DNA of 54,242 nt from positions 1 to 54,242 of the forward strand of contig JAJYGP010000013.1 in the NCBI GenBank assembly GCA_021785035.1. Reading direction: 5' to 3'. Shown in pieces: positions 1 to 54,242 of the stretch (position 1 is its first letter; each line of letters starts with the position of its first letter). This stretch comes from Pseudomonadota bacterium (GTDB taxonomy: Bacteria > Pseudomonadota > Gammaproteobacteria > Acidiferrobacterales > Acidiferrobacteraceae). The translations under genes were made by a program, and so were the position numbers. The notes under the pieces were generated by a model. The model worked only from the letters and a program-made list of their open reading frames with translations, was not told where the DNA came from and did no database searches.

Positions 1-438
1 CCGTTCGGAGATCGCCATGCCCACGGCGTTCGCCAGACCCTGGCCCAACGGCCCGGTAGTTGTTTCGACCCCCGGAGTATAGCCGTATTCCGGGTGCCCC
101 GGGGTCATGGAGCCCATCTGGCGAAAGCGCTTTAGTTCTTCGATCGGCAAGGCATAACCGGTCAGGTGAAGTAGGCTATACAAAAGCATCGACCCGTGGC
201 CATTCGACAGCACGAAGCGATCACGGTCGGCCCAGGAGGGATTGGCCGGATTGTGCTTTAAATAGTCGTTCCAAAGAACCTCGGCGATATCGGCCATACC
301 CATGGGGGCGCCGGGGTGACCACAGGTGGCCTTCTGTACGGCGTCCATGCTGAGAGCCCGGATGGCGTTGGCGAGTTCGCGACGACGGGGATCGACGTTA
401 CCGCCCCCTTGGGAATGGCTTTCGGGCTTTGCTGACAT
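1..438 (-). CDS. tkt: transketolase, N-terminal part (cut by window edge)
   Basis: Thiamine-diphosphate enzyme moving two-carbon units between sugar phosphates in the Calvin cycle and pentose phosphate pathway. The ATG lies at 436-438 and the frame stays open to base 1, so about 146 of the usual 650 or so residues are present. Visible family blocks are [36 protein letters not shown] and [21 protein letters not shown], which form the cofactor-binding N-terminal domain. It starts 30 bases after the prk stop on the same strand, so the two Calvin-cycle genes are probably cotranscribed. The 3' remainder lies outside the window. Confidence 0.95.
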
Positions 439-468
439 GATTAATCCTCAAAAAAAGCAGTGCAGTCC

Positions 469-1395
469 TTATTGGTAATGGCCAGATGCCGCTTTCAGCA
501 AATGGTAAGCAACCAACAACTGCGTTAGGGCTAAGGGGTGAGACTTCAGTTTCTCGCCCGTCGTGCCGGTGATCTCGCCTATACCATCATGACGCAGATG
601 GTGATGTTCTCCAGGGATATGCTTCCACAGCAAATCCTCGAGGCGCTTGGCCTTGCCGTCCGATATCTTTCCATCAATCTCAAGGCGGTCGACCGGAAGA
701 CCCATGTCGCGATCGAGTTCCATATGGACACCGTTACCGCCGCCTTGCTCGAGCACATCCGATAAATCCGGATGCGGCAGCGTCGGACGCAACACCAAAG
801 AGGCGTTCAGGTGGCTACCGGTCTCCTCCTTGTCGGTCTCGGGCGGCCAAAAACATATGACCATGTCGGCCCATTTCCGTTGCGGACGAATGAATGCATC
901 CGAATCGGGCTCGCGCAGCTTCATTTCCTTGATAACGGCCTCGGCGGTATGCCCGCGCTTTTGGGTATCGCGCTTCATTTTCCAACGAAACCGAAGGTCC
1001 TCTGGCGGCGCCAGATACAATTTTACATCATACGCGTCGCGCATAGCCTTGGTCGAAAATCCCAACAACCCCTCGACCACGATAAAATCCTTAGGCTCGA
1101 TGTACGAGGGTGGATCAAAATCGCCCGTGCTGTGATTGTAGTGGGGCTTCAGGATCGGTTTACCATCTTTCAGCAGATTCAGGTGCTGCTCGATGATATC
1201 CATGTAATTACAGTCAGGATGAAGGGCCGTCAGATTCCGTTTCGCCCGATCTACCCGGTTGTATTTATGGTAGTCGTCCGTGCAAATGATAGTGCATCTG
1301 TCTTCCCCGATGACTTGCGCGATACCGCGCGTAATCGTGGTCTTCCCGGCCGCCGAATCACCGACGATCCCCAGTAGGATCGGTCTCTTTTGCAT
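469..1395 (-). CDS. prk: phosphoribulokinase, class II-like
   Basis: Cytosolic kinase phosphorylating ribulose 5-phosphate to ribulose 1,5-bisphosphate, the Rubisco substrate, at the expense of ATP. The 308-residue protein opens with a P-loop, GDSAAGKTT at about residues 12-20, followed by CTDDYHKYNR, the acidic/Tyr-His segment typical of PRK, and by a KPHYNHSTG sugar-phosphate-binding stretch and DFIVVEGLLG. The spacing and motifs look more like the class II (cyanobacterial/plant-type) or divergent chemolithotroph form than the proteobacterial class I enzyme; this subclass call is from memory. It lies directly upstream of tkt. No Rubisco gene is in the window. A hairpin-rich leader lies about 110-185 bases upstream of the start. 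Confidence 0.93.
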   Translation of the reverse strand: MQKRPILLGIVGDSAAGKTTITRGIAQVIGEDRCTIICTDDYHKYNRVDRAKRNLTALHPDCNYMDIIEQHLNLLKDGKPILKPHYNHSTGDFDPPSYIEPKDFIVVEGLLGFSTKAMRDAYDVKLYLAPPEDLRFRWKMKRDTQKRGHTAEAVIKEMKLREPDSDAFIRPQRKWADMVICFWPPETDKEETGSHLNASLVLRPTLPHPDLSDVLEQGGGNGVHMELDRDMGLPVDRLEIDGKISDGKAKRLEDLLWKHIPGEHHHLRHDGIGEITGTTGEKLKSHPLALTQLLVAYHLLKAASGHYQ

Positions 1396-1504
1396 CTCAC
1401 TGCTCCTCGATCAGGCCCGACGGACCCGGCCACTTGCCGCCGCCGTCTGCCCCACCCATCGTTTGCGTTAAGTCGTGCTACCCAAAAAGCCGCCGTGCGC
1501 CCAA

Positions 1505-1580
1505 CAAAAAACCCCCTTGGCGGTCCTAAAGTCTCACCAAAGGGGATACGGGACCTTTCGTTGCCGACACCGGCAACGAA
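1505..1580 (-). terminator. intrinsic terminator with upstream hairpin, between the IMPase gene and prk
   Basis: Read on the minus strand, a 10-bp perfect hairpin with a GTGT loop (arms at 1580-1571 and 1566-1557) is followed by CCCCTTTGG (1545-1537) pairing with CCAAGGGGG (1520-1512) and then a run of six T at 1511-1506, the classic shape of a rho-independent terminator. GGTCC (1555-1551) can instead pair with GGACC (1526-1522), which would enclose the 5' arm of the terminator. The element could end the upstream redoxin/IMPase transcript or act as an attenuator for prk-tkt. No known riboswitch consensus was recognised. Confidence 0.6.
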
Positions 1581-1654
1581 CCCAACCACAATTTAGAGTC
1601 GGCTATTTTCTCTCACCTGCACCCCATTCGGCAATAGGCGTCTTCAAAACGCGC

Positions 1655-2497
1655 CTAGGCGTTATGGTTTATCCACGCCTGCCAAGCCTCGTGGAGATGA
1701 GCGGTTCTCGCCGCCACGGCCGAGGAACCGCCCAGGCTCTCGTATGTCAAGGGGGCCCCCTCCAAGGTCGTCGCCACCCCGTCCACTTCCCGTAAGATAA
1801 GACTTCCGGCCGCATAGTCCCAGAGTTTTTGGCCCCCATGGAGATACAGCTGAGCACGTCCGGCCGCGAGCCAGCACCAGTCGAGCGCGCAGGCCCCCAG
1901 GCTACGTTGTGAGCTATAAGGGGGGTCAATCCCCACGCGACCAGCGAGCCGTGGCGAGAGCCGCTTAAAATCGACGAGCGCGACACAGCGCCTCAGCGCC
2001 GGGGCGTCGATCGCCTTAGGTAAGGGCACGCCGTTCAGCCGCGCCCCAGCGCCCCGAACGGCCGTGAAACACTCCTGGCGGGAGGGATCATAGACTAAGC
2101 CGATAGTCGGTTGACCATTCTGCAAAAGCGCCAGCGACACGGCAAAAAACGGGAGGCCGTTGACGAAGTTCGTAGTGCCATCGAGGGGATCCAGGCACCA
2201 GGCGCCGCCTGCGGCCGACAGCGCGATCCGTTGATCGCTCTCGTTCATCTCTTCGCCGACCAGCGGGAACTCAGGCCACGAATCATGCAAACCCTGGGCG
2301 AGCCGCAACTGCATGCCGGTATCAGCGGCGGTCACCACGCTCCCGTCGTCCTTAATCCGGGCCCCGCTCAGCCCAAACCGGGGCAACAACTCCTTCTCAG
2401 CCGCCGCACGCACAAGCCCTACCAAAACCTGAAGGCCAGCCTCACTCGCGGGATGCGGGACGTCGTTTGTGGTCAAGAGCCCCCGTGTTCCTTCCAC
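1655..2497 (-). CDS. inositol monophosphatase family phosphatase (CysQ/SuhB-like)
   Basis: Mg-dependent sugar-phosphate phosphatase of the IMPase/FBPase superfamily. The 280-residue protein has the metal-binding motifs in order: GEE near residue 81, LDPLDGTTNF, and LWDYAAGSLILRE near the C-terminus. Such enzymes include inositol-1-phosphatase (SuhB) and 3'(2'),5'-bisphosphate nucleotidase (CysQ), which recycles PAP. The sequence alone does not separate them. A sulfur- or PAP-linked role would fit the organism but is not shown. Its start lies inside the end of the redoxin gene (25-base overlap), so the two are translationally coupled on the minus strand. Confidence 0.85.
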   Translation of the reverse strand: MEGTRGLLTTNDVPHPASEAGLQVLVGLVRAAAEKELLPRFGLSGARIKDDGSVVTAADTGMQLRLAQGLHDSWPEFPLVGEEMNESDQRIALSAAGGAWCLDPLDGTTNFVNGLPFFAVSLALLQNGQPTIGLVYDPSRQECFTAVRGAGARLNGVPLPKAIDAPALRRCVALVDFKRLSPRLAGRVGIDPPYSSQRSLGACALDWCWLAAGRAQLYLHGGQKLWDYAAGSLILREVDGVATTLEGAPLTYESLGGSSAVAARTAHLHEAWQAWINHNA

Positions 2498-3036
2498 TTG
2501 ATCGAACAGCCGATACTCGGGATTTGCTCGCGGGGGCCACGGCCGGTGGTGGCGACAAGCTTCATGGCTTCGAAAAGATCGCGCTTGGCGCCCGCCGCCG
2601 GCTCTTTGCGACTCGCATCGAGACGGCCTCGATACTGCAGCCCGAGATCGGCGTTATAACCGAAAAAATCGGGGGTACACACCGCCCCGTAGCGGCGCGC
2701 GACATCCTGACTCTCGTCATAGAGGTAGGGAAAGGAGAACTGATACTCCTCTGCCACACGCTTCATCTGATCGAAAGAGTCCTCCGGATAATCCTTGGGA
2801 TCGTTCGACATGATCGCGCAACTTCCAATACCGAACGCACGCAGTTCAGTCACGTCGCGCACCAGCCGGTCGCGTATGGCCTTCACATAGGGGCAATGAT
2901 TGCAGATAAACATCACCAAAAGGCCGCGCTCGCCGCGTACGTCCGCCAGGGTCATTATCCGACCATCGGTAGACGGCAGCCGAAAATCGGGCGGGGCTTG
3001 CCCGAAGTCGCAAACCGGTGTTTCCGTGCTCACCAT
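2473..3036 (-). CDS. thioredoxin-fold redoxin (AhpC/TSA-like)
   Basis: Thioredoxin-fold protein of about 187 residues without a signal peptide, so probably cytosolic. It has the redoxin core (FRLPSTDGRIMTLADVRGE), a CNHC active site followed by PYVKAIRDRL, and the downstream SFPYLYDESQDVARRYGAVCTP block containing the cis-proline. Members of this type are annotated as thioredoxin family or AhpC/TSA family proteins and are probably thiol oxidoreductases. The substrate is unknown. The ATG at 3036 is preferred over the TTG at 3054 because GAGG lies five bases upstream. It is the first gene of a two-gene unit with the IMPase gene. Confidence 0.8.
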   Translation of the reverse strand: MVSTETPVCDFGQAPPDFRLPSTDGRIMTLADVRGERGLLVMFICNHCPYVKAIRDRLVRDVTELRAFGIGSCAIMSNDPKDYPEDSFDQMKRVAEEYQFSFPYLYDESQDVARRYGAVCTPDFFGYNADLGLQYRGRLDASRKEPAAGAKRDLFEAMKLVATTGRGPREQIPSIGCSIKWKEHGGS

Positions 3037-3154
3037 AACCGCCTCACAAACCAAGCCTGTCCATAAGTTGGATTATGTCACACCTTGGCCAATCGCTGTC
3101 TATACTGGAGGCAGGACGTAGGTCGCAGGATGCGCTCACGCTTGGAGACCGTTC

Positions 3155-3961
3155 ATGCACCGGGGACAAAACTGCATTGGCCGCCTCGCTTCTATTATCG
3201 CCTTCGCATTGTTGAGCGCAGCCCATTGCGAAGCCCAGGTCTTAAAGCTTGCGGTTCAACCCATCTTAAGCGAACGCGTGACTAAGGGGGCCTTCACGCC
3301 GCTCGCCCACTACATAGGGCAGACGTTGGGGCGCCCTTGCCAAGTCGCCACCAACCCCAACTTCCTCGCCTATTGGCAAATGATGCGCAAGCCGCATGAG
3401 TACGCTTTTATGTTGAATGCAGCGCATTTCACAGACTACAGCCTGAAGCACTTAGGCTACCATGTGTTGGTGAAAGAGCCGGGCACCGTATCCTATAGTC
3501 TTGTAGCCCGGAGTTCGGAAATGATTTTCGGGCCGTCCGACCTCATCGGCCAACGAATCGCTACCCTGGGCATACCTAGCATGGGTGCTGCCCTCTTAAG
3601 CCGGATGTTCCCCCATGCCACTCGCCAGCCTCTGATCGTGGCCGTGAGTGACGCCGCTGATGGGCTGAGGCTCCTTAAAGAACACAAGGTCGCCGCGGCC
3701 ATGATCCCGACCCCACTCGTTGGCTTGCAAATGTCCCAAGGGGGGGCGCTTACGGTGGTGGCCACCTCACGGTCGGTCCCCAACGTCGCGATCTCGGCCG
3801 CACCGTGGGTACCCGCTGCCGAACGCGCGCGGGTCCGCTATGCGCTGCTACGCGCCCCCTCTTCGCTGTTTCGCGCGATCGGACTGCCGCGGTTCGTGGC
3901 TGCGCGCGCTAACCAGTACAAGGGCCAAGAGCAGATCTTGAAGCAATACTGGGGCTACTAA
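3155..3961 (+). CDS. PhnD-like periplasmic substrate-binding protein
   Basis: The 268-residue protein carries a likely N-terminal signal peptide (hydrophobic stretch ending near SAAHCEA) and a body resembling the phosphate/phosphite/phosphonate-binding family: LKLAVQPILSERVTKGAFTPL, a YAFMLNAAHFTDY block, and VARSSEMIFGPSDLIGQRIA typical of PhnD domains. No permease or ATPase gene is next to it, so it is either a stand-alone periplasmic sensor/binding protein or works with transport parts elsewhere. The ligand cannot be read from the sequence. It is 20 bases upstream of bioA and probably shares its transcript. Confidence 0.75.
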   Translation: MHRGQNCIGRLASIIAFALLSAAHCEAQVLKLAVQPILSERVTKGAFTPLAHYIGQTLGRPCQVATNPNFLAYWQMMRKPHEYAFMLNAAHFTDYSLKHLGYHVLVKEPGTVSYSLVARSSEMIFGPSDLIGQRIATLGIPSMGAALLSRMFPHATRQPLIVAVSDAADGLRLLKEHKVAAAMIPTPLVGLQMSQGGALTVVATSRSVPNVAISAAPWVPAAERARVRYALLRAPSSLFRAIGLPRFVAARANQYKGQEQILKQYWGY

Positions 3962-3981
3962 GACCCTGATATACTGAGGGC

Positions 3982-5331
3982 ATGCCTAATGCTCCACTCG
4001 TCGAACGCGACCTCAAAGTCCTTTGGCATCCCTGCACGCAGATGCATGACCACGAGACGATCCCGCTTGTTCCCATTCGCCGGGCGCGCGGGGTGTGGCT
4101 GGAAGATTTCGAGGGACGGCGCTATCTGGATGCCATCAGCTCCTGGTGGGTCAATATATTCGGCCACGGCCACCCAGCCATTGACGAGGCCTTAAGGCGC
4201 CAACTCGGGAACCTCGAGCATGTGTTGCTAGCGGGCTTTACCCACGAGCCTGCTATTCAACTCGCCGAATCCCTGGTGACGCTCGCCCCGCTGGGCCTCA
4301 CGCGTTGCTTTTTTGGCGATAACGGCTCGTCAGCGGTCGAAATCGCGCTAAAAATGAGCCTTCATTACTGGCGCAACGAGGGCTGTCCCCGTAAGACCGC
4401 GTTTGTGACCTTAGCCCACTCCTATCATGGCGAGACGGTGGGCGCCCTCTCAGTAAGCGATGTCGCTCTCTACAAAGAGACCTACGCGCCGCTGCTCTTT
4501 TCGGCCCACATCGCGCCCTCCCCCGATTGTTCGTTACGCGAACCGGAGGCCAGCTGTGAAGATCAGATCCGTCAGGCCTTGAGCGGCATGAACGAGATAC
4601 TAGAACAGCACGGGGACACGATTTGCGGCGTAATCATAGAGCCCCTGGTCCAGTGCGCAGGCGGCATGCGTATGTATGACCCGAGCTACCTTAGAGGCCT
4701 GCGGGAGCTGTGCGACCGATACGGAGTCCACCTCATTGCCGATGAAATCGCGGTCGGCTTCGGACGCACCGGAACACTTTTCGCCTGCGAACAAGGGCCG
4801 ATTCAACCGGATTTCCTACTAGTGGGCAAGGGCCTCACCGGCGGCTACCTCCCGCTATCCGCCTGTCTGGTCCCGGAAAATATTTACCAAGCGTTCTTTG
4901 CTGAATACGAGTCCGGCAAAGCCTTTCTTCATTCCCATAGCTATACCGGCAACCCCCTGGCGTGCACGGCGGCGCTCGCGACCCTCGATATCTTCGCCAA
5001 AACTGACGTCATCGCAAAAAATCGAGTCCTGAGCGCTGTGATCGCGGAGGCCTTGGCACCGCTTCGAGAGCACCCGCATGTGGCATCGGTCCGCCAAACC
5101 GGCATGATAGCGGCCCTGAACTTGGTGGCCGACAAAGGTCGCGGCCAGGCGTACCCGGCCCTGGAGCGACGCGGGCTGCGGGTCTACCGGTATGGGCTCG
5201 ATCACGAAGCACTCCTGCGCCCCCTCGGGGATGTCCTCTATGTTATGCCCCCCTACGTGATTGAACCCGACGAGATCAAGCAGCTTGTACGCACCCTCGC
5301 CGCCGGGATTGACGCCGCCACCGAGGCCTAA
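3982..5331 (+). CDS. bioA: adenosylmethionine-8-amino-7-oxononanoate aminotransferase
   Basis: PLP enzyme converting 7-keto-8-aminopelargonate to 7,8-diaminopelargonate with S-adenosylmethionine as amino donor, a step of biotin synthesis. Its 449 residues fit the family. Diagnostic blocks are LWHPCTQMHDH near the N-terminus, DAISSWWVNIFGHGHP, GDNGSSAVEIALKM, the glyoxylate-loop region IADEIAVGFGRTGT, and the PLP-lysine segment LLVGKGLTGGYLPLSA. The other bio genes are not in the window. It follows the PhnD-like gene closely and converges on the minus-strand CheW gene with a 72-base gap in which no clear terminator was found. Confidence 0.93.
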   Translation: MPNAPLVERDLKVLWHPCTQMHDHETIPLVPIRRARGVWLEDFEGRRYLDAISSWWVNIFGHGHPAIDEALRRQLGNLEHVLLAGFTHEPAIQLAESLVTLAPLGLTRCFFGDNGSSAVEIALKMSLHYWRNEGCPRKTAFVTLAHSYHGETVGALSVSDVALYKETYAPLLFSAHIAPSPDCSLREPEASCEDQIRQALSGMNEILEQHGDTICGVIIEPLVQCAGGMRMYDPSYLRGLRELCDRYGVHLIADEIAVGFGRTGTLFACEQGPIQPDFLLVGKGLTGGYLPLSACLVPENIYQAFFAEYESGKAFLHSHSYTGNPLACTAALATLDIFAKTDVIAKNRVLSAVIAEALAPLREHPHVASVRQTGMIAALNLVADKGRGQAYPALERRGLRVYRYGLDHEALLRPLGDVLYVMPPYVIEPDEIKQLVRTLAAGIDAATEA

Positions 5332-5403
5332 TGGCCGCGGCCCGCGTGCGTCAGGGGCGTGAGGATGTCACCACGGCTTGAACGATGGATCGGGAACGCA
5401 GAC

Positions 5404-5877
5404 TTAGAAGAGCACCGGCGGCGCCGCCGAGTCGTCATAAAAGAGGTCTTTGAGGGCCTCCAGGTCCGGAATTCCCACTCGCCTTGAATCGAGATCAAGA
5501 GACACCGCGAGGTAGGGATGGACGGCATCGTCGTCTGTCAGCAAGACCGCTGGGGTATCAATGATCCGCGATTGCGGCTCGGCACTTGTGATCAGCGCAA
5601 AAAATTCGCTTGGCTGCCGCCCCGGCAAGGGATAGAACACGACCACGCGGGATTTTTCCCCCGGCACCACGGGTGCCCCCCAAAACCTTGCCAAATCGCA
5701 TACCGGAACCGGTCGCGAACGCCAGCTCATCACCCCCAACAACCAGTTCGGGGCGAGCGGGAGGCGGGTCAACGTCGTGAACACGCTGATCTCGGCGACA
5801 AGTGCGCTCGGCACGAGCAAAAACCGGTCTCCGACTGGCAGGAGCAGGCCGTGAATCCGATTATCGGCCAAAGCCAT
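5404..5877 (-). CDS. CheW-like coupling protein, last gene of the Pil-Chp operon
   Basis: A 157-residue CheW-domain protein, the type that bridges chemoreceptors and a CheA kinase at the inner membrane. Recognisable parts are the opening beta strands IHGLLLPVGDRFLLVPSAL, the segment LPLAPNWLLGVMSWRSRPVP, matching the family pattern for the receptor-binding face, and VCDLARFWG. The ATG at 5877 is chosen because it aligns with the domain start; an upstream ATG at 5982 would add 35 residues of basic, non-domain sequence. It overlaps the preceding CheW-like gene by 17 bases. It may play the part of ChpC in Pseudomonas, but orthology is not certain. Confidence 0.78.
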   Translation of the reverse strand: MALADNRIHGLLLPVGDRFLLVPSALVAEISVFTTLTRLPLAPNWLLGVMSWRSRPVPVCDLARFWGAPVVPGEKSRVVVFYPLPGRQPSEFFALITSAEPQSRIIDTPAVLLTDDDAVHPYLAVSLDLDSRRVGIPDLEALKDLFYDDSAAPPVLF

Positions 5878-6319
5878 CGGCACCCTCCTGAGCTTGCAAA
5901 TAGGCGGTGAGCGCTGTCGGCGCAAACACCAAAGTGAGGGTCGATGCCTGCATCGCCGCCGCGTGAAATAGGTGCTGGCCACTCACGGGGGCGGGTCCAA
6001 GCGGCGTAAAGGCCTCGATCCGCAAGCTGTCGGCCGGTAGTAGCCTCAAGTCATCGACGAGCAAACCGACCGGACTCTTCGCACGCGCGTTCAAAAACAC
6101 GGCACGAGTCCAGACCCCATCGGTCACAGGCCGGAGATCCCCGTCTAGGATGTAGGCTTGCCACAATACGCCCTGCAAGCTCCGAATAGCGGCCGCGCGC
6201 CCCCGTCGCTCGATTTGCATATTCTCGCGTGGTTCTATCGAGACGTCTGGCGTATTGGGCATAAGAAAGGTGTGGCCCGCGAACTTGAGCTCGAGATAGT
6301 GACGGGCGCCGCTACTCAT
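5861..6319 (-). CDS. divergent CheW-like protein of the Pil-Chp operon
   Basis: A 152-residue protein with a weak CheW fold: an opening strand pair, a central block RSLQGVLWQAYILDGDLRPV, and a strand FLNARAKSPVGLLVDDLRLLP like the domain's fifth strand region. It overlaps the chpA stop by four bases (ATGA) and the next CheW-like gene by 17 bases, so all are translated from one message. Two CheW-like proteins after the kinase, plus PilI, give three possible adaptors. The identity is mainly from context and fold pattern, since conserved motifs are few. Confidence 0.65.
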   Translation of the reverse strand: MSSGARHYLELKFAGHTFLMPNTPDVSIEPRENMQIERRGRAAAIRSLQGVLWQAYILDGDLRPVTDGVWTRAVFLNARAKSPVGLLVDDLRLLPADSLRIEAFTPLGPAPVSGQHLFHAAAMQASTLTLVFAPTALTAYLQAQEGADGFGR

Positions 6320-9300
6320 GGGCGTCCTCGGCGCAACAGGGTTTCAATCTCCTTACGCAAATCATCCTCTTGGTAGGGCTTCCCGAGATAAACGTCCACC
6401 CCGAGGCTCATGGCCCGCTCGCGATGTTTCATTCCCGAGCGCGAAGTGATCATGATGATCGGGATCCGGTTCAACCGAGGCTCATCGCGGATACGTGAGG
6501 TAAGCTCATAACCATCCATGCGCGGCATTTCGATGTCGACCAGCATGACGTCCGGAATCCGGTCCCGAAGTTGCTCCAGGGCCTCGATACCATCCTTGGC
6601 GGTCTCCACATCATAACCCTGCTTTTGCAAGAAGCGACTTGTGACCTTGCGCACCGTCAATGAGTCATCGACCACCAACACGTAGGGGCGGGCGGCCACC
6701 GGGACCTCGACAGGCGCTGCGGCGAGGCGCAAACCATCGCCTTCGGTCCACAGGGCGGGGATATCGAGAATCAGCAAAACTCGTCCATCGCCGAGAATGG
6801 TCGCGCCAAAAAGCCCGCGAATCTCTGCCAGCTGCGGACCTAAAGGCTTCACCACAACTTCACGCGTCCCTGAAAGATCATCGACCGCAACCGCTATCTC
6901 ACGGGCATCAAGACGCAACAGCAACACCGGCAACTTGCGCGGCAGATCTGGCCCTCGCACCAAGCCAAGACGTGTAGTGAGATCCATGAATGGGTAATCC
7001 CGACCCCCGTATCGCAAGGTCGGGTGCTCCTGCAGCAAGGCGTCTTGGATGGCACCGCCAGGGGCCTCGACGATATTAATGATAGCAGCCAGCGGCACGG
7101 CAAACAGCTGATCGGCGCAACTGACCACGAGCGCCTGCGTAATCGACAAGGTAAGCGGGAGACGGATAATGAAGGTCGTCCCGCGACCGGCCTTGGTGTC
7201 GACCGTTATGGCCCCGCCGAGCTTCTTGACCTCGCTATGCACGACGTCCATGCCGACCCCGCGTCCGGAAAGGTGGGTAATCTGCGAGGCGGTGGAAAAC
7301 CCGGGCAATAGGATGAACTGCATGACCTGTTCGTCGCTGACGACAACATTCGGAGGCACGAGCTTGCGCTCTATGGCCTTGCTGCGGATGCGCTCGATAT
7401 TGAGGCCAGCACCATCGTCGGAGAATCGAATCACGATTTCCCCGCTCTCTTGCATGGCGTGAATAGCGATGGTCCCTACCGCGGGCTTTCCTAAACGTTG
7501 ACGCTCGGCCGCCGACTCAAGTCCGTGGTCCAGGGCGTTACGGATCATGTGCTCAAAAGGCGCGATCATGCGCTCGAGAAGGTGCCTATCCAGCTCCACG
7601 TCGACACCCGACAACACCAGCTCGGCGCGCTTATTGATCTCGCGCGATGTCTGACGAACGATTTGCCGCAAGCGATGGCCCTGGGTCGCGAACCCCACCA
7701 TCCGGGTACGCATCAGACCTTCTTGCAGTTCGGTATTCACGCGCGCCTGTTGCTGCAACACGGCCTCGGCTTGGCTCGCCACGCTATCTAGCGTCCCATG
7801 CAGGGTGATCAAGTCGTGAAGATTTTCGGTAAGACCGCGCGAGAGTTGCTGGAGCCGGGAGAACCTATCGAACTCCAACGGATCGAAATCTTGCGCGGCA
7901 TTGCCTTCCCCGACCTGGGTACGAAAGACAATCTGCGATTCCGCCTGAATCTCGAGTTCACGCACTTGGTCGCGAAAGCGTTTCACGTTGCCATTCAACT
8001 CGGCCAGATGTTCTCTCAGGCTAAAGACCTGCTGCTCCATACGCGAGCGCGCGATACTCACCTCACCCGCGTAGTTCACCAGCCGATCCAACAGCGCCGT
8101 ACGAACACGCACCTGGGTCGCGACCTCGGGCTTAAAGGCCTCGTCCTCCAACGTCGTGGGCTCGGAAACCGTGGTCGAAGGGGGGTCCGCGGAGACCTCC
8201 CGTTCTTTGGCCGCGACCGGTTCCAGCACAGCACTCTCGACAACCTCGACACTGTCCGGGGCGGGCGAGGATTCACCGCTCAAACGGGCGAGCAGGTCGC
8301 GATCGGCCGGGGCGAGCGGTGGCGAACGCCCCGCTAGAAAATCGTCATAAAGACCGCCCAAACGCTCAGCCGCCGTATCCAGCAAGGCAAAGAGCTGATC
8401 GTCGCGGGCACAGCTTCCGTCTTCAACGCGACGCAAGAGTTCTTCGGTGGCGTGGGCAAAATCCCCCATGCGGAACACACCGCACATGCGCGCACCCCCC
8501 TTCAAGGTGTGGAGAGCGCGCTTCAGGGACTGGAGCAGGGTCTCATTTTGGCGCTGGGCACGCCAATCACCGAGCGCCGTCTCGAAGGTGGATAGGAGCT
8601 CATGGGCCTCATCACGGAAAATCTCGCGCAGTTCGGGATCAATGGCCTCTGTCGGCGCCTCCGCCGGGGGGGCGGCATAGGAGGGCGCCCGGGCCGACTC
8701 TTGTCGGTGCGGGGCGGGCGACTCAGTGACATTGAGTTGCGGGGACGGGGGAACCGTCGAAAGATCCGTGGTGACAGGTACCGTCTCCTCTTTGGTCTCC
8801 TGGAGTTCGAGATTCTTCTGCCACCAGGTCAGCGCCGACGTCGGCTGCGCGCTCTTAAAAAGATTCGTCAGACGCGTCGTCACCGCGGCAAAGTCCGGGC
8901 TCGCGGTCCGGTTCACCGCGAGTGCGGCCAAAAAGGTTTCGCTCGCCTCCACGAGATCGGCCAGTAATTCCGTGCCTTCGGTGCCCAGGGGCTCCTGTCG
9001 GAGCTCGAGAGCCTGGAGGTAACGCTCAAGTCCGGCGCAAGCCTCAGCCATGGAACCAAGCGCCACGGAGCGCGCACTCCCTTGCATGGTATGAACGACG
9101 CGCAATAACACCGCCGACACCAGCGCCTCAGGGCCGCTCGTGGCAGCCTCGCGCAACACAGCGAGGTGGTCCTGGGTCTCTGCCACAAAGATATCGTAGA
9201 GTACGACGTCATCCGCAAGCGGCGAAGCGCCTGCGGGCTCCAGGGCCGCTGCCCGGTCCGGTAGACTATCGGGCTCCGATTGGTATTCAGGCGGCGTGAA

Positions 9301-11652
9301 CTCAGCGGGCCCTGGATCTAGTGTGCCCGAGAACACGGGGGGTGCGGTCTCTTGATTGGGCGCTGTGAGCCCACCCGTCGCCCAAGCCTCAGTATCGACA
9401 GTAGGGGCGAGGGCGAAGGTCTCACTCGGCACGCTGGCCTCAGCCCGCGCCTCGGCTACCGAGTCCTCACACCCATCGACCAAGGCCTGCAGGGCCGCGC
9501 GGGTAGCGGCCATATAAGGCAAAGAGCCGCCCTTTTCGAGCGCTACCACCCAATCGCGCACAATCTCATAGGCCGCGCGAATCCAGTGGCGACAACCCAC
9601 GCTCGCCTCTCGCTGGCGGCCACGAATCTTATTGAAAAGCATTTCGGCGTCGTAGGCGAGCTCGGCGATTTCTCCGGCCTCAACCATGCGCCCGCTCCCC
9701 TTCAAGGTATGGAAGGCGCGGCGCGCCAACCCTATCGCTTCCTCGTCCGCTGCGTTGGCGTCCCAGGCCGGCAAGGCCTCTTCCAGTTGCCGCAGCGCTT
9801 GATGCGCATCCTCGAGAAAGACGGGGAGGATTTCGGGATCGATGGCAGGATGGTCGGCGGTCCCTGATGGGGCCGGGGCAACCGAGGCCGCGCGCGCACC
9901 CGAAGCGATCACCGGGGCTGACTCGGACCCCTCTGTGACACGCAAGCCCTGCTCGCCCACCACAGCATATAAAGCCTCGGTCAGCGCCGTGAGTTGGGCC
10001 TCTGGCAACGGTCGGCCGCGCTCTAAGCCAACGACCTCGGCCTCAAGTCCGGCGACGGCAGCCGCCAAGGCCTCAAGGGAAGCCGCCTTGGGAGTGAGCT
10101 GTCCGGATGAGAAACAGAGTAAAAGGGCATGCAGGCCGCGGGCCAACTCAGCGGCTCGACTCTCCTCCACGACCTGAAAAGCCGCCTCCACTTGGGCCGC
10201 CAAGGCCGGTAGACCAGCAAGCAACTCGCGATCACCGGCGGCCGCCACGAACGCCAAAAACCGTTCTTCAATCTGTTTTAAGTTCGCGCATATCTCGCCC
10301 CCGACCGCACCGATCAGCTGGCGCCGATCCTGCTCGGAAAGCGGCACTTCGGAGACCTCTACACCACTGGTATCAACGACCCCGAGCAAGCTCGCCAGGG
10401 CTTGACGCCGCTCCTTAATACCAAGCTCCCAGCCGCCACGGCCAGAGGGAACCTCGCGCGTCGCACTTTCTATCTGCAGTAGGGTCTGGGCTAGTGCCAT
10501 AGCCACTGCGCCGCTCTTCTCAAGTCGACCCTCCGAGACCGCACGGCAGACCCCAACGGCATCCTGGAGCAGACCTTCTAAAGGCGCAATCCCCAATACC
10601 GAGAACGTCTTGGCCATCTTCTCGAGCAGCTGTACGAGTTCCCCATCACGGGTGGCGCCCGTTTTTTGGCCCGGATCGAAACAGGTCGAAAGCAAGCTCT
10701 GCCCCAGGGCCAACTCTTGGCTAAGCGCGCTCGCCATCGAGCGCAAGGCGGCCCCCGATGGTATCGACAGATCGGCGGCCTCGCCGCCTAAGGCGAACGC
10801 GGCGCGAATAAGAAGGACCGCGCTCTCTTCGGACGGGCCCTCGCGCAGAACGAAGAGCATGTCGCGGGTCAAACGCTCACACCCGGCGCGCACTCCGCCC
10901 TTGTCTTGGCCATCGGCAAAGCGCCGCAAAAGCTGGTCCAAGCGACCGAGCAATTTCTTACTCTCAAGGCTTGGTTCCGCTTGCGCCGTCACAAAGCGAA
11001 CGAAAGCGCTCGCCACCCAGAGACATTGAGCAAGTGGCGCGAAGGCCACCGCCGCGCGCCATGTCTCAAGAGTCTCAGACATGGCTCGGCCATCGGCGAC
11101 CGAGCCTAAGCCCTTTAACCACTTTAAGAGCATCCCCTGGAAACGCGAGCGCTGCTTTCGAAAGATAGCGGCGAACCCGCTATCGTCGGCCACCGGGGAG
11201 ACCGGCGGGCGCACCGACAGATCGGGCGTGAAAAACGCCTGGGGTTTCAAAGGCTCGATTCCGCGCGCGCCCCGCAATTCATTCGCGAGCGGCAACAAGA
11301 AGAGCCCGTCGCCTAAGCCTTGCGCCTGCACCCTGTCGAGCATGTCTGGTAGCGACAGGATGACTCGAGCAAGCGGCTCGAGAACCGCTTCGCTGGGGGC
11401 CTCGACGCCCTGGAGCAAGGCCTGCACTGCGGCCTCGGCCTCCTCCACGAGCAGGGCCAGGACATCGAGCTCCACCATCTTTAACGTCCCGCCGACCTGG
11501 TGGAGATAGGTGGCGCAAAGCCTCAGTTTCGCCTCGTCTGTACGCTGCTCGGAAAACGCTTCGAGCGCGAGCCTCGCTTGCTTTAGGGTCTCATCAATCT
11601 CATCCTTGACCCATCCGAGCGTTCCGAGGTCCGTACTGCTTGTAGTGACCAT
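6316..11652 (-). CDS. chpA: hybrid chemosensory histidine kinase ChpA/PilL
   Basis: Giant CheA-type kinase (1778 residues) controlling type IV pilus twitching. Domains in order: a degenerate Hpt-like helix bundle with HQVGG near residue 50; Hpt domains with HTLKGSGRM (about 648), HTMQGSARS (about 854) and HTLKGGARM (about 1047), separated by Pro/Ala/Glu-rich linkers; a dimerisation region; an HATPase with IRNALDHGLE (about 1370) and GRGVGMDVV (about 1467); a CheW domain (about 1510-1640); and a C-terminal receiver with DVMLVDIEMPRMDGYE (phospho-Asp near 1706). The Pseudomonas ChpA is longer, with more phosphotransfer domains (established knowledge). It overlaps the downstream CheW-like gene by four bases and follows pilJ after 26 bases. 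Confidence 0.93.
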   Translation of the reverse strand: MVTTSSTDLGTLGWVKDEIDETLKQARLALEAFSEQRTDEAKLRLCATYLHQVGGTLKMVELDVLALLVEEAEAAVQALLQGVEAPSEAVLEPLARVILSLPDMLDRVQAQGLGDGLFLLPLANELRGARGIEPLKPQAFFTPDLSVRPPVSPVADDSGFAAIFRKQRSRFQGMLLKWLKGLGSVADGRAMSETLETWRAAVAFAPLAQCLWVASAFVRFVTAQAEPSLESKKLLGRLDQLLRRFADGQDKGGVRAGCERLTRDMLFVLREGPSEESAVLLIRAAFALGGEAADLSIPSGAALRSMASALSQELALGQSLLSTCFDPGQKTGATRDGELVQLLEKMAKTFSVLGIAPLEGLLQDAVGVCRAVSEGRLEKSGAVAMALAQTLLQIESATREVPSGRGGWELGIKERRQALASLLGVVDTSGVEVSEVPLSEQDRRQLIGAVGGEICANLKQIEERFLAFVAAAGDRELLAGLPALAAQVEAAFQVVEESRAAELARGLHALLLCFSSGQLTPKAASLEALAAAVAGLEAEVVGLERGRPLPEAQLTALTEALYAVVGEQGLRVTEGSESAPVIASGARAASVAPAPSGTADHPAIDPEILPVFLEDAHQALRQLEEALPAWDANAADEEAIGLARRAFHTLKGSGRMVEAGEIAELAYDAEMLFNKIRGRQREASVGCRHWIRAAYEIVRDWVVALEKGGSLPYMAATRAALQALVDGCEDSVAEARAEASVPSETFALAPTVDTEAWATGGLTAPNQETAPPVFSGTLDPGPAEFTPPEYQSEPDSLPDRAAALEPAGASPLADDVVLYDIFVAETQDHLAVLREAATSGPEALVSAVLLRVVHTMQGSARSVALGSMAEACAGLERYLQALELRQEPLGTEGTELLADLVEASETFLAALAVNRTASPDFAAVTTRLTNLFKSAQPTSALTWWQKNLELQETKEETVPVTTDLSTVPPSPQLNVTESPAPHRQESARAPSYAAPPAEAPTEAIDPELREIFRDEAHELLSTFETALGDWRAQRQNETLLQSLKRALHTLKGGARMCGVFRMGDFAHATEELLRRVEDGSCARDDQLFALLDTAAERLGGLYDDFLAGRSPPLAPADRDLLARLSGESSPAPDSVEVVESAVLEPVAAKEREVSADPPSTTVSEPTTLEDEAFKPEVATQVRVRTALLDRLVNYAGEVSIARSRMEQQVFSLREHLAELNGNVKRFRDQVRELEIQAESQIVFRTQVGEGNAAQDFDPLEFDRFSRLQQLSRGLTENLHDLITLHGTLDSVASQAEAVLQQQARVNTELQEGLMRTRMVGFATQGHRLRQIVRQTSREINKRAELVLSGVDVELDRHLLERMIAPFEHMIRNALDHGLESAAERQRLGKPAVGTIAIHAMQESGEIVIRFSDDGAGLNIERIRSKAIERKLVPPNVVVSDEQVMQFILLPGFSTASQITHLSGRGVGMDVVHSEVKKLGGAITVDTKAGRGTTFIIRLPLTLSITQALVVSCADQLFAVPLAAIINIVEAPGGAIQDALLQEHPTLRYGGRDYPFMDLTTRLGLVRGPDLPRKLPVLLLRLDAREIAVAVDDLSGTREVVVKPLGPQLAEIRGLFGATILGDGRVLLILDIPALWTEGDGLRLAAAPVEVPVAARPYVLVVDDSLTVRKVTSRFLQKQGYDVETAKDGIEALEQLRDRIPDVMLVDIEMPRMDGYELTSRIRDEPRLNRIPIIMITSRSGMKHRERAMSLGVDVYLGKPYQEDDLRKEIETLLRRGRP

Positions 11653-11678
11653 CTTACCCCCGGGCCGGCATGCCGACG

Positions 11679-13808
11679 TTAAGCCGGCAATTTAAAGCCG
11701 GCAACCGATGCCTGCAGCTCTCCTACGAGATCAGAAAGCTTGGCGATAGATTCCGCGGTCTGCTGAGTCCCCGCAGACGTCAAAGCCGTTGCTTCCTGAA
11801 TTTCACCCATACTGCTCGAGACCGTGGTCGCCGTTTCCGACTGGGTGTGCGCGTCTTTCGCGATACGCACGATAAGTCCCGAAAGCTGTTCGGAGACCGA
11901 CTCGATCTGGCCTAAGGCCTGACCGGCCGCATCGGCAAGCCGCGTCCCTTCTACCACCCCATTGGTCGCCTTCTCCATCGACGACACCGCCTCGTTGGTG
12001 TCGGCCTGAATCGTCTTCACGAGGTCTGCGATCTGCTTAGTCGCCGCGCCGGAGCGCTCGGCTAACCTCTGGACCTCGTCCGCCACCACCGCGAACCCGC
12101 GGCCCGCGTCGCCAGCCATGGCCGCCTGAATGGCCGCGTTCAAGGACAAAATGTTGGTTTGCTCGGCGATGTCGTTAATCAGTTCCACGATTTCACCGAT
12201 TTGCTGTGAGCTTTCCCCGAGCCGCTTGATGCGCTTTGCGGTCTCCTGGATCTGCTCGCGCATTTCATCCATACCCTTAATGGTATTTTGCACAGCCTCC
12301 GAGCCACGCTTGGCGGTCAAGACCGAGCCACGCGCCACCTCCACCGACTTCCCGGCGCTCTGCGACATCTCTTCCATGGACTTCGCCATGGCGCGGATCC
12401 TCTCCGTGGTCGCGAGAATCTGGGCGGCCTGACGGCTCGCCGCGTCGTTCAACTCCGCCGCGGTCCGCCGGCTTCGATCCGAAGCGGTAGCCACCTCTTG
12501 CGCCGTCGTGTTGATGCGGTACACAACGTTACGCATCTCCTTTACGGCATAGTTGATAGAGTCGGCGATAGCACCCGTGATTTGTTCCGTCACCTGAGGC
12601 TGAATGGTCAAATCGCCATCGGCCAAGTCACCCATCTCGTCTAGGAGCTTCAAGATCGCGTCTTGGGTCTCGCGGTTTTGATTAGCGCTTTGGCGTGCCC
12701 GAACCCGCTCATCGGCGACGAGCTTGCGGCCTAGCAATAGAAGGAAGAACAGGGACAATATCCCCATACCGTAGCCAGCATACTTCTCGAGCAGGCGGTG
12801 GTGAGCCAAAGCAACGTAGGCGTTGACCAAGGCCCGGCTTTGCGCCAAGAGTCGATTACTTTGACGGAAGATCAAGGTCCCGGCACGCTGGGCTACGAAC
12901 AGGGGCGCGGCGTCTGCCAAGATGCCCTGAACGCTTTCGTTCAAGGCCTTGAAGGCCTTTTTGGCCTGCTTAAACTTGCCTTGAGTCGCTGGGGGCAGCT
13001 GGGAGGCGAGTTGATCTTGGGTCTGACGAAAGAGCTTGGTGTCTTCGCCGAACTCGGCCGCCGCCACGGCTGCCGAGCTCCCGCCCTCGGCAAACAGGTT
13101 CACCTCCATCGTAATCCGCTGACTCAACATGCCCTGGCGAGCGGCCAAATAGATGAGCTGGCGGGACATATGGGCCCGTATTCCCCTGGTGACAATCTCA
13201 TCCCACAGCGCAAGCAGCATAGGCGCCGTCTGGTTCACCGTGGCCACATAGTCGTGCATCATCAGCGCCGGCTCTTCCTGCTTCACGATCTCGTCGACGT
13301 GATGGCGCACCTTAACCCAGCTTCCATTCAGCTTGACGAGCGCCGGGCGGACCGCGACCGGACTGGCCGGAATACCCAGGTGGCGGCTGCCGTTTTGCAA
13401 ACGGTCTATGATTTTTTGGTATTCGAGGCGCGAGTGCCGCAAGTCACTAAACGCACTTTCCTCACCCAAGGTCGCCGCCGCGGCGTCTTTCGCGATACGC
13501 TGCGAAAGCATCAAGAGCTGGTCGGACTGCTCTATATATGTTGAGTCGCGGTTCGCCTGTTCGGCATCGGACCCGAAAAGGAAGGCCACCGCGACGAGCG
13601 ACGCCACCATAAGCAACAGAAGCATCGACACGCTGGTCATGCTTCGGCCGCCGCGTGACTCCTTTTTGGCCTTTTTGGTCTTGGCGCCCTTAGCGGGCTG
13701 CGCCTGTACCTCAATATATTGCTCACCGCTGCCCGTGGCCATCGATGCCACTTCTTCGGTCGGCTGATCCAAAACGACCCCCTTCTTTTTGGACAGTCTC
13801 GCCACCAT
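11679..13808 (-). CDS. pilJ: methyl-accepting chemoreceptor PilJ
   Basis: Inner-membrane receptor feeding the ChpA kinase. The 709-residue protein has a basic cytosolic N-terminus, a first membrane helix ([17 protein letters not shown]), a roughly 290-residue periplasmic part with two PilJ-type helical repeats ([15 protein letters not shown] and [16 protein letters not shown]), a second helix ([12 protein letters not shown]), a HAMP-like segment, and a coiled-coil signalling domain with the hairpin-tip block [19 protein letters not shown]. The ATG at 13808 is preferred over 13844 because GAGGA lies ten bases upstream. It is the PilJ of a complete Pil-Chp set, although no methyltransferase gene (pilK) is seen here. 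Confidence 0.93.
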
Positions 13809-13864
13809 AAATAAAGTTCCTCGTAAACGTGCCCCTGCGCCCAATGACTTTCTCGCCGCTTTCT

Positions 13865-14410
13865 TTAGGCTGCGACGTGCTTGAAAGTCAAACTCTCAGT
13901 AAGTGAACGCAGATCAAATACGCCCCACAACGTGTTGTCTTGCATGAACGCTGTTTGCACATGCATAAGAACAGCATTGTCGAGCCCCGCGATGTCGCGC
14001 CGATCCCGCTCGGCATCGAAATGCTTCAAACCTAGGACTTCATTAACCAGCAAACCCGTACTGAATTCACCAACATGCATAACCAGCATGCGCACTTTAT
14101 CGTCGACCGCAACCGAAGGCTTACCGAAATATTCGGCGAGATCAATGACCGTGAGCAGCGTACCGCGAACATTGGCGATGCCCCTTACCCAACGCTTGGT
14201 GCCGGGAACCCGCGTCATCTCGGGTCGCACCAAAACTTCTGCTATCTGATCGAGGGACACCAGAAGCGATAAGCCCGAAAGACGAAAACCGAGACCACTC
14301 CAAAGCGGCGCGGCCTCGGTTTGCTCAGGTAGCCCCGGCGCGCTCTTACGCGCCCCTTCCTGCATCTTAAGAAGGAGAGCGAAGGCATTGTCTTGGGCGA
14401 TATCGCTCAC
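13865..14410 (-). CDS. pilI: CheW-like adaptor PilI
   Basis: A 181-residue CheW-domain protein linking PilJ to ChpA. The domain begins after about 45 residues with [21 protein letters not shown], continues through [21 protein letters not shown] (the receptor-binding stretch, shared with PilI of Pseudomonas), [12 protein letters not shown], and VLGLKHF. The start overlaps the pilH stop by four bases (ATGA), indicating coupled translation. Position and sequence both support PilI rather than a generic CheW. Confidence 0.92.
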
Positions 14411-14769
14411 AACGCCCGAATCTTCTCAAGTAACACGCTTTCCACCACCGGCTTCACGATATAATCCTTTGCCCCCTGACGTAGACCCCAGGCCTTATCG
14501 GTTTCCTGGCCTTTGGTGGTGCAAATAATGATCGGAATGCCCGCCGTAGCCGGACTCTTGGAGATAGTGCGGGTCGCCTCAAAGCCGCTCATGCCCGGCA
14601 TCACGACATCCATAAGAATGAGATCGGGCCGCATACCCTTTAGTTTCTCTATTCCCTCTTCGCCGCTACGCGCAGTCGAGATAGTGAAACCGTTGCGCGT
14701 CAGCATTTCCTGCAAAAGATGCAATTCGGTGGGAGAATCGTCGACCACGAGAATGCTTTTGATAGCCAT
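14407..14769 (-). CDS. pilH: CheY-like response regulator PilH
   Basis: A single receiver domain of 120 residues without an output domain, phosphorylated by ChpA. It has the acidic pocket DD at residues 10-11, the phospho-acceptor Asp54 in ILMDVVMPGM, the Thr switch in ICTTKGQETDKAWG, and the conserved Lys in DYIVKPV. In Pseudomonas, PilH counteracts PilG and acts with the retraction machinery (established knowledge). It lies between pilG and pilI in the usual order, 66 bases after pilG and overlapping pilI by four. Confidence 0.93.
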   Translation of the reverse strand: MAIKSILVVDDSPTELHLLQEMLTRNGFTISTARSGEEGIEKLKGMRPDLILMDVVMPGMSGFEATRTISKSPATAGIPIIICTTKGQETDKAWGLRQGAKDYIVKPVVESVLLEKIRAL

Positions 14770-14835
14770 TAATTATTCTCTCCTTTACTGATGAATAGGG
14801 CCCGCGGAGACGCTCGTCCGAATACTATGCGCGCA

Positions 14836-15201
14836 TTAATGCACATACTTACTTATAACCTCGATGAGTTCTTCCTGGGTAAAGGGCTTGTTGACATGCT
14901 CCTCCGAACCGGCGATACGGCCGCGGGCCTTGTCAAAGAGACCGTCTTTGCTCGAAAGCATAATGACCGGAATATGCTTAAAAGCTTTATTGTTTTTGAT
15001 TAAAAGGCAGGTCTGATACCCATCCAGGCGGGGCATCATGATGTCGACAAAAATGATGTCGGGCTTACGGTCGGTAATAACAGACATGGCCTCAAAACCG
15101 TCCCCCGCCGTAAATACGTCGTAGCCGGCCTTCTTCAAGAGGGCCTCAGCCGTTCGTCGGATAGTATTGCTGTCATCGATTACCATGACCTTGATGCTCA
15201 C
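14836..15201 (-). CDS. pilG: CheY-like response regulator PilG
   Basis: A single receiver domain of about 121 residues, first gene of the operon. Acidic pair at residues 9-10 (VMVIDDSNTIRRTAEALLKK), phospho-Asp53 in FVDIMMPRLDGYQTC, and the PilG-specific tail SSKDGLFDKARGRIAGSEE. In Pseudomonas PilG promotes pilus extension and links to cAMP control (established knowledge). The GTG at 15201 is preferred because GAGGGG lies four to five bases upstream; the ATG pair at 15213-15216 has a poorer ribosome binding site. It is divergent from gshA. Confidence 0.92.
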   Translation of the reverse strand: MSIKVMVIDDSNTIRRTAEALLKKAGYDVFTAGDGFEAMSVITDRKPDIIFVDIMMPRLDGYQTCLLIKNNKAFKHIPVIMLSSKDGLFDKARGRIAGSEEHVNKPFTQEELIEVISKYVH

Positions 15202-15472
15202 AAGACCCCTCATCATCGCCCATCAGGGGGACACGCCGCTCAGGTCACTCCTGCGCTTATTCGTGCACCCTTATGATTTAGTAGCATAACCCTTAGGCAA
15301 AATCCATTTTTTAGGTCTATAGAGAAAGATTCTAACCGCTTGCGGGCCGAGATACCAACTTCACCACTGAGCGCGCCGATTAGCCGCCCAAACGGCAGGC
15401 AGTCCCCCCTCTCTTTCCTTTCGCCACCGCAAAATGTCACTATTCGCCCTTATATTGGATACGGGGTGAGCT
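15202..15472. promoter_or_regulatory. divergent intergenic region between pilG and gshA
   Basis: This gap of about 270 bases must carry the promoters of both the Pil-Chp operon and the gshA-gshB operon. On the minus strand a weak pair is TTGCCT near 15302-15297, with an A/T-rich segment ATCATA about 17 bases downstream. On the plus strand TATATT near 15450 is a possible -10 without a good -35. Neither pair is convincing. No open reading frame with family features was seen. GGGGTGAGCT before the gshA ATG is a reasonable ribosome binding site. Confidence 0.35.
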
Positions 15473-16786
15473 ATGGGCCTTCCGCCACTACATCAGGCCG
15501 TTCCACACCTGACGACGGCTCTGACCGGACCGCTGTTGGCGATTGAAGAACGGCTTTTGCAACGACAGACCGAAATTGAACAATGGTTCCACGAACGGTG
15601 GCTCGCCACCCAAGCCCCATTCTACGCCTCGGTCGATCTTCGGAATGCGGGCTTTAAGCTGGCGCCAGTTGATACCAATCTGTTCCCGGCCGGGTTCAAC
15701 AACCTGAACCCGGCGTTCCATCCGCTTTGCGTGCAAGCCTTGCAGGCGGCCGTGGAACGTCTGTGCCCGACGGCCTCACGTATCCTTCTGGTTCCGGAAA
15801 ACCACACCCGCAACACCTTTTACTGGGACAATATGGGGGCGCTCGTCGCCCTGCTTGAACGCGCTGGCTACCGGGTGCGGGTCGGATCATTGCTGCCTGG
15901 CGAAGGCGCTCGGCAGGCCATCACCTTATCCAACGGGCGTACGATCCAGCTCGAGCCCATCATTCGCGAACGGGGTCGAGTCGGGGTCGAAGGCTTCAAT
16001 CCCTGCTTTGTGCTACTCAACAACGATCTTTCGGCCGGACCCCCGGAGATACTGAAGGATCTGGAACAGGCGGTCGTGCCACCACTCGCGCTCGGCTGGT
16101 GGAACCGACTGAAGTCCGACCACTTCACGCAATACCGGCGGCTCACGGTCGAGTTTGGTGAACTCACCGACATCGACCCGTGGCTTATTGACCCCCTCTT
16201 CCGCCGCTGCGGGCGTATCGATTTCCATAAGCGCGAGGGCGAGGACTGTCTGGCCGAGAACGTGGAAACCGTGCTCCAGGGAATTCGTAACAAGTACCGC
16301 GAATACGGCATCACCCAAGACCCGTTCGTGATCGTAAAGGCCGATGCCGGCACCTACGGCATGGGTATTATGACCGTCCGGGATGCCGCCGAAGTCCGCC
16401 ACCTAAACCGCAAACAGCGCAATAAAATGGCAACCATCAAGGAAGGCCAGACAGTCCAGGAAGTCATGGTCCAAGAAGGCGTCTACACGTTCGAGACCCT
16501 CGGGCCCGACCAAGCTGTGGCGGAACCGGTGGTTTATATGGTCGATCGCTTTGTAGTCGGCGGGTTTTACCGCGTCCACAGCTCGCGTGGAATCGACGAA
16601 AACCTGAACGCCCCGGGCATGGAGTTTCGGTCGCTGGCGTTTGCCGATTCCTGCACCAACCCGGACGGCAACCAGGCCCCGGACGCCGGCCCGAACCGAT
16701 TTTATGCCTACGGGGTGATCGGTCGACTGGCCCTGCTCGCGGCCGCTCGCGAACTCCACGACGCCCCGAAAGGCGCGATCGTATGA
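15473..16786 (+). CDS. gshA: glutamate-cysteine ligase, proteobacterial type 2
   Basis: ATP-dependent ligase joining glutamate and cysteine, the first step of glutathione synthesis. The 437-residue protein belongs to the GshA form first described in Acidithiobacillus rather than the E. coli form. Recognised blocks are the region YASVDLRNAGFKLAPVDTNL, FPAGFNNLN, VPENHTRNTFYWDN, and VKADAGTYGMGIMTV near residue 290, an ATP-grasp-like segment. It overlaps gshB by four bases (ATGA), so the two glutathione enzymes are translationally coupled. Glutathione persulfide is a likely intermediate in sulfur oxidation, which gives the pair added weight in this organism (inference). Confidence 0.92.
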   Translation: MGLPPLHQAVPHLTTALTGPLLAIEERLLQRQTEIEQWFHERWLATQAPFYASVDLRNAGFKLAPVDTNLFPAGFNNLNPAFHPLCVQALQAAVERLCPTASRILLVPENHTRNTFYWDNMGALVALLERAGYRVRVGSLLPGEGARQAITLSNGRTIQLEPIIRERGRVGVEGFNPCFVLLNNDLSAGPPEILKDLEQAVVPPLALGWWNRLKSDHFTQYRRLTVEFGELTDIDPWLIDPLFRRCGRIDFHKREGEDCLAENVETVLQGIRNKYREYGITQDPFVIVKADAGTYGMGIMTVRDAAEVRHLNRKQRNKMATIKEGQTVQEVMVQEGVYTFETLGPDQAVAEPVVYMVDRFVVGGFYRVHSSRGIDENLNAPGMEFRSLAFADSCTNPDGNQAPDAGPNRFYAYGVIGRLALLAAARELHDAPKGAIV

Positions 16787-17733
16787 GCCGACGGCTGGGC
16801 GTCATCATGGACGCGGTCGAGCACATCAAAGGTTACAAGGACACGACGGTCGGCCTGCTGCGGGAGGCGCAAAAACGGGGTTATGAGATCGACTACCTGG
16901 AGATCGCCGACCTCGAGCTGCGTAACCAAGACCTCATGGCTCACGCCCGGCCGCTGGAGATCCAAGCCTCGGACCAAGCCTGGTATCGCCTGGGCACAGC
17001 CCGCGAGATCGCCGTATGCGAGCTCGACGTGATCTTGATGCGCAAAGATCCGCCCTTCAATATGAATTACATCTATACGACCTATCTTCTCGAACACGCG
17101 GAACGGGCGGGTGTTCTTGTGGTCAACAAGCCATCGAGTCTGCGCGATGCCAATGAGAAGCTGTTTGCGACCTGGTTTCCCGAGTGTACGCCCCCGACGC
17201 TTGTGACTTGTCGTCAGGCGGCCTTGCGGGCCTTCCTCGAAAAGCACGAGGACATTGTCGTAAAGCCTTTGGACGGCATGGGCGGCGCCTCGATATTTCG
17301 GGTGACGAAAGACGATCCGAACCGGAACGTCATATTCGAGACGATGACCGACTACGAACAGCGCTTTATGATGGCCCAACGGTACCTGCCGGCCATACGT
17401 GATGGGGACAAACGTATTTTGATGATAGACGGACAGCCGGTTCCTTATGCTGTGGCGCGCATCCCAGCCCCCGGAGAAACACGTGGCAATCTGGCGGCCG
17501 GCGGTCGCGCTGTTCCCCAAGCCTTAAGCGAATCCGATCGGAGAATCTGCACCGCGGTCGGACCCACCCTGCGCGACAAGGGACTGCTCTTTGTCGGACT
17601 GGATGTGATCGGAGATGCGTTGACCGAAATCAACGTGACAAGCCCGACGGGTATGCGTGAGCTCGAAACAGCCGGCCACCGAGATATTGCTGGGCGGCTT
17701 TTTGAGGCCATCGAACAAAGAATCGGACGGTGA
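16783..17733 (+). CDS. gshB: glutathione synthetase
   Basis: ATP-grasp enzyme adding glycine to gamma-glutamylcysteine. The 316 residues match the usual length. It opens with GVIMDAVEHIKGYKDTTVGL, then MRKDPPFNMNYIYTTYLLE, the phosphate-binding VVKPLDGMGGASIFRV, and the C-terminal catalytic block GLLFVGLDVIGDALTEINVTSP. Its start overlaps the gshA stop by four bases, and a tonB-like gene starts ten bases after its stop. The neighbourhood gshB-tonB-algH-ruvX-pyrR-pyrB-pyrC' matches the Pseudomonas order. Confidence 0.96.
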   Translation: MSRRLGVIMDAVEHIKGYKDTTVGLLREAQKRGYEIDYLEIADLELRNQDLMAHARPLEIQASDQAWYRLGTAREIAVCELDVILMRKDPPFNMNYIYTTYLLEHAERAGVLVVNKPSSLRDANEKLFATWFPECTPPTLVTCRQAALRAFLEKHEDIVVKPLDGMGGASIFRVTKDDPNRNVIFETMTDYEQRFMMAQRYLPAIRDGDKRILMIDGQPVPYAVARIPAPGETRGNLAAGGRAVPQALSESDRRICTAVGPTLRDKGLLFVGLDVIGDALTEINVTSPTGMRELETAGHRDIAGRLFEAIEQRIGR

Positions 17734-17743
17734 GCAAGCGGGC

Positions 17744-18613
17744 ATGAGCGAGGCACGCCTTAAACCTGCAGACAGGCTCGGCATTGCCCTGTTTCTGGCC
17801 GTGCTCTTCCACCTCGTCGTGATCCTCGGTCTGCGTTTTCGCCTGCCACGGGGCACTGAGAGCCATGCCCTCGACGTGACCTTGGTCCAGACGCGCAGCA
17901 CAACACCTCCGCGCCACGCGTCACGCCTAGCCCAAGTTAATGTGCAAGGCGGCGGCGGAAGCCATAAGCGACGATTAGCCCACACGCCGTTTGCGGCCAC
18001 CCGGAACGGCGGAGCCAATCAGCAGCGCAAGGCCGAGCGGCACCAGACCGCAACGAAGCGCAAACAGCTACGCCTACTGCATACCCTCCGGTCCCCACTC
18101 CAAGTGACCCTGACAAAGCCGACCCGGCGACTCCATGCCGCCTTGGCCCGGGAGCTCGGTCTTACCCAACAATTTGCCGCCGAAGAGGCCCGACTCAAGG
18201 CGGAAATCCGCCGCGATTGGCGCGTAGCCCAGGCCCGAGGGACCGGCCGGGGGGGGGTCAACGCCCGGAGGTTCGCGTATGCAACCTACATCGCGCGCTG
18301 GAATCACCATATGGAGCATCTCGGTAGCCGCCAATACCATCGGCTGCTCGCCGGGCGAGCGCTCACGGGATCTCTGGTGCTCGCTGTCAGCATTCGCGCC
18401 AACGGGAGCCTTGCGAGAGTCAAGGTGATCCGCGGATCCCGCCACCTGATACTCAATGCCGCAGCCATAGCGATGGTCCGACACGCGGCTCCGTTTGCAC
18501 CACTCCCAGCGGTTGGAAAGACACCGCTTTCTGTTCTCCCGATTATTGAGACCTGGCATTTTCGTGGCGGACGCATGGCTCGGGCCCAACCCTCGACGAC
18601 CACGGCCCCGTGA
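17744..18613 (+). CDS. TonB-family energy transducer (TonB3-like)
   Basis: A 289-residue protein with one N-terminal membrane helix (LGIALFLAVLFHLVVILGL), a basic, Ala/Arg/Gln-rich periplasmic middle with a helical EEARLKAEIRRDW stretch, and a C-terminal TonB domain (about residues 185-280) with ALTGSLVLAVSIRANGSL and VIRGSRHLILNAAAIAMVRH. The usual proline-rich spacer is weak. In Pseudomonas the gene in this position, tonB3, is needed for twitching motility (established knowledge), so a link with the neighbouring pil genes is plausible. The ATG at 17744 gives a normal start; the longer reading from 17657 would overlap gshB. Confidence 0.85.
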   Translation: MSEARLKPADRLGIALFLAVLFHLVVILGLRFRLPRGTESHALDVTLVQTRSTTPPRHASRLAQVNVQGGGGSHKRRLAHTPFAATRNGGANQQRKAERHQTATKRKQLRLLHTLRSPLQVTLTKPTRRLHAALARELGLTQQFAAEEARLKAEIRRDWRVAQARGTGRGGVNARRFAYATYIARWNHHMEHLGSRQYHRLLAGRALTGSLVLAVSIRANGSLARVKVIRGSRHLILNAAAIAMVRHAAPFAPLPAVGKTPLSVLPIIETWHFRGGRMARAQPSTTTAP

Positions 18614-18798
18614 CCCCGGGCCTCCCTTGAAACGACTCCGGGCATGCCGGATACTAGGACCATCGTTATCATGAGCTCCACCGAAAACGGGGACTTACTG
18701 GGGATTGCGTTAACAACCGTACCGCTCACATAAAGCCGGTTCGGCGGACCTAAAACCTCGAGCCACCCGCTCATCACTGTTTCGCTGCGAGGGACACC

Positions 18799-19362
18799 AT
18801 GAACGCGATCACATCATTGGCCAATCAATTCTTGATCGCCATGCCCAGCCTTGGTGATCCCAACTTTTTCCGTACCGTCACCCTGATTTGTGAACACAGT
18901 GCGGAAGGGGCCATGGGTATCGTCATCAATCGGCCGCTTGACTTGACGCTCGCAGACGTCTTCCAGCAGCTCGATATAGAGAGCGACGGTTGTCTCGCCG
19001 CCCGCCAGTTCGTCTACCTGGGAGGACCGATTCAGAACAACCGCGGTTTCGTGCTGCATGAGCCACTAGGCTCTTGGGAGTCGACTTTAGCCGTGACCGA
19101 GACCCTAGGCATCTCAACTTCACGCGACATCCTCGTGGCCATGGCCCATAACGAGGGTCCGGAGCACTTTCTACTCGCCCTAGGCTACGCCGGCTGGGCG
19201 CCCGGGCAACTGGAACAGGAGATCGCCGATAACGCGTGGTTGAGTAGTCCGGCCACATCCGAGATCCTTTTTAAGACACCGCCCGAGGCGCGCTGGTCGG
19301 CGGCCGCCCACCTCTTGGGCGTCGACATGGCTCACTTGTGCGTCGACGCCGGTCATGCGTGA
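18799..19362 (+). CDS. algH: YqgE/AlgH family protein
   Basis: A 187-residue member of the UPF0301 family. Typical blocks are LANQFLIAMPSLGDPNFFRT at the start, HSAEGAMGIVINRPLDLTL, VYLGGPIQNNRGFVLH and GYAGWAPGQLEQEIADNAWL. The biochemical role is unknown; the name comes from an alginate-related locus in Pseudomonas. GAGGGA six bases before the ATG is a good ribosome binding site. The 185 bases between this gene and the tonB-like gene hold no recognised gene. It is followed by ruvX after 72 bases. Confidence 0.94.
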   Translation: MNAITSLANQFLIAMPSLGDPNFFRTVTLICEHSAEGAMGIVINRPLDLTLADVFQQLDIESDGCLAARQFVYLGGPIQNNRGFVLHEPLGSWESTLAVTETLGISTSRDILVAMAHNEGPEHFLLALGYAGWAPGQLEQEIADNAWLSSPATSEILFKTPPEARWSAAAHLLGVDMAHLCVDAGHA

Positions 19363-19434
19363 AGGCGGCTCTGAAACCGTAGCGCGGCGTAGGATGTGCG
19401 GTCTCGGTTGGACGCGTACAGCGGGAATCAGCTT

Positions 19435-19938
19435 ATGTCACCGCCTCTAACGGACGACTCGAGCGCTACAGAGCTACCCGCCCGCACCTACCTTGGCTTT
19501 GACTACGGCACAAAATCGATCGGGGTCGCGGTCGGCCGACTGCCCTCGGGACGCGCCGAAGGGGCAGGAGCGATCACAGGGCTTGCCCGAGGGCCGGACT
19601 GGACGGCCATAGAACGCCTCATGCAGCTATGGGAACCTGACGGATTGGTTGTCGGACTCCCCCGCAACATGGACGGCAGCGATAATCCCATGACGGCCCG
19701 TAGTCTCCGCTTTGGCAGGCGCTTGGACGGCCGCTATCATCTGCCGGTATACTGGGTTGATGAACGGCTCACGACCGCCACGGCACGCGAGCATGTCCTA
19801 GAAACGGGCGCACGCCGCACGCGGCGCAAGGCGATGCTGGATACCCTGGCGGCGGTTGCCATACTGCAGGCCTTTTTCGACGATCCAGAGAGCCGTGGGT
19901 CGGTATACGCCACTACCGGGAGAAGTCACGGTCAATGA
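19435..19938 (+). CDS. ruvX: RuvX/YqgF nuclease (pre-16S rRNA processing)
   Basis: RNase H-fold nuclease thought to process the 5' end of 16S rRNA, formerly called a putative Holliday junction resolvase. The protein has 167 residues from the ATG at 19435. Hallmarks are YLGFDYGTKSIGVAVG, LVVGLPRNMDGSDNPMT, VYWVDERLTTATA, and the final acidic block MLDTLAAVAILQAF. The upstream ATG at 19396 would add only 13 non-family residues. Its stop overlaps the pyrR start by four bases, a coupling kept in many gammaproteobacteria. Confidence 0.93.
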   Translation: MSPPLTDDSSATELPARTYLGFDYGTKSIGVAVGRLPSGRAEGAGAITGLARGPDWTAIERLMQLWEPDGLVVGLPRNMDGSDNPMTARSLRFGRRLDGRYHLPVYWVDERLTTATAREHVLETGARRTRRKAMLDTLAAVAILQAFFDDPESRGSVYATTGRSHGQ

Positions 19939-20423
19939 TCGATGTTGAAGAAGCCCTCGCGCGCATGGCCGATGGCATAGCCCTCCTCAAAGATCAGCGC
20001 CCGGTGATGATCGGTATCCATACCGGAGGGGTGTGGGTGGCGGAGCGACTACACCATCGACTCGGCCTTGCCGACGCCCTAGGAACATTGGATATCTCGT
20101 TTTATCGGGACGACTTCAGCCGCGTGGGCATGAACCCCCAGGTCAAAACCTCGCAGCTTCCGGTCTCGCTCGAGGGCCGCCATATCGTACTCGTCGACGA
20201 CGTCCTCCATACGGGCCGAACCATTCGCGCAGCCCTCAATGAGATATTCGATTTTGCCCGACCGGCATCGATCTCGTTGGCGGTTTTGATCGTTCGAGAC
20301 GGCCGTGAATTGCCGATCCAGCCTGATGTGGTCGGGGCGGCGATCGCGCTGCGGCCTGGGGAGCACCTGAAACTGACCGGCCCGAACCCGCTCGGCATCA
20401 AAATCATGGAGAAGGCCGAGTGA
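19935..20423 (+). CDS. pyrR: PyrR bifunctional pyrimidine regulator / uracil phosphoribosyltransferase
   Basis: A 162-residue PRPP-binding protein. The PRPP loop is [20 protein letters not shown], and the family blocks [19 protein letters not shown] and [12 protein letters not shown] are present. In Gram-positives PyrR attenuates pyr operon transcription by binding RNA; in gammaproteobacteria the gene sits upstream of pyrB and its regulatory role is less certain (established knowledge). No clear attenuator was found near pyrB because the genes overlap by four bases on both sides, leaving no leader. Confidence 0.95.
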
Positions 20424-21394
20424 TCACCGACATCCAAGTCGACGACCATGGGCGCCACCGCCATTTCTTGACCACCGAAGGTCTGTCCGCCAAGGCCATA
20501 GGGGAGATTCTCGATACTGCAGAATCGTTCATCAGCGTTGGGGAACGCGAGATCAAAAAGGTCCCGTTATTGCGCGGCAAAACCATCGTCAACCTTTTTT
20601 TCGAAGCCAGTACCCGCACAAGAACGACATTTGAGATCGCAGGAAAGCGCCTATCGGCCGACATCATCAACATCAACACCAGCGTATCGGCGACCCAAAA
20701 GGGCGAAAGCCTCCTTGATACCGTCCGCAACCTCGAGGCCATGCATACCGACCTCTTTGTGGTGCGTCACCCCGTAAGCGGGGCGGCCGACCTCATCGCG
20801 CGTTCGGTCCCAAACCACGTTCATGTCGTCAACGCCGGTGACGGACGCCACGCACACCCGACCCAGGGTCTGCTCGACATGTTTACGATCCGCCGCTACA
20901 AAGGCGGCTTTGCCAATCTCAAGGTCGCAATCGTAGGGGACGTTCTCCACTCGCGCGTCGCCCGCTCCCAAATTCATGCCTTGACCGCTCTCGGCACGGG
21001 CGAGGTACGTGTGATCGGTCCGCGATCCTTACTCCCTTTCGCCGTCGAAAGCCTGGGGGCCAAATCCTATACGACCATGGCCGAAGGGCTCGCCGGAGTC
21101 GATGTCATTATCATGCTACGCCTGCAATTTGAACGTATGAGCGGGGCCTTGATCCCGAGCGCCCATGAATATTTTAGTCTGTACGGCCTGACGCCCGAAC
21201 GTCTGGCGCTCGCCGATCCAGAGGCCATCGTAATGCATCCAGGGCCCATGAATCGCGGCCTCGAAATCGCTTCGGAGGTCGCCGATGGACCGCAATCGGT
21301 GATACTGCCGCAGGTCACATTCGGTATCGCGGTGCGTATGGCGATTTTGGCACGCCTCGCCGGGGCGGCGGGAACGGAGACCAAAAGTCCATGA
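20420..21394 (+). CDS. pyrB: aspartate carbamoyltransferase catalytic subunit
   Basis: Catalyses the committed step of pyrimidine synthesis, carbamoyl phosphate plus aspartate to N-carbamoylaspartate. The 324-residue protein starts with GTG inside the pyrR stop. Substrate-binding segments are [16 protein letters not shown] (carbamoyl phosphate), [11 protein letters not shown], and [13 protein letters not shown]. No pyrI gene is present. The downstream pseudo-dihydroorotase suggests the Pseudomonas-type dodecamer in which an inactive DHOase scaffolds PyrB (inference from established knowledge of PyrB-PyrC'). Confidence 0.96.
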
Positions 21395-22704
21395 ATATCG
21401 TGATCAGCGGGGGACGCATCATCGATCCCAGCCAAGGACTGGATCAAGTTGGCTCACTCTTTATCCATGACGACCGCCTCGTCGGGTTCGAGGCGCCGCC
21501 GGGCTTTAGCGCCGAGCGCACAATAGACGCACGCGGGCTCGTGGTGTGCCCAGGCCTCATAGACTTGCGGGCACGCCTCCGGGAACCGGGGCTTGAACAT
21601 AAAGCGACCCTGGAAAGCGAGACCCGGGCCGCAGCGGCAGGCGGCATCACCACTCTATGCAACCCCCCGGACACGACACCCCCCCTCGATAACCCAGCGC
21701 TCGCCGAATGGATGATAGACCGCGCAAGGCAGCTCGGTGCGGCGGCGGTGCTGCCCATAGGGGCCCTGACGCGCGGGCTTTCCGGGACCCACTTAGCCGA
21801 CATGCACGCCCTCCATACGGCCGGGTGCGTAGGGGTAGGCAACGCCTACGCCGCCATCAAAGATACGGCCGTGCTGCGACACGCCCTAGAGTACGCAGCC
21901 GGCCTTGATCTTTTGGTGTTCTTGACACCAGAAGACCCATGGCTTGGCGCGCACGGCATCATGCATGAGGGCCGGGTGGCGACCCGACTGGGCTTGGCTG
22001 GGATCCCGGCCAGCGCCGAAACAGTGGCCCTGTCCCGCGATCTGATCTTGATCGAACAGACCGGGGCCCGGGTCCACTTTTGCGGACTCTCGACGGCCGC
22101 GGGCCTAGCCCTAATGGCCGCCGCCAAAGAACGTGGACTTCCGGTCACCGCCGACACCCCGATACACCAGCTCTATCTGACCGAAGACGACGTCGGGTTT
22201 TTTGATAGCCAGTGCCACGTACGTCCGCCTCTGCGTACCCTTCAAGACCGCGAGGCCCTGAGGACCGCGGTCGCAGAAGGCGTAATCGATGCCGTCTGTT
22301 CAGACCACCAGCCCCACGAAGAAGACGCGAAACGGGTACCTTTTAGTAACTCGGAACCGGGCATTGCGGGGCTTGAAACCCTCCTGCCTCTCACCTTGCA
22401 ACTCGCCGATCTCGGAATCTTGACCTTGAAAGACGCGCTAGCGCGCCTGACCGCGGGCCCCGCCGCGATCCTCGGCCGACCCGAGGGGACCTTACGCAGC
22501 GGCCGGTCGGCTGACGTCTGTATCTTTGACCCGAACACGTCCTGGACACCCGAGCCTGCAAGCCTCCGGAGCCGGGGACGCAATAGCCCGTTTTTTGGTA
22601 AGCCGCTCCGCGGTCAGGTCATCCTGACCCTGAAAAACGGCCATATCTGTTACGAGAAGTCGGCCGCCAATAAAGCCACGACGCGCGATCGCGCGCCGGG
22701 TTGA
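21391..22704 (+). CDS. pyrC': inactive dihydroorotase homologue PyrC' (ATCase scaffold)
   Basis: A 437-residue dihydroorotase-fold protein. The block that normally reads D-x-H-x-H-L-R-E-P-G is [10 protein letters not shown] here, with Arg60 and Arg62 in place of both zinc-binding histidines, so catalysis is not expected. Other family blocks are kept: [44 protein letters not shown] and [16 protein letters not shown]. This is the pattern of PyrC', which in Pseudomonas binds PyrB and is needed for its assembly but lacks activity. A functional DHOase must then be encoded elsewhere. The gene overlaps the pyrB stop by four bases, and its 3' end overlaps the convergent GT30-like gene by 55 bases. 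Confidence 0.9.
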
Positions 22705-23723
22705 AGCGCAACCCAGTCGCGCAACCTCGCGGCTCGACTTGCGCGGAGCACGGGATCCGCCATCAAGCGCGCTGTCTCGACCGTGAGCGCCGCTTCGTGA
22801 TCGCATGCGATGACCGCATCCGCCAAAACCGCGGCCCCGACGAGGGGATCATGGTGCCGCGGGCCCACCACCACAGACACCCCAGCCGAGAGCGCGATCA
22901 AGGCGTCCGTTGGCCCCTCCGCGAAGGTGCCGCCCATCACGATGGCGTCGGCACAGGCATACATGGCCTGCCGCGCCGATTCCTCCTCGATGTAATAAAC
23001 ACGGGTTTTCGGGGGCACTTCGGAGGTCATGAGCCGCTTCTGGCGGGTCGTCAGAAGATGGTATTTGATCGACTCCCGGTACACCTCTTCGTGGCGCGCG
23101 GCGTCCGCTGGCGCGAGCGCAAGAAGACCGCCGCTGCGCGCCGAGATATTGAGGAAGGTGGCATAAGCCAGGGTCTCCTCGCCGGGCACCGTGGCGGCAA
23201 AGTACATAAGCCAACGTCCGGCCTTGCGTACGCTCTGAAAGCGACCACAAAAGGTCTCATCGACCGGTTCCAAAGGCGCCGGCCAATCGAGGCAGGGGTT
23301 GCCGGTGACAAGCCCGCCGCCGATCGCCGTGGCTTGAGCCTCGCTATCGACCAGCACCCGCCCCAGACCCAAAAGATCCGGCGATCGGGCATTGATCCAT
23401 GAAACGGGGCAGACCCCATGGTGCGCGATGCCGCGCGCCATGGGGTGGTCGTCCAGGATCACGAGACCGGCCGGTTTCAGGCGCAAAGCCACCCGTTCCG
23501 GACCGAAGCGAGGCGCCAGCGCCCATGGCCAGGGTTCTTGGTAGGGGCCCTCATCCAAAAGGAGCACCGCCACAGGCCGCGTGAGACGCGCCGCCAGATC
23601 CTCGAGAAAACCGCGGGCCGCCTGCACGCTCTCGCAGGTCGCGACCACCCAGACCGCCCCCGGTAAAGGGGGCTTGGCCGACCACAGCCACTGAAATCCG
23701 CGCAGTAAAGGGGTGTCGGCCAT
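22650..23723 (-). CDS. Kdo transferase (WaaA/GT30)-like protein, divergent
   Basis: A 357-residue protein whose order of segments resembles WaaA, the lipid A Kdo transferase: CPVSWINARSPDLLGLG, GLVTGNPCLDWPAPLEP, a MYFAATVPGEE segment in the place of the usual A-S-T-H-x-G-E-E, LALAPADAARHEE in place of the V-P-R-H-P-E-R strand, and VMGGTFAEGPTDALIALSAG followed by VVVGPRHHDPL in place of the G-G-H-N-P-L-E region. Key residues differ, so it may be an inactive or re-purposed paralogue. The ATG at 23723 lies six bases after the murI stop; an upstream start at 23981 would run deep into murI. It is the last gene of the pilT-murI operon. Confidence 0.6.
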   Translation of the reverse strand: MADTPLLRGFQWLWSAKPPLPGAVWVVATCESVQAARGFLEDLAARLTRPVAVLLLDEGPYQEPWPWALAPRFGPERVALRLKPAGLVILDDHPMARGIAHHGVCPVSWINARSPDLLGLGRVLVDSEAQATAIGGGLVTGNPCLDWPAPLEPVDETFCGRFQSVRKAGRWLMYFAATVPGEETLAYATFLNISARSGGLLALAPADAARHEEVYRESIKYHLLTTRQKRLMTSEVPPKTRVYYIEEESARQAMYACADAIVMGGTFAEGPTDALIALSAGVSVVVGPRHHDPLVGAAVLADAVIACDHEAALTVETARLMADPVLRASRAARLRDWVALQPGARSRVVALLAADFS

Positions 23724-23728
23724 AGGCG

Positions 23729-24529
23729 TTACCAATGAACCAGATGAACATCGGGCAGCGGTCGCCCGAGACACAAGGCCCCTACCGCCCGAAACCGCTG
23801 CGGAAGGTCCGTGACGAAGTACTCGTGCTCTTGAACATGGCACGGGGCAGTCCGACACAGATTCCAACTTGTCAGCAACTCCAGGACCCGCATGGCGGTG
23901 GTGTGTGCGGAATCCACCAAGGTCATATCTGGTCCCACGAGCCGTGCCAGCAAGGGCTTCAAAAGGGGGTAATGGGTACAACCCAAGACCAAGGTGTCGA
24001 CGTCCTCGGCTACCACCGGCTTTAAGTATTCTTGCGCGGTCAACTCGGTCACCGGATGATCAAGCCACCCCTCTTCGACAAGCGGCGCAAACAGCGGACA
24101 GGCCTGAGAGACCACCGTAAAATCCGGGCGGTACTCGTGGATAGCGCGCTCATAAGCTCCTGAATTGACGGTCGTAAGGGTAGCCAAGACCCCGACCCGT
24201 CCAGAGCGGCTGGCGACGGCGGCGCGGGCCCCGGCGTCGAGGACGTCGACCACCGGAACCGGTGACATGGCGACGATGGCTGGTAAGGCCACGGCCGCCA
24301 TCGTGTTGCAGGCCACCACCAGCATCTTCACATCGCGCCGTAAAAGAAACTCAGTGATCTGGGCCGCGTAACCCGCGACCGTCGCCGACGACTTTGTGCC
24401 GTAAGGCAATCGAGCGGTATCGCCAAAATAGAGGATGCGTTCATGAGGAAGGGCAGCCATCAGGGCATGGGCCACCGTCAGGCCCCCGATACCCGAATCG
24501 AAGACGCCGATAGGGCGATCGCGATCCAC
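23729..24529 (-). CDS. murI: glutamate racemase
   Basis: Cofactor-independent enzyme making D-glutamate for peptidoglycan. The 266 residues include PIGVFDSGIGGLTVAHAL, YFGDTARLPYGTKS, and both catalytic cysteines, in VACNTMAAVAL and LGCTHYPLLKPLL. It starts with GTG immediately after the SemiSWEET stop, with AAGGGG eight bases upstream serving as the ribosome binding site. It belongs to the tightly packed pilT-pilU-SemiSWEET-murI unit, an odd partnership of motility, transport and wall synthesis. Confidence 0.95.
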   Translation of the reverse strand: MDRDRPIGVFDSGIGGLTVAHALMAALPHERILYFGDTARLPYGTKSSATVAGYAAQITEFLLRRDVKMLVVACNTMAAVALPAIVAMSPVPVVDVLDAGARAAVASRSGRVGVLATLTTVNSGAYERAIHEYRPDFTVVSQACPLFAPLVEEGWLDHPVTELTAQEYLKPVVAEDVDTLVLGCTHYPLLKPLLARLVGPDMTLVDSAHTTAMRVLELLTSWNLCRTAPCHVQEHEYFVTDLPQRFRAVGALCLGRPLPDVHLVHW

Positions 24530-24781
24530 TTAAAAAAACCCCTTAAATACGATCATTGTGCAAGCCAGTACGAAAGTGGCCACGTTGGCCACCACCACCG
24601 GGGTCGAGTGAATAACGAGCCCGTAGACTATCCACAAAAAGACCCCGAAGGCGAATATCAGATACATCGCCAGCGACACGTCGGCGGCCGACCGAGAACG
24701 CCAGGTCTTCACAACTTGGGGGACAAACGCGATAACAGTCATGGTACCGGCCACATATCCGACCCATGTGGCCGCGTCCAC
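24530..24781 (-). CDS. SemiSWEET-type small transporter
   Basis: An 83-residue three-helix membrane protein of the MtN3/PQ-loop family; bacterial SemiSWEETs dimerise to carry sugars across the inner membrane. It shows the PQ motif in AFVPQVVKTWRSRSAADVSL and helices VGYVAGTMTVIAFV, MYLIFAFGVFLWIVYGLVI and VVVANVATFVLACTMIVF. The GTG at 24781 lies eight bases after the pilU stop and gives the normal family length; a longer reading from 24940 adds basic non-membrane residues that shadow pilU. It fits between pilU and murI with no gap, so it must be cotranscribed. The substrate is unknown. Confidence 0.82.
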   Translation of the reverse strand: MDAATWVGYVAGTMTVIAFVPQVVKTWRSRSAADVSLAMYLIFAFGVFLWIVYGLVIHSTPVVVANVATFVLACTMIVFKGFF

Positions 24782-24791
24782 GGACCCGAGA

Positions 24792-25904
24792 TCAAAAAGT
24801 GATATTGCGCATCGAGTCGCCGAGCGCCCCGTCCTTCGCGTCTTTGCTCTGCAGCTTGATGCGTAGGCGTAGGTCGTTCTGGGAGTCGGCGTTGCGCATA
24901 GCCTCATCGTAACTGATAAGACCCGCATCGTATAGGCCAAAGAGCGCCTGATCGAAGGTTTGCATGCCGGCTTCCCCGGATTTGGCCATGAGCTCTTTTA
25001 TGCCATGGATCTCGCCCTTCAAAATCAAGTCCGCAATCAGCGGGGTATTGATCATGACCTCCACCGCCGCCACCCGTCCGGTCGCGTCCTTCTTTGGTAT
25101 AAGGCGCTGGGAAATCACCGCCTTCAGGTTCAAAGAGAGATCCATGAGCAACTGGCCGCGTCGATCCTCGGGGAAAAAATTGATAATGCGATCCAGGGCC
25201 TGGTTTGCGCTATTGGCATGAAGCGTCGTCAAACACAGGTGACCGGTCTCGGCAAACGCCACCGCGTAGTCCATGGTCTCGCGGGCCCTCACCTCGCCTA
25301 TGAGAATGACGTCGGGGGCCTGACGTAGGGTGTTTTTCAGGGCCGACTCGAACGAATCGGTATCGACCCCCACCTCGCGCTGAGTAATGATGCAATTCCT
25401 ATGTTCGTGCACAAATTCGATCGGGTCTTCTATGGTGATGATATGGCCATTCGAATACTGATTACGGTAGCCGACCATGGCCGCAAGCGACGTCGATTTC
25501 CCGGACCCGGTCGCGCCGACGAAAATGACGAGACCGCGCTTCGTCAGGGCAATATCCTTCAAGACAGCGGGAAGATTCAGCTGTTCGAAGTCCGGGATTT
25601 TGGTCTCGATCTTACGGAGCACCATCCCGACCCGCTGCTGTTGACGAAAGACATTGACGCGAAACCGGCCGACGTCCTGTGGGCTTATGGCAAAGTTGCA
25701 CTCATTGTTCTCCTCAAACTCGCTGCGCTGCTCCTCGTTCATGATGCTATAAACGAATTGCCGGGCTTGCTCGGCACTCAAGGCTTGGCGCGTGATCGGC
25801 GTCAACTTGCCATCGACCCGCAAGCTGGGTGCTACACCGGCCGTGATGTAGAGATCGGAAGCGCCCTTTTCGACCATCAGGCGCAATAAATCAACGAAAC
25901 CCAC
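24792..25904 (-). CDS. pilU: type IV pilus retraction ATPase PilU
   Basis: Hexameric AAA-type secretion ATPase of 370 residues that assists PilT in pilus retraction. Walker A is GATGSGKSTSLAAM, the Asp box region is TIEDPIEFVHEHRNC, Walker B is DVILIGEVRARETMDYA, and the His box is TGHLCLTTLHANSA. The PilT signature AIRNLIRE is absent, replaced by LIADLILKGEIHGIKEL, which marks PilU. The GTG at 25904 follows the pilT stop by one base with GGAGG just upstream, hence the choice over the start at 25943. Confidence 0.94.
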   Translation of the reverse strand: MGFVDLLRLMVEKGASDLYITAGVAPSLRVDGKLTPITRQALSAEQARQFVYSIMNEEQRSEFEENNECNFAISPQDVGRFRVNVFRQQQRVGMVLRKIETKIPDFEQLNLPAVLKDIALTKRGLVIFVGATGSGKSTSLAAMVGYRNQYSNGHIITIEDPIEFVHEHRNCIITQREVGVDTDSFESALKNTLRQAPDVILIGEVRARETMDYAVAFAETGHLCLTTLHANSANQALDRIINFFPEDRRGQLLMDLSLNLKAVISQRLIPKKDATGRVAAVEVMINTPLIADLILKGEIHGIKELMAKSGEAGMQTFDQALFGLYDAGLISYDEAMRNADSQNDLRLRIKLQSKDAKDGALGDSMRNITF

Positions 25905-25905
25905 G

Positions 25906-26982
25906 CTACCTCCGAGCGGCGGCTGGCGCCGCCGTGCCGGCATTGGCGTTGAACGAATCCTTGTTGGCAGCCTTGCCGCGCGCCTCCTCGACCGTCACTT
26001 GACGCGCCCGAACCATCTCGAGTAAGCACTGATCGAGGGTCTGCATCCCGACCGACTGGCTCGTCTGGATCGCCGAATACATCTGAGCAATCTTGTTTTC
26101 GCGGATCAAATTGCGGATCGCCGGCGTACCTATCATGATCTCGTGGGCCGCGATCCGGCCGCCGCCCACCTTCTTCATAAGGGTCTGCGAGATCACCGCC
26201 CGCAACGATTCGGACAGCATGGACCGAACCATCTCCTTTTCGGCAGCCGGAAACACGTCGACAACGCGGTCGATGGTTTTGGCCGCCGAGCTCGTGTGCA
26301 AGGTGCCGAACACCAAATGACCGGTCTCGGCGGCGGTCAACGCCAAGCGAATGGTTTCGAGATCACGAAGCTCGCCCACCAGAATCACGTCGGGATCTTC
26401 ACGCAGCGCCGAGCGTAGCGCGTTTTCAAATCCCAAGGTATCGCGGTGGACCTCGCGCTGATTGACTAGGCAATTCTTGCTGGTATGGACAAACTCGATC
26501 GGGTCTTCGATGGTCAGGATGTGTTCTCTGCGAGTTTCGTTCACGTGGTCGATCATGGCCGCGAGCGTCGTCGATTTACCGGAGCCCGTCGGTCCGGTTA
26601 CCAACACGATACCGCGCGGCTGGTCTGATATCTGCTTAAAAATCGCAGGGGCGCCGAGTTGTTCTAAGGTCAGAACCTTGGACGGGATGGTCCGAAAGAC
26701 CGCGGCCGGCCCCCGGTTCTGGTTAAAGGCGTTAACGCGAAAGCGAGCGATATTCGGAAGTTCGAACGAAAAATCGCACTCCAGGCGTTCTTCATACTCC
26801 TTTTGCTGCTTGTCGTTCATGATGTCGTAGACCATATTGTGGACGCCGCGATCGTCCAGGGGGTCTACGTTGATGCGTTTTACGTCGCCATCGACGCGAA
26901 TCAGCGGCGGCAAACCGGACGACAAATGCAAATCGGAGGCCTTCTGTTTGAAGGCAAAAGCCAAAAGTTCTGCGATGTCCAT
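25906..26982 (-). CDS. pilT: type IV pilus retraction ATPase PilT
   Basis: Motor ATPase for pilus retraction, 358 residues from the ATG at 26982 (MDIAELLAFAFKQKASDLHL, the usual PilT start). Walker A is GPTGSGKSTTLAAM, followed by TIEDPIEFVHTSKNC, Walker B ending VGELRDLETIRLA, the His box TGHLVFGTLHTSSA and the PilT signature AIRNLIRENK near residue 290. An upstream start at 27069 would add 29 residues overlapping the promoter region. Divergent from proC, as in Pseudomonas. It forms the head of the pilT-pilU-SemiSWEET-murI operon. Confidence 0.96.
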   Translation of the reverse strand: MDIAELLAFAFKQKASDLHLSSGLPPLIRVDGDVKRINVDPLDDRGVHNMVYDIMNDKQQKEYEERLECDFSFELPNIARFRVNAFNQNRGPAAVFRTIPSKVLTLEQLGAPAIFKQISDQPRGIVLVTGPTGSGKSTTLAAMIDHVNETRREHILTIEDPIEFVHTSKNCLVNQREVHRDTLGFENALRSALREDPDVILVGELRDLETIRLALTAAETGHLVFGTLHTSSAAKTIDRVVDVFPAAEKEMVRSMLSESLRAVISQTLMKKVGGGRIAAHEIMIGTPAIRNLIRENKIAQMYSAIQTSQSVGMQTLDQCLLEMVRARQVTVEEARGKAANKDSFNANAGTAAPAAARR

Positions 26983-27083
26983 GCTTTGGGGTACCCAGGT
27001 GAAGGCTAATTGAAGTATAACGGGCCTAAGCGCCGAGACAAGGCGCCCTTCCCCTTCAGGAAGGCACACCTTACACTGAAACC

Positions 27084-27902
27084 ATGAAAAAACTCTCGAT
27101 CGGCATCATTGGGGCAGGGAATATGGGGCTGGCGTTGGCATCCGGGCTTGCGGCCGGGTCTTTGACCGAACTTGTCGTCTCGGACCCGAATCCCGACAAA
27201 CGGCGCGCCATCGAGCAACTCGGGGTCATGACCGAAACCGACAACAACGCCCTGGTCGAGCGCATCGAGATCCTGGTGTTGGCGGTAAAGCCCCAGCATC
27301 TCCCCGCTCTCTGCCGGGCCCTGGCGCCGGCCGTCGCGCGCCGCGCGCCGCTCGTGGTCTCGGTGGCGGCCGGTGCCCGCACCGCCGATATCGGCCGCTG
27401 GCTCGGCAGCGGCCTGGCAGTCGTCCGAGCCATGCCCAACACCCCGGCGCTACTGAAGGCGGGGGCGAGTGTCCTCTACGGCAACGCGCTCACCACAAGC
27501 GCCCACCGCGAAGCCGCGGAAACGGTTCTGCGCGCGGTCTCAGAGGTCTTCTGGGTCGATGATGAGGCCCTAATGGACGCCGTCACGGCGGTGTCGGGGA
27601 GCGGTCCCGCCTACCTCTTCTTGTTCCTTGAGGCCTTTATAAAGGCCGCAGCTGACGTTGGCCTCCCCGAACCGCTTTGCGCCGCGCTCGCCATCGAGAC
27701 TACACTAGGGGCCGCGCGCATGGCGAAGGCGGACCCGCAAGCGGTCGCAGACTTAAGGCGTCGCGTAACATCCCCTAACGGCACCACAGAGCAGGCGGTG
27801 AAAAGCTTTATGGCTGATGGGTTCATGGACATTGTCGCCCGAGCCGTGACCGCCGCCGCCCGGCGCTCCCAGCAAATCGGCGACGAACTAGGGGCCTTAT
27901 GA
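27084..27902 (+). CDS. proC: pyrroline-5-carboxylate reductase
   Basis: NAD(P)H-dependent last step of proline synthesis. The 272 residues begin with the Rossmann motif IGIIGAGNMGLALASGL, then LAVKPQHLP, VVRAMPNTPALLKAGAS and the signature VSGSGPAYLFLFLEAFIKAA. The stop overlaps the yggT start by four bases. The gene for the PLP-binding protein YggS, which often lies between pilT and proC, is not present here. Confidence 0.96.
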   Translation: MKKLSIGIIGAGNMGLALASGLAAGSLTELVVSDPNPDKRRAIEQLGVMTETDNNALVERIEILVLAVKPQHLPALCRALAPAVARRAPLVVSVAAGARTADIGRWLGSGLAVVRAMPNTPALLKAGASVLYGNALTTSAHREAAETVLRAVSEVFWVDDEALMDAVTAVSGSGPAYLFLFLEAFIKAAADVGLPEPLCAALAIETTLGAARMAKADPQAVADLRRRVTSPNGTTEQAVKSFMADGFMDIVARAVTAAARRSQQIGDELGAL

Positions 27903-28471
27903 GCTACCTCAGCCAAGCACTGGCCTTTCTCATAGCAACCCTGTTCGGGATGTATATCATCCTTGTCCTGCTGCGATTCTTGTTGCAGCTGACTCACGCC
28001 GACTTCTACAACCCGTTCAGTCAATTCATCGTCCGCCTGACTAATAGGCCGCTCCTCCCTCTGCGACGTCTCATCCCCGGATTCTTCGGAATTGATTTTG
28101 CGTCCGCTGTACTCCTTATCGTTTTAGAAGCGATCAAGATCGCCCTGATCGCGATCGTTCAGGACGTCATCCCCCACTTCGGGGGCGTGCTGATCTTGAG
28201 TTTTGCCGACTTAATCCAACTCACGCTCTATGTTTTGATCGGCGCGATTTTCGTACGCATCATTATGAGTTGGGTCAACCCGTATGGTGAGCACCCACTC
28301 ACAGACCTGGCTGTACACTTAACTGAACCCTTCATGCGGCCCGCGCGGCGGCTTCTACCGCTGATCTCGGGGATCGATCTCTCCCCGGTGCTCGTCATCA
28401 TCGTCTTCGAGCTGATCGCGATCCTGGTGGTACAACCGCTACAGCAGTTGGGCATGGGTCTCTTGGTCTAG
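27899..28471 (+). CDS. YggT family integral membrane protein
   Basis: A 190-residue inner-membrane protein with two YGGT repeats, each of two helices: LATLFGMYIILVLLRFLL with NPFSQFIVRLTNRPLLPLRR in the first, and LYVLIGAIFVRIIMSWVNP with LTDLAVHLTEPFMRPARRLL in the second. The function of this family is poorly defined; links to osmotic stress and cell division have been proposed. It overlaps proC by four bases and the next gene by one. Confidence 0.92.
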   Translation: MSYLSQALAFLIATLFGMYIILVLLRFLLQLTHADFYNPFSQFIVRLTNRPLLPLRRLIPGFFGIDFASAVLLIVLEAIKIALIAIVQDVIPHFGGVLILSFADLIQLTLYVLIGAIFVRIIMSWVNPYGEHPLTDLAVHLTEPFMRPARRLLPLISGIDLSPVLVIIVFELIAILVVQPLQQLGMGLLV

Positions 28472-28965
28472 TGGGCCACCTCGCGCGGGTGCCAAGGATC
28501 GTGTTAGAGCTCCTTGTAGCCGGGCTTGTGATCGTGGCTATCAATGGCTTTCTGACCCGTCATGCCGCTTCGGGGCGCGCCCCGCGACTGCCCGCGGCAC
28601 GCCTCAACGGCCCGGCGCCGCGGCTGGGGGTCGGACGCCCGGTCCTGGTCGAGTTTTTTGCGACCTGGTGCCCAATCTGTCGTCTCGACCAAGGCGTGGC
28701 CCAAGAGATCGCACGCCGCGCGCCGGTCGTCATCGTGGCGACAGAGTCCCCCGCGCAAGCGGTCCGCGCCTTCGCGCAAGCCCACCACTGGCAAACCCCA
28801 GTGATCCTGGATAGGCGCGGCGCGCTTGCCCGCCGTTACGGGGCCCGGGTGCTACCTATGGCATTTATCGTGGGTCCTCAGGGGCGCATTCGTTTCGCGG
28901 TGGCGGGCTACACAACCGAGGCGGGCCTCATGGCTCGCCTGTGGTTGGCCCAACTGCGGCTTTAA
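28471..28965 (+). CDS. membrane-anchored thioredoxin-like protein (ScsD/TlpA type)
   Basis: A 164-residue protein with an N-terminal membrane anchor (IVLELLVAGLVIVAINGFL) placing a thioredoxin domain in the periplasm. The active site is WCPIC within VEFFATWCPICRLDQG, and the cis-proline is in ARVLPMAFIVGPQGRI. This resembles ScsD/TlpA-type thiol reductases that keep periplasmic cysteines reduced. The GTG at 28471 overlaps the yggT stop by one base, so it is the third gene of proC-yggT. The substrate is unknown. Its 3' end overlaps the convergent small membrane protein by four bases. Confidence 0.8.
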   Translation: MGHLARVPRIVLELLVAGLVIVAINGFLTRHAASGRAPRLPAARLNGPAPRLGVGRPVLVEFFATWCPICRLDQGVAQEIARRAPVVIVATESPAQAVRAFAQAHHWQTPVILDRRGALARRYGARVLPMAFIVGPQGRIRFAVAGYTTEAGLMARLWLAQLRL

Positions 28966-29147
28966 GATTCGTTTCCGTCTTTCAGTTGGTGCCGGTAATA
29001 CCAACGCTGAATGAGGACCAGGACGGTAGCGGCTGCAAAGGCCCCGACCGGCACCAGGGCATAGGGCCATAAAAGGGCCTTGAAACTGAGCCACCCAGCC
29101 GCAGCATAGAGCCACGGTAATGCTTCATAAATGAGTTTTGGATACAC
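28962..29147 (-). CDS. small two-helix membrane protein of unknown function
   Basis: A 61-residue protein, not matched to a known family. It has two probable membrane helices (LPWLYAAAGWLSFKALLW and LVPVGAFAAATVLVLI) and a basic, polar tail (QRWYYRHQLKDGNES). The GTG at 29147 has a run of G bases five bases upstream; the alternative start at 29180 is possible. It is the only minus-strand gene between plus-strand neighbours. Tryptophan- and tyrosine-rich helix ends support a real membrane protein. Confidence 0.55.
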   Translation of the reverse strand: MYPKLIYEALPWLYAAAGWLSFKALLWPYALVPVGAFAAATVLVLIQRWYYRHQLKDGNES

Positions 29148-29209
29148 AATACCCCCCCCTTTTTTCTGGCCCCAGCCCATGCAAGTCCTGTGCCTACACG
29201 CTTCCGCCT

Positions 29210-29243
29210 TGTGCGGGACTCCCTTGCCTCCTTTAGGGTATAA
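29210..29243 (+). promoter_or_regulatory. candidate sigma-70 promoter of the metal-tailed thioredoxin gene
   Basis: TATAAT at 29238-29243 is a perfect -10 element. Seventeen bases upstream lies GGACTC, a poor -35. The element is 29 bases before the thioredoxin ATG, leaving a short leader that contains AGGGGA as ribosome binding site. The -10 stands out in this GC-rich sequence. Confidence 0.5.
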
Positions 29244-29272
29244 TAGTGGCTCACAGCCCCAGGGGATATATT

Positions 29273-29689
29273 ATGGCTACAATTGAAGCAACGAAGGCAA
29301 ATTTTGAAGAGCTGATCGACGGAAATTCCTTCGTGATTGTGGACTTCTGGGCCCCCTGGTGCGCCCCTTGCCGCGCCTTCGGACCCATCTTCGAAGAGGT
29401 GTCCGAGCAACATAAAGACATCGTATTTGCAAAAATCAATACCGAGGTCGAAACTGAGCTCGCCTCGCACTTCCAAGTCCGTTCGATACCGACCCTCATG
29501 GTTTTCCGCGATCAGATCATTTTATTCGCCCAGCCTGGGAGTCTGCCGCGCAAGGCACTGGAAGAGGTCATCGATCAAGTCCGGGCGGTCGACATGGACG
29601 AGGTCCGTCGCGAAGTCGCAGAACAAACGGCCGGCCATGACCACGATTGTTGTGGCCACGATCACGGCGACGCAGACCACCACCACTAG
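29273..29689 (+). CDS. thioredoxin with a His/Cys-rich C-terminal tail
   Basis: A 138-residue cytosolic thioredoxin. The active site is WCAPC (residues about 29-33) in VDFWAPWCAPCRAFGP, with the cis-proline in RSIPTLMVF. After the thioredoxin fold the chain continues with an acidic helix and a tail GHDHDCCGHDHGDADHHH, which looks able to bind metal. Thioredoxins normally end near residue 108, so the tail is an addition. The ATG at 29273 has AGGGGA upstream. It stands alone between a -10 element and metX. Confidence 0.9.
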   Translation: MATIEATKANFEELIDGNSFVIVDFWAPWCAPCRAFGPIFEEVSEQHKDIVFAKINTEVETELASHFQVRSIPTLMVFRDQIILFAQPGSLPRKALEEVIDQVRAVDMDEVRREVAEQTAGHDHDCCGHDHGDADHHH

Positions 29690-29749
29690 ATCATTGCGGG
29701 CTCATCGACCAGCCAGTAGACTGCGGGCTTTCTAGGATCTACAGGATTC

Positions 29750-30895
29750 GTGAAGGCCATTCCGCCAGACTCCGTGGGGCTGGTCACTCCGGCTCGTTTG
29801 CAGTTCAGCGAACCGCTTGCATTGAGCAGCGGGGGCGTCCTTACGGACTACGACCTCGTTTATGAGACCTACGGGGCGCTGAACGCTGAGGCAAGCAACG
29901 CCGTGCTGATATGCCACGCCTTGAGCGGTAGCCACCATGTGGCCGGCTACCACAGCCTCGAGGACAGCAAGCCCGGCTGGTGGGAACAGCATGTGGGGCC
30001 GGGCAAGAGCATCGACAGCCGGCGGTTTTTCATCGTCGCCTGCAACAATCTCGGGAGCTGCTTTGGATCGACGGGGCCGGCCTCGCAGAACCCCGCCACT
30101 GGCCGGCCCTACGGTCCGGATTTCCCCATGGTAACGGTCCGGGATTGGGTAGAAAGCCAGGCCCGCCTCGCCGATCGCCTAGGGATACGGCGTTGGGCCG
30201 CGGTCATCGGCGGGAGCCTCGGCGGCATGCAAGCCCTGCAATGGGCGATTGACTACCCAGAACGTGTCCGGCACGCCGTCATCATTGCCGCAGCCCCCAA
30301 GCTGACCGCCCAAAACATCGCCTTCAACGAGGTCGCCCGCCAAGCCATCCTGACCGACCCCGATTTCCATGAGGGCCGTTTCTATGATCACGGCACTGAG
30401 CCGCGGCGCGGTCTGCGATTGGCGCGCATGCTAGGGCATATCACCTATCTCTCGGACGACATCATGCGCGAGAAGTTCGGCCGGGACCTGCGCGGCGGCA
30501 AGCTCAACTTCGACTACCAAGTGGCCTTCGAAATCGAAAGCTATCTGCGCCACCAGGCCGATAGCTTTGTCGGCCGTTTCGATGCGAATACCTACTTGCT
30601 CATGACCAAAGCGCTTGACTATTTCGACCCCGCCGGCGCGACGGAAGGCGACTTGGCGCGCGCCTTGAGCGGCATCAAAGCCGATACCCTGGTGCTGTCC
30701 TTCACCAGCGACTGGCGATTCGCGCCGGCTCGCTCGCGCGAGATCGTAAAAGCCTTACACGACAACGACCTCAATGTGAGCTACGCTGAGATCACCGCCT
30801 CGCACGGCCATGACGCCTTTCTCATGCGTATTCCCCGTTACGTCGATATCCTAACCGCCTACATGGATCGCGTAGCCTCCGGTGCTGACGCATGA
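29750..30895 (+). CDS. metX: homoserine O-acyltransferase
   Basis: Alpha/beta-hydrolase that activates homoserine for methionine synthesis. The 381-residue protein starts with GTG and has the nucleophile elbow [12 protein letters not shown], the conserved [14 protein letters not shown], the catalytic Asp in [16 protein letters not shown], and the His in [12 protein letters not shown]. MetX homologues use acetyl- or succinyl-CoA; the sequence was not resolved here. It overlaps metW by four bases, the usual gammaproteobacterial pair. Confidence 0.94.
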
Positions 30896-31503
30896 CGCCG
30901 TCGCGTATTGACTTTCGCATCATCGCGGACTGGATCCGCCCGCAAAGCCGGGTACTCGACCTCGGATGCGGCGACGGATCCCTTTTGGACTATCTCGCCC
31001 GCAGCAAGGGGGTCAACGGTTACGGACTGGAGATCGACGACGCCCACGTAGGGATGTGCATCAAACGGGGAGTCAATGTCATCCAAACCGATCTCGATGC
31101 CGGCCTGTCGGAGTTCGATGAACGATCCTTCGATTTCGTGATCCTATCGCTCACACTTCAGGCCGTGAAGTACCCGGATCGCCTGCTCCGGGAAATGCTG
31201 CGGGTCGGCACCGAGGGGATCGTCACCTTCCCCAACTTCGGCCATTGGCGCACCCGCTGGCAGTTGGGGCTTCTGGGACGCATGCCGATATCACCCGCCT
31301 TGCCCCACGAATGGTACAACACACCCAATATTCACCTCTGTACGCTGCGTGACTTCGCCAAGCTCTGTCGTGACGAAAATATAGAGGTCTTGGAGTCCCA
31401 GGTCGTCGACCATGCGCACAGACAACGACTCGGCTTTCGCCTGTTTCCGAATATGCTAGGTGAGATCGCGCTCTACAGGTTCCGGCGTGCCGCCCTACCT
31501 TAA
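30892..31503 (+). CDS. metW: methionine biosynthesis protein MetW
   Basis: A 203-residue methyltransferase-fold protein that forms a complex with MetX and stimulates its activity in some bacteria (established knowledge). Motif I is [15 protein letters not shown], followed by [28 protein letters not shown], and the MetW block [15 protein letters not shown]-like [15 protein letters not shown]. It overlaps metX by four bases, and the ampG-like gene starts within its last codons. Confidence 0.93.
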
Positions 31504-32980
31504 GCGCAAGGACGTACGTACGCGACTCTTTTGGGTCGCGGTCTTATATATCGCCGAGGGGCTTCCATTCGGCCTCTTTTCCGATGTTTTTCCGGTCGCC
31601 TTTCGGGAGCATCACGCCTCGCTGTCCGAGATCGGTGTCATCAGCCTCCTGGGGCTTCCTTGGACACTCAAATTTCTCTGGGCCCCAGCGGTCGACCACT
31701 TCCGCCACCATCGCCTGTGGATGCTCGGTGCCGACGCCCTCATGGCGCTGGCCTTAAGCCGCCTGGCCTGGGCCTACGGGGTCGGCCATATGGCCCTGCT
31801 CGCCATCGGCTTTTTTACCCTGCTCTCGTCGACCAACGACATCGCCATCGACGGCTATACACTCGAACTTCTGGACGTCGGCGAAATGGGTATCGGCAAC
31901 GGGCTGCGTATCGGCTTCTACCGCGCCGGCATGCTCGCGGCGGGGCTTGTCCTCATTGCCAGCACCTACTGGGGTTGGCGGGCCGCCTATGTCCTGGCGG
32001 CAGCGCTCCTGGTCCTAGACGGACTCATGTGTCTACGAGCCCCCAAGGAACGGGATCGCATCCAAGTGGATCGGCAGTCGGTCGGCCACGAACTGGCCTC
32101 CCTCATGCATCGGCCGCGCGCGCTGGCCCTCGTTCTCACCTTGCTGCTCGGGGCTTTGTGGCTGGCCAATGGCGCACTCCGATTCTCCCGCTCCCTGCCC
32201 CACCTCTTTCTTTATGCCGGAGGAGCGGCGCTGGCGCTCTGGATCTCAAGCTTTATCCGCCGCGCCCCCTCAGAGACCAAGGCGGCCGACGGGCCGCTCT
32301 TTGGCGCCTTACTAGAAATGACCGCCCGCCCCGGGATTTGGCCGGTATTTGTGTTTATTTTGCTCTACAAGCTGGGCGACAGCGCGATCGGCTTTATGAT
32401 CAAACCGTTTTGGGTTGATCGGGGCTTTAGTGCCGCCCAAATCGGCTTAGTCTCGGTTATGGCCGGGATTGGTCTCTCTATCCTAGGCGGCCTCTTAGGC
32501 GGCTACATCACTGACCGGATCGGCATCTATAAGGCCCTCTGGGCGCTTGGATTGGTGCAAGTGCTTCCCAATCTCGGCTACGCCTTATGCGCCCATCTCC
32601 TGCCGCGCGCAGCACCCGGCACGGCTTTGCCCCTCTCCCACGAACTTCTTCTCTATTCGGTAAGCGCCCTGGAATCGTTCGCGGGCGGTCTCGGCACAGC
32701 GGCGTTTCTCGCCTTCTTGATGGCGATCGTGCGCAAAGAACGCGCGGCCACGGAATACGCCCTTCTTTCATCGCTTTTTGCCGTAAGCTTGCGTCTTGCG
32801 GGCTTTGCAAGCGGTTTTGGGGCCCAAGACTTGGGCTACGCGGAGTACTTCTTTCTCACCTTCTTTCTCGCCTTGCCGGCCTACCTTCTTTTGCCGGCCA
32901 CCGGCCGCATGCTGGCCACCATCGCCCAAATCGAGGCGAAACAAGCCGATGGATCGGGACCACAGAGCTCGGGTCCGTAA
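31487..32980 (+). CDS. AmpG-like MFS permease
   Basis: A multi-helix (about 12 to 14) inner-membrane protein of 497 residues. The opening block LYIAEGLPFGLFSDVFPVAF, then LPWTLKFLWAPAVDHF and LLSSTNDIAIDGYTLELL match the AmpG muropeptide permease family, which imports anhydro-muropeptides for wall recycling. A long hydrophobic insertion near residues 220-245 separates the two halves. The GTG at 31487 lies within the metW 3' end; the ATG at 31460 is an alternative. No amp or wall-recycling gene is adjacent, so the substrate is inferred. Confidence 0.78.
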   Translation: MPPYLKRKDVRTRLFWVAVLYIAEGLPFGLFSDVFPVAFREHHASLSEIGVISLLGLPWTLKFLWAPAVDHFRHHRLWMLGADALMALALSRLAWAYGVGHMALLAIGFFTLLSSTNDIAIDGYTLELLDVGEMGIGNGLRIGFYRAGMLAAGLVLIASTYWGWRAAYVLAAALLVLDGLMCLRAPKERDRIQVDRQSVGHELASLMHRPRALALVLTLLLGALWLANGALRFSRSLPHLFLYAGGAALALWISSFIRRAPSETKAADGPLFGALLEMTARPGIWPVFVFILLYKLGDSAIGFMIKPFWVDRGFSAAQIGLVSVMAGIGLSILGGLLGGYITDRIGIYKALWALGLVQVLPNLGYALCAHLLPRAAPGTALPLSHELLLYSVSALESFAGGLGTAAFLAFLMAIVRKERAATEYALLSSLFAVSLRLAGFASGFGAQDLGYAEYFFLTFFLALPAYLLLPATGRMLATIAQIEAKQADGSGPQSSGP

Positions 32981-33064
32981 CCCGAGGCCGCGCCACGGTC
33001 ACGAAAACCCGGCGCATCGCCTCACATGAGAGATGTCTCAAAAACCCGTCAGGATGCTTGCCCT

Positions 33065-33841
33065 ATGTTAAGAATCATCACCGCCAACGTAAACGGCATC
33101 CGCTCGGCGGTCGCCAAGGGATTTCTCGCCTGGATGCTCACACAAGAGGCGGACGTCGTGTGCGTACAGGAGATCAAAGCGCAGGCCGCGGACATGTCTT
33201 CAGAGATGCATGAGCCAGGACCTTACCGAGGCTATTTTCATTACGCCGAGAAGAGGGGTTACAGCGGAGTCGGGATCTACACGCGGCGGACCCCGGACCA
33301 GGTCGTCATGGGCCTTGGGCAGGCCGCGATCGATGCCGAGGGCCGCTACCTCGAACTGGTCTTTGGGAACCTCTCGGTGGTTTCCGTGTACCTCCCGTCC
33401 GGTTCCAGCGGACCAGACAGGCAGGCGGCCAAATTCGTGTTCATGGGGCATTTCTTCGAAAAACTCAGAGAGCTCGCAGCGTGTGGACGAGACGTTGTCC
33501 TGTGCGGCGACTGGAACATCGCCCACCAGGAGATCGACCTGAAAAACTGGCGGGGCAACCGCAAAAACAGCGGTTTTTTACCCGAGGAGCGCGCTTGGCT
33601 AAGCCGGGTCCTTAACGAATTGGCGTGGGTCGACGTCTATCGAGCCCTGCATCCGACAGCCGAAGGCGAGGGCTATACTTGGTGGAGCAACCGTGGCGAA
33701 GCCTATGCGAAAAACGTAGGATGGCGGATAGATTACCAGATCGCGACCAGGGCCTTGGCCGCACGCGCGAAGGCCGTTGCCATCTATAAAACAGAGCGAT
33801 TCAGTGATCACGCCCCTTTAATAATCGACTATGATCTCTAG
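33065..33841 (+). CDS. xth: exodeoxyribonuclease III (AP endonuclease)
   Basis: DNA repair nuclease of the EEP superfamily, 258 residues. It has the initial Asn in IITANVNGIRSA, the metal-binding Glu in VVCVQEIKAQ, LCGDWNIAHQEIDL, WRIDYQIATRAL and the catalytic Asp-His in FSDHAPLIIDYDL. The ATG at 33065 fits the family start; AGGATG lies about eight bases upstream. The track of upstream codons to 33026 has no family similarity. Confidence 0.94.
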   Translation: MLRIITANVNGIRSAVAKGFLAWMLTQEADVVCVQEIKAQAADMSSEMHEPGPYRGYFHYAEKRGYSGVGIYTRRTPDQVVMGLGQAAIDAEGRYLELVFGNLSVVSVYLPSGSSGPDRQAAKFVFMGHFFEKLRELAACGRDVVLCGDWNIAHQEIDLKNWRGNRKNSGFLPEERAWLSRVLNELAWVDVYRALHPTAEGEGYTWWSNRGEAYAKNVGWRIDYQIATRALAARAKAVAIYKTERFSDHAPLIIDYDL

Positions 33842-33892
33842 TGGCTATTCGGTAATCTCATAGTACGACCCGATATCGTCGAGGAAGCCTTG

Positions 33893-34645
33893 ATGTCCCG
33901 CACCAAAGCCTTTGCCATCCATTTTGCCTTCACCATTGTGGTGCTTATCGCGGTGTTCGCCGTCGCACGCACCCTCTGGTATCCCCACCCGCTGTTCGTG
34001 GCCGACGGCGCTTGGCCCGCGTTCTGGTTACTCGCCGGCGTAACCCTGACGCTCGGGCCCTTGCTGACCTTGTTCGTTTTTCGTGCGGGCAAAAAGGGTC
34101 TGCCGTTCGACTTGGCGGTCATTGGCGTATTACAGCTCGCAGGCCTCGCCTTTTGTGTCCACCTCCTCTACACCCGTCGCATACAGATGGTGGTGTACTC
34201 GCAGGGCAGCTTTTACGGGCTGGATGCTCTGCGCATCGCGCGTATCGGCCCCCACGGCCAAACGCTTCTCCGAAACGCCAGCAAAACGCCTGCTTATATG
34301 TATGTGCACCTCCCGGACAGCAAAAAGGCGATGCTGGGGATCGAGATTCGCACCCTGCGCGGCGAACCGCCGATCTTTCTGCGCGGCTGGCGCTATCGAC
34401 CCTACGGCGCAAAAGAACAAAACGTCGTGTTGACGCATGGCTTTCCCTTGGTGACCGTTGCCCAAACCAACCCGGTCGCAGCCCGGACCTTGGCACGGTT
34501 TCGCGCCCAGCACCCGCATCTTGGCCACTATGTCTTTGTGCCGTTTCACGGCACGTATGCGACCGTTATGCTCGCCCTGCGCCGCACCAACGGCCGGCTA
34601 GTCGAGGTGCTGGCCTTCAATCCCGGCATGAAAAGGGCGCCCTGA
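33893..34645 (+). CDS. TfpX/TfpZ-type pilin accessory protein
   Basis: A 250-residue membrane protein resembling the type IV pilin accessory family TfpX/TfpZ: helices AIHFAFTIVVLIAVFAVARTL and FWLLAGVTLTLGPLLTLFVF, the signature RAGKKGLPFDLAVIGVLQLAG, then a periplasmic domain from about residue 100. The TfpX/Z proteins are thought to help pilin assembly or stability. No pilin gene is adjacent. The gene overlaps pyrE by one base (TGATG), an unusual partner. GAGGA lies eight bases before the ATG. Confidence 0.75.
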   Translation: MSRTKAFAIHFAFTIVVLIAVFAVARTLWYPHPLFVADGAWPAFWLLAGVTLTLGPLLTLFVFRAGKKGLPFDLAVIGVLQLAGLAFCVHLLYTRRIQMVVYSQGSFYGLDALRIARIGPHGQTLLRNASKTPAYMYVHLPDSKKAMLGIEIRTLRGEPPIFLRGWRYRPYGAKEQNVVLTHGFPLVTVAQTNPVAARTLARFRAQHPHLGHYVFVPFHGTYATVMLALRRTNGRLVEVLAFNPGMKRAP

Positions 34646-35286
34646 TGGATCACACGGAAGTGGCCTTCTTTGATCTCGCGCTTCGTTGCAACGCCTTGCG
34701 CTTTGGCAGCTTTACCCTCAAATCCGGGCGCACAAGCCCCTACTTCTTCAACGCCGCCGCCTTCGCGTCCGGGCGCTCCATGGTAGAACTGGGTCGACTC
34801 TACGCGCGCGCCGTCCATGCCCAAGGCCTTGCCTACGACATGGTCTTCGGGCCCGCCTACAAGGGCATCCCGCTGGCCGTGGCGTTCACCATGGGGCTCG
34901 CCCTCGAGCACGATCGCGACCTGCCTTATAGCTTCAACCGGAAAGAGGCCAAGGACCACGGCGAAGGCGGAGTCATTATCGGGCCGCCCCTACAAGGGCG
35001 CGTTCTCGTGATCGATGACGTGATCTCGGCCGGCACCTCGGTACGCGAGTCCGCCGATCTCATTGCCCGCTCCCAGGCCACGCTGGCCGGGGTCGTGATC
35101 GCGCTCGACCGCGAGGAACGCGGCACAAGTACCCTCTCAGCGGTGTCCGAAGTCGAGACCCACTACCGGGTTCCGGTCGTGCGGCTCGGTCGTTTGTCAG
35201 GTCTTTTAACCTATCTCGGCCAGCACGAGGCTCTGCGCCATCACGCCAAGGCGCTTGCCGATTACCGAGCGCAATACGGCGCCTAG
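34645..35286 (+). CDS. pyrE: orotate phosphoribosyltransferase
   Basis: Fifth step of pyrimidine synthesis, orotate plus PRPP to OMP. The 213 residues contain FGSFTLKSGRTSPYFFNAA, FGPAYKGIPLAVAFTMGLA, FNRKEAKDHGEGGVIIG (catalytic loop) and the PRPP loop VLVIDDVISAGTSVRES. The ATG overlaps the preceding stop by one base, so translation is coupled to the tfpZ-like gene. Its stop overlaps the convergent TauE-type gene by four bases. Confidence 0.96.
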   Translation: MDHTEVAFFDLALRCNALRFGSFTLKSGRTSPYFFNAAAFASGRSMVELGRLYARAVHAQGLAYDMVFGPAYKGIPLAVAFTMGLALEHDRDLPYSFNRKEAKDHGEGGVIIGPPLQGRVLVIDDVISAGTSVRESADLIARSQATLAGVVIALDREERGTSTLSAVSEVETHYRVPVVRLGRLSGLLTYLGQHEALRHHAKALADYRAQYGA

Positions 35287-36035
35287 GACAATACCAGTAA
35301 GCGCAAACCGACCCCTATGGTAAGGACCTCAAAGGCCCGCTTGATCCAACGGTTAGATACCGCGAGGCCCCAGTGGGCGCCAGTGTAGCTTCCGGTCACG
35401 GCGCCGACGAGCAGCCAGGGCAACCACGTCCACCGAATATCGCCGAAGGACCCAAGCGTGGCAGCACCCGTGGCATTCCAAACAAGGCCTACCAAGATCA
35501 GGGTGTAGGCCACCGCCGCCTTGTAGTCGAAACCAAACCAACGCACGAGCCAGAGGGTGCAGAAGAGACCCGTTCCGGACGTAATCGACCCGTTGAGAAG
35601 CCCGATGACAAAGAGGCCCAGGCCACCCAGCGCAAAACCGCGCAGATCCCGGTTATGGGGGCGCGCCACTTGGCCCAGGTCGTGGGACCACAGCGAGTAG
35701 AACCCGAGCGCGGTGGTCAAGAGGCCCAAGGCAAGCCGCGCCATGTGCGGAGGTGTGGCCAGGATCCCGAGCGCCCCCAAAAACACCCCTGGCATACCGG
35801 TCAGCAACATAAAGCCCGCAAACCGCCCACTCAAGAGGCCGCTATGCCGGTAGCGGCTCGCAGCCCCCACACCCAGGGCCACGCTCGCGACCTTATGGGT
35901 GGCCAGGGCCTGGGCGTAAGGGAGGCCAAGAAACAGCAGCAGCGGGAGCTGAATCAGGCCGACACCGCCGCCGGCCATGGCGGCCATGGCATTGGCAAAA
36001 AAAGCGACCGTCACCAGTATGATGGCCCGGCTCAC
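35283..36035 (-). CDS. TauE/SafE (UPF0721) family permease
   Basis: A 250-residue integral membrane protein, about eight helices. The N-terminal repeat NAMAAMAGGGVGLIQLPLLL with LATHKVASVALGVGA and the second repeat with GLLNGSITSGTGLFCTLWL and VAYTLILVGLVWNATGAA mark the TauE/SafE family. Members export sulfite, sulfoacetate or related anions, and a sulfite or thiosulfate export role would suit a sulfur oxidiser, but the substrate is not shown. It is convergent with pyrE and divergent from the small secreted protein. Confidence 0.82.
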   Translation of the reverse strand: MSRAIILVTVAFFANAMAAMAGGGVGLIQLPLLLFLGLPYAQALATHKVASVALGVGAASRYRHSGLLSGRFAGFMLLTGMPGVFLGALGILATPPHMARLALGLLTTALGFYSLWSHDLGQVARPHNRDLRGFALGGLGLFVIGLLNGSITSGTGLFCTLWLVRWFGFDYKAAVAYTLILVGLVWNATGAATLGSFGDIRWTWLPWLLVGAVTGSYTGAHWGLAVSNRWIKRAFEVLTIGVGLRLLVLS

Positions 36036-36073
36036 GTTTGACTTCCCCGGCCCCAGCGTCTTAGTTTCATACT

Positions 36074-36466
36074 ATGATCGTGCCTCGCCTTATTCCGGTA
36101 ATCGTGATCGCGCTTGCGCTCACAGCCGCCCCCATGGCACCCGCCGCAATCTACAAGTGCCGCGGTCCCCACGGTCACTGGCTATACAGCGACCACAAAC
36201 CAGGTGGGTGTCGCAGCCATCTCATCGTGCTCGGGATCCGGAGTTCGAACCGGCCTGCCGCGCCCGCCCAGGCGAGAAGGCCCCCGACCCTGCGGTCCGT
36301 AACCCCGCCCCAACGCCAGTCGCCCCCTGCGCCCACCGGCCATTGGCGGCGAGCATTGAGCGCCCTCAAAAAGACCCCCGTTCCCCATAACCCCGGGGAG
36401 GCCCGTCTCCGGCAGCAAGCGGTACTGCTCCTCGAGTCCCACCTCGGGACCGGCCCTGGCGGCTAA
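36074..36466 (+). CDS. small secreted protein with an N-terminal DUF4124-like segment
   Basis: A 130-residue protein with a signal peptide (VIVIALALTAAPMAPAA) and a short module AIYKCRGPHGHWLYSDHKPG with two cysteines (Cys29 and Cys46), resembling DUF4124. The rest is a Pro/Arg-rich low-complexity region and a short helix. Function is unknown. A 6-bp hairpin (CGAGGC/GCCTCG, 36471-36486) lies just after the stop, without a U-tract. It is divergent from the TauE-type gene. Confidence 0.7.
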   Translation: MIVPRLIPVIVIALALTAAPMAPAAIYKCRGPHGHWLYSDHKPGGCRSHLIVLGIRSSNRPAAPAQARRPPTLRSVTPPQRQSPPAPTGHWRRALSALKKTPVPHNPGEARLRQQAVLLLESHLGTGPGG

Positions 36467-36782
36467 CAACCGAGGCACAAGCCTCGCGGGGCCCTCAAGA
36501 ATCGCTCCTGGCCGCTTAAAAGTCAGCCCGCGAATGGGCCTTTGTCACACGGCAATCCCGCCCGTCCCAGACCAGGCCTAGCTTGCTATACCCCTAAAAA
36601 AACCGCACAATGCCACCATTTTAATGGACGCTCCGTTGGCACCCCAATTTAAGTCTTCGCTTAAATAAAGGGTATTTTATTGTGTTTCGGGTCAATCTAA
36701 TGAGTTTTACGCCCAGCGACTCTATAAAGTCCCGCCAGCTGGGCGTGCCGAGTATCCGTCTTATAACCGAGGAAAATGCATA
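36467..36782 (+). promoter_or_regulatory. long leader/promoter region of sat with inverted repeats
   Basis: A 316-base gap with several structures. A 7-bp inverted repeat ATTTAAG-TCTTCG-CTTAAAT lies at 36647-36666, immediately followed by AATAAA-GGGTAT-TTTATT at 36664-36681; this A/T-rich patch is unlike its surroundings. Further down, CGCCCAGC at 36712 pairs with GCTGGGCG ending near 36747, a perfect 8-bp stem with a 20-base loop. The sat ribosome binding site GAGGA lies after this hairpin. TTGGCA at 36636 with TTAAAT 19 bases later is a poor sigma-70 pair. The region may carry an operator or a leader control. Confidence 0.45.
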
Positions 36783-38000
36783 ATGTCCAGACTGGTTAAA
36801 CCGCACGGAAGCGCCACACTGAAGCCTCTATTGCTAGAGGGGAAGGCCGCCGCCACCGAGAAGGAGCGAGCCAAGACCCTGCCGGCCCTGCGTCTCAGTT
36901 CGCGCGAAACAGGCGACGTCATCATGCTCGGGATCGGCGGCTTTACGCCTCTCGACGGCTTTATGAACCACGCGGATTGGCGAAGCGTGTGCGACGATAT
37001 GCGCCTCACAAACGGGGTCTTTTGGCCGATTCCGATCACGCTTTCGACCGACGAGGCGACCGCCGCCACACTGAAGGTCGGTTCGGAAGTGGCGCTTGTC
37101 GACCCTGAATCGAACGAAATCATGGCGACCATGAAGGTGACTGAAAAGTACACCATCGACAAGGCCCATGAATGCCAGCAGGTCTTTAAAACCACCGACC
37201 AAGCCCACCCCGGCGTCAAGATGGTTATGGAACAAGGGCCAGTCAATCTCGCGGGCCCTGTCAAAGTCCTTTCGCAAGGTGAGTTCCCGACCAAGTACGC
37301 GGGCACCTATATGACGCCCGCCGAGACCCGCGCGCTCTTTGAAAGCAAGGGCTGGTCCACGGTCGCGGCGTTTCAAACCCGTAACCCCATGCACCGCTCC
37401 CACGAATATCTGGCCAAGATCGCGGTCGAGATCTGCGACGGCGTCATGATCCACTCCCTTCTTGGCAAATTAAAGCCCGGCGACATACCGGCGGAAGTTC
37501 GCTCCAAAGCGATCGCCAAGCTGATCGAGGTCGGTTTTGTGAAGGACACCGTAGTGCAATCGGGGTATCCGCTCGATATGCGCTACGCGGGTCCCCGCGA
37601 GGCCTTACTCCACGCCCTGTTCCGCCAGAACTACGGTTGCTCCCACCTGATCGTAGGTCGCGACCACGCCGGCGTCGGTGATTACTACGGGCCTTTTGAC
37701 GCCCACAAGATCTTTGACGAGATCCCCGCGGACGCACTGGAGACCAAGCCCCTAAAGATCGATTGGACATTCTGGTGCTACAAATGTGGCGGCATGGCAT
37801 CCACAAGAACCTGCCCACATACGGAGAAGGACCGCCTGCTTGTTTCAGGCACAAAGCTGCGTAAGGCCTTGTCGGAGGGTCAGGAAGTGGCGGCCGAGTT
37901 TAGCCGTCCCGAGGTATTGGCTATTCTGCGAGAGTATTACGCGAACCTCAAAGACGACGAAAAGGTGGAAGTCAAACTGAGCGGCCATTCGGCCAAATAG
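36783..38000 (+). CDS. sat: ATP sulfurylase (dissimilatory type)
   Basis: Interconverts APS plus pyrophosphate and ATP plus sulfate. The 405-residue homo-oligomeric form, distinct from CysDN, is used by sulfur oxidisers to make ATP from APS. Active-site motifs are [15 protein letters not shown] (as [12 protein letters not shown]), [14 protein letters not shown], and [18 protein letters not shown] zinc-type cysteine cluster is seen in [16 protein letters not shown]. It is intact with a good ribosome binding site. It stands directly upstream of an aprA remnant, 41 bases away, so its usual partner enzyme at this locus has been lost. Confidence 0.95.
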
Positions 38001-38040
38001 CTCGGCCCGACATTTGCTGAGAGGCGCTCTAAGGTGAAGC

Positions 38041-39400
38041 ATGCCAACAGAAGCGGTATTTGGTAACCAACAGGGCGTGGAATAAACGGTCGATATCCTC
38101 CTTTACCGGGGGCGGTATGGCGGCCTGCGGTGCAGCGTTTGCAATCATGCGCTGGATCGAAGGCGCCGGCCTTAAGTTGAAATTGGTCGACAAGGCCGCC
38201 CTGGACCACTCCGGCGCCGTGGTCCAGGGCTTGTCCGCCACCAATACTTGCACAGCCGGCCAGGATCCCTGTCCGGCTTTGTCCGTATGGTCACGAACGA
38301 CCTTATAGGCATTACCCGCGACGATCTCCCGTACGATGTCGGCCGTCACGTCGATGATTCTGTTCACCTGGTTCTCGCTCTTTAAAGCCATAAACGCTTT
38401 TGGCGAAATCTATATGGACCGGAACAAGAAGATGCTGAAGCAGTATCCTCCCCTGATCTTGTGCATGTACCTGCCAGCCGCTTGCGCACCCACTTGATGC
38501 GGCACGAAATCAAAGAGGGCCGGGGCCCGATCTACATGGACACCCCGACCATGCTGGCGAAGCTTGCCGAAACCATGATCCTGAAAGACATCAAGCACCT
38601 CGAGTCGAGGCCTGGGAAGACTTTCTCGACATGCGTATCGGTCAGGCTGGCGTTTGGACCGACGAGAACATTGAGCGAGAGAAAAAAGGCTTTCCGAGCT
38701 GATGTGATGCCGCCCGAATCCTACCTCTTGGGCTCTCATTCGGGTCGCTCGGGCATTTGGGTCCGCGGACCGGAAGACCTTGGCGCGCCGGACGACTGGC
38801 ATTGGGGTTACCGCTCGATGACCCTGGTACAGAGCCTCTTCACGGCGGTCATGGCGTGGGCGCCTCCGGCCGCAAGTTCTCCTCCGGCTCGCATGCCGAA
38901 GGTCCTTGGCCACGAAGGGCGTGGTGAAATCCACGCTCGACAATAAGGACCGCGTGCCGGAACTCGATGCCCAGGTGAACGAGCTGGTGGAAGAGATCTA
39001 TTGTCCTGCGCACACTTTCCTGCAACACAAGAACTCCAGCACCGCGATCGACAGCAGCGCCAACTACATCACGCCCAAGATGTTGGATGTGGCTGAGAAT
39101 AAACGTGAGATACGGAAGAAAGACGCATTGAACATGCGCGCGAAGGACCTTCACGAGTGCCCCGCGCCGGAGAACACTACCATCGCGTGCTGGCGGGCGA
39201 GGCCCATATGAAGCCTATTCGATTTTGCGACGAATCGCGCCATCCGGGCTTTTACTACCAGATGGACTTCAACGTCGTGGACGGAAAGAACGGGGGCGCT
39301 TCGTGAAATCGATCTACGGCCGCAAGGCCAAGAAGTCGAATGCTTTCAAACGACCGCACGTCGACCCCGCTTCCAAACCGACGGCGCCTAAACGCCTTAC
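38041..39400 (+). pseudogene. aprA: decayed adenylylsulfate reductase alpha subunit (aprA)
   Basis: Remnants of AprA appear in order but in shifting frames. ATG at 38041 leads to an in-frame TAA at 38083. Another frame gives GGGMAACGAAF (FAD site) and DHSGAVVQGLSATNT; a shift near 38265 gives FVRMVTNDLIGITRDDL and DVGRHVDDSVHL. About 150 residues are then missing before FKAINAFGEIYMDRNKKML, LPASRLRTHLMRHE and KEGRGPIYMDT. A frame change gives AWEDFLDMRIGQAGVW ending in TGA at 38700, then MPPESYLLGSHSG, then GVGASGRKFSSGSHAEG in a third frame. ELDAQVNELVEEIY, a deletion after ITPKM, RHPGFYYQMDFN and FKRPHVDP mark the C-terminus. The intact protein oxidises sulfite to APS. No aprB is present. 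End is approximate. Confidence 0.9.
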
Positions 39401-39427
39401 ATGCGAGCGGGACAGGTGTGTGATGGG

Positions 39428-39454
39428 GGGGTCCTGCACGGGCCCCGTGTTTTT
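39428..39454 (+). terminator. intrinsic terminator after the aprA remnant
   Basis: GGGGTCC (39428-39434) pairs over seven positions, one G-T, with GGGCCCC (39440-39446) around a five-base loop, followed by GTG and five T at 39450-39454. It would have ended a sat-apr transcript and may still terminate sat. Confidence 0.7.
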
Positions 39455-39511
39455 GTCTATCACTTCCCTATTCCGTTAGGAACCCGTGAGTTTAGACCTC
39501 TCGAACTCTTT

Positions 39512-40113
39512 GTCATCAAATCCCATTCGGCCCCGTTACCTTAAACCCCGACGGCGTCCTCCTGTTCTCCTGTCGTCGTAGGATCGCGTGCTCTAAGAAG
39601 TACTGTTAGGACATCGACATCCAGATCGCGCCTTATGATGTTCTGCACTTAAAAGCGCGTTTTCAGGTGAGCTCAAGAGACTTTGTTATTCCGCTACACC
39701 GTCTTTTCCGATATGGACGGTCACGGCGTCGCAGGACTTAAGCTGCGCACAAAAGACGAATCCATGGCGTGCACATTTTTGACGCCGGATGGTTGCAGTG
39801 TCTATGAGGACCGACCGATAGCCTGCCGCTACTATGCTTAAGGCCTCATGTCAATGCACGAAAAGGATTCGCCGAGCGACGAAGACTCCTACTTCTTAGT
39901 TAAGGTCGATTATTGCTTGAAGCACCAAGAACCGCAGATCCAGACCATCCATTAACAACGGCCTATGAGCTGTCGGCCGCACAAAAAGCGGCCCTTCTTC
40001 GTATTGACATCGCCCTGATGCGTTCTGGCTTTCGGTCCTTTAAGCAGTCGCTATTTCGCAAAACGACCATTCCGAAACGAAGCGAGGCCTTCGAAAACCG
40101 ACTGGTGCGCTGA
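39512..40113 (+). pseudogene. decayed YkgJ-type cysteine-cluster protein
   Basis: Fragments of a YkgJ family (UPF0153, metal-binding cysteine cluster) protein. Reading frames give PIRPRYLKP, then LLFSCRRRIACSKKYC with TAG right after, DIDIQIAPYDVLHLKARF and VSSRDFVI, then after a frame shift GHGVAGLKLRTKDES, FLTPDGCSVYEDRPIACRYY interrupted by TAA at 39839, GLMSMHEKDSPSDEDSYFLV and DYCLKHQEP. A tail in another frame, LMRSGFRSFKQSLFRKTTIP, resembles the C-terminal part of the same family, with the middle lost. Stops, shifts and a deletion make it non-functional. Function of the parent gene is uncertain. Confidence 0.75.
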
Positions 40114-40181
40114 CAGGAGCACCAGCACCAGCGCAACAAAGACGCCAGGCCCGGAGGGGTGCCGTCGACGTACATCGTTCG

Positions 40182-42854
40182 CTAAGGGACCGCCACCAAC
40201 GGTGGTGCAGGCGGGGCGAGATAGGCCGTACAATCGACAGCCGGAAGCGGTCGTCCGCCCCATTCGCCTTGATAAGCGTCACAACCAGAGAGACGAAGGA
40301 AGGCGTACTGGCCCTCGCTATCGACCCCCGAAGCTATCACCGGAATACCAAGCTCATGAGTCATATCGATAATGACCCGGACCCACGCCCCGTCATCCGC
40401 GTTCGTGTAAGAGTCGCCGATAAACGAGGAGGCAATCTTCAGAGAATTGAGCGGAAGCCTCTTTAAGTAGCTCACACTGGAATATCCCACCCCGAATTCG
40501 TCAAGCGACACCTTGACGCCCGCCGAACTCCATCGAGCAAGGATCTCGATCGCCTCCTCGGGGCTTTCCATGACATGGTCTTCGGTTATCTCCACGCCCA
40601 GGCGTATGGGATCCGTACCGGTTTCGCGAAGCACGGTGATCAACACCTTCGCAAAACGCCGGTCGCGAAATTGCCACGCGGACAGTTTTATCAAAACGCG
40701 CGGCACAGTCAGGCCCTGCTTGCCCCAGACATCCACATCGCGACAAACCTGCCGCACCATCCACTCGCCTAGGGGCATGGCAAGGCCCGCCTCCTCAGCC
40801 AGTGACAGAAACTCGGAGGCTAACATAAGTCCGTGGACCGGATGGCGCCAGCGCATCTGCGCCTCAAGTTCTTTCACTTTTCCGTCCTGAAACTGGACGA
40901 GCGGTTGGTAGTACAACACGAACTGGTCTTCGGAAAGAGCCCGGTGTAGCTCGCTCACCAAAGCCAATCGGTCGCGCCCTATCTCGTTCTTGGATTCGGA
41001 AGAACAATAATAGGTGTTGCGTCCCGTACTTTTTGCCTGATACATCGCTCGATCGCTATGTTTTAACAGAGCGTCCACACTTCGGCCATCCCGAGGGTAC
41101 AAGGCGATACCGATACTCGCCCCAATGGTCACGGAGCGATCCTCGACCATATAGGGGGCCGACAAAGCCTTAACCAGTTTATCGGCGATCAGGGAAGCAT
41201 CGAGCGGGGCGACGAGATTTGCCGCGATGACGATGAATTCATCGCCGCCGAGGCGTCCGACAGTATCTTCTGCACGCACAAGGTCCATCAGTCGACGTGC
41301 GATAAGACAAAGGAGCTGATCGCCGACATCGTGACCAAGCGAGTCGTTCACAACCTTAAAGTGATCGAGGTCTACAAACATCACAGCAAAAAACTGTCCG
41401 CTACGATCCGTGCGTCGAATCAGCTGTGTTATCCTGATCTGTATAAGGGTGCGATTTGGGAGATTCGTCAGGGCATCATGGGTCGCCATATGCTGCATTC
41501 GGTTCTCAATCACCTTGCGGCCGCTCGTATCGCGGATTGTCCCGATAAACCGCCTTTGACCGTCCAAAATAAACTCGGATACTCGCAGGTCGATCGGAAA
41601 CTCGCCGCCATCGCGCCTGCGCGCGACCAGTTCGCGCCCGCTCCCAATAATCCGCGCCACGCCTGTTTCCAGATAACGCTTCAGATAGCCATCGTGGTGG
41701 CTACGATGCAAATCGGGCATGAGGATTGAGATATTTTTTCCTACTATGTCGTTTTTGGAATACCCGAAAAGACGCTCGCCGGCGGGGTTTATAGTCTCGA
41801 CAAGGCCCGTCTCGGAGATCGTAATAATACCATCGTCGATGTTTTGTAAGACGGCGCGCACATGGTCTTCGCTCCCACGCCACAACCGAATCGCCTCACG
41901 AGCCGCGCGCTCCGAAGATACAAGATCCGCGACGAGCGGCGCCAAACGCCAGCGCAGAGCGAAAATGGCGGCCACCAAAGCCGCGCACACCAAAAAGAGA
42001 ATCACCCCCAAGCGCTGCCATATGGGGGCCTCGAGCGCGGTCATATCCATCGACAAGACCATGCCCAAACCGAGATGGGCTACGGGCGTGTAGGCGGCCG
42101 CCACTTGGCGCTTTTGATAGTTTTGTCTTACAGTAAAACCCGCGCGGCCGGCCAGAGCATAGCTCATAGGGAGGACCCGACCGGCCAAAGATCGGGCCAT
42201 GATGGGGATCGGGTAATGAGGCTGAGCGGTGTTCGGGAAACAGGCCATGAGCCGTCCCTGGGGGGCGCACAAGGTGAGATTCGCCGATACGTTGAGCGCC
42301 TTTACAGCACGAAATAGGGAATCGAACGCCGGCAAGCGGATCTCCGCCGCAAGCTTCCCGATCGGCCGCCCGTGTTGCCTGACCAGCACGCGCCTTTGAA
42401 ACACAAAACCCAAGCGCGGGGTCCAAAGGAGTTGCGCCCGGGAGAAGCCATGAAGACGGACGACGCGCTGCGGATGTTTCGTAAACCGTCCCGCGTACCC
42501 GATCGGCGTCCCTTGGCGGGTCCGCAGAATAATGGCGGAAAACCCCAAACGCAAAAGCGAGTGCAGGCCGGTCGTCAACAGCGGAGACACGGGCTGGCCG
42601 CGGTCCCCGGCCGCGACCTGAGACACCAGGAACGAGCGGCTTGCTATAAGCTCTACCTCGTGGTTCGCTTGCGTGAGATCGCGAGCGACTCCATGGGCAC
42701 GAACGGCCAGATTGGATTCTAGGCTCCGCCGGAGCAGATTTTCGGTCACGCCGCGCATCACCCAAAAAACCGAAAGCCCGACCACGAGACCCACGGCCAC
42801 GACGATGACCACCGCCAAACGGTTAATCTCGTTCTCTCTACTTCTTGTCGCCAC
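40182..42854 (-). CDS. membrane sensor diguanylate cyclase with degenerate EAL domain
   Basis: An 890-residue inner-membrane signalling protein: helix at about 15-34, a periplasmic Cache-like domain to about 285, a second helix (LGVILFLVCAALVAAIFAL), a PAS domain (about 330-450), GGDEF and EAL. The GGDEF is intact (RLGGDEFIVI near 536) and has an RxxD product-inhibition site (RAED) five residues upstream. The EAL lost key residues: EAL is EAQ in LEAQMRW, the Asn before LSA is Lys in IKLSAWQF, DDFG is DEFG, KID is KIA, and AEGVE is ASGVD. It should therefore make c-di-GMP and not degrade it. GTG at 42854 has GGAGG five bases upstream. Confidence 0.9.
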   Translation of the reverse strand: MATRSRENEINRLAVVIVVAVGLVVGLSVFWVMRGVTENLLRRSLESNLAVRAHGVARDLTQANHEVELIASRSFLVSQVAAGDRGQPVSPLLTTGLHSLLRLGFSAIILRTRQGTPIGYAGRFTKHPQRVVRLHGFSRAQLLWTPRLGFVFQRRVLVRQHGRPIGKLAAEIRLPAFDSLFRAVKALNVSANLTLCAPQGRLMACFPNTAQPHYPIPIMARSLAGRVLPMSYALAGRAGFTVRQNYQKRQVAAAYTPVAHLGLGMVLSMDMTALEAPIWQRLGVILFLVCAALVAAIFALRWRLAPLVADLVSSERAAREAIRLWRGSEDHVRAVLQNIDDGIITISETGLVETINPAGERLFGYSKNDIVGKNISILMPDLHRSHHDGYLKRYLETGVARIIGSGRELVARRRDGGEFPIDLRVSEFILDGQRRFIGTIRDTSGRKVIENRMQHMATHDALTNLPNRTLIQIRITQLIRRTDRSGQFFAVMFVDLDHFKVVNDSLGHDVGDQLLCLIARRLMDLVRAEDTVGRLGGDEFIVIAANLVAPLDASLIADKLVKALSAPYMVEDRSVTIGASIGIALYPRDGRSVDALLKHSDRAMYQAKSTGRNTYYCSSESKNEIGRDRLALVSELHRALSEDQFVLYYQPLVQFQDGKVKELEAQMRWRHPVHGLMLASEFLSLAEEAGLAMPLGEWMVRQVCRDVDVWGKQGLTVPRVLIKLSAWQFRDRRFAKVLITVLRETGTDPIRLGVEITEDHVMESPEEAIEILARWSSAGVKVSLDEFGVGYSSVSYLKRLPLNSLKIASSFIGDSYTNADDGAWVRVIIDMTHELGIPVIASGVDSEGQYAFLRLSGCDAYQGEWGGRPLPAVDCTAYLAPPAPPLVAVP

Positions 42855-43177
42855 CAACCCCTCCGAGCCGGCCCGTCATCCCGACGCTTATTCTGACGTC
42901 CGGACCCAAATTCAGCCGCAAAACATCTGAAGATTGCTGCGCCCTCGCCCCCCCTTTTTTTGGGCTCTTTTTTAGGCCCCGGGGTACCCGAACGTCGGGC
43001 CAGTCACCAATAGCCAGACGCACGGCGGATGCATGATCTAGTATAGATGCTTTTCCGGCCACCGGGCGCAAGCCTTACTGGATTCGCAACGCCGCCTTTG
43101 TTCGTCGCAAGCACGCAGGCTTAGTGCCCCCCACAGCTCCTGAGAACGCCACCTGAAAAGCGCCAGGAAGGTTCTGT
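42855..43177. other. divergent intergenic region between two c-di-GMP genes
   Basis: About 320 bases with no recognised gene. It holds a run of seven C and seven T at 42946-42960 followed by GGGC-TCTTTTTTAG-GCCC, an imperfect hairpin with a T-rich loop. TATAGAT near 43042 is a possible -10 toward the plus-strand gene but no -35 was found. AGGAAGG at 43164-43170, seven bases before the TTG start at 43178, is an almost perfect ribosome binding site and decides that start. Confidence 0.4.
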
Positions 43178-45652
43178 TTGCCTGTCAACAGGCACGTACC
43201 GCCCTTAATGTCACTGTTTTCCGATACTGACGTTCCCTATACTCGCGCCCTATGGAGACACTGCATGGATGAGACTCCTCAGATCGTCGTCCTCGTGAAC
43301 CCCAGCGACTGCGGACGCAAACTTGTGCCGTGGTTACGGGAACCCAAAGCGCGAATCATTCGCATCGGTATCTCGCCGAACGGTATCCATAGAGAGGCGG
43401 CGCTTTGCGTGGTCTCGCGTGGCCGGTATCCCCGTGTAAAGGCCCACAGACGGGCACCTAGCCGCTCCATGCCCAGTCGCGCCCGGGAACGAAGCCAAGC
43501 GCTGATACTGGCGCTAGCGGCCTTGATCACTGATCTTCTTGGTATTGAAGGACAAGACCTCGTGGCGCAGCGTGCGCAGGCCGCTCTATTACGCTTCCCG
43601 GGCGTGCTCGACGTCGCCGTGATTTTATATAACGAACACCATAGCGCTTCGCGCCAGGGGGGAGTTGCGAGCACCGAACACTTGTGGCGGGTCGGACGGA
43701 CGCGTCATCAAAGGCGGGGCAAAAACGTCACCCACCACACGCAAGGTCCGCGTGCCGTCATTTCTCTCTTGGATGGCCATCGCACCATAGGCTTTATCGA
43801 CCTTATGGCCACCTGGGAAGCCCTCACGCCACCGATACGGTATACCTTACTCGCGGCCGGCTGCAGCATCACAAGCGCTTTAGAAAGGGAGCGCTGGCGC
43901 GTTCGTCTCGAGCGCTTACGCTACCTACACTCGCGGCGCACCGCGGAACTTTCAGCCGAAATTGCCGAGCGCCAAAGAACGGAACAAGAGTTACGACGGT
44001 TTTCTATCGCGATCGAGCAATCGGGGGACTCGGTTTTTATTACCGATACGCGCGGCATCATACGCTATGTCAACAAGGCCTTCGAGACCACCACCGGTTA
44101 CGGCCGAGACGAAGCGATAGGGCGGACGCCGCGCATTTTGCGCTCGGGCCGCCACTCACGGGCGTTTTACAGCCATTTGTGGCACACCATTCGCGAGGGG
44201 TCGGTATACCGGGAGGTGTTCACGAACCGGCGCAAGGGGGGATCGCTCTACTACGAGCAGACCACCATCACGCCGCTGCGCGACACTCACGGCAGTATCA
44301 CCTATTACGTGTCGACCGGCAAAGACATTACCGAGCATCTGGCAACCGAGGAACGGATCCAGTATCTCGCCCACCATGACCCGCTTACAAACTTGCCGAC
44401 CCGTACATTTTTCGCTGAAAAAATTGATCAGGCGGTCGGGGTGGCCATGCAAAACCAGCAACCTCTGGCGATCCTTATCTTCGATCTCGATCGCTTCCGA
44501 CGCGTAAACGACACGTTCGGACCTCTGGTGGGTGATCAAGTGGTGCAGGAATTTTCGCACCGCCTGCGGACGATCCTTGGCAAACAAGCCCTCGTAGCGC
44601 GGATTGGGGGTGACGGGTTCGCGGCGCTTTTGGAACGCGTACAAGACGCCCAGGAAGTGAGCGTGTTCGCCGATCACATCGCAGCTTTGGTAGCTGACCC
44701 GTTCGTCGTAGACGGCCATGAATTTTTTCTGACAGTGAGCACAGGGGTCAGTCTGTTCCCAGACAACGGCCAAGATGCTCAAGCACTGATCCGCAACGCA
44801 GGAAGCGCCCTCAATAGAGCCAAACGACGCGGCGGTAATGCCCACGAGTTCTACACCACCGACATGAACTCGCGGGCTCTCGAACGACTGACACTCGAGA
44901 GTCGCCTGCGCCGGGCGCTTGAACGCGACGAGTTGCGCCTATTCTATCAACCGCAAAAGGACATCAAGACTGGCCACATCGTAGGCGCAGAAGCGCTCAT
45001 GCGGTGGAAGCAAGCGGACGGAGCCATAGTGAGCCCGGCGGGCTTTATCCCGCTCATGGAGGAGACCGGCCTGATAGTGCCCGTAGGGGAGTGGGCCTTG
45101 CGCACGGCACTTGCACAAATGGACATCTGGCGAGTGGGGGGATTCAAGAACATGCGAATATCGGTCAACATTTCAGGGCGCCAGTTTCGCCATCGAGGCC
45201 TGCTCGCAACTTTGGCCGATATTCTTGAGGCGTGCCCCAACACCGAAGGACTTCTGGAACTTGAGCTGACCGAATCGGTCCTAATGGAGAACGCCCAGGG
45301 GGCCATAGACATGCTAGAAGCGCTGAGCGAGATGGGTATCCGGCTCGCGATTGATGATTTTGGGACCGGCTACTCATCTTTGAGCTACCTCAAGCGTTTT
45401 CCCTTGAACGCCCTCAAAATCGATCAATCGTTTGTGTCCGATCTCAGCCACCATAGCGATGGCGGCGCCATTACGAGCGCCATTATCACCTTGGGACACG
45501 AACTGGGTCTGGACATAGTCGCCGAGGGCGTGGAAACCGAAGAGCAGATGAGCTTTCTTAGACGCCAGCATTGCGATTTTGCCCAAGGTTATCTTGTGGG
45601 CCGGCCGCTCTCAGGCCCCGAAACCACCGAGTTTTTTCGGTCCCAGGCCTAA
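43178..45652 (+). CDS. cytosolic PAS-GGDEF-EAL protein, probable c-di-GMP phosphodiesterase
   Basis: An 824-residue protein with no membrane helices. An N-terminal region (about 95-240) may be GAF-like, followed by a short coiled coil, a PAS/PAC pair (SVFITDTRGIIRYVNKAFE to ITYYVSTGKDITEH, about 285-395), GGDEF and EAL. The cyclase site is GGDGF (RIGGDGFAAL near 476), with Glu replaced by Gly and no RxxD site, so no cyclase activity is expected. The EAL domain is complete: VGAEALMRW, VNISGRQF, ELELTESVLM, IDDFGTGYSSLSYLK, LKIDQSFV and VAEGVETEEQ. It starts with TTG, backed by a strong ribosome binding site. Divergent from the cyclase gene. Confidence 0.9.
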   Translation: MPVNRHVPPLMSLFSDTDVPYTRALWRHCMDETPQIVVLVNPSDCGRKLVPWLREPKARIIRIGISPNGIHREAALCVVSRGRYPRVKAHRRAPSRSMPSRARERSQALILALAALITDLLGIEGQDLVAQRAQAALLRFPGVLDVAVILYNEHHSASRQGGVASTEHLWRVGRTRHQRRGKNVTHHTQGPRAVISLLDGHRTIGFIDLMATWEALTPPIRYTLLAAGCSITSALERERWRVRLERLRYLHSRRTAELSAEIAERQRTEQELRRFSIAIEQSGDSVFITDTRGIIRYVNKAFETTTGYGRDEAIGRTPRILRSGRHSRAFYSHLWHTIREGSVYREVFTNRRKGGSLYYEQTTITPLRDTHGSITYYVSTGKDITEHLATEERIQYLAHHDPLTNLPTRTFFAEKIDQAVGVAMQNQQPLAILIFDLDRFRRVNDTFGPLVGDQVVQEFSHRLRTILGKQALVARIGGDGFAALLERVQDAQEVSVFADHIAALVADPFVVDGHEFFLTVSTGVSLFPDNGQDAQALIRNAGSALNRAKRRGGNAHEFYTTDMNSRALERLTLESRLRRALERDELRLFYQPQKDIKTGHIVGAEALMRWKQADGAIVSPAGFIPLMEETGLIVPVGEWALRTALAQMDIWRVGGFKNMRISVNISGRQFRHRGLLATLADILEACPNTEGLLELELTESVLMENAQGAIDMLEALSEMGIRLAIDDFGTGYSSLSYLKRFPLNALKIDQSFVSDLSHHSDGGAITSAIITLGHELGLDIVAEGVETEEQMSFLRRQHCDFAQGYLVGRPLSGPETTEFFRSQA

Positions 45653-45692
45653 GCCGGGGGCCACCAGGGCGACTCCAAGCTATGCTGGGAGT

Positions 45693-46521
45693 ATGACCGT
45701 TTTCCCCCTCTCACCCTTACGGGCAAAAGGAACGATTGCTCGAAGGCCTATACCCAGACAATCTTCCCAACTCGTAAAGCGAGCCGTTCGTCTCCGCAAA
45801 CTTTCTCGTGAGCCTGAACAGGCGCATAGCCGTATGTGACGACAACGACCCCCCAAAACCCCCACCAACGACCGCGGCTGGCGGCTCTACATCGAGCTTC
45901 TTGTGTAAGCCGACCATACTGACGACCAGGCACCACGCTCAATCGATAGCCTTAGGTGCCCAATCCAACAAGATGACAGCCACCCATAGACGCTACCTGG
46001 ATCTGCGCAACTATCGGCGCACACAGAGGCTGAACAGCCATCCGATCTGTATTGTGGTCAGTTCGCAGCTCAATTTCCGCGCCGAAGCCCTTAAGGGGGC
46101 GTACCCCGGCGCCATCGTGGCGATCACCACCCAAAAGGACGGGTGTTCGGTATCGTCGGCTGGCAACGCCGGCATTGAGACCATCCTAGTCGGCACCGAG
46201 TCTACCGTGACTGGTCGCGTCCTCACGGACATTTTTTGCGAACGCGGTCTGCGACGAATCTATAGGGTGGGCGGTCTGCGACCCTTTCGCGCCCTGCTCT
46301 CAGACCAAGTGGTCCATAGGCTCGGTCTCACTCTGGCCGGACGTCTGAGTGGCGGCAATGATATAGAAATTCCTGTGCATGGTCCGCTTTTTGCGACACC
46401 GCTAGCGCCTACGTCCGCCATTTACCCTTGGATCGCGACACTTCTTCGCAACCGATGTTCGCCTGTTACGGTTCCGCTGCACGTTGACTCGCAAGAACGC
46501 CGTTTCTATGATGGCGCATAA
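45693..46521 (+). pseudogene. decayed RibD C-terminal-type reductase gene
   Basis: The upstream frame reads RLLEGLYPDNLPNS and hits TAA at 45775-45777, after which the same frame continues with PFVSANFLVSLNRRIAVCDD, the strand-helix start typical of the dihydrofolate reductase-like RibD C-terminal domain. Two compensating frame shifts scramble about 15 residues, with WRLYIELLV readable in another frame, before the frame resumes at RRYLDLRNYRRTQRLN, HPICIVVSSQLNF, GIETILVG, GLRRIYRVGG (usual glycine-rich strand) and LGLTLAGRLSGG. The open part from the GTG at 45808 could be translated to 237 residues, but the fold would be damaged. Parent proteins may reduce pterin- or pyrimidine-like substrates. 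Confidence 0.7.
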
Positions 46522-46546
46522 GCCTTCATCATTAAAGAGACAAAGC

Positions 46547-47179
46547 ATGCCCCTTCGCTCGATTGTGGTCGCTGCGCTGATCACCCTCCTCGCCTCCGGC
46601 ATAGCTCCCATAGCACTTGCCAAGATGCCGACCATGGCGGGTATGACACAAAGCCGCGGCGTGACACAAGGGGTCGGCGGGCAAAACGAGCTGTTATGGA
46701 GCAAGGCCCGCCAAACGCTCACCGCGTCCATCCATGAAGGGTGGGTTCATGGACGGACTGTCAGCTTTCGCGGTCGGACTATTACCCTGCGTATCGTGGC
46801 CAATGCCCCTCACCACCACGACATGAGCTTTGAGGCCGGCGGACTCACCAACCCGACGATTTCCGTAGACCAAGGAAGCCAGATTACCCTGACTTTGCTC
46901 AACATGGATTATGGCCCGGGCATGGCCCATGGCATCGTGATCACGACAAAAGGTCCGCCCTACCCACCGTTTCCGGACATCTCGCACACACAAACCCTTG
47001 CCCGCATCCCCTCGCTTGCGCCACGCTCTGAGCGGCGGTTAACTCAAGCACGCTACGCCGAGGCCTCGGTACGGTTCCGAGCTGAGACGCCGGGCACATA
47101 TTACTACGTCTGTCCCACCCCGGGCCATGCGGAAGATTTCCGTATGTACGGACGGTTTATCGTGCGTAGTCGCCGATAA
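46547..47179 (+). CDS. rusticyanin-like blue copper protein
   Basis: A 210-residue periplasmic protein with a signal peptide (SIVVAALITLLASGIAPIALA) and a C-terminal type 1 copper domain. The copper ligands are predicted as His128 in GMAHGIVITTKGPPY, Cys189 and His194 in YYYVCPTPGHAEDFRM, and Met200. KGPPYPPFP and TYYYVC match rusticyanin, the electron carrier of iron oxidation in Acidithiobacillus, and the spacing His-to-Met is six here rather than five. It could carry electrons from iron(II) or from a sulfur pathway. The ATG at 46547 fits the signal peptide. Convergent with the sulfur operon: only two bases separate it from DUF1641. Confidence 0.85.
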   Translation: MPLRSIVVAALITLLASGIAPIALAKMPTMAGMTQSRGVTQGVGGQNELLWSKARQTLTASIHEGWVHGRTVSFRGRTITLRIVANAPHHHDMSFEAGGLTNPTISVDQGSQITLTLLNMDYGPGMAHGIVITTKGPPYPPFPDISHTQTLARIPSLAPRSERRLTQARYAEASVRFRAETPGTYYYVCPTPGHAEDFRMYGRFIVRSRR

Positions 47180-47181
47180 GA

Positions 47182-47829
47182 TCAGCCCTTCGGGGTCAAC
47201 ATACGGCGACCGCAGAACAACAAGGCTTGGATCGTCCGTTGATTGTTGGCGTCCTTCAAAAGGGTCCACAGGCCGGCTACGCCCCCCTGGGGGCGGGGCA
47301 GAGCCGCGAAGTCCTCGCGCGCACTTTTAAGTCCGGCCAGAGCGTCTTGCAAAAGACCAGTTTTTCGGGCTTCCTCAATGAGGTCCAGAATCTCGGGAAG
47401 GTTTGTTGCGAGGCGCTCCATAACGCTGGGCGTCAGAATCTCGACCAAACGTCTCGACAGCTTGAGATAACAGTCGATGTCGGCCTGATGTAAACCATCG
47501 AGCAGAGTCATCCCCCCGCTTGCAAGAGCCGATAGGCGCGTGACAAGATCGTCCGTCAAAGCGTCTTCAGCGGCCCCGAGGACACGGGCAAGTCCCGCTA
47601 AGCGTGCGAGGTCTCCCGAGGCAAGCATTTGACTCAGGATAGGGATGGCTTCCCGCACGCCTGCCCGCCGTAACTCATCGAGCCAGGTCAAACCCTCGCT
47701 CGCAACTTCGCTCAAACGACCAATCATATCGTCCGTGAGCGTCGCAAGGGTCGCTTCAACAAGTCGCGTGACCGCGACATCGGGTGCGGTTTCGTGAATC
47801 CGACTATCGTCTTCTAAGGCCATGGCCAT
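47182..47829 (-). CDS. DUF1641 family protein linked to SQR
   Basis: A 215-residue alpha-helical protein of the DUF1641 family, with repeated helices MIGRLSEVASEGLTWLDEL, LVTRLSALASGGMTLLDGL and LATNLPEILDLIEEARKTG. The family is commonly found beside sulfide:quinone oxidoreductases and other sulfur genes; its exact role is unknown. It is the last gene of the operon, starting six bases after the SQR stop, with GGAG in front of the ATG. Confidence 0.85.
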   Translation of the reverse strand: MAMALEDDSRIHETAPDVAVTRLVEATLATLTDDMIGRLSEVASEGLTWLDELRRAGVREAIPILSQMLASGDLARLAGLARVLGAAEDALTDDLVTRLSALASGGMTLLDGLHQADIDCYLKLSRRLVEILTPSVMERLATNLPEILDLIEEARKTGLLQDALAGLKSAREDFAALPRPQGGVAGLWTLLKDANNQRTIQALLFCGRRMLTPKG

Positions 47830-47834
47830 ATCTC

Positions 47835-48971
47835 CTACAGAAGTCCGCGAACGCTATTCCAATACAAACGGTTATAAGCGAGCTTAAACCAGTGAATGGC
47901 CCGGGTTGGAGGCTCCGGTTGCGGCGGACTCTTATAGTCGAAAGAGGCATAGGTGGCACGATCTTTTCCAGCTTCTATGAAGCAAAAGACCTTGCCTTCA
48001 TAAGCGCGCATAGCCCGCCCTTGGGTCGCCAAGGAGGCCAGGTTTTCGCCAAGCACCTCGGCTTCATAATGGGTCGTGGAACCGGCCTTGCTGATCGGAA
48101 TATTTGTCGTATCGCCTAGCACGAACACGTTGTCGCGACCCTCCATCGCGAGGCTCGTACGGTGGGTGGGGATCCAGCCGGAGGCGCCCAGCTTGTTCTT
48201 TTCTATGACCTCCATGCCCTTGTGCGGCGGCACGGTAATCAGGAGATCGTAATCGACGACCGTCCCCTCCTCGCTATGCACTTGGCGTTTCGCGCCATCA
48301 ACCTCTTTGGCGTTGAATAGCGTTTCATAATGTACGCCCATGCGATCGAACTCTTTGGCAGCCCATTTCGCGACGTTTTCCAAGGAGTGGATACGGCCTA
48401 TCGGGTAGGTATAGGTAAAACTGACCTTATCCAACATCTCCCGATCCTTGAAGTAATCGTACATCATAAACGTAAGCTCGAGAGGCACCATGGGGCACTT
48501 GTGAGGCACGCCGGTCACAATGGCGATACGTCCACCAGGGAAGTCCTTCAGGGCGCTACAGGTCTTCAGGGCGGCCTCTTCCGTGTAAACGTGGTGACCG
48601 GCCTCGGCCAGTCCCGGGACCGAAGTCGGTAGGGCGCGCGAGCCCGTGCAGATGGCCAAATAGTCGTAGCCGTAGGTCACGCCGCTTTTGGTCTTGACCT
48701 CGTTATGATCAAGGTCAAAGCTCTCTACCGGGTCGACGTAAAATTGGATACCTGGGGCAAGCAAGCCGTCTTCGTCCCGATAGAGGTCGGAGGACGCCAT
48801 CTTGCCAAAAGCGACATATAGAAGGCCCGGCTGATACATATGGCGCGGGCTCGCCGAAAGCAAGGTCACTAAGACCTGACCCGCCTCGATCTCCCGACGG
48901 AGCCGCCGTGCAAGGTTGTTCGCCAGAATGGTGCCGCCGGTGCCGCCGCCTACAATAACAATTCGCCTCAT
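47835..48971 (-). CDS. sqr: sulfide:quinone oxidoreductase family flavoprotein
   Basis: FAD protein (378 residues) that would oxidise sulfide to polysulfide and pass electrons to quinone. The FAD motif is IVIVGGGTGGTILANNL, with HMYQPGLLYVAFG and VFVLGDTTNIPISKAG near the second FAD site. Cys159 (VPHKCPMVPLE) and Cys330 (KVFCFIEAG) fit the two redox cysteines of SQR; further cysteines are 108 and 138. The C-terminus ends in a short amphipathic YNRLYWNSVRGLL, a membrane-contact feature. GGAGG lies seven bases before the ATG. Subtype was not assigned. It sits between tusA and DUF1641. Confidence 0.88.
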   Translation of the reverse strand: MRRIVIVGGGTGGTILANNLARRLRREIEAGQVLVTLLSASPRHMYQPGLLYVAFGKMASSDLYRDEDGLLAPGIQFYVDPVESFDLDHNEVKTKSGVTYGYDYLAICTGSRALPTSVPGLAEAGHHVYTEEAALKTCSALKDFPGGRIAIVTGVPHKCPMVPLELTFMMYDYFKDREMLDKVSFTYTYPIGRIHSLENVAKWAAKEFDRMGVHYETLFNAKEVDGAKRQVHSEEGTVVDYDLLITVPPHKGMEVIEKNKLGASGWIPTHRTSLAMEGRDNVFVLGDTTNIPISKAGSTTHYEAEVLGENLASLATQGRAMRAYEGKVFCFIEAGKDRATYASFDYKSPPQPEPPTRAIHWFKLAYNRLYWNSVRGLL

Positions 48972-49002
48972 GTGCTCACCTCCCGCTTACGTTCGATTTT
49001 GT

Positions 49003-49233
49003 CTATTTGGCCTTTCGGACTCGTAAGTGATAGACACCTTGCTCTTCAAAGCTTGCGACAAGGGTATGACCCACCTTCTTAATCCACTCCGGGATATCGT
49101 CCGCCGACCCCTTATCCGTTGACAGGATCTCAAGGTCCTCGCCTATTCCTATCGTCTTAATCGCCGCGATAAGCTCCATCAGCGGACCGGGACAAAAACT
49201 TCCGCGCGCATCTATGATCTTTGCGTCACTCAT
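49003..49233 (-). CDS. tusA: TusA-family sulfur carrier
   Basis: A 76-residue protein that carries sulfane sulfur as a persulfide on Cys14, in the motif FCPGPLMEL. It has the two-helix, four-strand pattern of TusA. In sulfur oxidisers, TusA works with DsrE-type and rhodanese proteins to move sulfur to oxidation enzymes. It lies 31 bases before sqr and 18 bases after dsrE in the same direction. GGGGGATC stands before the ATG. Confidence 0.93.
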   Translation of the reverse strand: MSDAKIIDARGSFCPGPLMELIAAIKTIGIGEDLEILSTDKGSADDIPEWIKKVGHTLVASFEEQGVYHLRVRKAK

Positions 49234-49251
49234 GATCCCCCACTCAACTTG

Positions 49252-49641
49252 TCAAAATGTCAAAACGTGGCTGTCGTCCAGTTCACTCAAAAATTTAGTG
49301 AGGCCCATAGGCGCCTCCATATAAGCCACGAGATCGGGGGGGCCAACGGCAAGGACATCCAAGGCCATGGAACAAGGGTAAATATGTACCGAGCCCAGAT
49401 CGACCGCCTGCCGAAAAAGATCAAGAAACGATGGCGCCTTCTTGGTCGTTAAGATCCGCCCCACCTCGCCCTCGCTACTGGGCTCTGTGGTATTGCCACG
49501 CCGAAAAAAGAGCAGCGCATTCATCGAGACAAAGACCGCAACCTCGGTTCCGCCGGCCGCCGCCACCGCCGTTATCATGGCTGCCATTTGGAGCTTTTCC
49601 CGTGTTCCCGATGTGATGATAATACGAAGATTCTGAGCCAT
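49252..49641 (-). CDS. DsrE-type sulfur transfer protein
   Basis: A 129-residue DsrE/DsrF-fold protein. The opening LRIIITSGTREKLQMAAMI, the strand TEVAVFVSMNALLFFRRG, and the cysteine region VHIYPCSMALDVLAVG with Cys90 fit the persulfide-carrying DsrE type. It is the first gene of the operon dsrE-tusA-sqr-DUF1641. GAGGG lies before the ATG, and the predicted sigma-54 start of transcription is about 55 bases upstream. It could equally be a DsrE2/DsrE3-like subtype; this was not decided. Confidence 0.88.
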   Translation of the reverse strand: MAQNLRIIITSGTREKLQMAAMITAVAAAGGTEVAVFVSMNALLFFRRGNTTEPSSEGEVGRILTTKKAPSFLDLFRQAVDLGSVHIYPCSMALDVLAVGPPDLVAYMEAPMGLTKFLSELDDSHVLTF

Positions 49642-49704
49642 GGTCCCTCACATACTTGAGCGCCAGTGTCGACTGGCTTCATACAAAGACGAGTACAAGC
49701 GCCT

Positions 49705-49722
49705 AAAGCAAAAGCCGTGCCA
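49705..49722 (-). promoter_or_regulatory. sigma-54 promoter of the dsrE-tusA-sqr operon
   Basis: The minus strand reads TGGCACGGCTTTTGCTTT from 49722 down to 49705, matching the consensus TGGCAC(N5)TTGC with the invariant GG and GC separated by ten bases. Transcription would start about 12 bases after the GC, near 49696. An adjacent divergent gene encodes a sigma-54 activator. Confidence 0.88.
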
Positions 49723-49790
49723 AAAATCATCTCAATAAAACCTAGGCTAATCCTTGACCCAATCACAAATCTGACGCCGCGAGGGGGAAT

Positions 49791-49823
49791 TGACATGACA
49801 GTACTGACAGTGCTGTCATGTCA
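49791..49823 (+). promoter_or_regulatory. inverted repeat, candidate activator-binding site (UAS)
   Basis: TGACATGACAG (49791-49801) and CTGTCATGTCA (49813-49823) are perfect 11-base arms around an 11-base spacer, which itself contains CTGACAG. The centre is about 90 bases upstream of the sigma-54 promoter, a usual distance for an enhancer. The site overlaps the activator's start codon (49818), so bound protein could also limit its own synthesis. Confidence 0.8.
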
Positions 49824-51158
49824 GTTATGTCAGAGACACCAGACCCCCTCTTGGAGCAATCGCTCCAATCGCTGATCGACATGCAGGATCACCCCGCCGT
49901 CCTTATTAACCAGGACTACCGGATTGTGGCCGCGAATCATGCCTATCGCACGGCCTACGGTGTCGAGACACACGAGCTGATTGGCCGGCCCTGTTACGCA
50001 GTTTCCCATCACCGGGATTCTCCTTGTCATTTGCATGGGGAGGACTGCCCCCATCTTCAGGTATTTTCCCAGGGGACAGCGCAACGCGTACTTCATACTC
50101 ATTTCGATAATCAGGGACGCCCGGAGTATGTGGGCATAAAAGGCCATCCGGTGATCCTACCCGACGGCAAGATGTACCTTGGGGAATCCATCCAACGCCT
50201 GAGGCCGCCCGATAATATGGATTGCGATGACATGCGCATGGTCGGGCGGTCGCGGGCGCTTTTAACGGCAATCGACCAGCTGAGTCAGGCGGCGGCGAGC
50301 AGTGCGCCGGTTCTTCTTTGGGGTGAAAGTGGCGTAGGTAAGGAACTTGCGGCGCGTTATCTGCATGACCACAGCCGTCGTTGTCGCGGACCATTCGTAG
50401 CCATCGACTGCACGGCTCTTCCCGAAAACCTTTTTGAAAGCGAAATGTTCGGACATGAGGCGGGGGCCTTCACCGGCTGCGGTGGACGGAAGACTGGGCT
50501 GTTTGAGTCAGCGAAGGATGGAACGCTTTTTTTAGACGAGATCGGGGAGATTCCGCTGGCGATACAAGCCAAACTTCTACGAGTCCTGGAAACCGGAAAC
50601 TTCCGACGCCTGGGTGGACGCGACACGCTCCATGCCGATGTCCGTCTGGTGACGGCCACCAATCGAAGCCTGAGGCATGCAGTCGCCGACGGGCGCTTTC
50701 GGGACGATCTTTACTACCGGATCGCCTGTATTACCGTATCCTTGCCCGCGCTACGCGAGCGCCAAAGCGACATCCTTTTGCTCGCCGAAGCCCTCTTGAC
50801 TCGGATCAATGCGGCGAATGGGTCTTGCGCCCAGCTTACCGAAGATGCCCGCGCGCGCCTGCTGCGACACGATTTCCCAGGAAACGTGCGCGAACTGCGC
50901 AACATTCTCCAGCGTGCCGCGGCACTCTGTCATGACAACACCATCCGGGCCGCGGATCTGGGGCTTGCAGATGATACAAGGCTCTCACGGCCTTTCGCGA
51001 CAGGAGCCATGAACGGACTTGAGCACGATTCCCTGGACAGCCTTATCAAACAGTACGCGGGAAACCGGCGCGCCATCGCCGCCGCCCTCGGTGTCAGTGA
51101 GCGCACGCTTTATCGCCGCCTTAGGCGCCATAAGACCTCTCACCCGCGCGGCGGCTAA
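49818..51158 (+). CDS. sigma-54-dependent activator with Cys/His-rich PAS domain
   Basis: A 446-residue one-component regulator. Residues 20-125 form a PAS-like domain with Cys59, Cys70 and Cys77 plus four histidines in a short stretch (CYAVSHHRDSPCHLHGEDC), a possible metal- or persulfide-sensing site. The AAA+ domain has Walker A GESGVGKE (169-176), Walker B GTLFLDE, and the sigma-54 contact loop GAFTGC instead of the usual GAFTGA (216-221). A Fis-type helix-turn-helix (RRAIAAALGVSERTLYRRL) ends the chain. Divergent from dsrE-tusA-sqr-DUF1641, so this operon is its likely target. ATG at 49818; 49827 is a possible alternative. Confidence 0.93.
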   Translation: MSVMSETPDPLLEQSLQSLIDMQDHPAVLINQDYRIVAANHAYRTAYGVETHELIGRPCYAVSHHRDSPCHLHGEDCPHLQVFSQGTAQRVLHTHFDNQGRPEYVGIKGHPVILPDGKMYLGESIQRLRPPDNMDCDDMRMVGRSRALLTAIDQLSQAAASSAPVLLWGESGVGKELAARYLHDHSRRCRGPFVAIDCTALPENLFESEMFGHEAGAFTGCGGRKTGLFESAKDGTLFLDEIGEIPLAIQAKLLRVLETGNFRRLGGRDTLHADVRLVTATNRSLRHAVADGRFRDDLYYRIACITVSLPALRERQSDILLLAEALLTRINAANGSCAQLTEDARARLLRHDFPGNVRELRNILQRAAALCHDNTIRAADLGLADDTRLSRPFATGAMNGLEHDSLDSLIKQYAGNRRAIAAALGVSERTLYRRLRRHKTSHPRGG

Positions 51159-51161
51159 AGC

Positions 51162-51175
51162 GAGACCACGGTCTC
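51162..51175. terminator. short palindrome between convergent genes
   Basis: GAGACC-AC-GGTCTC is a perfect 6-bp palindrome just past the activator stop and before the tpsB stop. There is no U-tract on either strand, so it is only a weak candidate for a bidirectional terminator. Confidence 0.25.
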
Positions 51176-51181
51176 TACACC

Positions 51182-52819
51182 TTACTCGAATAAGGCGCCA
51201 GGAGTGAGCACAATGCGCGCGAACACCTGATACGGTCGTTGATTAGGGACAACCTCATGGTCGGCATAGGCGACACTTAAAGACCCCGACAACCACGAGC
51301 GCCATTGCCATTGGGCACCAAACCCCACATCGGTGAGCGTGAGAGCCGCCGGGTGGGGCGAGAACACTGAACCCTGATCAACAAAGGCCAGTGCCGTAAG
51401 CCATGGCGTCACCGTGCGTTGGACCTCGCCCGTCACCGTATACCCGACGTCACCCGCAACCAAGCCTTGATCGTATCCCCGCAAATTCTCGGCGCCGCCC
51501 AGCTGATAGAGGCTGACGGAAGGGAGGTTCGCTTGCGGACTCCACTGCCAACCCATACGCACAAGTGTCGACCACGGTCCGACTAGGTGCTGCAACCACG
51601 AAGTCTCGCCGGACAAGATCTCGAGATGACGCTCGGGGGCCAGCGGAACGCTTGCCAAGTCGTAGGCTAGGGCGCTTTCGAATTCTATCGACGTGCTTGG
51701 CGCATAGTACTGGAGGTTCTCGCCAAAAGAACCGCCCGGGACATCGGTCCTGCCAAGAGATACTCCGCCTATGCTAGTCACCGACTCGGTATCCGTGAGT
51801 GAGGCCACGCCGTCCAATTGCCAATGAAAGCTACTAAAAAGCGGTTGCGTATAATTGACGGCACTGGTCCATGAGTGCCCGGTGATATTGATCGCCTGAT
51901 ACGGGCCGCGCACTATCGCGATTTGACTGCGATCGAAGCTTACGCCCACATGGCCACCACTATTCGTGACTGGCATGTCGTAGGCCAGATACCCATAGGT
52001 ACTTCCATCGGAACCAAGCGCGTAGACACTGAGGCTGTCGTTATAGCCAAAAAGACTGCGGTCGCCCAGGTAGACACCACCCTCATAGCGTCCGGTCGAC
52101 GACACCCCTTCATTATCGGCAAATACTTCCGCAGCATAGCGCGGAGGCTCGTGCGTCAAAATATCGATATTGGTTAAACCAAAACTGGCTCCGGGGCGAA
52201 GCGCTGCATTCAGCTGATCCGGATTGTTACGATTGTAATTAATTAATGCCGCGCGAAGAGTCCGTACGTCGACGACCGCGCCAAGACGCAGGCCGAGGCT
52301 TTGCATGATCGTCCGGCCCTTTGTGTAGCTATTACCCGATATTGTGACGTGACCAAGCCGACCCTCGATAAGATCGACATGGACGATGCCCTTGCGAACG
52401 ACCTGCGGCGGCAGCACTGCGCGTGCCGTCAAGAGACCCGCTTTGACATAGAGCCGGTCTATGCGCCGTGCGATATGACCGAGATCCCGGAAGTCGACCG
52501 AATGGCCCACATAGGGCCGGATAACCGCATCAAGCTCGGCCTTGGTCAAGAAATGCGAGGGCGTAAAAATCACTTGGCGCAACACAAAGTGGGTGCCGCC
52601 AGGGGGCGGAAGCGCCTGCTTACCCTGCGGGCTGACATGAATCACGGGCACCCAAATCTGAGACCGGGCATGCCGACGCAGGTAATGGTGAGCAATTTCA
52701 TTACTCTGATGCCCCAGGGCCCCGGGGCTGACCGTCGGCGGGACACCCGTTTGAGCATACGCGACGGGTGCCATCAGAGCCAGCAGAACGGAAACCACAC
52801 CACAACGATTACGCACCAT
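51182..52819 (-). CDS. two-partner secretion transporter TpsB (FhaC/ShlB type)
   Basis: Outer-membrane beta-barrel that exports a TpsA protein. The 545-residue protein has a signal peptide (VVSVLLALMAPVAYAQ), a POTRA_2-like domain (FVLRQVIFTPSHFLTKAELD), a second POTRA (VDLIEGRLGHVTISGN), and a barrel with LYQLGGAENLRGYDQGLV, corresponding to the conserved loop that folds into the pore (V/I-R-G-Y/F motif). The ATG at 52819 overlaps the tpsA stop (TGATG) with GGGG six bases upstream; 52831 is a possible start four residues earlier. Its partner lies directly upstream. Confidence 0.92.
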   Translation of the reverse strand: MVRNRCGVVSVLLALMAPVAYAQTGVPPTVSPGALGHQSNEIAHHYLRRHARSQIWVPVIHVSPQGKQALPPPGGTHFVLRQVIFTPSHFLTKAELDAVIRPYVGHSVDFRDLGHIARRIDRLYVKAGLLTARAVLPPQVVRKGIVHVDLIEGRLGHVTISGNSYTKGRTIMQSLGLRLGAVVDVRTLRAALINYNRNNPDQLNAALRPGASFGLTNIDILTHEPPRYAAEVFADNEGVSSTGRYEGGVYLGDRSLFGYNDSLSVYALGSDGSTYGYLAYDMPVTNSGGHVGVSFDRSQIAIVRGPYQAINITGHSWTSAVNYTQPLFSSFHWQLDGVASLTDTESVTSIGGVSLGRTDVPGGSFGENLQYYAPSTSIEFESALAYDLASVPLAPERHLEILSGETSWLQHLVGPWSTLVRMGWQWSPQANLPSVSLYQLGGAENLRGYDQGLVAGDVGYTVTGEVQRTVTPWLTALAFVDQGSVFSPHPAALTLTDVGFGAQWQWRSWLSGSLSVAYADHEVVPNQRPYQVFARIVLTPGALFE

Positions 52820-54242
52820 CAAAATCCCCATCGATTACGCCACTCAACACCGCTACCCACAACCCGCATGCGGGGTCCGCGGCGAGGAGATAACGGCGAT
52901 GCCGTAAGCTGTGCCCACGCATCGCGCCACAAGATTCCCGAGTTCGCACCGATGAGCCCTAGGGTGGCTAAACCTCCGCTATTGACGCCGCTTGAGCCGG
53001 TGAAAAATCCATTGACGCCATCATGCGCGCCCGTATAGTCGTTGACCGTTCCATTGACCGCGAAGCCGTAATTCGTGATATACGCGCTTGTCAGAGTGCG
53101 GCTGCCGATCTGGCTTAAGGTAAAGAACGTGCTTGGCTGATACAGCTGAATCCCAAAATTTTCCAGAGCGGGATCCACGTTATTCATGTAAAGGCTGCGT
53201 TGCGGCGTCCATAGAGTGAGACTATCGGTAATTTGGCCGTCGGCGATCGTCACTGAATTGGCGGCAGCCCGAATCGTAGCGTTGCGCGCAAAGAGACGAT
53301 TGAAAACCACGGGGCCCACTGAATCGAGGTTGAGGGAAACGCGGCGCGCCACCCCGTTAGCGAAACCCGTCACGCCGAGAGACAAGGTATTGGCGTAGGG
53401 GTGATGGATCCCAAGCGTCATGCTATCGGCGCTAAACTGAGCGCTATTTTGTACGGTAAGAGACGAGATCGTTAAGCTACCAGGGGTCGCCAAGGCCAAC
53501 TCGGGGGCCGTAATCTGCTGTAAGTCAATAACGCCCGCGGGGGCCGTAGCCGTCGCACTGAAGAGTCCTCCGGCGGTAATTGTGTTTCCGTAGATATTAG
53601 AGGCCTGCAAGGAAAGACTGCCGAGAGTCGTGGCCGTTCCGAGCGTCATATTGCCGCCAGCCTGCAGTGTGCCGTTATCGGCGCTAAACGTCCCAACGTT
53701 CAGCGCACTTGCGGCTCCCAGCGCACTGACGGTCGCATCGCCACCGGCGGTGATGCTGGTCGCGGTCAGGGGACCATCGGCCGTCACAGCAAGCGGGCCA
53801 TTCTGGGCCTGTAGTTCTGGAGAATCGAATCCCATGAGATCCGAGATGACGACAGGACCATCGGTGCTAGCGGCGTCAAGCCACGGCACATCGACGATCA
53901 GCGGGCTTCCCAAAGCGCCGATACCCGTGCCGGCCGCAAGCAAAAGCTCGCTCCCCGCAGCGGTGGCCGTGATATTCGTCACGCCATTTGTATCGGTAAT
54001 GATATCGCCGCCGGCCGTCAAATCGACGAGCGGCGTCGGGGTGCTGGGTGCATCCGTGGTGGTGATAGCCCCCAATACCATGTTGCCCGTGGTGGCGACG
54101 TCGACCACGCCGCCGCTCTGGAGTGTGCTACCCACGGGCATGTCGAGCGCTTGGGCCGTGATCCCGACATTCCCCTGTGCGCTCAAAGTGGAAATGGTGG
54201 CGGTTCCCCCCACCGCCAGGGTCGCAGTGCCCCCCGACGATA
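52819..54242 (-). CDS. C-terminal part of a TpsA-type exoprotein
   Basis: The frame is open at the window edge, so the N-terminus, with any signal peptide and TPS domain, lies outside. About 473 residues are present, rich in Ala, Thr, Gly, Ser and Asn with short beta-helix-like repeats (TAGGDATVSALG, LQAGGNMTLGTAT, LTAGGDIITDTNG), typical of secreted adhesins exported by TpsB. The C-terminal 150 residues (after QYQ-free YANTLSLGVTGFANG) are less repetitive. It could bind mineral surfaces or cells; this is inference. The stop overlaps the tpsB start by one base. Confidence 0.82.
   Translation of the reverse strand, partial: SSGGTATLAVGGTATISTLSAQGNVGITAQALDMPVGSTLQSGGVVDVATTGNMVLGAITTTDAPSTPTPLVDLTAGGDIITDTNGVTNITATAAGSELLLAAGTGIGALGSPLIVDVPWLDAASTDGPVVISDLMGFDSPELQAQNGPLAVTADGPLTATSITAGGDATVSALGAASALNVGTFSADNGTLQAGGNMTLGTATTLGSLSLQASNIYGNTITAGGLFSATATAPAGVIDLQQITAPELALATPGSLTISSLTVQNSAQFSADSMTLGIHHPYANTLSLGVTGFANGVARRVSLNLDSVGPVVFNRLFARNATIRAAANSVTIADGQITDSLTLWTPQRSLYMNNVDPALENFGIQLYQPSTFFTLSQIGSRTLTSAYITNYGFAVNGTVNDYTGAHDGVNGFFTGSSGVNSGGLATLGLIGANSGILWRDAWAQLTASPLSPRRGPRMRVVGSGVEWRNRWGF

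Follow-up and report, generated by a model that had tools for sequence, protein, structure and literature searches.

We found that a dsrE-tusA-sqr-DUF1641 operon and the divergently transcribed activator gene beside it very probably form a FisR-type switch, in which sulfane sulfur would act on cysteines of the activator's PAS domain and so bring about sigma-54-dependent transcription of the operon. The locus lies in a contig of 54,242 nucleotides from a bacterium of the family Acidiferrobacteraceae (JAJYGP010000013.1, assembly GCA_021785035.1), the whole of which we refer to as the window. The case is built from sequence: the family of the activator, the promoter, the operators and their conservation, helical phasing, the presence of RpoN and the content of the operon.

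A one-component activator with a Cys/His-rich PAS domain

The activator gene (49827-51158, plus strand) is predicted to encode a FisR-type one-component sigma-54 activator composed of a PAS domain, an AAA+ domain and a Fis-type helix-turn-helix, an assignment drawn from Pfam and homologue N-termini. Pfam identified PAS_4, Sigma54_activat (215.8 bits), AAA_lid_14 and HTH_8, and no receiver domain was found among the 25 Pfam families listed. These domains agree with a preliminary description of the locus, which had called the divergent gene a one-component sigma-54 activator. That description had also proposed a self-contained sulfur-sensing sigma-54 switch without naming FisR, and the cysteine register, the architecture and the divergent sulfide genes all fit FisR. 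The AAA+ loop reads GAFTGC, the commonest form among homologues (63/93). An alternative, longer reading of the gene starts at ATG 49818, and a by-eye comparison with homologue N-termini favored ATG 49827.

The PAS domain had been said to carry three cysteines and four histidines within 19 residues, and this count is exact for the motif CYAVSHHRDSPCHLHGEDC (residues 59-77; 49992-50048, plus strand). Four residues of the motif, C59, H64, C70 and C77, and both histidines of an HxH on a PAS strand (H93 and H95; 50094-50102, plus strand) are invariant in 93/93 aligned full-length homologues, a set that includes a Cupriavidus metallidurans protein, omits three short activators (L047, L052 and L099) and near-copies, and draws on a pattern-based locus search and on the best of 43 PAS-domain matches in a genome search (fetched as 30 loci). 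C70 and C77 were favored in part of these loci because both belonged to the pattern used in the locus search; H93 and H95 lay outside that pattern. The predicted sensor site extends beyond the three cysteines to six Cys/His residues.

A protein search of a plasmid collection recovered the homologue from C. metallidurans CH34 (ATG at 4992 of locus L111), which is 44% identical to the activator over 437 aa. Its cysteines at 53, 64 and 71 align with C59, C70 and C77 (spacing 11 and 7), and its gene is divergent from a metallo-beta-lactamase-fold (pdo-like) gene and an SQR-like gene; the best model for the former was the sulfur transferase/dioxygenase Blh (389 bits, under the cut-off of 625). The comparison was made with this congener and not with the characterized FisR of C. 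pinatubonensis, in which we take the third cysteine also to be number 71. Passages of three papers describe the C. pinatubonensis protein as having three conserved cysteines (PMC9774590), a tetrasulfide crosslink formed by sulfane sulfur between Cys53 and Cys64 (PMC9495516) and raised ATPase activity (PMC12170894). Because the C59/C70/C77 register is shared with the C. metallidurans homologue, and given this published FisR chemistry, a FisR-type sulfane-sulfur activator is the best-supported reading of the predicted protein.

An AlphaFold model of the PAS domain (pLDDT 89.7, 24 sequences) gave a confident PAS fold, similar in structure to LOV domains and to further PAS domains of the haem, FMN and FAD types; by sequence, solved relatives were limited to weak PAS matches (E 0.004 or more). 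In this model C59 starts helix 59-63, C70 starts helix 70-73, C77 stands just before helix 78-85, and H93 and H95 lie on strand 89-96. C59 presumably occupies the position of the LOV flavin-binding cysteine (GxNCRFLQ).

A sigma-54 promoter and paired candidate operators

Upstream of dsrE, a predicted sigma-54 -24/-12 promoter, TGGCACGGCTTTTGCT (49707-49722, minus strand), matches TGGCACGnnnnTTGCw at 12/12 positions, and no other site in the window fits without mismatch; when two mismatches are allowed, the window holds 9 matches against 8.5 expected. The promoter core is conserved in a footprint alignment of same-genus regions, and the genome encodes RpoN (478 bits). A consensus sigma-54 promoter had been claimed here, and both the full match and its conservation in relatives bear this out; the position of the -24/-12 elements predicts a dsrE start near 49696, in agreement with the start given previously.

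The 11-bp inverted repeat reported beyond this promoter is indeed perfect over 11 nt (arms 49791-49801 and 49813-49823), lies in a wider palindrome (49788-49826; 19-nt arms, 89%) and is conserved in relatives. We refined it to a pair of 10-bp near-palindromic candidate operators with the consensus TGTCATGACA, neither assigned a strand: operator 1, TGACATGACA (49791-49800), and operator 2, TGTCATGTCA (49814-49823), which are 23 nt apart centre to centre; counted upstream from the predicted dsrE start, their centres lie at ~99 and ~122 nt, respectively. Operator 2 sits beside the activator start codon. Between the two lies a third conserved element, likewise unstranded, TGACAGTG (49805-49812), which reads TGGCAGTG in most of 11 same-genus regions. 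The footprint of these regions consists of blocks at the promoter core, TTGACATGACA, the middle TGGCAGTG and TGTCATGACA, with little conserved between them. The earlier placement of the repeat about 90 bases upstream holds when measured from the predicted start (95 nt) and not from the -24 element (69 nt). Its reported overlap with the activator start holds for ATG 49818 and is lost with the likelier ATG 49827, since the arms end 3 nt before that gene; as homologue N-termini fit ATG 49827, the repeat probably ends just ahead of the true activator start codon.

Of 93 distinct upstream regions, 31 hold an exact TGTCATGACA and 60 a version with at most one mismatch, where dinucleotide shuffles predict 0.04 and 1.08, respectively. 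Because the consensus and the test set overlap in this count, the ranking was repeated without the window's family: TGTCATGACA was exact in 22/79 regions and came first among 1024 palindromic 10-mers (the runner-up had 2), with the proviso that loci of one clade share ancestry and their counts are not independent.

Matches to the PAS domain occurred in 38/116 genomes searched, the window's genome included, and in 10/13 other genomes of the same genus. The activator faces dsrE-tusA-sqr in 14/30 of the best PAS-match loci and in 17/80 named loci, two sets that overlap. By script and by hand, using tblastn hits and the N-terminal motif of the divergent ORF, we sorted the 93 regions into 19 with a divergent dsrE operon, 26 in which the divergent gene is SQR-like but from another branch, one with pdo and 47 others. 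The preliminary description had suggested a search for the same divergent layout and repeat, and all 19 distinct dsrE-tusA-sqr regions carry both promoter and operator (0.4 and 0.05 expected from shuffles), 14 of them not being independent because they belong to the window's own family and five lying outside it (L049, L055, L068, L069 and L099). A promoter of at least 10/12 was present in 21/26 divergent-SQR regions (5 without), 0/1 pdo regions and 4/47 others, and the operator pattern TGWCATGWCA in 16/26 (10 without), 0/1 and 9/47, respectively; shuffle expectations for promoter and operator stayed below 0.6 in each of the four groups.

Distances from operator centre to predicted start fell mostly near 79, 90, 100, 111, 122 and 133 nt. 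A period of 10.6 fitted best (R 0.75) when 26 loci were treated as lineages (41 distances); it became 10.9 (R 0.83) for the 37 distances of at most 140 and 10.4 (R 0.82) with a single distance per lineage. The lineages share ancestry. For all three distance sets, 0/5000 random shifts (at most 5.5 nt) reached the observed periodicity. The 26 loci were drawn from 40, near-copies and the operator-less L084 and L100 being omitted; L015, with one odd value, was dropped, L003 was kept despite its closeness to kept loci, five divergent-SQR loci with a promoter score below 10 never entered the list, and distances were entered by hand. Such stepping by full turns of the helix is expected of a looping enhancer.

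Acidithiobacillus sp. YTS05 (L109) has its activator set apart from the dsrE-tusA-sqr-DUF1641 operon, with 2.2 kb between operators and activator. There dsrE (start 3495) has three operators upstream (3662, 3684 and 3733), the activator (start 5944) none; the genome has four TGWCATGWCA matches in total, including these three, against one for the reversed-pattern control. In this 12.3-kb locus, no sigma-54 site oriented towards dsrE rises above background: the two sites flanking the operators score 9/12, and 11 sites score at least 9.

A tree of the 93 activators (quick method, SH-aLRT), in which L110 was labeled "other" although a divergent SQR is present there, required three changes of the dsrE-operon label, at least two of which well-supported branches force. 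One dsrE group is the window's family; a second is nested among activators that otherwise lie opposite another SQR. Coupling of the activator to a dsrE operon may have arisen more than once, or there may have been one gain with later losses.

We considered and rejected a broader regulon for the genome that holds the window (94.5% complete): TGWCATGWCA occurs in five places, two of them here (reversed-pattern control, 1), the further sites are intragenic, and this locus alone has a pair. One of the further sites is inside the activator gene itself (50928-50937) and is absent from 13 other loci checked (10 genomes); the remaining ones are within a c-type cytochrome gene that resembles soxX by eye and within a short ORF. 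Further single matches numbered nine in genome G005 and seven in genome G009 (controls 1 and 4). Among 17 further matches in two same-genus genomes and YTS05, none was within a few hundred bases of a sigma-54 site of at least 10/12, a site with one mismatch overlapped one of them (L124), and all lay within stop-to-stop frames of at least 100 aa, which is weak coding evidence in such DNA. Other members of the regulon may have weaker sites.

The operon and its proposed control

On the minus strand, dsrE, tusA, the SQR-like gene and the DUF1641-like gene follow one another with short gaps between neighbors, and the activator runs divergently from dsrE on the plus strand to 51158; by layout and predicted sigma-54 promoter, genes for sulfide oxidation adjoin the activator. 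The dsrE-type sulfurtransferase gene (49252-49641; PF13686, PF02635) encodes a single cysteine, Cys90 (PCSMA), and 2qs7 was the only solved chain found for its product. TusA (49003-49233, minus strand; PF01206, 75.7 bits) has Cys14 in CPGP. With one cysteine each, DsrE and TusA are candidate sulfur carriers. The third gene (47835-48971, minus strand) encodes a sulfide:quinone oxidoreductase-like flavoprotein (Pfam Pyr_redox_2) that matches PDB 8dhk (E 4e-31) and 6oi5 (E 2e-30), and its Cys159 and Cys330 align with two cysteines of mitochondrial SQR that we take to be the redox cysteine pair. The only close NCBIfam model, SQR_III_seleno (NF049943), describes a selenoprotein subtype and scored 289 bits, under its curated cut-off of 525; we file the gene as SQR-like only.

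The final gene (47182-47829, minus strand) encodes a DUF1641-like protein. A Pfam search with this protein gave no match, and PF07849 matched 4/10 of its aligned homologues (best 1e-5), so its assignment to DUF1641 is weak. Of the four-gene operon described earlier, DsrE and TusA are clear and the third gene matches SQR structures, while the DUF1641 member is the doubtful part. In the portion of PMC8808070 that concerns ForE, a small cofactor-less DUF1641 protein partners a menaquinone-linked formate dehydrogenase, which makes a role as membrane or quinone adaptor plausible for the DUF1641-like protein; here, in contrast, the partner would be an SQR-like flavoprotein, and the DUF1641 similarity is weak.

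We hypothesize that both TGTCATGACA-like operators, at ~99 and ~122 nt ahead of the predicted start of dsrE, are occupied by the activator. Sulfide oxidation would raise cellular sulfane sulfur (per- or polysulfide), which would crosslink the PAS cysteines, foremost C59 and C70 with C77 assisting; the crosslink would free the AAA+ ATPase, and sigma-54 polymerase would be opened at the dsrE promoter. The SQR-like enzyme would itself make sulfane sulfur from sulfide, perhaps tethered to the membrane or quinone pool by the DUF1641-like protein, and DsrE and TusA would pass the sulfur on. Its most likely destination is the organism's own Dsr system; the genome holds dsrA (563 bits), an adjoining dsrB-like frame and a subsequent dsrE-like ORF named by eye; in other sulfur oxidizers, TusA might deliver sulfur to an Hdr-like system, as a section of PMC6335251 proposes. 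Through the operator beside its start codon, the activator gene would also be open to damping by its own product. Sulfane-sulfur sensing, DNA binding, self-repression, the enzyme roles and the fate of the sulfur are the steps of this scheme that we infer.

Three other readings were weighed against this one. The six-residue PAS site (C59, H64, C70, C77, H93, H95) could primarily bind metal or haem or act as a redox center that reports oxygen, NO or redox state, sulfane sulfur being incidental. Conservation of H64, H93 and H95 equals that of the cysteines (93/93), and the confident PAS model has haem, FMN and FAD PAS domains as neighbors, both of which fit such a site; against it, the same cysteine register occurs in a homologue divergent from pdo-sqr-like genes, the relevant passages of PMC9495516 describe the sulfane-sulfur crosslink in FisR, and sulfur genes are the divergent neighbors at many loci. 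We regard this reading as improbable. We give even less credence to the idea that the operators serve activator autoregulation alone while another enhancer-binding protein drives the sigma-54 promoter. Operator 2 does touch the activator start codon, an operator also precedes the activator in 9/47 regions where neither dsrE nor SQR is divergent, and the genome encodes four more sigma-54 activator domains that score over 200 bits. However, the YTS05 operators stand upstream of the dsrE operon with none upstream of the activator, the distances between operator and promoter shift by whole helical turns, and promoter and operator occur together in 19/19 dsrE regions, all of which speak against this idea.

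A third reading is compatible with the FisR-type switch and concerns its purpose: the switch might work as described, with an operon devoted purely to sulfide detoxification and not to lithotrophic sulfur oxidation. In heterotrophs, the known targets of FisR (sqr, pdo) serve to detoxify sulfide, according to the part of PMC7315123 that covers them. The four operon genes here, however, include no persulfide dioxygenase and hold two sulfur carriers instead, and dsrA and dsrB are present in the genome; we consider pure detoxification unlikely, if less so than the other two readings.

Relation to known sulfur-responsive regulators

The FisR-type switch is well supported, and the comparison with known systems separates what is familiar here, the FisR kind of sensor, from what appears new, the dsrE-tusA-sqr-DUF1641 target operon and the candidate operator. 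The literature searched contained neither a link of FisR to a dsrE-tusA operon nor a TGTCATGACA-type FisR operator, and the operator of FisR may already be known. A broader proposal, which we put forward tentatively, is that the FisR family is a general, re-used sulfane-sulfur switch of lithotrophic sulfur oxidizers, whose six-residue Cys/His sensor and helically phased TGTCATGACA operators capture varied sulfur operons. If true, the operons so captured would include sqr, dsrE-tusA-sqr-DUF1641 and an outer-membrane protein gene, and sulfur trafficking, beyond detoxification, would be switched by the intermediate that it carries. Sulfane-sulfur sensing in sulfur-oxidizing acidophiles seems little known; sources including the portion of PMC6335251 on Acidithiobacillus name two-component systems that respond to thiosulfate, tetrathionate or redox state as its sulfur regulators. 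The locus offers a single-protein candidate activator, with operator, promoter and cysteines specified, that should be portable to a laboratory strain, and the DNA motif could map the regulon across Beta- and Gammaproteobacteria.

The closest system is FisR of Cupriavidus, which, judged from the C. metallidurans homologue, has the same one-component PAS-AAA+-Fis HTH architecture, three cysteines and divergent sulfide-oxidation genes. Its target is pdo-sqr, whereas the target here is dsrE-tusA-sqr-DUF1641, and its AAA+ loop reads GAFTGA, compared with GAFTGC here. The C. metallidurans region lacks TGTCATGACA, and its best -24/-12 match is 8/12; for FisR proper, TGTCATGACA is thus only a candidate operator. 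FisR of Acinetobacter baumannii is likewise a sulfide-responsive sigma-54 activator divergent from a pdo1, sqr, tauE operon, but the excerpted account in PMC7315123 has its authors stating that it works without regulatory cysteines, whereas the cysteines are invariant here. The name FisR therefore spans more than one sensing chemistry.

Other known systems share single aspects of this locus. TspS-TspR of the Acidithiobacillus sox-II cluster also places sulfur oxidation in acidophiles under sigma-54 control with a palindromic UAS, but, in the passages of PMC6335251 devoted to it, it is a two-component system with thiosulfate as the proposed signal and a UAS of its own, TGTCCCAAATGGGACA. The rhd-tusA-dsrE cassettes of sHdr loci, treated elsewhere in the same source, use the cytoplasmic sulfur carriers DsrE and TusA as well; the operon here instead adds an SQR-like enzyme and DUF1641, and its four genes include no hdr. 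Finally, sHdrR and SoxR of Hyphomicrobium denitrificans are, like the activator proposed here, reported as sulfane-sulfur-responsive regulators of sulfur oxidation (PMC10451225, PMC12423496), but they are ArsR-type repressors, in contrast to the predicted sigma-54 activator of this locus.

Sigma-54 contact loop of the activator

The FisR-type one-component activator (49827-51158, plus strand) carries GAFTGC, not GAFTGA, in its sigma-54 contact loop near 50475. Pattern searching placed a cysteine at this position of the loop in 71 of 93 aligned full-length activator homologues, while the pattern had no match in 10 of the 93. This loop cysteine could provide the activator with a further redox handle.

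Genes flanking the activator and the operon

A cupredoxin gene resembling rusticyanin or sulfocyanin (46484-47179, plus strand; TIGR03095 at 81.8 bits, under the cut-off of 146.7) is convergent with the 3' end of the dsrE-tusA-sqr-DUF1641 operon, and a match was found at the equivalent position in loci L031-L038. Also on the plus strand, a long ORF (43178-45652) has sequence of the PAS, GGDEF and EAL signalling-protein type, named by eye. Adjoining the activator is a ShlB/FhaC-type two-partner transporter gene (51182-52831, minus strand), followed by a long, repetitive-looking minus-strand ORF that reaches the end of the window (52819-54240) and had no match in a Pfam comparison. Among the homologous loci, genes for signal-peptide proteins face the operators in Acidithiobacillus YTS05 (L109, 3733-3960) and, divergently, the activator in L012. 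Both products look like outer-membrane proteins and, by eye, are similar to each other.

Other occurrences of the candidate operator

The 10-bp palindromic candidate operator, TGTCATGACA, also occurs exactly within the activator gene (50928-50937). It was not found at this internal position in 13 other loci checked, and this copy is probably a chance occurrence. Single matches to the degenerate pattern TGWCATGWCA numbered 10 in G005 and 8 in G009, both genomes of the same genus, versus 1 and 4, respectively, for the reversed-pattern control; no sigma-54 sites were found near these matches. Because the region upstream of the Cupriavidus metallidurans CH34 homologue (L111) lacks TGTCATGACA and the best inverted repeat found in it is CACTGCCAACTTGGCAGTG, the Cupriavidus branch may use a different operator.
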